A DNA stretch of 26,315 nt from a virus, in IMG/VR virus record IMGVR_UViG_3300005435_000045, positions 1 to 26,315 of that record, one strand, 5' to 3'. Shown here in pieces: positions 1 through 26,315 of the stretch. The position numbers and the translations under genes were made by a program. Below the pieces are notes generated by a model. That model had not been told where the DNA came from. It made no database searches and saw only the letters and a program-made list of their open reading frames with translations. Positions within the stretch are counted from its first letter, which is position 1. Every line of letters begins with the position of its first letter.

Positions 1-5
1 CAAAT

Positions 6-50
6 TGGCGCGCCCGGAGAGATTCGAACTCCCGACCACCTGGTTCGTAG
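6..50 (-). tRNA. 3' fragment of tRNA-Arg(ACG); phage attachment-site core
   Basis: On the minus strand this reads anticodon loop CTACGAA (50-44), the 3' side of the anticodon stem, variable loop, T arm with TTCGAAT, the acceptor 3' strand CGGGCGC, discriminator G and an encoded CCA (8-6). The anticodon ACG makes it arginine. Homology stops at the anticodon loop: bases 51 onward cannot form the 5' side of the anticodon stem, so no D arm or 5' acceptor strand is present. A tRNA 3' half copied this way is the usual crossover region of tyrosine-recombinase phages. The intact tRNA should lie at the other end of the element. Bases 1-5 are either host DNA or, if this is attP, the other phage end. 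Confidence 0.85.
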
Positions 51-126
51 ATAGACGGTGAAATCCTAAGTGTCTGATTCTGCGGATTTTGCCTGTTCCT
101 TGTCCACCGCGCCGTTGCTGGACCGC

Positions 127-141
127 GCTGCACCGTGCAGC
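127..141. repeat. 15-bp perfect palindrome beside the attachment site
   Basis: GCTGCAC-C-GTGCAGC is a perfect inverted repeat with a one-base centre, about 80 bp inside the attachment-site core. Its place suggests a binding site for a recombination accessory protein or a regulator. The function is inferred from position only. Confidence 0.4.
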
Positions 142-145
142 ATCG

Positions 146-165
146 AGTCACGCAAAAGTCACGCA
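146..165 (+). repeat. Direct repeat AGTCACGCA x2, candidate integrase arm-type sites
   Basis: AGTCACGCA occurs at 146-154 and again at 157-165, an 11-bp period of about one helical turn. Tyrosine recombinases of phages bind short direct repeats of this size in the arms flanking the core, and the pair lies about 100 bp from the tRNA core. It also lies just upstream of the Shine-Dalgarno sequence of the first gene. The role is inferred. Confidence 0.4.
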
Positions 166-176
166 CGGGAGGCTAT

Positions 177-422
177 ATGGCTTTGACACCACTCGCTGAG
201 ATGAACCTGAAGATCGAAGTGCTGGAAGCCGTGGTCACGGCCATGATCTACAGGAGAGCGGAACAGGATGGGTCTGCGGACAAGGCGGAGGCCTTCGTAA
301 AGGACCTGGAGGGCGAGAGCTTTGAGGTTTTGAACGATGGGACACCACGAGACCCGGAGCGTGAGAAGCGCCTTATAGCGCTCCACGAGGGGTTCTTTAA
401 GGGGGTCCGGAACGCTCTATAG
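177..422 (+). CDS. Small phage protein of unknown function (81 aa)
   Basis: I do not recognise this protein. The start is placed at ATG 177 because GGGAGG lies at 167-172, four bases upstream; a GTG at 135 would extend the frame through the direct repeats and has no comparable ribosome binding site. The product is soluble and charged, with predicted helices and no signal peptide, membrane segment or cysteine. It is the first gene inside the attachment site and points away from it, on the same strand as the following toxin-antitoxin pair but about 100 bp upstream. This is a typical accessory position at a prophage end. Codon use looks like that of its neighbours. Confidence 0.7.
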   Translation: MALTPLAEMNLKIEVLEAVVTAMIYRRAEQDGSADKAEAFVKDLEGESFEVLNDGTPRDPEREKRLIALHEGFFKGVRNAL

Positions 423-470
423 GCGGCGGGGTTCTGGCGGGGTCTGGGGCAGGAGGGGCTAAAAATAGTT

Positions 471-505
471 GTGGAAAGTGGCAATTTCCACTAGACAAAT
501 GGAAA
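471..505. promoter_or_regulatory. Candidate HigA operator (inverted repeat)
   Basis: GTGGAAA (471-477) and TTTCCAC (485-491) form a perfect 7-bp inverted repeat around a 7-bp centre, and a third TGGAAA half-site lies at 500-505. The repeat abuts the -35 hexamer and the third half-site falls in the promoter spacer, so a bound dimer would block RNA polymerase. HigA-type antitoxins repress their own operons through such palindromes. The assignment rests on sequence symmetry and position. Confidence 0.55.
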
Positions 506-520
506 GGGATGCTTTACACT
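492..520 (+). promoter_or_regulatory. Sigma70-type promoter of higBA
   Basis: TAGACA (492-497) and TACACT (515-520) are separated by 17 bp, a good match to the sigma70 consensus. The expected transcription start falls around 526-528, at or just before the higB ATG at 528. There is no purine-rich ribosome binding site between the -10 box and the ATG, so the toxin message may be leaderless. Confidence 0.6.
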
Positions 521-527
521 GTATCCC

Positions 528-815
528 ATGATAAAGAACTTCAAACACGCTGGCCTAGAGGCTTTCCACCGCAGCGGTAAAAAAGGTGGTATCGACATGG
601 AGCACGCCAAGAAGCTCAACAAGCAACTGGCGCTCCTGGAATCAGCCACCGGCTACCACGACCTGCGGGGCAAGGTACCCCCAGGCTGGCAGCTCCATAT
701 GTTGAAGTGGAAGCTCAAGGACCACTGCTCCATGTGGGTGAGCGGGAACTGGAGGCTCCTATGGCGCTTCGAGGGCTCCGACGTGGTGGACCTAGACTAT
801 ATCGACTATCATTGA
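528..815 (+). CDS. higB: HigB-type toxin (RelE superfamily mRNA interferase)
   Basis: HigB toxins are small RelE-fold endoribonucleases that cleave mRNA on the ribosome and are neutralised by HigA encoded just downstream. The 95-residue product has the family opening MIKNFKHAGLEAF and the later segment LRGKVPPGWQLHMLKWKLKDHCSMWV-SGNWRLLWRF, followed by the short VVDLDYIDYH tail. The length is normal. The start at 528 is fixed by alignment to the family opening, although the promoter -10 box ends only eight bases upstream and no Shine-Dalgarno sequence is visible. The toxin-before-antitoxin order is typical of hig systems. In a prophage it probably acts in maintenance or anti-phage abortive infection; that role is inferred. 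Confidence 0.9.
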   Translation: MIKNFKHAGLEAFHRSGKKGGIDMEHAKKLNKQLALLESATGYHDLRGKVPPGWQLHMLKWKLKDHCSMWVSGNWRLLWRFEGSDVVDLDYIDYH

Positions 816-827
816 GAGGTGAGAAAA

Positions 828-1121
828 ATGTCCCGCATGCACAACCCCCCGCACCCTGGCGTACTCCTCGCGGAGTACCTTGAGCCAACCGGTCTCACGC
901 AAGGCGATGCCGCCGACCGGCTCGGTATCAGTCGCCAGCAGCTCGGCGCCGTCATCAACGGCCGCGCCAACATCACTCCGGAGATGGCCGTGCGTCTCGC
1001 CCTGGGTTTCGACACCAGCGCGGAACTCTGGCTCAATATGCAGATGCTCTATGACCTCTGGCTCATCGACCAGGCTGGTCTGCCCAAGGTGAAGTTGCTT
1101 ATTTCCAAGGATGCGGCTTAG
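828..1121 (+). CDS. higA: HigA-type antitoxin, XRE-family helix-turn-helix
   Basis: This is the antitoxin and autorepressor paired with HigB. The family signature MHNPPHPGVLLAEYL near the N-terminus is followed by a Cro/C1-type helix-turn-helix (LTQGDAADRLGISRQQLGAVINGR) and a helical C-terminus with the typical segment SAELWLNMQMLYDLW. I chose ATG 828, which has AGGTGA at 817-822 five bases upstream; a GTG at 819 overlaps that site, and ATG 837 is also possible. The gene begins 12 bases after the higB stop, so the two are co-transcribed. Its TAG (1119-1121) overlaps the TAA of the convergent kinase gene (1118-1120). Confidence 0.92.
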   Translation: MSRMHNPPHPGVLLAEYLEPTGLTQGDAADRLGISRQQLGAVINGRANITPEMAVRLALGFDTSAELWLNMQMLYDLWLIDQAGLPKVKLLISKDAA

Positions 1122-1735
1122 GCAGCCTTCGCCGCCAGCGCCATCTTGAGGCGCGGCACCAGCACCGACCTGTCCCCGTCGTTCGCTATCTCGGCATCCA
1201 CCAGCTCGCGCGGCAGCGGCTTGTCGCTGACATGCGTGTTCACGGCCTCGACCCCGGGACGGTGGACGCGCACCACGGCACCGCCTTCGCTGTGTATCCA
1301 TTCGGCCTCGTTGAGGAAGCGGACGCTGCAGTTCACCAGGCCAGGCGCGCCGGCGGCCAGCTTCTCGCGGTAGAAGTCGCGAGCGCGTTTGACCCAGTAG
1401 TCCGGATCCTGCTCACGGCGGTACTCGGTGCCCCACCACTGCAGGATGTCGCGCGGTGCGTTGGCGGCAGCGGGCTGGACCCGCATGGCCGCGCACCGGT
1501 TCACGAAGTCCGCATCCCGGCAATTCAGCATCGCCAGGAGCTGCGTCGGCCGCTCCTTGTTCGGGCGGTGCTGCAGGTACTCGATGGAGATCGAGAACGC
1601 CTCCGAGACCTCGCGGTACAGCGCGTCGGAGAACGAGAACTTGATATAGCCCAGCACCCGGGCCAGCTCGTCGCCAAGCGTGTCTTTACCCGCGCCGGCG
1701 AAACCAGCGGCGCCAATCAGCTTTGGAATCGACAT
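1118..1735 (-). CDS. Deoxynucleoside monophosphate kinase-like P-loop protein
   Basis: The 205-residue product opens with a Walker A motif of the form GFAGAGKDT (residues 11-19), characteristic of phage dNMP kinases and related adenylate-kinase-fold enzymes. These phosphorylate dNMPs to dNDPs and so feed phage DNA synthesis. The central part (WWGTEYRREQDPDYWVKRA) and the later SVRFLNEAEWI segment fit the substrate-binding and lid regions of this family. The start at 1735 has AGGAGGT about seven bases upstream. That ribosome binding site lies inside the end of the upstream membrane-protein gene, so the two overlap by 50 bp. It is the last gene of the leftward late operon and converges on higA, sharing stop-codon bases. 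The exact substrate cannot be read from sequence. Confidence 0.8.
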   Translation of the reverse strand: MSIPKLIGAAGFAGAGKDTLGDELARVLGYIKFSFSDALYREVSEAFSISIEYLQHRPNKERPTQLLAMLNCRDADFVNRCAAMRVQPAAANAPRDILQWWGTEYRREQDPDYWVKRARDFYREKLAAGAPGLVNCSVRFLNEAEWIHSEGGAVVRVHRPGVEAVNTHVSDKPLPRELVDAEIANDGDRSVLVPRLKMALAAKAA

Positions 1736-1976
1736 TGAAATACCTCCTATGCAGGTACATGCCGGCCATGCAGCCCAGCGCGCCGCCGATGCCGGTGGAA
1801 AGCCATATCCAGCCGCCGGTCCTGGCGATGTGGACGATTAGGAACGCGTCGCACCAGCCCATGGCCATCGAGACTGGCGTCACCAGCCAGTAGTTGCCGC
1901 GCATGACGGTCTGTTGCTGGAAGGCGCGGAGGAAGACGTAGACGGTGCTGGTGAGGAAGGCAGAGAGATAGATCAT
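1686..1976 (-). CDS. Small phage inner-membrane protein, unknown function
   Basis: The 96-residue product has three hydrophobic stretches: an N-terminal segment beginning MIYLSAFLTSTVYVFL, a central one around TPVSMAMGWCDAFLIVHIA, and a third around WIWLSTGIGGALGCMAGMYL. A basic tail (DWRRWFRRRG) probably faces the cytoplasm. The start is placed at ATG 1976 because it overlaps the stop of the upstream phosphoesterase gene as ATGA, implying translational coupling; a GTG at 1985 is less likely. Similar short membrane proteins of unknown role occur in several phages. Its position downstream of the lysis genes leaves room for a holin-related role, but nothing in the sequence proves one. Confidence 0.75.
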   Translation of the reverse strand: MIYLSAFLTSTVYVFLRAFQQQTVMRGNYWLVTPVSMAMGWCDAFLIVHIARTGGWIWLSTGIGGALGCMAGMYLHRRYFNVDSKADWRRWFRRRG

Positions 1977-3553
1977 GCCCGCCACCGGCCGCCGACCACG
2001 TTGAGCAGGCTGCGCTTGCCATTGGCGTAGATGACGCAGTGCGTCTGGAGCCAGCTGCTGGGGCCGTGGTTGTATTCAAGCCTCAGCCTGGTGCTGGTAC
2101 CGACCGAGTACGCGCCTTCCTTGATGCCTGGCGTGTGGCTGTGGCCGCTGATGGTCTTGGCGCCGATCTTGTTGAAGGCCGAAAGGCTGCCGCGTGCACC
2201 GTTCGCGCCCTGGTCGCCGTGATAGCCCACCTCGATGCCGGCGATACAACAGCTTTCGTCACGCTTCAAGAAGCGGGTACGGTCTATGCACCGGAGCTTG
2301 CGGGCACCCCACCACGCGAAGGGGTCGAAAGTCGTGGCGCCACCTGGCGTCATCTTGGTCGCCTTGGCCATGGCGTTGAAGGTCTCGGCCCAGATCATCA
2401 GGTTGGTCGGATCTTGGCGCGGGTCGAAATCCTCCTCGACCCAGCGGCGGAAGTGCTCGTGGTGGTTGCTGGCGACGACGATGTTCTGCACGCCCTTGGG
2501 CGTGTGGCGGTCCATGTAGGCGAAGGTGATGTCCAGTTCCTTCGCGACATCGTTCATGCCGGAGAGGTACTTGGCTAGGTTCGTGAAGGCCTTCTTGCGG
2601 TGGTGGTGGCTGCCGCTGTAGAAGTCCAGCACGTCATTCCACACCAGCTTCTTGGGGCGCAGCAGCTCCACCATGCCCTTGGGACCGAACGTGGCCCTGG
2701 TGACATTGGGGTCGGTGAAGATGACATGGGTATCGCCCATGGACAGGGCTTCGGCGGGAGGCGCCTGGCGGCTGCCGCGCGGCGTGTAGAGGCGGTCCAG
2801 GTCTATGAAGCTGCCGTCTGGTGTGGCGTTGATCTGGCGCGGATAGAAGGTATTGCCGTCCACCTCGATCACGGCTGCGCCAAGGCTGTGGTGGAACTCG
2901 CCCTTCTTGCCTGCCTTGGTCTCTGTGTAGTTCTTGCGGGTGCATGCGCCGGTCGTGATCAGCAGCTTCGCCATCTTCTCGTGCGGGGTCGCCACCGGCA
3001 CGACCTCGATCTTGGAGTGGCCCAGCACCGCGCTGCGGCTGCCGCTGATGGTCTCGAACCCAGAAAGGGGGTTGACGGCCGTGGGCTGCGTCTTGATGTC
3101 GGCCAGGACCGTGATGTTCCGGTTCAGGTCCAGGCGCTTGTCCAGCAGGTACTTGACGACCGGCTTGTCCCACCAGTCGTCGTTCTTGTCGGCCTTGGAA
3201 TGGATGCTGGTGGGATTGCGGTAGCGGTACGGGATGACGATGAGGTGGGCGCGGTTCTCGCGGCAGTAGCGCTCGAGGGCGGCGAAGAAACCGGCGTGTA
3301 CAGGCGTGGCGTTCTGAGCCGAGGTGATGACGAAGCGACGGCGCTTAGTGGAGCGCAGTCGTTTCAGATAGGGGGCGGTGTCGAGGGGTATTGGCTTGTC
3401 CGCATCCAGCATCTGCAGGGCGCGGTGGTAGCGGTTGGACAGGGTGTTCCTGGGTATCCCCAGGGCCCTGGCCGCAGGCAAGATGCCGCCATAGGCCTTG
3501 ACGGCTGCGACTGCTTGGGCGGCTTGTTCCGGTGTGACTGATGCCTGGGCCAT
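1973..3553 (-). CDS. Metallophosphoesterase-like phage protein with N-terminal helix-turn-helix
   Basis: The 526-residue protein joins two parts. Residues about 8-46 form a helix-turn-helix of the Fis/homeodomain-like kind (PAARALGIPRNTLSNRYHRAL). The rest carries the dispersed metal-ligand motifs of a calcineurin-like phosphoesterase: GDTH (273-276), a candidate second Asp in VWNDVLD (304-310), NHHEH (363-367), HGDQG (445-449) and GHSH (470-473). These ligands normally bind two divalent metals and cleave phosphoesters in nucleic acids or nucleotides. A DNA-binding module fused to such an enzyme suggests a nuclease, perhaps acting on host or incoming DNA. A relationship to the T5 A1-type pre-early proteins is possible but not demonstrated. 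Its Shine-Dalgarno AGGAG overlaps the end of the upstream gene. Confidence 0.75.
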   Translation of the reverse strand: MAQASVTPEQAAQAVAAVKAYGGILPAARALGIPRNTLSNRYHRALQMLDADKPIPLDTAPYLKRLRSTKRRRFVITSAQNATPVHAGFFAALERYCRENRAHLIVIPYRYRNPTSIHSKADKNDDWWDKPVVKYLLDKRLDLNRNITVLADIKTQPTAVNPLSGFETISGSRSAVLGHSKIEVVPVATPHEKMAKLLITTGACTRKNYTETKAGKKGEFHHSLGAAVIEVDGNTFYPRQINATPDGSFIDLDRLYTPRGSRQAPPAEALSMGDTHVIFTDPNVTRATFGPKGMVELLRPKKLVWNDVLDFYSGSHHHRKKAFTNLAKYLSGMNDVAKELDITFAYMDRHTPKGVQNIVVASNHHEHFRRWVEEDFDPRQDPTNLMIWAETFNAMAKATKMTPGGATTFDPFAWWGARKLRCIDRTRFLKRDESCCIAGIEVGYHGDQGANGARGSLSAFNKIGAKTISGHSHTPGIKEGAYSVGTSTRLRLEYNHGPSSWLQTHCVIYANGKRSLLNVVGGRWRA

Positions 3554-3554
3554 C

Positions 3555-3866
3555 CTAACGCTCCTTCCCGATGAGGCGTTCGATGTAAGTGGCGAGACCT
3601 GGGTTATCGCGGAACACGGCCGTGAGGCCCTGCGCGAGCGCGGTGACAGCGCGTTCTTCGGTGGTGCGATCAGGCAGACGGAAGTCCGCCCAGATCGCGT
3701 GGAAGAGTTCGTGGAGCACGGTGTCGACGACGATGCCCGGAGACTGCGGGTCGTCGATGCGGATGACGCCGCGGTCCAGGTTCACGCGGCCATAGTCCTT
3801 GGGCAGGTACTGACGCACGACCTTGTAGCAGCGCCGCCCAACCTTGAGCCGCTTCAACTCAGCCAT
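3555..3866 (-). CDS. Small HExxH zinc-metalloprotease-like protein
   Basis: The 103-residue product contains VLHELFHAIW with the zinc-binding signature HExxH (H52, E53, H56), followed by acidic residues E70/E71 that could supply the third ligand. The fold is probably a minimal zincin-like domain of the kind found in phages; substrate and activity are unknown. The start is well supported by CCGGGAGA five bases before the ATG. Its stop lies one base before the start of the phosphoesterase gene, so the two are co-translated. It lies between the spanin genes and the phosphoesterase. It could process a phage or host protein, but this is inference. Confidence 0.75.
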   Translation of the reverse strand: MAELKRLKVGRRCYKVVRQYLPKDYGRVNLDRGVIRIDDPQSPGIVVDTVLHELFHAIWADFRLPDRTTEERAVTALAQGLTAVFRDNPGLATYIERLIGKER

Positions 3867-3886
3867 GGATTCTCCCGGAGCGTTGG

Positions 3887-4273
3887 TTACGGCTGGTCTC
3901 GGACCCAGTCCTGGCAGTCCTGCAGCTGGCTCACCGCGGACTGGTAGAGCACGCCCGCGGTGTTGTGCAGGGTCAGCAAGATCTGGGCCTGGCGGTCGTC
4001 AATGGCGACGATGCGTCTGGACTTGGCGGTGATCTCGGCGAAATCAGGAGGCGGCTGACGCTGCAGGTCTATCTCGAGCTGGATGCGCTCCAGCGACAGC
4101 GCGTCGTACTCAGCGGTGATGAACGGCAGGTGATCCGGTACCTGCAGCAGGCACAGGGTCGGCTTGGCTCGAAGCCCCGTGGGGGTCCGACCCAGCGTCC
4201 CAAAGCACCCGGAACTGAGGGTCAGCCATAGCGCTAGGACACACAACAACACGAGTCGCAGCAGCAGGCGCAT
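3887..4273 (-). CDS. Outer-membrane spanin subunit (Rz1-like lipoprotein)
   Basis: The product is a 128-residue lipoprotein. A hydrophobic signal (MRLLLRLVLLCVLALWLTL) is followed by a lipobox ending SSGC with the modified cysteine at residue 23. The mature part contains a proline pair and a helical region (LSLERIQLEIDLQRQPPPDF). The start at 4273 has GAGGAG nine bases upstream; longer upstream readings of the frame lack a signal peptide. It begins inside the preceding inner-membrane spanin gene in another frame and continues past its end, the classic Rz/Rz1 arrangement. The mature protein is longer than most Rz1 proteins. Together with its partner it would fuse inner and outer membranes in the last step of lysis. 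Confidence 0.75.
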   Translation of the reverse strand: MRLLLRLVLLCVLALWLTLSSGCFGTLGRTPTGLRAKPTLCLLQVPDHLPFITAEYDALSLERIQLEIDLQRQPPPDFAEITAKSRRIVAIDDRQAQILLTLHNTAGVLYQSAVSQLQDCQDWVRDQP

Positions 4274-4529
4274 GGGACGTATCTCCTCGGGTCGAAGCGG
4301 AAGGCTTGAAGTTCTGTATGCGGTCCTGGGTGGTCTGGCCGCCGGCGCGGACCGCACCGATGCGCGTCGCTGCGGCGATGTCCCGGGTCTGGGTCCTGGT
4401 ATTGGCATGGCCCACCTGCGTGTCGCGGGTCTCGATGGCTTTGGCGGTGCCGTAGCTCTCTCGCCACATCTCGACGCGCATGCCGACGAGCAGCGCCAGG
4501 ACCACCAGCAGTACGGTGAGTCGGTTCAT
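4110..4529 (-). CDS. Inner-membrane spanin subunit (Rz-like)
   Basis: The 139-residue protein starts with a single membrane anchor (MNRLTVLLVVLALLVGM) followed by a hydrophilic periplasmic domain rich in charged and polar residues, as in Rz-type i-spanins. Near its end it has ADPQFRVLWDAG, resembling the C-terminal DPEFxRLxNDA-type segment of other phage i-spanins. The start at 4529 forms an ATGA overlap with the stop of the upstream gene and has GGGAA seven bases before it. The lipoprotein partner starts within this gene in another frame. The two proteins form a periplasm-spanning complex. Confidence 0.75.
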   Translation of the reverse strand: MNRLTVLLVVLALLVGMRVEMWRESYGTAKAIETRDTQVGHANTRTQTRDIAAATRIGAVRAGGQTTQDRIQNFKPSASTRGDTSHAPAAATRVVVCPSAMADPQFRVLWDAGSDPHGASSQADPVPAAGTGSPAVHHR

Positions 4530-4849
4530 GTGATGTTCCCGTTGGTGACAAAGCCGTGCCATTCGCCCGGGTACTTGCCGCCGGCCGTGACGTCGATGGA
4601 GGGCGTGATGGTCAGGTCTTCCAGGCTGGTGCCGGCGGCGTTCCAGCGCGGTGCCGGACGCTCCTCATCTGGCACGCCTTTGCCGGCGAACCAAATCAGG
4701 ATGCTGTGGGTTCCGACGCTGCCGCCGTTCTTGTTCCAGCACGCCGGGCACAGCAACATCAGGCCCTGCGCTTCGGCGAAGGTCTCGACTCGTTTCAGAC
4801 CATTGGGGACGTGACGGACGAACTCAGCCTCGAGCTCGGCAAGCCTCAT
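4526..4849 (-). CDS. DUF6527-like putative zinc-binding phage protein
   Basis: The 107-residue product contains CPACW (C34, C37) followed by GSVGTHSILIWF and ends with a WHGF motif (W97-F100). This combination matches the DUF6527 family of short phage proteins, whose cysteine and histidine residues suggest a zinc site; no function is established that I know of. The start is placed at 4849 because it overlaps the endolysin stop as ATGA; a TTG at 4867 would add six residues. It sits between endolysin and spanins with 4-base overlaps on both sides, so it is made together with the lysis proteins. Confidence 0.75.
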   Translation of the reverse strand: MRLAELEAEFVRHVPNGLKRVETFAEAQGLMLLCPACWNKNGGSVGTHSILIWFAGKGVPDEERPAPRWNAAGTSLEDLTITPSIDVTAGGKYPGEWHGFVTNGNIT

Positions 4850-5472
4850 TGCTTCACCGCCGAGCAATCAATGGAGCCGCCCCACAGTGCGTATGCGGGT
4901 TGGAGGACCAAGAGGATCCTGAGGGGGTAGCCGCGGTTTTCTCGGGCTGCGGCCGGCGCCCGGTTCGTAAAAAGCGCGGTGGCACCGAACCAGCGTGTGG
5001 GGTCCGCGCCCTTCGACCTGGCCAGCACCTGATCGCGATAGACCCAGCCCAAGCCGCCGTTGTAGGCCGAGAGCGCGAAGGCCATGTGGTCACAGTCGGT
5101 TGCGGCTTGCGTCTGCTGCCACAACTGGAAGTCATAGGTGACCAGCGCGCGGATGGCCCACGCCGGGTTATAGGGGTCGGCTTGGCCCAGCGTCTTGGGA
5201 TAGGCGCCGGAGATCCAGGCCGCTGTGCCCGGCGTGAACTCGGCCAAGCCATCGGCCACCGAGCTGTGCGCTGCAGGGTTCCAGCCGCTCTCCTGCTGGA
5301 TCTGAGCGCCGAAGGTTGCCACCGGGGCATCCATGCCCCACACCGCGCGCGCCTCGCCCAGGAGTTCGCGATGGTAGCGGTGAGCCGCCGGCGGCACGTC
5401 GGCGCCAGCCCGCTGTGGCGTTACCACGAAAAGCAGCGCCCCCAGCACCAGCAAGACCAGGTGACGGCGCAT
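4846..5472 (-). CDS. Endolysin: secreted lytic transglycosylase (SLT-like)
   Basis: The 208-residue protein carries the goose-type/SLT lysozyme signature: catalytic Glu in QQESGWNP (E61), then GLAEFTPGTAAW (75-86), NPAWAIRALVTYDFQLW (102-118) and ALSAYNGGLGW (133-143). Such enzymes cleave the MurNAc-GlcNAc bond of peptidoglycan. Residues 1-25 form a Sec signal peptide with a likely cleavage after AGA, so export would not strictly need a holin; retention as a signal-anchor form is also possible. The gene follows the holin stop without a gap and ends in an ATGA overlap with the next gene. The ribosome binding site is weak, so translation is probably coupled to the holin gene. Confidence 0.88.
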   Translation of the reverse strand: MRRHLVLLVLGALLFVVTPQRAGADVPPAAHRYHRELLGEARAVWGMDAPVATFGAQIQQESGWNPAAHSSVADGLAEFTPGTAAWISGAYPKTLGQADPYNPAWAIRALVTYDFQLWQQTQAATDCDHMAFALSAYNGGLGWVYRDQVLARSKGADPTRWFGATALFTNRAPAAARENRGYPLRILLVLQPAYALWGGSIDCSAVKQ

Positions 5473-5706
5473 CTATATACCCAGCGTCATGCCGAGGATG
5501 ACGGCTGCCAGCACGATCGCGCGGGCGGTGTCGTCGCTCAGCGGTGACAGGAAGCGGCGCTCCAGGATGGAGCCGAACACCACGGCCACCGCGACCAGCA
5601 GCAGCTTGTAGGCCAGCACCGGCAGCTGGGCCGGAGCCATGTGCCAGACCAGGGCGAGCAGCAGCAGGCCGGTGGCGTACCACTCGGCGAGACGGGGCAT
5701 CTTCAT
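5473..5706 (-). CDS. Putative holin
   Basis: The 77-residue product has hydrophobic segments at about residues 11-27 and 28-46, and a third at 60-77 ending ILGMTLGI, separated by the charged loop ERRFLSPLSDDTAR. Size, membrane topology and position directly upstream of the endolysin gene fit a phage holin, which forms inner-membrane lesions that time lysis. The TAG stop abuts the endolysin ATG. I recognise no specific holin family, so the call rests on topology and context. Confidence 0.7.
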   Translation of the reverse strand: MKMPRLAEWYATGLLLLALVWHMAPAQLPVLAYKLLLVAVAVVFGSILERRFLSPLSDDTARAIVLAAVILGMTLGI

Positions 5707-5715
5707 GTGAGGTCC

Positions 5716-5961
5716 TCAGTGGCGGGAAAAGAATTCAGCCAAGGCGGTGCCGGCGGCTCCGACCAATCCACCCAAGGTGCTGTAGGTGGCCAGGCGGCGG
5801 TTCTCCGACCGCTTCTTCTCGTCCTTGGCGCCCTGTTCGACGTTGTGGGCCGCGAGCATTGTCTTCACGTCCGCCTTGATCTCGGAGACATCGGCTTGTA
5901 GCGATGGGACAGCGGTTTCCAGCACGGCGATACGCTCCGCGAGGGTCTTGTTGGGGGGCAT
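5716..5961 (-). CDS. XhlA-like membrane-associated protein, lysis accessory
   Basis: The 81-residue product begins with a heptad-rich coiled coil (LAERIAVLETAVPSLQADVSEIKADVKTML) followed by a basic linker and a C-terminal hydrophobic segment (YSTLGGLVGAAGTALAEFF). This is the layout of XhlA-type hemolysin/holin-associated proteins encoded before holins. The start at 5961 has GGAG about five bases upstream. It is the first gene of the leftward lysis block and begins about 70 bp from the divergent plus-strand gene at 6030, so promoters for both directions may lie between them. Confidence 0.7.
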   Translation of the reverse strand: MPPNKTLAERIAVLETAVPSLQADVSEIKADVKTMLAAHNVEQGAKDEKKRSENRRLATYSTLGGLVGAAGTALAEFFSRH

Positions 5962-5973
5962 GGATGCTCCATT

Positions 5974-6001
5974 TCTGGACGTGTCGTGGCAGTGCTATTC
6001 T
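5974..6001 (+). promoter_or_regulatory. Possible promoter for the plus-strand exported-protein pair
   Basis: TCTGGA (5974-5979) lies 16 bp before TATTCT (5996-6001), the latter preceded by TG at an extended -10 position. It would start transcription around 6008, ahead of the gene at 6030, which needs its own promoter because both flanking blocks run leftward. The match is moderate. Confidence 0.35.
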
Positions 6002-6029
6002 TCCGGCCGTTCCATAACCGGAGAGCACC

Positions 6030-6398
6030 ATGACTTCATCGAAAGCTTTGCTTGCGCTGCTGCTGGTCGCGGCCACGGCCGTAGCGGACCAAGTTCCACA
6101 TGGGACGATCAAAGTTTGCCGGCGACCCGGCGTGGCCTCGCTGAAAGACCACAAGCCTGTGATGATTCCAGCCGGGACCTACACCGGAGCATGCAACTCC
6201 ATGGGAGAGCGCTGCCGAAATATCGTCGTTACTACGACAAGTAGCGCAGTTTTAAGCGCTCAACAGTCTTGCGTGACCATCGACGCCACTCTGACCCAGG
6301 CGGACGGGAAGCCTCTAAAGGCCGGAGAAACCCTTGTTTCTCAGTGGAATATCACTGGTTTCGAACCGGCCATCACCGTCGCCACCGCGTTCAAGTGA
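6030..6398 (+). CDS. Secreted/periplasmic cysteine-containing protein, unknown (candidate moron)
   Basis: I do not recognise this 122-residue protein. It has a clear Sec signal peptide (basic-polar start, hydrophobic LLALLLVAATAVA, likely cleavage after AVA at residue 19). The mature chain is about 103 residues with four cysteines (C30, C55, C62, C81), enough for two periplasmic disulfides. GGAGAG at 6020-6025 supports the start. The gene runs opposite to the lysis and tail operons on either side and is followed 67 bp later by a lipoprotein gene on the same strand. That isolated orientation is typical of morons, genes expressed from a prophage that alter the host surface or exclude other phages. 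Confidence 0.75.
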   Translation: MTSSKALLALLLVAATAVADQVPHGTIKVCRRPGVASLKDHKPVMIPAGTYTGACNSMGERCRNIVVTTTSSAVLSAQQSCVTIDATLTQADGKPLKAGETLVSQWNITGFEPAITVATAFK

Positions 6399-6425
6399 TT
6401 GACGAAATGTCGTAAATGTTAGACT
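6399..6425 (+). promoter_or_regulatory. Possible promoter for the lipoprotein gene
   Basis: TTGACG (6399-6404) and TAGACT (6420-6425) resemble a sigma70 promoter, but the 15-bp spacer is short. It lies between the two plus-strand genes and could give the lipoprotein independent expression. Readthrough from the upstream gene is the alternative. Confidence 0.3.
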
Positions 6426-6465
6426 GCTGCGCGTGGTGTCTTGACTCTTAAAGCATGGAGGATCT

Positions 6466-7239
6466 ATGCGTATTTCCAACGAGACTAAGGACCAGAGCAT
6501 CAAGACGGCTTCCCGCTTCCTTGCGGGTTCTGCCATCGCGATGTTCATCGCGGTGCTGATGGCGTGCGGTGGCAATTCGGTTGCCGGCGGCACGCTCGAT
6601 CAGAGCCAGTTCAACGCCATGCTGGCAGCGTCGCCGGCCTTCGCGCAGCTGAGCTCCGACACCAGCTCGCTCAAGGCCAACGACACTATCCTGACCAGCA
6701 AGGTGAACCGTCTGCCCTTCGGCATCATCAAGAAGACCAGCGCTGACTCTGCCCGGACCGATGCGGTCACCCTGACCACCACGCCAAACTTCGGGCCATG
6801 CACCGATGTCGGCCTGCTGATCGGCAACGCCAACGGCGCCAACGCCGCGCTGGGCCAGGTCTCGAGTCGCATCACCTGCATGCTGTATGAGTACAGCTAC
6901 AGCAACAATGATGGCAGCATCGCACCGTTGCCCGGCATGGAATGGGATGGCGCGAACTGCACCGGCAACGTCTTCGCCACGCAGACCATCACAGCTCAGC
7001 TGGCGCAGAACGGTTACGTGTTCTCTATGCCCGGACAGTCAAGTAACTTCGCCGTCGCTGCTGGCTCAAGTTCGCAACAGATCCAGGTGCTGTCACAGTC
7101 CGACAGCTCCGGTAACTGCATCGACAACAGCGGCTCTCCGTTCACGGACCACGTCTATGCCATCGTTGCCAATGACCCGCAGGTCACTGGCGTGCCCAAC
7201 TCTGCTGTGCCGGTGAAGATCACCAACGGCGGTCAGTGA
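6466..7239 (+). CDS. Phage-encoded lipoprotein, unknown function (candidate moron)
   Basis: The 257-residue product has a long positively charged N-region, a hydrophobic core (GSAIAMFIAVLMA) and the lipobox LMAC with the modified cysteine at residue 34, followed by glycines and so compatible with outer-membrane sorting. The mature chain is polar, rich in Ser, Asn, Gly and Thr, with four further cysteines (C112, C138, C165, C218), suggesting a disulfide-bonded beta-rich exported domain. GGAGGA at 6457-6462 gives a strong start. I do not recognise the family. Phage lipoproteins in such positions can mask receptors and prevent superinfection, which is a hypothesis here. Its TGA abuts the TGA of the convergent tail-fibre gene (TGATCA, 7237-7242). 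Confidence 0.78.
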   Translation: MRISNETKDQSIKTASRFLAGSAIAMFIAVLMACGGNSVAGGTLDQSQFNAMLAASPAFAQLSSDTSSLKANDTILTSKVNRLPFGIIKKTSADSARTDAVTLTTTPNFGPCTDVGLLIGNANGANAALGQVSSRITCMLYEYSYSNNDGSIAPLPGMEWDGANCTGNVFATQTITAQLAQNGYVFSMPGQSSNFAVAAGSSSQQIQVLSQSDSSGNCIDNSGSPFTDHVYAIVANDPQVTGVPNSAVPVKITNGGQ

Positions 7240-8637
7240 TCAGCAACGGATGACGATGAGGATGCCGGTACCGCCAGCACCGCCAGCGCCTCCCGCCTGA
7301 CTCACGCCATTCGTGGCACCACCCGCTCCGCCGCCTCCACCGCCACCGGTGTTGGCGGCGGCAGCGGTTCCAGCGGCTCCAGTGGTGTTGCTGATGCCGG
7401 CACCGCCACCACCTTGACCGCCGCCATTGCCGCCACCATTCGTGCCGCAGCTGCTGGCGCCCTGTGCCTGTGACACCGCGCGGCCACCACGTCCACCGGT
7501 GCCTCCGGTGCCAATCGCCACTGCATTGAACGTGGTGTTGCCACCGTTGCCGCCATCGCCACCACCGTTGTTGACAGAGCCAGCGGTACCTGCGGTTCCA
7601 GCGGTACCGATCACGACGGCATAGCCGGTACCGGCGGTCAGAGCCTGGATGGAGAACCCGAGCTGTCCGCCGCTGCCGCCGCTGCCGCCCTGACCTGCTA
7701 GGGTGGTGTTGGTACCGCCGCCACCGCCGCCACCGCCACCACCACCCACGGCAATGACGAGGTAGTTGCCGGTTCCAGACGGCGTGAAAGTGCCGTTGGA
7801 GGTGAAGACGGTGATCTCGCTATCGCTGATGTCAGCCCAGTTCGCGGCGCCCGTGGCCACGCCCAAGGCCATGAACATGCGATTGGTCGAGGTGTTCAGC
7901 CACTTGGAACCGATGCCGTACTGCTGCGTGTTGTCGTTGGTAGCCGCCGGGTTCGTGGTGGCCGAGAAGTTGTTGATAGGGAACAGCGGGTTGTTCTGGC
8001 TGCCATGGAGGAACGGCGCAGCCGAATAGGCCGAGATGTTGGCGCTGGTGACCGTGGCCTGACCATTGGCGACAGTCACCACCCACAGGCCGACATAGCC
8101 CGCGTCCGGGCTCGGCGTGGTCTGGGTGCCGGTGGCCGCGGCCGTGCCAGCCTTGATTTGGACCGTAGCCAGGTCCTGGCGCTGCGTGAACTGGGCAGTG
8201 CCGCTATTGGCGGGTCCGGACCAGGCAATGCTGGGGTTGCTGGCGTTGTAGTACGGCAGCACCACCGAGTTGGCGTCGGATTCGATGAACCCGACTTCGA
8301 CCAGGTAGTTGATGCTGAAACCCGCAGTGCCAGGTGCTGGCGTGTTCAGCGTAGTGGTCGAGGTGATGATGCCCTGCTTTAGGATCTGGTTGCTGTCAGT
8401 TCCTAGGGTGCTATATGCGGTGGTGTCCACGGTCTGCAGCGAATAGATCTCGCCAGGCTGGACCACCACGGCGAGGGATGCAGGACCAGTGGGACCGCAG
8501 CTTAGACCGTTCACCGTCGTATTGTTCCCGAACAAGGCCTGCGCCAGCTTCGCCACAGCGATATAGCTGTCCTTGTTGGTGCTGAGGACGTCGGTCTCGA
8601 GCGGGATTTGGCCCGGGTATACCAATTGGCGGTGCAT
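7240..8637 (-). CDS. Tail fibre with glycine-rich receptor-binding tip
   Basis: The 465-residue protein opens with the conserved fibre/baseplate-attachment start MHRQLVYPGQIPLETDVL. A beta-rich shaft follows (SLAVVVQPGEIYSL, VGFIESDANSVVLPYYNASN), then a glycine-dominated C-terminal region from about residue 270: runs of G, GGSGGSGG and GGGDGGNGG, closed by the hydrophobic strand TGILIVIRC. Glycine-rich tips of this kind are seen in phage adhesins that pack polyglycine helices and expose variable loops to the receptor. AGGAG six bases upstream supports the start. It lies just after a rho-independent terminator that separates it from the baseplate operon. No separate fibre-assembly chaperone follows. 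Confidence 0.85.
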   Translation of the reverse strand: MHRQLVYPGQIPLETDVLSTNKDSYIAVAKLAQALFGNNTTVNGLSCGPTGPASLAVVVQPGEIYSLQTVDTTAYSTLGTDSNQILKQGIITSTTTLNTPAPGTAGFSINYLVEVGFIESDANSVVLPYYNASNPSIAWSGPANSGTAQFTQRQDLATVQIKAGTAAATGTQTTPSPDAGYVGLWVVTVANGQATVTSANISAYSAAPFLHGSQNNPLFPINNFSATTNPAATNDNTQQYGIGSKWLNTSTNRMFMALGVATGAANWADISDSEITVFTSNGTFTPSGTGNYLVIAVGGGGGGGGGGGTNTTLAGQGGSGGSGGQLGFSIQALTAGTGYAVVIGTAGTAGTAGSVNNGGGDGGNGGNTTFNAVAIGTGGTGGRGGRAVSQAQGASSCGTNGGGNGGGQGGGGAGISNTTGAAGTAAAANTGGGGGGGAGGATNGVSQAGGAGGAGGTGILIVIRC

Positions 8638-8654
8638 GTAGGCTCCTGAAATGC

Positions 8655-8674
8655 AAAAACCCGCCGAAGCGGGT
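8655..8674 (-). terminator. Rho-independent terminator after the gpI-like gene
   Basis: On the minus strand ACCCGC-TTCG-GCGGGT is followed by further T residues: a 6-bp stem closed by a C(UUCG)G tetraloop and a U tract. It lies 23 bp past the stop at 8698 and just before the fibre ribosome binding site, so it would lower or separate fibre transcription. Confidence 0.85.
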
Positions 8675-8697
8675 CAGTTGAAAGCTGGTCTGATGGT

Positions 8698-9342
8698 TCA
8701 GTTCGAGATCTGGACCCAGGCGGTGACGCCGGCGGCGCGAATCTTGTTGATGAGCGCGTAGATGGCCGAATCAGACACGCCCTGCTGGGTCATGCTCAGG
8801 CTGGCCCACTCGGCCTGAGACGGCGTGCTGTAGGCGCCGACGCTGCTCCCGTAGCCGCCCACGAAGGGAATGCCGCTGCTGGCCTGGCGCTTGGGATACA
8901 CAAAGAACTGACAGGGCATGTTGATGCTGCCCCATCCACCCGCGACACCGTAGCCGCAACCACCTATCGAATACCCTCCGGTATCCAGCGGGTTGCCTGG
9001 CTCGAATATGGTGGCGTTCCGACCTGTCAGTGTGAACAGCCTGGCCAGGATGTATGACCGCGTTACGACTGGCGCGAACACATTCGACAGGATCCTGGAC
9101 CTGAAGCTCGCGTCGCTCTCATAGAGATTGCGGCTCAAGCTCTGTCCGAAGAAATCTCCGGCGATCAGGTCTAGGAACCCATCGGTGGCGGTGCGGATGC
9201 GGAGCTGGAGCTGTATGTACTGCTGCAGCGCGGTGAAGTTGTCCAGCGCGGTCCCGATACCGCTCAGGATGGCCGTCAGGACCGGGAAGGTGCTGCCGAA
9301 CCACCGTGGCAGTACCAACAGCAGGCGCGTTAGGCTGTTCAC
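8698..9342 (-). CDS. Baseplate/tail protein, P2 gpI-like
   Basis: The 214-residue product is the gene directly after the gpJ-like protein, the position of gpI-type proteins that connect the baseplate rim to the tail fibre. It has the usual features of that group: an N-terminal helical part (LPRWFGSTFPVLTAILSGIGTALDNF), a central segment (DGFLDLIAGDFFGQSLSRN) and ESDASFRSRILSNVFAPVVTR. A glycine- and serine-rich C-terminal half ends with ALINKIRAAGVTAWVQIS. Its ATG overlaps the upstream stop by four bases. Sequence similarity alone is modest, so the call leans on order. Confidence 0.72.
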   Translation of the reverse strand: MNSLTRLLLVLPRWFGSTFPVLTAILSGIGTALDNFTALQQYIQLQLRIRTATDGFLDLIAGDFFGQSLSRNLYESDASFRSRILSNVFAPVVTRSYILARLFTLTGRNATIFEPGNPLDTGGYSIGGCGYGVAGGWGSINMPCQFFVYPKRQASSGIPFVGGYGSSVGAYSTPSQAEWASLSMTQQGVSDSAIYALINKIRAAGVTAWVQISN

Positions 9343-10460
9343 GTCACGATCACCGTGCCGTACTTGATGACCTGCTTGGCGGTCGGGACCAGGTCCGAGT
9401 TCCCGCTATTCAGGGTCACGCCAGAGACGTTGATGACGCCCGGGGTGTTGTAGGCGATGCTCGCCAGGATGGTATAGGGAAGCGTCACGCCCACGCCCAA
9501 TGCGTTGACGTAGGCCTGCAGCGCAGCAACCACTTGGGCAACCACCAGGGAGTGGGTATAGCCTGCGGCCGTGGTGATGGTCATGGCGATATTGGCAGTC
9601 AGGACCGAGGGTCCGAATACCCCGAACCGCACGCCAGCGGCACGCACCAGGTCAATGGCTGCCTGTACGTTTGCCAGGACCTGGGAACTTGGGTTACCAG
9701 AGCCATCGTCCACTACCACATAGAAGTAGCCGAAGTCAGTCGCTCCATTGAACTGCTGGCCTTCCGTCAGGGTGTAGGTCAGGTTGTCCTGGACCGAGGT
9801 GATCGCGTTGCCAATAGCCGTCGGCGTCGCTTCCTCCAGGCTGGCAAGGAAGTTCTGGAAGCGGATGCGGAAAGCGGTATCGGTCTCGGCGTCGAAGCCA
9901 TTGCTGAAGCCGCTGGCATTGGTGACCGTGTCTATCCCGACGATTGGGCTTGTCAGTACCGTCAAAACACCGGCGTTGACGTTGCCCGCAGCGCCAGCGA
10001 CCGTATCCTGAACCGTCACATTGGCGCTGGCGGTGAGAGCCGGGACGACATAGGCGTTGAGCCCAGCGTTGTAGTTCGGGTTCCCAGTGTCCGCAATGAC
10101 CTGGAATACCTGCGTACCATCTGCGCTTTCTACCTGAGTCCCGATAGGGATGATCGCCTGGTTTGTCGGGGTGAACCTGGCGAAGGTCACCTGACCCGAG
10201 GCCGCCACGGCCGGCAGACGGGTCAGACCGAAGTCCGCCATCCAGCTATCGAGGTCAGCACCAGTCGCAGTGCTGGCCCTGGCGAACACATACATCTGCG
10301 TCAGCACGCTCTGCAGGAACATCACCACCGAGGCCACGGCTTCGACGATGGCGCGCAGCACGGTGCCGGTGTTGAAGTTGCTGAGCTGCGGGACCTGGCC
10401 CTGGATCGTAGCGACTTGGTCGCTGACGACAGTGTTGAAGTCCTTGGTGTTCTGGGTCAT
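9339..10460 (-). CDS. Baseplate J-like protein (gpJ / gp6-type wedge)
   Basis: The 373-residue protein matches baseplate J proteins: N-terminal helical part with SNFNTGTVLRAIVEAVASVV and TATGADLDSWMADFGLTRLPA, a central strand-rich part (GQVTFARFTPTNQAIIPIGTQVES), the motif VTNASGFSNGFDAETDTAFRIRF, and ATPTAIGNAITSVQ. J-like proteins form the baseplate wedges that change conformation when the fibre binds. Length is normal. The gene overlaps both neighbours by four bases (ATGA), so translation is coupled along the baseplate operon. Confidence 0.92.
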   Translation of the reverse strand: MTQNTKDFNTVVSDQVATIQGQVPQLSNFNTGTVLRAIVEAVASVVMFLQSVLTQMYVFARASTATGADLDSWMADFGLTRLPAVAASGQVTFARFTPTNQAIIPIGTQVESADGTQVFQVIADTGNPNYNAGLNAYVVPALTASANVTVQDTVAGAAGNVNAGVLTVLTSPIVGIDTVTNASGFSNGFDAETDTAFRIRFQNFLASLEEATPTAIGNAITSVQDNLTYTLTEGQQFNGATDFGYFYVVVDDGSGNPSSQVLANVQAAIDLVRAAGVRFGVFGPSVLTANIAMTITTAAGYTHSLVVAQVVAALQAYVNALGVGVTLPYTILASIAYNTPGVINVSGVTLNSGNSDLVPTAKQVIKYGTVIVT

Positions 10461-10828
10461 GTGGGCACCGGGAAGGTGATGACAGCAGGCAACTTGGTCT
10501 GTGCGTCCACGTACTGGATGGAACCGGCGAGGCCGTTGTCCACGAGCTCGAGGCCGATGACCGGGGGCGGCACCTGGGCGATGCCAGGCTCAAGCGCCAC
10601 AGCGGCCTTGATCTGGGCCAGCACCTGGCCGAACTCGGATGGCGACAGCGTGTCTCCCACGCGTCCCGGGATGCCGGCGCCGAACGTCAGGTCCCAGAGA
10701 TAGCTGGTCGTGGGTGTGAACAGGCGACGCAACAGGCGCTGCTGGGTTTCGGTGTCCCCGGTCGCGGGCAACAGGTCGCCGTTGGCGCCGACGATGAGGT
10801 CGGAGCCGTACTGGTGGTACATGTCCAT
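10457..10828 (-). CDS. Baseplate wedge protein, gpW/gp25-like
   Basis: The 123-residue protein has the short, single-domain layout of gp25/gpW-type wedge proteins: GDLLPATGDTETQQRLLRRLFTPTTSYLWDLTFGAGIPG near the N-terminus, then SEFGQVLAQIKAAVALEPGI and a C-terminal beta part (IQYVDAQTKLPAVITFPV). It lies between spike and gpJ-like genes, the canonical place. These proteins link the sheath end to the wedges. The stop overlaps the next ATG by four bases, and the start directly abuts the spike gene stop. Confidence 0.82.
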   Translation of the reverse strand: MDMYHQYGSDLIVGANGDLLPATGDTETQQRLLRRLFTPTTSYLWDLTFGAGIPGRVGDTLSPSEFGQVLAQIKAAVALEPGIAQVPPPVIGLELVDNGLAGSIQYVDAQTKLPAVITFPVPT

Positions 10829-11407
10829 TTACGGTACCGGGGGTCCTGACACACCGACGCCAGGAGTGACGGCAGAGTGTTCGTGGGTCTTGAGTGAGAT
10901 CGTGGCGGTCTTCACGTCGGTGTCGCCGGTCACGGTCCCGGTGCTGTGGATGTCCCCTGTCACCTTCACGGTGCCGGTGAAGTCGAACTCGCTGGCCTGG
11001 AGCAGCATCTTGGCGTTCGCATTGATGCTCACGTTGCCGTCGCCAGTGAACTTCAGCAGGGAACCGGTGCCATGGGTCAGCCACATGTCGCCGGCGGCCA
11101 CCGGACCCGGAGGCTGGTCGGCAAGGCTGAATAGGAAGCCAAGGACCATGCCCACGTCCGGGTCCGACTCCTGATAGATGACCACCGCCTGGGCGTTAAC
11201 CACCGGAGCCGCGGCCAGGCCCCATCCCGAGGCGCCAAAGAGCGTCACGATGGGGAGCCAGCCGGTCTCCACGTCCTCCGGCATGATCCGGACCTTGGCC
11301 GAGAACGGCTTGCCCTGGTACGCACTGACCACGCCGACACGGCAGATGGCACGGCCGCCAAGCATCATCGAGGCCGCGAGCTTCATGATGCTGGTCATGT
11401 CGCTCAA
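10829..11407 (-). CDS. Baseplate central spike protein (gpV / gp5-like)
   Basis: The 192-residue product has an N-terminal OB-like part (YQGKPFSAKVRIMPEDVETGWLPIVTLF, GWGLAAAPVVNAQAVVIYQES). A repetitive beta region follows (GNVSINANAKMLLQASEFDFTGTVKVTGDIHSTGTVTGDTDV) that should form a trimeric beta helix. It ends in KTHEHSAVTPGVGVSGPPVP. The HEH (175-177) matches the HxH apex motif of P2-type spikes, where six histidines of a trimer bind one iron ion at the tip. The spike pierces the outer membrane during contraction. The 4-base overlap with the upstream hub gene couples their synthesis. Confidence 0.88.
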   Translation of the reverse strand: MSDMTSIMKLAASMMLGGRAICRVGVVSAYQGKPFSAKVRIMPEDVETGWLPIVTLFGASGWGLAAAPVVNAQAVVIYQESDPDVGMVLGFLFSLADQPPGPVAAGDMWLTHGTGSLLKFTGDGNVSINANAKMLLQASEFDFTGTVKVTGDIHSTGTVTGDTDVKTATISLKTHEHSAVTPGVGVSGPPVP

Positions 11408-12462
11408 ATCAGCACCTCTGACTCAGGACGCACGTTCTTGGCCTCGATGTCCATGAAATAGCCGCGGCTGTTGAACCGGCGGCCGATCTTCTCGGGGTAA
11501 TAAGTCTGGTCGTAGGGCGTGCCGGTGAGCTGCAGGGCCTGGGACGTGGTCGGCAGGCTGTCGCCCGGCATGTTGTCGAGCCGCATCCGGATCTCGTGCA
11601 GGCTGATGTTGTGCGCCGTGGTCTGCGCCAGCTGCTCGGCTTGGTACGGCGTGAGGCCTGGCTTCACGATGCTGTATATCTGCGGAGTGCCAGGACTGCC
11701 AGCCTTGTGCTTGATGGTCGCGGTCTTGGTGAAGGCCTGCTTCTGGGCCGCGTTCCAGCTCCGCACCTTCACCACCACGTCACGGGCCAGCGTCAGGTTG
11801 TGGCTGAAGCTTAGGAGCGGCACGTTGGCCTGTGGCAGCGTGGGGTTCGGCTCTATCCAGTTGATGGGAAAGAGCGTCGCATCCGGAGCCAGAGGGCCGA
11901 AGGTGAGCGTGTTGCCGCTCACTCCCACGGTGAATCCCTCGCGCTGCGCCAGGTAGGTCAGCAGGTCCCACTGGCTGCGCTCGGTGCTCGAAACCACGTG
12001 GTCGATGTTGTAGTAGACGCCGGCCTTGGTCGTGGTCGGCGTCACGTTCGGGGTCAGGCCAGCGGCTTCGGCGAGCTGGGTCGCTATCTGCGAGGACGTG
12101 AGGTTCTGGTACTTCTGGTCCGACTTGGTGTCGATCAGCAGCGCCGTGTGGTCGCGCCCGGTCAGGTGAATCGTGCCTTCCACCGGGTCCGTGTCCACCT
12201 GGTCCGCGTTGCCCACGATGAGCTGGGTCAGGTCATTGGAGTCGTATCGCGCCGGATCCTGCGGTACGCCAGCGAATATCTCTACGGTCAGCACCTGCTG
12301 GCTGGCCCACCAGGCCCAGTCCAGGCCAGGTGCCGAGTTGCGTAGCGACAGCGTGGCCTCGAACTCATCGGCCTTGTACAGGCTGTTGTTCGTGACTTCA
12401 AAGCCGGTCCAGCCCGACACGATGTTGCCGTTCACCCTGATGAGGGCGCGTGGCTGCCTCAC
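11404..12462 (-). CDS. Tail hub protein, gpD / gp27-like (late control D family)
   Basis: The 352-residue product sits between the LysM-like baseplate gene and the spike, where gpD/gp27 hub proteins are found. Its N-terminus (MRQPRALIRVNGNIVSGWTGFEVTNNSLYKADEFEATLSL) is typical of the family, as are the ELxVG-like segment (LTQLIVGNADQVDTDPVEGTIHLTGRDHTALLIDT), YLAQREGFTVGVSGNTLTFGP, and the C-terminal LARDVVVKVRSWN and YQAEQLAQTTAHNIS. The hub trimer joins the tail tube to the spike. 4-base overlaps occur on both sides. Despite the historic family name, it is structural and not a transcription regulator. Confidence 0.85.
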   Translation of the reverse strand: MRQPRALIRVNGNIVSGWTGFEVTNNSLYKADEFEATLSLRNSAPGLDWAWWASQQVLTVEIFAGVPQDPARYDSNDLTQLIVGNADQVDTDPVEGTIHLTGRDHTALLIDTKSDQKYQNLTSSQIATQLAEAAGLTPNVTPTTTKAGVYYNIDHVVSSTERSQWDLLTYLAQREGFTVGVSGNTLTFGPLAPDATLFPINWIEPNPTLPQANVPLLSFSHNLTLARDVVVKVRSWNAAQKQAFTKTATIKHKAGSPGTPQIYSIVKPGLTPYQAEQLAQTTAHNISLHEIRMRLDNMPGDSLPTTSQALQLTGTPYDQTYYPEKIGRRFNSRGYFMDIEAKNVRPESEVLI

Positions 12463-13436
12463 GGCGTCGGCACCTGGGGCTTAGTGCCCGCTGGCGCAGG
12501 CGGAATCTTCAGGGTCACCACGCCAGACAGCACCGGGTCCTTGATGCCGTTGGCGTCGCCGATGGTCTGCCACTGCGTGGCGTCACCGTATTGCTGCGCC
12601 GCGACCTGGTACAGCGTGCCGCCGGTGACAGTCACGGTCTTGGTCTCTGGCGAAGGCCCGCTCAAAGCCGTGAGGTTGCCGCCCATGCGGCCCAACACGC
12701 TATTCAGGTTGTACAGCGCAGCGGACTGCGTGACGGCGTTGGTGGTGTTGCTCAAGCCCGCGGCCTGCTGGGCCACGGGGTTGTTCGGCACCAAGCCGCC
12801 GAAGGTGGTGATGTTCTTGAGCGTGTTCTCGCTGCTGGCGATCAGCACCTGGACCCGCTGCTGGACCTCGGCCAAGGGCTGCGTCACCGAGGCGATGACA
12901 GCCTGCGAAGCCTTGGCGAAGCTGCTCACGGCATGGATGGCCGTGTCCAAGGTGTTCAGCAGGCCCGAGAGCACACCGTCGTTGACCGTAGCGCCCAGCG
13001 CATTGGCGGCGTCCATGTCGCCCAGGATGGCTTGGTCCACCGTGGCCGAGCTGCCGATGTTCACCGGCTGCGTGAGGTCCGTTTCGGGCTCGAACCGGAT
13101 GGTGTAGGGAATCCGGCCTTCCTGCATGAAGTTGCCGGTGAACTCCGCGATCACGCCCTCGTAGCTGAACTCGCTCCACGCCAGGGTGAAGAACGTGCCC
13201 TGCTGGGTCTGAGTCTCGAGGTAGCGGCCACGAGTCAGCGCGTTGGGACCGACGAGTTCCCCGCTCCACTCCAGGGTGCGCGGCTGGTAGCCGATGGCGT
13301 CCAGGCTACGGCCGCCGCCCGGGTATTCGTGCTTGGCGAGCTGCATGGTGCCGCCGAACGGCAGCACCTCAGGGATCTCGAAGCGCTGGAACGTGAATAC
13401 GTTGCCGGAGCTGTCGGTGAGAGTCAGCGGCGTCAT
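12459..13436 (-). CDS. Baseplate protein with C-terminal LysM-like domain
   Basis: The 325-residue protein starts with a beta-rich part (FEIPEVLPFGGTMQLAKHEYPGGGRSLDAIGYQPRTLEWSGEL) resembling N-terminal domains of tail/DNA-circularisation-type proteins. The middle is helical. The last 50 residues (GGTLYQVAAQQYGDATQWQTIGDANGIKDPVLSGVVTLKIP) follow the LysM pattern seen in gp53-type baseplate proteins. It lies between tape measure and hub, as expected for a protein joining the tube end to the hub. Overlaps of four bases link it to both neighbours. Confidence 0.82.
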   Translation of the reverse strand: MTPLTLTDSSGNVFTFQRFEIPEVLPFGGTMQLAKHEYPGGGRSLDAIGYQPRTLEWSGELVGPNALTRGRYLETQTQQGTFFTLAWSEFSYEGVIAEFTGNFMQEGRIPYTIRFEPETDLTQPVNIGSSATVDQAILGDMDAANALGATVNDGVLSGLLNTLDTAIHAVSSFAKASQAVIASVTQPLAEVQQRVQVLIASSENTLKNITTFGGLVPNNPVAQQAAGLSNTTNAVTQSAALYNLNSVLGRMGGNLTALSGPSPETKTVTVTGGTLYQVAAQQYGDATQWQTIGDANGIKDPVLSGVVTLKIPPAPAGTKPQVPTP

Positions 13437-15313
13437 CGCGTGGCCAGGCTCGGGGCGTCAGAGGGAATGAACTGGTCCGTGCTCAGGCCCTGCGAACCGA
13501 TGCTGGGGCCTGACATGGCGCGGGTCTGGTGCTTGGTCACGGCGCGGGCCACTTCGCGGCCGTCCACGTGGATATGCGTGTGCACCACCGTCGTCTTGCT
13601 GCCGGCACCAGGAGCCACGGCGCTGGGGCCGTCCCAAGTGCCTGTCGCACCCTGGGGACCAGCGGCCCAGTTCTTGGTCTGAGGGGCCTTGGGGTTGTAC
13701 TGGTTGGGATGTGTGAAGTCGTAGAGCCAAGTGCCGAGGCTGCTGTCTTTGCCGCCCGTGAGCTTGCTGATGATCGGCGAGATGACGTAGTCGTTGATGA
13801 GCGTGCCGACCTGGTAGCCGAGCCAGCCAGCGGCGATCACCGCGCCCAGCTGCCCCATGAGCTTCATGGACGACACCACGCCGCCGAGGGACACCGACAT
13901 GCCCGGCAGCGCCAGGGCCAGCGCACCAAAGGCGGCGCGCAGCAGCAGCAGCGGGCCCAACACCAGGCCCATGACGGCGAACAGACCGGTGAATCCGATG
14001 GCCAGGCCTTCGGCCAGCAGCGGGTGGTCGCGCAGCACGTCACCGATGAACATGAAGACGTTGGCGAGCTTGGTCAGGAGGGGGATGAGCAGTGGGACTA
14101 GGCCCATCATTAGCGAGACCTTCAGGTTCTCCCACTGAGCGTCCAGCGCCTTCTGGGCCGTACCAGGATCCTGGGTCAGGGCCGCGTTGTACGCGTCCTG
14201 GCTGCCCATGGTGCCGCGGATGATCTTCTGGTCGCGGAGGAAGTTCTGCGGCTTGAGCGCGAACTCGAGGGCCAGGTTGGCGCCGAGCTGGTTGCCGCGG
14301 AACACGTCGTTGATGACCTGCTGCAGGCGCTCGCGGCTCAGGTTCTGGCCATAGACGCGGTGGATGGCAGGCAGCAGCACCGTCTGGACCCAGGCGAAGG
14401 GATTAGTAGCCGCCAGCTCGTGGCCGGCCAACGCATTGACCATGCTGCCCGTGGTCGTGGTGCTGAGCGCGCTGTTGGGCTTGATAAGTCCCAGCTGCTC
14501 CAGGAGCGGGATGGACTTCTTGTTGACGAAGCCCTGGTTTGTGAGGCGGTAGAAGGCCGAGAGCATGGGACCGACGCCGCGGCTGCCACCGCCGCCGCCA
14601 CCCGAACCCGCGTTCTCCAGCATCAGCGCCGGCAGGATCTCGTACAGGAACTCGTTGTTGAGCCCGAACTTTGCCTGACGGGCATAGCGGAACACGCTCA
14701 GGAACTGGTCAGGCGTCACGCGGCCCTGGGTGGCCGTGATGACCTTGGCCATGAGCTCGGCCTGGGTCTGGAAGGTCTTGGGGTCGCGCGCTGCGCCTAT
14801 GACGTCCAGCGCCTTGGCCATGCCGAAGGCCAAGTCCTTGGCGTTGCTGCTGACGCGGCCCTCTGTGGACGACGCCAGGACCGCCTGGATGCGCGTGACG
14901 ATGGGCAGGGCCATCTCGGCCTCGCCGAGGTCGCCCAGCACGTTACGGAGGTCCAGGAGCGACTTCAGGTTCTCGGTCGCGGTCGTAGTGATGACCGTGC
15001 CCGTGTTCTTCCACGCAGCGCCGATGGCCTGGACCTGTTGCGCGTGCGACAGACCGGCCATGTTCATTACGTTCAGTTGATGAGCATATTCCTTGGCAGG
15101 CTCCAAAGCGTCGCCCATCATCTTGAGCCCGAACAGCCCGAAACCAGTGATAGCGCCGCCTGTGAGGGCCATGGCGCGGATGCGACCCAGCTCGACCTGC
15201 AGCGCCTTGGCTTGGGCTCCGGTCGCCGTGAACTGCCTTGACATGGCGGCAAGGCCGGTCGCAACATTGCTGACCAGGCTGAGACGTATGCCGACTTTAT
15301 AGGCTTCGAACAT
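13433..15313 (-). CDS. Tail tape measure protein
   Basis: At 626 residues this is the longest tail gene. It has the expected features: long helical N-terminal region (AMSRQFTATGAQAKALQVELGRIRAMALTGGAITGFG), low-complexity GGGGGGSRG near residue 240, strongly hydrophobic segments at about 405-480 (MMGLVPLLIPLLTKLANVFMFIGDVL, GLFAVMGLVLGPLLLL), and the C-terminal HTHIHVDGREVARAVTKHQTR common in tape measures. It sets tail length; at roughly 1.5 angstrom per residue the tail would be about 90 nm. The Shine-Dalgarno site is weak, so translation may depend on ribosomes finishing the upstream frame that overlaps its start by 17 bases. Confidence 0.92.
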   Translation of the reverse strand: MFEAYKVGIRLSLVSNVATGLAAMSRQFTATGAQAKALQVELGRIRAMALTGGAITGFGLFGLKMMGDALEPAKEYAHQLNVMNMAGLSHAQQVQAIGAAWKNTGTVITTTATENLKSLLDLRNVLGDLGEAEMALPIVTRIQAVLASSTEGRVSSNAKDLAFGMAKALDVIGAARDPKTFQTQAELMAKVITATQGRVTPDQFLSVFRYARQAKFGLNNEFLYEILPALMLENAGSGGGGGGSRGVGPMLSAFYRLTNQGFVNKKSIPLLEQLGLIKPNSALSTTTTGSMVNALAGHELAATNPFAWVQTVLLPAIHRVYGQNLSRERLQQVINDVFRGNQLGANLALEFALKPQNFLRDQKIIRGTMGSQDAYNAALTQDPGTAQKALDAQWENLKVSLMMGLVPLLIPLLTKLANVFMFIGDVLRDHPLLAEGLAIGFTGLFAVMGLVLGPLLLLRAAFGALALALPGMSVSLGGVVSSMKLMGQLGAVIAAGWLGYQVGTLINDYVISPIISKLTGGKDSSLGTWLYDFTHPNQYNPKAPQTKNWAAGPQGATGTWDGPSAVAPGAGSKTTVVHTHIHVDGREVARAVTKHQTRAMSGPSIGSQGLSTDQFIPSDAPSLATR

Positions 15314-15503
15314 GTCGTTTTGGCTCAGAGTCCGTGAGTGGTTTGCCGATCGATTCCAGTCGGTTCAATACCCAAGACAGCAATTCATCCCGCGTACCCA
15401 GCCACTGGGCTACCAGCTGCTGCCTGAGCAGCGGCTTTTGCTTGGGTTCTTCGGCGGTGTCGGCGTCCTGGTGGCGCTGTGCTTCCTTGGCTTCGCGCTC
15501 TTC
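15297..15503 (-). CDS. 68-codon open frame in frame with the gp10-like gene across one TAG
   Basis: The frame continues directly after the amber stop of the gp10-like gene (15506-15504) and ends at a TAA overlapping the tape-measure start. It would encode 68 residues beginning EEREAKEAQRHQDADTAEEP and ending SEPKRHVRSL. No ATG or GTG exists in it and the only TTG is far downstream. Codon choice (GC-ending third positions in the first half) and the charged composition continue the acidic end of the gp10-like protein without a break. It is therefore a real coding remnant or extension, expressed by amber readthrough or suppression, by an unusual start, or interrupted by a point mutation. The plus-strand frame here looks like its mirror image. 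Confidence 0.55.
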   Translation of the reverse strand, partial: EEREAKEAQRHQDADTAEEPKQKPLLRQQLVAQWLGTRDELLSWVLNRLESIGKPLTDSEPKRHVRSL

Positions 15504-16061
15504 CTAATCCTTGTCGCCGTCTTCGGCTGATACCTCGTCGTCGTAACCCAGGCTCTCGTGCACAGGCACCTGCCCGGCCTCGCGATGCTCCGCGAAACCG
15601 AAGACGCGCGCGCCAGTTATGCCGAGCACTGCCGATTGCGCGATCAGCGATGCCACCGCTTCCTTGTGGCGCCACCACGCCGGGCCAAAGACTGGACGCG
15701 CCGGCATGCGGCTGGTACCGAATTCGTGGTAGATCATCAGGTCTGAGGTCGAGCCCACCACCGCATCGAGCCCGTGCACCTCGCGTGACACGCTGGCGCG
15801 CAGCGCTCCGGTGCGCTTCAGCGGTTCGTCCTCGCTGAAGCCCTGGTCCACGCGGTCTTGCTTGGTGGATTCCGCCAGCTCTTCCCAGGCCACGAAGGGC
15901 CCGGTCGCCGGCTGGTAGACACCGAACTCCCGTTTGGCCTCGCTCTCGATCAGAGCCGCCGCCGCGTCGAGTCCCTTGTGTATGAACTCGTCCTCGGCGA
16001 TGGCTATCTCGGCAAGGTGCAGGCCGAAGTCGGTGAGGGATGGGAACTCGCGGGCGCTCAT
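15504..16061 (-). CDS. HK97-gp10-like tail/connector protein
   Basis: The 185-residue protein carries the gp10 family pattern: N-terminal helices, LKRTGALRASV (81-91), and YHEFGTSRMPARPVFGPAWW (111-130), where the xxFGTSxMPARPF-type motif is diagnostic. HK97 gp10 relatives act at the head-tail junction or in tail completion. Here the gene lies between the tail chaperones and tape measure instead of beside the connector genes. Its ATG overlaps the stop of the frameshifted chaperone frame as ATGA. The C-terminus (LGYDDEVSAEDGDKD) is acidic and is followed by TAG and then 68 more open codons in the same frame. Confidence 0.82.
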   Translation of the reverse strand: MSAREFPSLTDFGLHLAEIAIAEDEFIHKGLDAAAALIESEAKREFGVYQPATGPFVAWEELAESTKQDRVDQGFSEDEPLKRTGALRASVSREVHGLDAVVGSTSDLMIYHEFGTSRMPARPVFGPAWWRHKEAVASLIAQSAVLGITGARVFGFAEHREAGQVPVHESLGYDDEVSAEDGDKD

Positions 16062-16593
16062 GTCGGCTTGTCGAACTCCATGGTCCGCCAGTTGAACTTC
16101 GCGCCGTTCTGCTCACTGAAGATGATGCAGTAGGCGGCCCGGTCAATCTCCGGCAGCTTCATGGCCACATCGAAGGGAACGCCATTACCGACCAGAAACA
16201 GAGCCTCCCTCAGCGGCTCTGAGGTCGCTACGCTTTTAAATTGGCGGTACCTGCGGCGAGGTCGGTGTCGGGCTTGCCGAAGTGCTTGATGACGCCCTCG
16301 CTGACCGCGGCGACGCCGCTTTCATCGAGACGCTGGATCAGCGCTTCGAGCTCGCTGTACTTGACGGGCATCACGACCGGCTGATCATCGATGGCCGAGA
16401 CGTAGATGAGGGGAAGGGCCATGGCGACGAACACTTGGTTGCTCGCCAGGTCATTGCCCAGCAGCCCGATAAGGCGGTACTGGGCGATGACGCTAGGTTT
16501 GCGCAACGTGATCTTGCGGTTCTTCTCGGCGTCCGTGATCTCGAAGGTCTGGACGGCCGAGGCGGTGGCTTCTTGGGAAGGGGTAGAGGACAT
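16058..16593 (-). CDS. Tail assembly chaperone, -1 frameshift fusion (G-T type)
   Basis: This is the longer chaperone made when ribosomes slip back one base at TTTAAAA (16240-16234). Residues 1-120 are shared with the short form; 58 more follow, starting SVATSEPLREALFLVGNGVP and ending FNWRTMEFDKPT, for 178 in all. The extension has no start codon of its own at its beginning, uses typical codons, and ends with TGA overlapping the next ATG. In lambda and many other tailed phages the G and GT proteins bind the tape measure and recruit tube subunits, and their ratio matters. Position between tube and tape measure is canonical. Confidence 0.88.
16201..16240 (-). promoter_or_regulatory. Programmed -1 frameshift signal: slippery heptamer plus hairpin
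   Basis: On the minus strand the zero frame reads AAT TTA AAA GCG TAG, giving the canonical heptamer T TTA AAA at 16240-16234. Nine bases later a perfect hairpin forms: CCTCAG (16224-16219), loop AGCCG, CTGAGG (16213-16208). A GGCTC at 16205-16201 can also pair with GAGCC, giving a competing structure. Heptamer, spacer length and hairpin match known -1 frameshift sites. Confidence 0.85.
16228..16593 (-). CDS. Tail assembly chaperone, short form (G type)
   Basis: The 121-residue zero-frame product is the abundant chaperone form. It has FEITDAEKNRKITLRKPSVIAQYRLIGLLG near the N-terminus and VSAIDDQPVVMPVKYSELEALIQRLDESGVAAV in the middle, a pattern common to tail chaperones of contractile phages that resembles phage and Mu-type tail assembly proteins. 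CCGGGAGA about four bases upstream gives a strong start. It terminates at TAG (16230-16228) one codon after the slippery heptamer. It follows the tail tube gene and precedes the gp10-like and tape measure genes. Confidence 0.87.
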   Translation of the reverse strand: MSSTPSQEATASAVQTFEITDAEKNRKITLRKPSVIAQYRLIGLLGNDLASNQVFVAMALPLIYVSAIDDQPVVMPVKYSELEALIQRLDESGVAAVSEGVIKHFGKPDTDLAAGTANLKA

Positions 16594-16619
16594 GTTGTCT
16601 CCCGGGAAAGGTCAATGGA

Positions 16620-17051
16620 TCAGGTGAGCTTGAGGCGTTGCTCGGACTCGAACTCCAGACTCTGCTTAATGGTGTCGTCGCCCTTCTTGTCGCCGGCGTC
16701 GGACAGCGTGAGCGTGCAGTTCTTGTACTGGTACTGGGACACCGAACCGTCGACCTCGGTGATGGTCTCGGTGATGGTGATGGTCGGGTTGTCCTGGCCG
16801 GCGTAGTAATTCGCCTCGTCCTGGGCGATGTAGTCGTCCAGGGTCGCGTCCTGGCGCTCCACGTCGAAGCTGCCGGCCCAACCGTTGGGGAACTTCAGGG
16901 TGCGGGTCTTGCCGTCAAGACCCTTGATGGACTTCTTCACCACCTGCTGGCGGGACTTGAAGCTGGTGATCAGCGACAGGTTCAGGGTGCCGGTGCTGGT
17001 GTTGATGTTCAGGCTGACGTCGCGGCCTACGGAAAAGCCATTCAGAGGCAT
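16620..17051 (-). CDS. Tail tube protein
   Basis: The 143-residue protein follows the sheath gene and has the tube-type layout: N-terminal GFSVGRDVSLNINTSTG, the segment SRQQVVKKSIKGLDGKTRTLKFPNGWAGSFDVERQDATLDDYI, then NPTITITETITEVDGSVSQYQYKNCTLTLSDAGDKKGDDTIKQSLEFES. This alternation of strands fits the tube fold related to gp19 and DUF3277-type proteins. Tube hexamers stack to form the channel for DNA. Its own terminator-separated message suggests high expression. The ribosome binding site GGAG lies about four bases upstream (GAGCCTCCC region on the opposite strand). Confidence 0.87.
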   Translation of the reverse strand: MPLNGFSVGRDVSLNINTSTGTLNLSLITSFKSRQQVVKKSIKGLDGKTRTLKFPNGWAGSFDVERQDATLDDYIAQDEANYYAGQDNPTITITETITEVDGSVSQYQYKNCTLTLSDAGDKKGDDTIKQSLEFESEQRLKLT

Positions 17052-17071
17052 GGGAGGCTCCTGGAAAAGAG

Positions 17072-17090
17072 AAACCCCGCCGAAGCGGGG
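17072..17090 (-). terminator. Rho-independent terminator between sheath and tube genes
   Basis: On the minus strand CCCCGC-TTCG-GCGGGG is followed by TTTCTCTTTT, a 6-bp GC stem with a stable C(UUCG)G tetraloop and a U-rich tail. It lies about 27 bp beyond the sheath stop and 20 bp before the tube start. It would trim sheath transcripts while some polymerase reads on into the tube gene. Confidence 0.88.
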
Positions 17091-17117
17091 TCAGAGTGGT
17101 TGGATGGCGTCCCGGGC

Positions 17118-18665
17118 TTAGGCCGGCTGCACTGCGATCTGGACGGTCTGGCCGCCCTGGAAGTTGATCAGGAACTTGCGGACCACGGACAGGTACTTGA
17201 CCTGCACCGTCGCCACCTGCACGCCGGTCACCACCTGGGAGGTGGGGTTGTTGCTGGCGCTGATGACCACGGAGAACGGAGGCTGGGTCGGGTTGTTCAC
17301 GTCCCCGATCATCTCCTGGTCCCACATGTTGCTGAGGAACGACTGGATGGAGGTCTGGGCGGCCAGGCGCTCGTCCACGGTCTGCAGCTGGCCCACATAG
17401 GGGCCCATGCCGGCGTTCAGGGTCGCGGCGATGTAGTTGGTGAGGCGGGTGTACTCGTCGCCGTTGATGGCCGAGTTGCTGCTGCAGTTCTGGCCGATAC
17501 GGCAGCCGAAATAAGCACCTCCCGGCACCGGGTTGGTGATGAGCTCGATGCCGGCGTTGACCAGGCCCACCAGGTCGGCGTCGGCGTAGGTGATGTTCAG
17601 CGCGCCGCTCTGGGTGCCGACGATGCCGTACATGCGCTTGTTGAGGCTCGACTGCTCCGGGCTCAAGTTGGCCAGTCGGCCGGCACCGAAGCCCTGGGGA
17701 GAGATCAGGCGCGTGACGTTGTTGACGGTGTCGCTGAAGTAGATCCAGTCGCCCATGTACAGCTTCGACGCATAGTCGTCGATGCCGGCGGTGGCCTTGG
17801 CGCTGGCGGCCGAGGCGACGCCCGTGGCGCCCACCTGACCGGACGGGCAGACCAGCTGCATGTAGATGCCGTTGGCCAGGCCGAAGGCGTCCTGATTGGC
17901 CCACTGGGTGGAGTCGTCGGCATCGGCAAGCACGCCGATGCTGGCGCCGGTACCAGCCAGGGCATACATGCCCGTGCGGTTGCCCGTGTTCGAACCCACC
18001 AGGGTGCTGGAGGTGATGGTGGTGGCGCCGTCGGTGCCGCTCGCAGCGGTCACAGAGGCCAGCTTGGGCGCGATCACCGAGGAGCCAGCGCTGGCGGTGA
18101 AGAACTGGCTGGGGCCTCGGGTCACCGAGTTGCCGTTGTTGATGGCCGCAGCGATGGCGGTCCACAGTGCGGCACCGGTACCGGCGATGTTGTCGAAGAC
18201 CTCGGGCACCTGGCCCGGGAGCACGAAGGTCACCTTGTAGGTGCTGGCCTTGCTGCCGTTGGCCACCGTGGCGGTGATGCTGTTGGCCAGGCTGCCGGTG
18301 TACCGGGCGGTCAGGGTGACGCCGGTGGCGTTGGAGGTGTCCTGGAGGATGGCGGTGGCAGCCACGTCGGTGCCATCGGTCACGCGCACGCACACGAAGG
18401 CGTTGGCGCCTTGCAGCACTTCGGCCGCGACCACCGTGCCCAGGTCGAACTTGCGCGCCATCATCGGCCCGAAGGCCTTGGCGTAGCTCGCCATGTCGGA
18501 GCAGACCACGGGGGCATTCACCGGGCCCCAGCTCGCGGTACCGACGTTGCCGATGATGTTGGTCGGGACGCCGTTGAGCAGCGTCACCGACGGCGGGATG
18601 ATGACGACGTACAGATCGGGGACGATGAGCGCCGTGGCGTTGATACTGCCCTGCGGGATGATCAT
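17118..18665 (-). CDS. Contractile tail sheath protein
   Basis: The 515-residue protein is the marker for contractile morphology. Its N-terminus IIPPSVTLLNGVPTNIIGNVGTASWGPVNAPV is typical of sheath proteins, as is the later MYGIVGTQSGALNITYADADLVGLVNAGIELI with the C-terminal part NYIAATLNAGMGPYVGQL...VDERLAAQTSIQSFLSNMWDQEMIG. The variable, strand-rich middle (residues about 90-280) probably faces outward. Sheath subunits contract to drive the tube through the envelope. GAGG five bases upstream supports the start. Terminators flank the gene on both sides, consistent with its high copy number. Confidence 0.93.
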   Translation of the reverse strand: MIIPQGSINATALIVPDLYVVIIPPSVTLLNGVPTNIIGNVGTASWGPVNAPVVCSDMASYAKAFGPMMARKFDLGTVVAAEVLQGANAFVCVRVTDGTDVAATAILQDTSNATGVTLTARYTGSLANSITATVANGSKASTYKVTFVLPGQVPEVFDNIAGTGAALWTAIAAAINNGNSVTRGPSQFFTASAGSSVIAPKLASVTAASGTDGATTITSSTLVGSNTGNRTGMYALAGTGASIGVLADADDSTQWANQDAFGLANGIYMQLVCPSGQVGATGVASAASAKATAGIDDYASKLYMGDWIYFSDTVNNVTRLISPQGFGAGRLANLSPEQSSLNKRMYGIVGTQSGALNITYADADLVGLVNAGIELITNPVPGGAYFGCRIGQNCSSNSAINGDEYTRLTNYIAATLNAGMGPYVGQLQTVDERLAAQTSIQSFLSNMWDQEMIGDVNNPTQPPFSVVISASNNPTSQVVTGVQVATVQVKYLSVVRKFLINFQGGQTVQIAVQPA

Positions 18666-18690
18666 GGATGCCTCACTCGAAAGGAGGAAA

Positions 18691-18714
18691 TAAAAAAGCC
18701 GCCCGAGGCGGCTT
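18691..18714 (-). terminator. Rho-independent terminator upstream of the sheath gene
   Basis: On the minus strand AAGCCGCC-TCG-GGCGGCTT continues into TTTTA: an 8-bp stem with a 3-base loop and a run of six T residues. It lies 25 bp after the stop of the 54-residue gene and about 25 bp before the sheath ATG. Confidence 0.9.
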
Positions 18715-18738
18715 GACGTGGGTCAGCTAGGCGTCCGC

Positions 18739-18903
18739 TTAGGGCAGGCGCGTCACGAAATGGGGATGGGATTCCAAGACCGCTTCGGCCTCGTCGGCGT
18801 CGAAGATCTGGTCGCCCTTCTGGTAATCGTCGAAGGGTTCGCGCACCGTGAGCAGCGCCTTACGCTTGTCCTGGGTCTTCGGTGCCTGGGTATCGTCGGC
18901 CAT
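18739..18903 (-). CDS. Small tail-region protein (54 aa), unknown
   Basis: This short gene encodes 54 residues from ATG 18903 with AAGGA seven bases upstream. The product has LLTVREPFDDYQKGDQIFDADEAEAVLESHPHFVTRLP, the pattern of short phage proteins encoded next to sheath genes, in which a K/E-rich start is followed by 'G-D-x-I-x-D' and a C-terminal 'H-x-x-V-x-x' stretch. No function is known to me. It lies between the tail-terminator-like gene and the sheath and is closed by a strong terminator. Codon use agrees with real coding. Confidence 0.78.
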   Translation of the reverse strand: MADDTQAPKTQDKRKALLTVREPFDDYQKGDQIFDADEAEAVLESHPHFVTRLP

Positions 18904-18919
18904 GGGGATTCCTTCGGGT

Positions 18920-19729
18920 CTAGCCCGTGCTGGATGTGGTACCGACGGCTGTAGCGCCGACGGTCTGCGTGGTCTGGGTCTGGGTGGTGGCGTACTCGAC
19001 CGAGTACATCAGGATTCTCTTGTAGATGAGCCGCACCTGCAGCTCATCGGTCTCGGTGGTGCCGTGATAGATCAGCCGTGCCGAGAACCCATCCGGCAGC
19101 GTGAAGCGCTCCACCAGCGCCAAGGCGCCGTCGATGGCTTGGGCCACGGTGTCACGGGTCACAGGATCCGGAGCCCACACGTAGACGCCGAACACCCGCT
19201 GCTGCCGGCGTGTCTCCATGGCGGCGGTGCCGGTGACGCTCACCGCAGCGCTCAGGGGCGACACACCGGGGACAGTGACCACAGCGCCTACAGCGCTGGC
19301 ACCGGGAATGAGAGCCGCCAGGGCTGCGGCGATGCTGTTCAGCGTGTCAGTGTTGAGCAGCGCATAGCCGTAGGGCTGCGTGTTCACGGAGATGACTGCG
19401 CCTTGACCCACCGCCGGCGTGCCGCCAACAGTGACCGTGCGCCCGCTGACCGTCATGGTCAGAGTCGGCGCGTTTACCGACACCTGCTGCCACTTCTTGG
19501 GAAAGCGCGTGGTGTTGCGTTCCATCCCCGGCATCGGGTAGATCGAGACGTAGGCATTGCCCGCACCCAGCGCCATGACGGCGTCCAGGCTCTTGGGGTC
19601 CGGCCAGCCACGGCCGATGGAAATCGTCTTGCCGGCCCCGGTGATGGGGTCGTGCGTCTTGCCCGTCGGGTAGACAATCGCTTCTACCTGTCTCTCCAGC
19701 CACACGCTGACGTCGGAAAGGTCGGCCAT
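18920..19729 (-). CDS. Phage tail-terminator/neck-like structural protein
   Basis: The 269-residue product starts at ATG 19729, with GGAGG seven bases upstream; a longer reading lacks a binding site. It begins MADLSDVSVWLERQVEAIVYP, has SIGRGWPDPKSLDAVMALGAGNAYVSIYPMPGMERNTTRFPK, a Thr/Val-rich central domain and a C-terminal part (YVWAPDPVTRDTVAQAIDGALALVERFTLPDGFSARLIYHGTTETDE). The conserved bulk resembles structural proteins encoded between the connector and sheath genes of contractile phages, where the tail terminator is expected. The specific family is not certain. Confidence 0.65.
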   Translation of the reverse strand: MADLSDVSVWLERQVEAIVYPTGKTHDPITGAGKTISIGRGWPDPKSLDAVMALGAGNAYVSIYPMPGMERNTTRFPKKWQQVSVNAPTLTMTVSGRTVTVGGTPAVGQGAVISVNTQPYGYALLNTDTLNSIAAALAALIPGASAVGAVVTVPGVSPLSAAVSVTGTAAMETRRQQRVFGVYVWAPDPVTRDTVAQAIDGALALVERFTLPDGFSARLIYHGTTETDELQVRLIYKRILMYSVEYATTQTQTTQTVGATAVGTTSSTG

Positions 19730-19730
19730 A

Positions 19731-20093
19731 TCAGGCCTCCTGTCGCTCGGCCAAGCACTGCCAGTTGCCAAAAGCCGTGAGATACGAGCCCACCACCTGG
19801 AAGCGGCGGCCCAGGTCGTCCTTGACGATGTCGTTGGATTCGAAGTTCGTTGGCTGAGGTCCTGGCGCGGTAAAGATCTCCCAGTACACGCGCTTGCTGA
19901 CGTCAGCCGGCAGCTTCGCGGGCTGAGCGCCTGAATCCTTCTTCATCTGCACCGCGGCAGCGATGCTGACCGGCGTGGGCTGCGGCTGCTGTACATAGCC
20001 GGCATCGGTCTGACCGAGGAAGCCCTGAGCGCCGGCAGCGACCTGCTTGGGCAGGCGCCACACGGTGATGGTGCGCGGATACAGGAAGCTCAT
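19731..20093 (-). CDS. Head-tail joining/head closure-like protein
   Basis: The 120-residue product opens with FLYPRTITVWRL and contains DVSKRVYWEIFTAPGPQPTNFESNDIVKDDLGRRFQVVGSYLTAFGNWQCLAER. A short beta-barrel protein with this 'D-D-x-G-x-x-F-x-V' pattern is typical of head-closure/stopper proteins located after the connector gene. The ATG overlaps the upstream stop by one base and the gene ends one base before the next start, so translation is coupled. Assignment rests on size, pattern and order. Confidence 0.65.
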   Translation of the reverse strand: MSFLYPRTITVWRLPKQVAAGAQGFLGQTDAGYVQQPQPTPVSIAAAVQMKKDSGAQPAKLPADVSKRVYWEIFTAPGPQPTNFESNDIVKDDLGRRFQVVGSYLTAFGNWQCLAERQEA

Positions 20094-21013
20094 CAGCCGA
20101 AGTCCCGGACGCGATACCTCTGGATCATGGCCTTGGTGTCTTCGTCGATGTTGCTGGCGGCCCAGCGCGTCAGCTGGGTGTCACCGGCCTTGGCAGACTT
20201 GATGTTCGGCGGCATGCCTACGGTGGCACCGGTGTTGATGATCACGTTGGCCACTGCCTGCTTGACCCAGCTCGGCAGCGCAGACGCGGGCCAGCCGCAT
20301 ACGAACGCGAGCTTCACCCGGGTGTAGTACGCCAACAGGATGCCGGCAGGAATCCAGAAATCGCCCTCTGGCTCGATGCCCATGTGCGTCACGTCCATCT
20401 GTTCCCAGATAGGCGGTCCACCGAACTGCTGCAGCGTGGCCAGGAGGTTGAAGGCCTCGAGCGGGTAACCGCTGCTGCCCTGGCTGCGACGGCCGAAGCC
20501 GTAGCGGCCCAAGCCGGAAATCATGCGAGCCACCGGCCAGTGCGCCACGCGGCTCTTGGGGCGGCCCGAGGGGAGCACCCGTTCCTCGACGATGACCATG
20601 CCGGTCTCGAGGGTGACGCCGCCGGCGTGGGCGTACAGCACCTGGTTCAGGGTCATGACGCCGTTGGTCACGGAACCCACGACCACCGTCTCGGCCACGA
20701 AGGGGCCTGAGCTCTGACGGTCCAGCACCAGCACGTCTCCGGGCTGGAGCATGCTGGCCACAGAGCCTTCGACCACGGGCACCTGGACGTTGAGCCCGGG
20801 CGCGATGGCGCCGCTGCTGTGCATGACCAGCACCGGATCCTTGGCGGCCATCCAACCGGGACGGCCCGATGCGTCTGGCACCCACACCATGCCCTCGGGG
20901 CGCATCAGGAAGGTGTCTACCAGGATGGAGGCCGTGCAGACCTGCTGGGTGGTGGCGCCCGGGACCCCATAGGCCGCGAGGTCACCGCCGGTCAGGTACT
21001 GGCTCTGCGGCAT
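20093..21013 (-). CDS. Head-tail connector-region structural protein
   Basis: The 306-residue protein lies between the small capsid-region gene and the closure-like gene. It begins YLTGGDLAAYGVPGATTQQVCTASILVDTFLMRPEGMVW and ends FVCGWPASALPSWVKQAVANVIINTGATVGMPPNIKSAKAGDTQLTR..IQRYRVRDFG. Those two ends fit gp6/gp15-like connectors, whose helical cores have the same arrangement; the middle (about residues 60-160) is an inserted beta-rich domain. This makes the protein longer than common connectors. AGGAGA seven bases upstream gives a clear start. Confidence 0.65.
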   Translation of the reverse strand: MPQSQYLTGGDLAAYGVPGATTQQVCTASILVDTFLMRPEGMVWVPDASGRPGWMAAKDPVLVMHSSGAIAPGLNVQVPVVEGSVASMLQPGDVLVLDRQSSGPFVAETVVVGSVTNGVMTLNQVLYAHAGGVTLETGMVIVEERVLPSGRPKSRVAHWPVARMISGLGRYGFGRRSQGSSGYPLEAFNLLATLQQFGGPPIWEQMDVTHMGIEPEGDFWIPAGILLAYYTRVKLAFVCGWPASALPSWVKQAVANVIINTGATVGMPPNIKSAKAGDTQLTRWAASNIDEDTKAMIQRYRVRDFG

Positions 21014-21023
21014 CGCCGGTCTC

Positions 21024-21272
21024 CTAGTCGGTCAGCAGCTGGATGAGCTTCTTGCTCTTGAGCGCGACCTTGTTGTCGATCATCCAGCGGCCCAGGTTGT
21101 CATCGACCTGGGCCATGCCATCCACGAACGTCACGGTGAACAGCTGCGGCACCTTGTCGCCCTTCTCGTTGTCACGCATGAACGCGGTGTTCTCGGGGTT
21201 CTTGGTCCCCGGCGTGAGACGGATGGTGTGCTTGCCCTTCTGCTGCTTCTCGTGCGGCGAATAGACTTTCAT
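21024..21272 (-). CDS. Small protein after the capsid gene, unknown (82 aa)
   Basis: The 82-residue product (MKVYSPHEKQQKGKHTIRLTPGTKNPENTAF...) is basic and beta-rich, with FTVTFVDGMAQVDDNLGRWMIDNKVALKSKKLI in its second half. I do not recognise it; such proteins often sit between capsid and connector genes in contractile phages. I chose ATG 21272 over 21278 because the Shine-Dalgarno CCGGGAGA (21285-21278) would run into the earlier ATG, leaving no spacing. That binding site is exactly complementary to the two hairpin loops found just upstream. Confidence 0.75.
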   Translation of the reverse strand: MKVYSPHEKQQKGKHTIRLTPGTKNPENTAFMRDNEKGDKVPQLFTVTFVDGMAQVDDNLGRWMIDNKVALKSKKLIQLLTD

Positions 21273-21290
21273 GTTCATCTCCCGGAAATA

Positions 21291-21313
21291 GAAAAGCCGC
21301 GCAACGGCGCAGC
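21291..21313 (-). terminator. Rho-independent terminator after the capsid gene
   Basis: On the minus strand GCTGCGC-CGTT-GCGCGGC is followed by TTTTC. The stem is 7 bp with one G-T pair and a tetraloop. It lies between the branched RNA structure and the Shine-Dalgarno sequence of the next gene, and would reduce transcription past the capsid gene. Confidence 0.65.
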
Positions 21314-21333
21314 AACGCTCCCGGCGAAATAGG

Positions 21334-21395
21334 GCCAGCCCCGACCTGCCGGGAGACAGGTACAGCCCGTGCCGGGAGACACGGGTGGGGCTGGC
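21334..21395 (-). promoter_or_regulatory. Three-way-junction RNA with twin identical loops
   Basis: A 9-bp outer stem (21334-21342 with 21387-21395) encloses two hairpins. One has a 5-bp stem (21344-21348/21357-21361), the other a 6-bp stem (21366-21371/21380-21385). Both loops are the same eight bases, TCTCCCGG in the mRNA sense. That sequence is the exact complement of CCGGGAGA, the Shine-Dalgarno region of the downstream gene at 21272 and of other genes here. The element lies 26 bases past the capsid stop. A role in translation or transcript stability is inferred. Confidence 0.6.
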
Positions 21396-21421
21396 TTTGC
21401 GTTCAGCTACTCGTCAGACCG

Positions 21422-22411
21422 TTAGTGCTGGACGCACACCACGGCATGGGCGTAGCTCGGGCCCTTCGCGACCGGCGCATCGAACAGCACCGACACGAAC
21501 TGGCCGTTGAGGTTGCCCACCAGGCCGAGCTCGAACAGGCGCGGCTTGGGGTTCTGGGTCTCGCCGCTCACGTAGAAGATCTTGAGCATGTCTTCGGTGG
21601 TGATGACGGCGAAGTAGTTGGTCTGGCCAGCCGGGGGCGCGGAGAAGCCGAACGCCGAACCGGTGCTGCTGGGCAGATACGGGTCGGGGATGATCGGCAG
21701 CTTGCCGGCCTGGGTCTGGATGGACAGGACCTTGACGCCCGCCACCACCTCGGTCTCGTTGAGCTGGAAGTGGTTGGCCTTGGCTTCCTGGTCGATGAGG
21801 TCCGCCAGGATGGGGTTGACGTAGATCGCGCTCGGACGCACGTCGAAGGTCGTGTTCGCCATCATCGTCGCGACCTGAGCCTTCAGGCCGTCGATGATGC
21901 TGGTGCCGCTCACCAGCACGCTGGTCTGCGTGATCTGGGTGAGCAAGCCCACGTACTGCGCGGTGGTCGGGGTCACCAAGCTGGTGTCGGTGCCGTTCCA
22001 CAGCGCCGCAGCCGAGACCACCACCACGCCGTTGATGACGTCTTCGACGTCCTGCGCGACGATGGAGGCGAACTGGCCCTGCTGGCGGGTCACATCACGG
22101 TCGAATAGCGTGATGTTGGTCTGGTTGGCGATGGCCTTGATGACGGCCGAACGCTCGACACGGGTCGGCGTCGCCGGCGTCGGGCTCAGCGCGTTCTGGG
22201 TGGTCTGGAAGGTGCCCTGGGCGATGGCCGTCTGCTCGAAGTAGCGGGTCGGCTGACCGGTGGCGGGTACGTGCTGGATGCGCTCCAAGGCGATGGACTT
22301 GCGGCGCACCAGGTCCGTGATCTCGTTCTCGTAGCGGTTGGTCTCGATCGCACCGGGGCCGAGGAAGTCGGCACTGGCGCTGATGGAGTCCAGGAAGCGA
22401 GCGTCTTTCAT
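21422..22411 (-). CDS. Major capsid protein (HK97 fold)
   Basis: The 329-residue protein is placed after the protease-scaffold gene and before connector genes. It has a long N-arm/E-loop region (NRYENEITDLVRRKSIALERIQHVPATGQPTRYFEQTAIAQGTF), an alpha-rich P-domain part (DVEDVINGVVVVSAAALWNGTDT), and the late segment TTFDVRPSAIYVNPILADLIDQEAKANHFQLNE typical of HK97-like capsids. The protein ends with a beta-rich A-domain and a conserved GLVGNLNGQFVSVLFDAP. AAGGA ten bases upstream supports the start. It is followed by a structured RNA and a terminator, consistent with strong, separately tuned expression. Confidence 0.88.
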   Translation of the reverse strand: MKDARFLDSISASADFLGPGAIETNRYENEITDLVRRKSIALERIQHVPATGQPTRYFEQTAIAQGTFQTTQNALSPTPATPTRVERSAVIKAIANQTNITLFDRDVTRQQGQFASIVAQDVEDVINGVVVVSAAALWNGTDTSLVTPTTAQYVGLLTQITQTSVLVSGTSIIDGLKAQVATMMANTTFDVRPSAIYVNPILADLIDQEAKANHFQLNETEVVAGVKVLSIQTQAGKLPIIPDPYLPSSTGSAFGFSAPPAGQTNYFAVITTEDMLKIFYVSGETQNPKPRLFELGLVGNLNGQFVSVLFDAPVAKGPSYAHAVVCVQH

Positions 22412-22442
22412 TGCAGTTGTTCCTTACGCAAAAGGGGACCGT

Positions 22443-22460
22443 GCCGCCCTTTCGGGCAGC
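22443..22460 (-). promoter_or_regulatory. Hairpin with GNRA loop before the capsid gene
   Basis: On the minus strand GCTGCCC-GAAA-GGGCGGC forms a 7-bp stem (one G-T pair) capped by a GAAA tetraloop. It lies between the scaffold stop and the capsid ribosome binding site. No U run follows directly, so it is probably a stability or processing element protecting the 5' end of the capsid message and not a terminator. Confidence 0.5.
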
Positions 22461-22485
22461 GACTGGTTGTCGTGTGGGAAGCGGC

Positions 22486-23130
22486 TTAGGCCAGGCGGCC
22501 GGCGGCAGCGAGTTCGGTCTTGAAGGCGATGCGCTGGCTGTTGCTGGTGATGCCAGCAGCGGTCAGGGCCTTGTCCAGGTCGGAAGCGCTGACCTTGGAG
22601 TCGGCAGCGGCATCCAGCTTGAGGTGGCCCTTGTCGACCAGCTGCTGGATGGACGCCGGCAGCGTCTTGCGCTCGGGCGGGGTGGCCTTGTCGAAGGCCT
22701 TCGCCTTCAAGTCGGCCAGCTCGGTCTTGAGCGGTTCCACGGCCGCCGTCACCGCGGCCTTGATGGTCTCGGCCTGCTTCTCGGCAGCGGCCTTCAGGTC
22801 GGCTTCGCTGGGCTGGGCAGAGGCATGGAAGTCGCTGCCGCTGTTGTAGTAGCTCGGCAGGCTGCCCTTGCTGGCCTCGGCCTCCATGTTGTCGGCCATG
22901 CGGCGCAGCAGGTGGACGTGGCCACCGGTGTTGTGCATGCCGATGCCGTCGGCTTCCATGGCGGCGGCGCAGCTGCGCAGCGTGTCGCTGTGCTTCTTCA
23001 CCTTGTGCAGCACCGAACCCGCGTTGATGGTCTCGCCCTTCTTCAGGGCCTCGGCCACCGCGGCCTCGATGCGGTCAGCCATCTTCTTCTCGGCAGCCGC
23101 GAACAGGGATTCCAGTTCTTCCTTCGTCAT
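22486..23130 (-). CDS. Nested scaffold protein from an internal start
   Basis: An ATG at codon 258 of the protease-scaffold gene (23130-23128) is preceded by GGAG with a six-base gap, an ideal internal ribosome binding site. It lies exactly where the protease domain ends and the helical scaffold (MTKEELESLFAAAEKKMADRI) begins. The 214-residue product would be free scaffold, as lambda Nu3 is made from within gene C. Expression is inferred. Confidence 0.55.
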   Translation of the reverse strand: MTKEELESLFAAAEKKMADRIEAAVAEALKKGETINAGSVLHKVKKHSDTLRSCAAAMEADGIGMHNTGGHVHLLRRMADNMEAEASKGSLPSYYNSGSDFHASAQPSEADLKAAAEKQAETIKAAVTAAVEPLKTELADLKAKAFDKATPPERKTLPASIQQLVDKGHLKLDAAADSKVSASDLDKALTAAGITSNSQRIAFKTELAAAGRLA

Positions 23131-23901
23131 GTCGATCTCCGCGTCGGCTTTGGCCGACAAAGATGTTGATGTATAGGCCGCATCCTTTTTCTTGAGGATG
23201 GCAGCACCAGTGAAAATCAAGCTCTCGACAGTCAAAACCGGCGCATCCATGGAAGCGATCAAGGCACGTTTGACTTCATAGCTGAAGCCAAGCTCGTCCT
23301 TGTGCTTTTGGATGTAAGCGACCTGCTCTGGGAAGTCGGAACCGTAGAGGAAACCTTCGATCTGAAACTCGTCGCCAACCACGTCAGCACCGGCGATGAT
23401 GCCGAGCTTCTTCGTTACGTCGTGGCCGTTGAATGCGTCCGTGAAGTCCACGCCCATCCCAAGGATGGACGGTATGGCGGCCTTGGCAGCGGCTGCTGTG
23501 ATGACTACGAGCTTGCCGTTGCTGCCCTCAGGCGGCTTGTCGCTGGGCCTGTCCAAGAAGCAGAGCACGCCCTTGAACGGAATCTTGTTGGGATGGCCTT
23601 CGGTCTCAGGGACCGCAAGGCTCATCGCCCGGAAAGCCATTCCCTTGATGGTGTGCCAGTCGCTGGTGTCGATGCCAAGCTCTTTGGCGCGTTCCAGGAT
23701 CCGATGACGCGCATCCTTGCGCTCTTCATCGTTCAGGCCTTGCGTGCGGTCGACCATGTCCCAGGCCATCTGGACATGCTTCTTGTCCTCGACTTCAAGC
23801 TGATCGCCTTCGCCGGTATTGCGTATCGGCAGCTTCTTTTTTCCCGGGACTGCATAGTCCTCGGGTTTCAGCTGGGCACGGCGCTCACTGGTAAGGGCCA
23901 T
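22486..23901 (-). CDS. Prohead protease fused to scaffold
   Basis: The 471-residue protein has three parts. Residues 1-80 (LKPEDYAVPGKKKLPIR...) resemble a DUF6582-type N-terminal module. Residues about 90-235 form a prohead-protease-like domain: IPFKGVLCFLDRPSDKPPEGSNGKLVVI, a candidate catalytic GHD (159-161), and VVGDEFQIEGFLYG...KDELGFSYEVK. From about 250 the chain is helical, charged and Ala/Lys/Glu-rich, as in scaffolding proteins. Scaffold guides shell assembly and the protease then cleaves it. GAGGA five bases upstream supports the start. The catalytic serine is not certain from sequence. Confidence 0.78.
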   Translation of the reverse strand: MALTSERRAQLKPEDYAVPGKKKLPIRNTGEGDQLEVEDKKHVQMAWDMVDRTQGLNDEERKDARHRILERAKELGIDTSDWHTIKGMAFRAMSLAVPETEGHPNKIPFKGVLCFLDRPSDKPPEGSNGKLVVITAAAAKAAIPSILGMGVDFTDAFNGHDVTKKLGIIAGADVVGDEFQIEGFLYGSDFPEQVAYIQKHKDELGFSYEVKRALIASMDAPVLTVESLIFTGAAILKKKDAAYTSTSLSAKADAEIDMTKEELESLFAAAEKKMADRIEAAVAEALKKGETINAGSVLHKVKKHSDTLRSCAAAMEADGIGMHNTGGHVHLLRRMADNMEAEASKGSLPSYYNSGSDFHASAQPSEADLKAAAEKQAETIKAAVTAAVEPLKTELADLKAKAFDKATPPERKTLPASIQQLVDKGHLKLDAAADSKVSASDLDKALTAAGITSNSQRIAFKTELAAAGRLA

Positions 23902-23921
23902 TCAGTCCTCATCGCAGACGT

Positions 23922-23948
23922 AAAAGAAAAGGCCCCTTGCGGGGCCTT
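23922..23948 (-). terminator. Rho-independent terminator before the protease gene
   Basis: On the minus strand AAGGCCCC-GCAA-GGGGCCTT is followed by TTCTTTTA: an 8-bp stem, a GCAA (GNRA-type) loop and a U-rich tail. It lies about 20 bp past the stop of the 138-residue gene and separates it from the protease-scaffold gene. Confidence 0.88.
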
Positions 23949-23967
23949 CTGTGTCGTCAGGGTCTGG

Positions 23968-24384
23968 TCAGAGCAGGGATTTGACGCCCGCCACGAACTT
24001 CTGGATCTCCGGCGAGGCTTCCTGCTCCAGCCGCTTGCAATGCGCCACCAGGCCACCGAGGTGGCTCTCCAGGCTCACGAGCCAGGAGTGCAGGTCGGTC
24101 TTGGCGGCCTGTTCTGCCGCCGAGATCTCGCTCTGCAGGTGCTGCATGAACGTCTGCGGCTCCGCTTCCTCTTCCGAATCCGCTTCCGGAGAAGCGGGTG
24201 CCGCTGAAGCCGGAGCCTCGGGCTCGGGCGTAGCGGCCGTCACCGCGGCTGCAGGGGCCGGCTCGGCGGTCGCTGCCTCCGAGTTCTGTTCCGCAGCAGG
24301 AGCGGCCGAGGCGGCTGCGTTCTGCTCGTCGGAAGCATCGGCTGCAGCCGGCGGCTGGTCGTTGGGGGTCGGTTTCTTGGCCAT
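23968..24384 (-). CDS. Ala/Pro/Glu-rich head-region protein, unknown
   Basis: The 138-residue product has a low-complexity N-terminal two thirds dominated by Ala, Pro and Glu, with no strong fold expected (NDQPPAAADASDEQ, PEPEAPASAAPASPEADSEEEAEP). A helical C-terminal third follows (FMQHLQSEISAAEQAAKTDLHSWLVSLESHLGGLVAHCKRLEQEASPEIQKFVAGVKSLL). I do not recognise it. Position between a structural head protein and the protease-scaffold suggests a head-assembly or virion role. CCGGGAGG eight bases upstream gives the start; a terminator follows. Such disordered acidic segments can be scaffold-like or surface-exposed. Confidence 0.72.
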   Translation of the reverse strand: MAKKPTPNDQPPAAADASDEQNAAASAAPAAEQNSEAATAEPAPAAAVTAATPEPEAPASAAPASPEADSEEEAEPQTFMQHLQSEISAAEQAAKTDLHSWLVSLESHLGGLVAHCKRLEQEASPEIQKFVAGVKSLL

Positions 24385-24424
24385 GGAGTCGTCCTCCCGG
24401 AGTTTCAGGTTGGTTGGATGGCAG

Positions 24425-25180
24425 TTACGCCAGGATCAGTGCGTCCATGGTGCCGGCCGACAGGGTCGTGGCACCGATGGGAGCCAGCTCGAAGGTCACG
24501 CTGCCAGCCGACTTCAACGACACGCAGCCGTTGCAGAGGAAGTTGGTGTCGAACGTGGCCACGCAGTTGGCGGGGATGTTGGAGTCAGCGACCTGCACGA
24601 AGATGGGGTTGCTGTTGCCGCCCTGGCTCGAGGTCAGGGTGGCGCCGCTACCGGCACCCGTGCTGTCGGTCACGGTCCAGGTGGGGTTGCTGCCGTTGCC
24701 GCTGTTGACGATGTTCACGGCGTTGAGGCCGTAAGCCACGTTCCAGGTCGTGATACCAACGCCGGCACCGCTGGTCGCGGTCTGGCTGAGCGGGTTGGCG
24801 GCTACGGCACCGGTGAAGGCGCCTGCGGTCTGGATGGTGGCGGCCGTGGGCTTGCCGCTGGTCACCGCGGACACGGTCAGGATCACGCCGTTGCTGAGCG
24901 TGATGGTGTCGTTGACGGCGAATCCGCTGGTGCCCTGGTTGACCACGGTGGCCGACACGGCCTTCAGCGAGGCGCAGGACAGCTTGGCGCTGCCGGCGTT
25001 GGGCGTGAACACGACGTTGGCCGGGTTCACGAAGCCGGTGCCTGCGGCGGTGATGGAGGTGCCGGTCACGGCGGACGCGCTGGCCGGCGTCACGATGCCG
25101 GGGATGGCGGCCATCACGACACGGTCCTGCTTGTTGTTGGCGCTGCCCTTGACGAGGGAGACTGTGTGCTTATCGAACAT
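24425..25180 (-). CDS. Repeat-type beta structural protein of the head region
   Basis: The 251-residue protein consists mostly of beta-repeat-like modules with the pattern 'GSGFxVNDxxTLSNGxxLTV...TAxxxTxGxFTG..' and 'WTVTDSTGAGSGATLTSS'. In many tailed phages proteins of this Gly/Ser/Thr/Val-rich, repeated kind are virion components such as fibres or decoration proteins. The N-terminus (MFDKHTVSLVKGSANNKQDRVVMAAIPG) and a C-terminal part with LCNGCVSLKSAGSVTFELAPIGATTLSAGTMDALIL are unique. The start overlaps the portal gene end by 11 bases. The exact virion role is not determined. Confidence 0.7.
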   Translation of the reverse strand: MFDKHTVSLVKGSANNKQDRVVMAAIPGIVTPASASAVTGTSITAAGTGFVNPANVVFTPNAGSAKLSCASLKAVSATVVNQGTSGFAVNDTITLSNGVILTVSAVTSGKPTAATIQTAGAFTGAVAANPLSQTATSGAGVGITTWNVAYGLNAVNIVNSGNGSNPTWTVTDSTGAGSGATLTSSQGGNSNPIFVQVADSNIPANCVATFDTNFLCNGCVSLKSAGSVTFELAPIGATTLSAGTMDALILA

Positions 25181-26315
25181 TTTTGCGTTTCTCCGAAATC
25201 CTGGATGGCTTACGGCCGCCTGGAGCAGCCGGCTGGTCGTCGGTCAAAGCGGGGTCGTCCACAACCTTCGCGCCTCGAGCGGCGGCGACGGCGATCTGGT
25301 AGTCGGCATAGTCGAGGTCGGCCCACTTGGAGTCCGACTTCTGCATGCCGATCTTGGCGCGCCACTCATTGGGCGTGCACAGGTTGTTCGTGTAGTAAAT
25401 CTCGAAGCGCTCGGCCTCGGCGGTCTCGTCGGCACGCTCCAGGCCCTTGAACCGGAACTGCAGCTGGTAGAAGCCCAGCTTCTTGTGCAGCGCATCCCGC
25501 GTGAGGTGCGACTCCAGGAGGTTGGCCATCGGCTTGATGGCCTGGTCCCAGTCCCGGTCCTCGTTGTTCTCGCCCTGGCTGCGGTTGACGTCGTGGTCGA
25601 CGTTCAGGTTCTGGGCGCTGAGGTCGAAGGCGGTGGCGATCTCACGCTTGAGGAACGTCTGCCACTCGATGTACAGCGCCTTGTCGCCGCCATCCCGCAT
25701 CTTCACGGACTTGGGCTCGTTGGGGCCGCCGATGATCGGCGTCTTGCCCTGGCCCTCTATCTCGTCAATCCAGAAGATGCGGAACTGCTGGATGGTGCCG
25801 TCGTCGGCATTGGCCAGGTACAGCAGGTTCTCGGGGTTGGCGTTGCTCGCCACGTTGCCGGCAAACTCACCGGCGCCCAGCAGACGGTTGATGCTTTGGA
25901 ACGCGATCTCGGTCGGGCCGTAGCCGTAGGGCGTCGCCGCCGACGGGTTGGGCCGGATATACATCAGCTCGTCATCGCAGAGCGGGATGCCCTCGGCGAT
26001 GCCGGTGTTGCTGTAGCCGATGGTCTGAAGGTAGCGCGCCTCGTTGGCGTCACCGTCCCAGGCCGCATAGATCTGGATGCTGGAGGCGTCCACCGGGAAC
26101 ATCCACAGCGGGCGCATCTTGTTGCCGCCGACCTGCATCTCGGCGGCGCCGGCGCTCACCGACAGCGTGTCGTCGATGAGCTGTTCGATGAAGGTCCGGA
26201 AGCTGTCGGTGTGGTTCGGGTGCGCGAGGCACGCCGTGGCCAGGTCAGCCTGCTTCTGCAGGGTCGGGCTCATCTCCACGCCGTCGATGGGAACGATCTC
26301 CCACGGCAACAGCGC
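25170..26315 (-). CDS. Portal protein (5' end beyond the window)
   Basis: The open frame runs through the right edge without a stop, so the N-terminus is missing; an internal TTG at 26309 is not a credible start. The 379 or more residues visible resemble portal proteins: IYAAWDGDANEARYLQTIGYSNTGIAEGIPLCDDELMYIRPNPSAATPYGYGPTEIAFQSINRLLGAGEFAGNVASN (wing and stem region), then FFWIDEIEGQGKTPIIGG-like and KALYIEWQTFLKREIATAFDLSAQNL. Portal dodecamers form the DNA entry vertex. A charged tail (KPSRISEKRKNVR) ends the protein. Terminase genes would be expected further right. Confidence 0.85.
   Translation of the reverse strand, partial: ALLPWEIVPIDGVEMSPTLQKQADLATACLAHPNHTDSFRTFIEQLIDDTLSVSAGAAEMQVGGNKMRPLWMFPVDASSIQIYAAWDGDANEARYLQTIGYSNTGIAEGIPLCDDELMYIRPNPSAATPYGYGPTEIAFQSINRLLGAGEFAGNVASNANPENLLYLANADDGTIQQFRIFWIDEIEGQGKTPIIGGPNEPKSVKMRDGGDKALYIEWQTFLKREIATAFDLSAQNLNVDHDVNRSQGENNEDRDWDQAIKPMANLLESHLTRDALHKKLGFYQLQFRFKGLERADETAEAERFEIYYTNNLCTPNEWRAKIGMQKSDSKWADLDYADYQIAVAAARGAKVVDDPALTDDQPAAPGGRKPSRISEKRKNVR

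Follow-up and report, generated by a model that had tools for sequence, protein, structure and literature searches.

A branched RNA between a phage capsid gene and its terminator, with a loop complementary to the ribosome binding site of the next gene

The window analysed here is a 26,315-base IMG/VR contig of an uncultured bacterial phage, the late genes of which are carried by the minus strand. One of these codes for an SU10-type major capsid protein, which matches both Pfam PF17236 SU10_MCP (E=2.2e-5, 24.6 bits for a cutoff of 24.1) and PHROG 1328 major head protein. The next gene encodes a protein of 82 aa for which no Pfam or significant PHROG match was found; proteins of 72-110 aa (MKVY...V.F..G.A.V...L) that follow the capsid gene across the family are its homologues. 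The sole close relative found, IMGVR_UViG_3300037258_000332 (hereafter L121), codes for a capsid protein that is 98% identical. An in-frame ATG at 21278, overlapping the ribosome binding site (RBS) of the 82-aa gene, reads ACG in L121, and the gene therefore most likely starts at the ATG at 21272. Moreover, the gaps of the two phages (149 and 145 bases) differ by indels that break the frame, which makes coding within the gap unlikely. A second terminator-like hairpin (23950-23927, minus strand) precedes a gene starting at 23901, so that, with the one after the capsid gene, such sites flank this region on both sides. On the plus strand, two small genes at 528-1121 resemble a HigB toxin/HigA antitoxin pair, the second being ~45-52% identical to plasmid HigA family antitoxins.

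Table 1. Features of the capsid gene and the region downstream, in window coordinates.
Feature	Position	Strand	Remarks
Major capsid protein gene, SU10-type	21422..22411	-	Upstream of the branched element; Pfam PF17236 SU10_MCP, PHROG 1328
P1 stem, 5' arm GCCAGCCCC (21395-21387)	21387..21395	-	Predicted fold; 9 bp with the 3' arm; same in L121
P1 stem, 3' arm GGGGCTGGC (21342-21334)	21334..21342	-	Predicted fold; same in L121
Hairpin P2 with loop 1 TCTCCCGG (21379-21372)	21366..21385	-	Arms CCCGTG 21385-21380 and CACGGG 21371-21366; L121: same stem, loop TCTCATC
Hairpin P3 with loop 2 TCTCCCGG (21356-21349)	21345..21360	-	Arms CCTG 21360-21357 and CAGG 21348-21345; complement of the next RBS; stem and loop same in L121
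ATTTCGCCGG, predicted local partner of the RBS part CCGGGAGAT around the terminator	21321..21330	-	Minimum-energy fold; rival masking helix
Intrinsic terminator hairpin GCTGCGC-CGTT-GCGCGGC, then TTTTCTATTT	21296..21313	-	L121: one U.G replaced by C-G
RBS CCGGGAGA of the 82-aa gene	21278..21285	-	Same in L121
Next gene, 82 aa	21024..21272	-	After the capsid gene in most relatives; family unassigned

Read along the late strand, the capsid gene is followed by a 9-bp stem (P1) enclosing two hairpins (P2 and P3) with loops UCUCCCGG, then by an intrinsic terminator, the RBS CCGGGAGA and the 82-aa gene (Table 1). This branched shape is the minimum-energy fold of 21410-21260 (z = -3.6 relative to dinucleotide shuffles), in which the 8-base loops are partly closed by U.G and C-G pairs around a UCCC tetraloop; the full opening of one such loop costs a computed ~4.2 kcal/mol. 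The first-pass annotation of this DNA had described the stem and its two hairpins with identical eight-base loops, and all of its minus-strand coordinates proved correct. The perfect complementarity that it reported between the loop and the RBS of the next gene holds base by base, and the CCGGGAG that it placed at 21324-21318 is present, as is a terminator hairpin between the element and the RBS (21313-21296 plus a T-rich tail). No second copy of the branched element was found in the 26,315-base window.

The terminator is of the intrinsic (rho-independent) type, with 7 bp, six of them GC pairs, ahead of its TTTTCTATTT tail, and is kept in L121. The strand ATTTCGCCGG, with which part of the RBS is predicted to pair locally, overlaps the middle CCGGGAG and has ATTTTCCGG as its L121 counterpart. 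Folding predictions leave hardly any RBS base unpaired in the studied phage and also pair the GGGAG core of the RBS in L121; such a local fold already hides the RBS without the loops, which may thus be unnecessary for masking. The 8-bp duplex between loop 2 and the RBS is worth -14.6 kcal/mol, and opening the loop and the RBS costs 4.2 and 6.0 kcal/mol, respectively, leaving a net ~-4.4 kcal/mol that excludes the penalty for a pseudoknot that engages an 8-base loop over its full length on a 4-bp stem. No sigma-70-like promoter was found near or in front of the element.

A chance origin of the complementarity between loop and RBS is unlikely. When the 136-base gap was dinucleotide-shuffled 20,000 times, two copies of TCTCCCGG never arose and one copy did so in 0.6%, and the strength of the gap-RBS duplex was matched by 1% of shuffles in the studied phage, bearing in mind that the element had been noticed before the statistics were run and that these are tests after the fact. 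Five occurrences of this 8-mer lie on the two strands of the window, against 1.3 expected, and three of them are inside the element. When the RBSs of 26 window genes were compared with the 131 bases upstream, that of the gene starting at 21272 alone beat 200/200 shuffles, an internal control by which GC content alone becomes an unlikely cause.

Comparison with L121 separates the parts of the element that are constrained from those that vary. Within the three-way junction, 38/38 paired bases are identical and, when the terminator is included, paired positions agree at 51/52 and unpaired ones at 64/84 (Fisher p = 4e-4); the single paired change, in the terminator, turns a U.G into a C-G and keeps the pairing. 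In the capsid gene, 33/177 fourfold-degenerate sites differ (~19%), which sets the neutral rate between the two phages. Near-invariance of the paired positions relative to both the unpaired and the neutral sites argues for constraint on the stems, as judged from two sequences and with P1-P3 free of compensatory change. The loops behave differently from each other: loop 2 and the RBS are both identical in L121, and loop 1 reads UCUCAUC, which leaves no match to the RBS; the middle CCGGGAG reads CCGGGGG. Consequently, the identity of the twin loops, which had been put forward as the regulatory feature, is not kept, and one loop-RBS match is conserved. The eight unchanged bases of loop 2 are by themselves weak evidence given the ~19% neutral change. 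The gap-RBS duplex of L121 (-24.4 kcal/mol) was equalled by 0/200 shuffles. A search for another RBS to which loop 1 of L121 could have been retargeted gave no convincing target. The proposal that twin loops sequester the next RBS is thus supported in part, by loop 2 and not by loop 1.

Beyond L121 the junction disappears. A scan with the capsid protein returned 36 viral loci, of which L121 is close and the others share 50-63% identity; the distant relatives are devoid of the junction, and many have, in this position after the capsid gene, an ordinary terminator. The gap-RBS duplex test reached p < 0.05 in 0/20 of them, which led us to reject RBS masking as a family-wide habit. Conservation in related phages, the check that the first-pass annotation had suggested, is therefore partial: the stems and loop 2 persist in L121, loop 1 has changed, and further out the junction is absent. 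L121 was the only further carrier recovered by capsid-protein scans of viral and genome contigs, by the exact hairpin pattern, by the downstream proteins and in phage records, and a capsid-protein search of 399 genomes added no other. A covariance model run over 50 sources, 12 named records and 398 genomes found no further member, the 398-genome search being one without a positive control. Among the matches listed for twin TCTCCCGG hairpins elsewhere in viral contigs, only short stems within tandem repeats were seen by eye. Other relatives have different material at this place. After the capsid stop, L138 (from about 3970) has an unrelated ORF that by eye looks like an HNH homing endonuclease, and the corresponding gap of L149 holds an unrelated ORF resembling, again by eye, a GIY-YIG homing endonuclease. 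In the distant relative L153 (about 3985-4060), CTCTCCCGG directly follows the capsid stop and the RBS is TCCGGAGA, an imperfect match that is no better than in shuffles.

Mu-gpT-DE RNA (RF03012) is a small RNA motif downstream of a phage major head gene. Its model was rejected as an explanation of the element, with 10.9 bits for a threshold of 49 and a match that lies at the RBS, off the junction; anti-hemB RNA (RF02837) was discarded likewise (16.6 bits vs 49.5, E=0.085). At gathering score, no Rfam family was found in the window or in seven related loci, and weaker matches were at chance level. The c4 antisense RNA of phages P1 and P7 has its target downstream in the same transcription unit. 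Its loops are thought to be complementary to the region around the target RBS (review PMC12197685), and the studied element shares with it the character of a phage RNA with a loop complementary to an RBS, here an 8-base perfect complement with loop 2 and the RBS conserved and co-transcription assumed. In contrast to c4, which belongs to an immunity operon, the element is located after a capsid gene and before a terminator, and no c4 family appeared among the Rfam matches down to E=10. UCCC-bearing loops are also aimed at G-rich RBS sequences by LhrC, RsaE and RNAIII (PMC4132741); UCCC motifs predicted to be unpaired number two in the window element and one in L121, and genes with a CCGGGAG RBS are present in both phages. 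These three are host-encoded sRNAs tested in the laboratory, whereas the present element is known from sequence alone and has one conserved loop. The Burkholderia double-hairpin RNAs (RF02278) and the Neisseria NmsR sRNAs are characterised by a pair of hairpins or by unpaired CU-rich segments that are complementary to RBSs (PMC5688073), with no enclosing stem as far as that paper describes, unlike the hairpins nested in P1; RF02278 gave no match to the element at the Rfam threshold. If it works, the element would do so in the manner of c4-type, UCCC-loop or double-hairpin CU-rich RNAs, a likeness in principle and not a family assignment. Its last part parallels the intrinsic terminators after the capsid genes of many relatives, which have the same position and form; those of relatives other than L121 come without the branched element ahead.

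The first-pass annotation had also envisaged action in trans on further phage genes that use this RBS. Four window genes, starting at 24384, 21272, 16593 and 3866, have CCGGGAG as their RBS; no RBS heptamer is more frequent in the window, and the overlapping TCCGGGA (4 genes) equals it. The L121 contig holds orthologues of the genes at 24384, 21272 and 16593, and 3/3 keep CCGGGAG, with diverged flanks at two. Across ~19 kb of this contig, sense-strand copies of the motif are confined to these three RBSs and its complement to loop 2; since 2.3 and 2.5 copies, respectively, are expected by chance, the total counts are ordinary and it is the location that stands out. The capsid transcript that ends at the terminator, or a piece cleaved off it, could be a small RNA whose CUCCCGG loop(s) would pair with the RBSs of the four genes, and precedents with C-rich loops exist. 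CCG is moreover rare before RBS-like GGAG in other GC-rich phage loci (8/294 sites). Against this stand the post hoc choice of the motif, the recurrence of RBS heptamers in some of 40 other phage loci (one reaches 4, nine reach 3), the conservation of extended RBSs over a similar length at other genes, the lack of a promoter found in front of the element, and the change of loop 1. The evidence in favour is weakly circumstantial, and we regard such a regulator as unlikely. A broader version is quite improbable, in which the capsid 3' end would regulate assembly stoichiometry, with CUCCCGG loop(s) pairing in cis and in trans with the CCGGGAG that several late genes share as RBS heptamer, so that abundant capsid mRNA lowers the translation of a set of minor structural and assembly proteins.

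Although they share an operon, phage structural genes have to deliver their products in widely differing quantities. The explanation that we tentatively prefer, while giving it somewhat less than even chances, is that the element makes up the 3' end region of the capsid transcript, where a terminator and RBS masking helped by the conserved loop 2 would keep the next gene low. The intrinsic terminator, preceded by the branched RNA, would stop most capsid-gene transcripts; in the read-through RNA, co-transcribed with the capsid gene, the RBS of the 82-aa gene would be masked by loop 2, through a loop-to-strand pseudoknot, or by the local ATTTCGCCGG strand. Together, masking and termination would leave the capsid protein in excess over its neighbour, and loop 1 would be either an additional copy peculiar to the studied phage or one that L121 has lost. 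This proposal draws on the constrained stems, on a loop 2 and an RBS that are unchanged, on a complementarity that is exceptional in both phages, on a favourable net energy and on the terminator being kept. It is weakened by the count of two junction sequences, the change of loop 1, the small net energy and a local helix that already hides the RBS.

Nearly as likely is a passive role, in which the branched RNA and the terminator just end the abundant capsid mRNA and shield it from 3' exonucleases, the RBS match being coincidental. The match could have arisen by chance from the GC richness of the sequence and a short stretch duplicated locally (TGTCTCCCGGCA occurs twice), terminators after the capsid gene are common among the relatives, local pairing conceals the RBS with no need of the loops, and the stems are constrained at the same time as unpaired bases, loop 1 included, change at about the neutral rate. 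What such a role accounts for poorly is that the complementarity is exceptional in both phages and that loop 2 was fully kept while there were changes in loop 1 and in the junction. The conserved stems and the position of the element directly before the terminator would also suit an RNA that binds a protein or acts in antitermination, whose recognition by RNA polymerase, or by a protein of the phage or its host, would control terminator read-through. This we consider very unlikely, as it leaves the loop-RBS complementarity unexplained and has neither an RNA family match nor an identified candidate protein on its side.

If the element also acted in trans through the shared RBS word, a phage late operon would harbour a small RNA regulon, of which no description was found in the open-access papers searched. 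Should the favoured explanation, masking at the 3' end of the capsid transcript, be true, the RNA of a coat gene that masks the RBS of its neighbour would be a simple way to set the ratio of two proteins.
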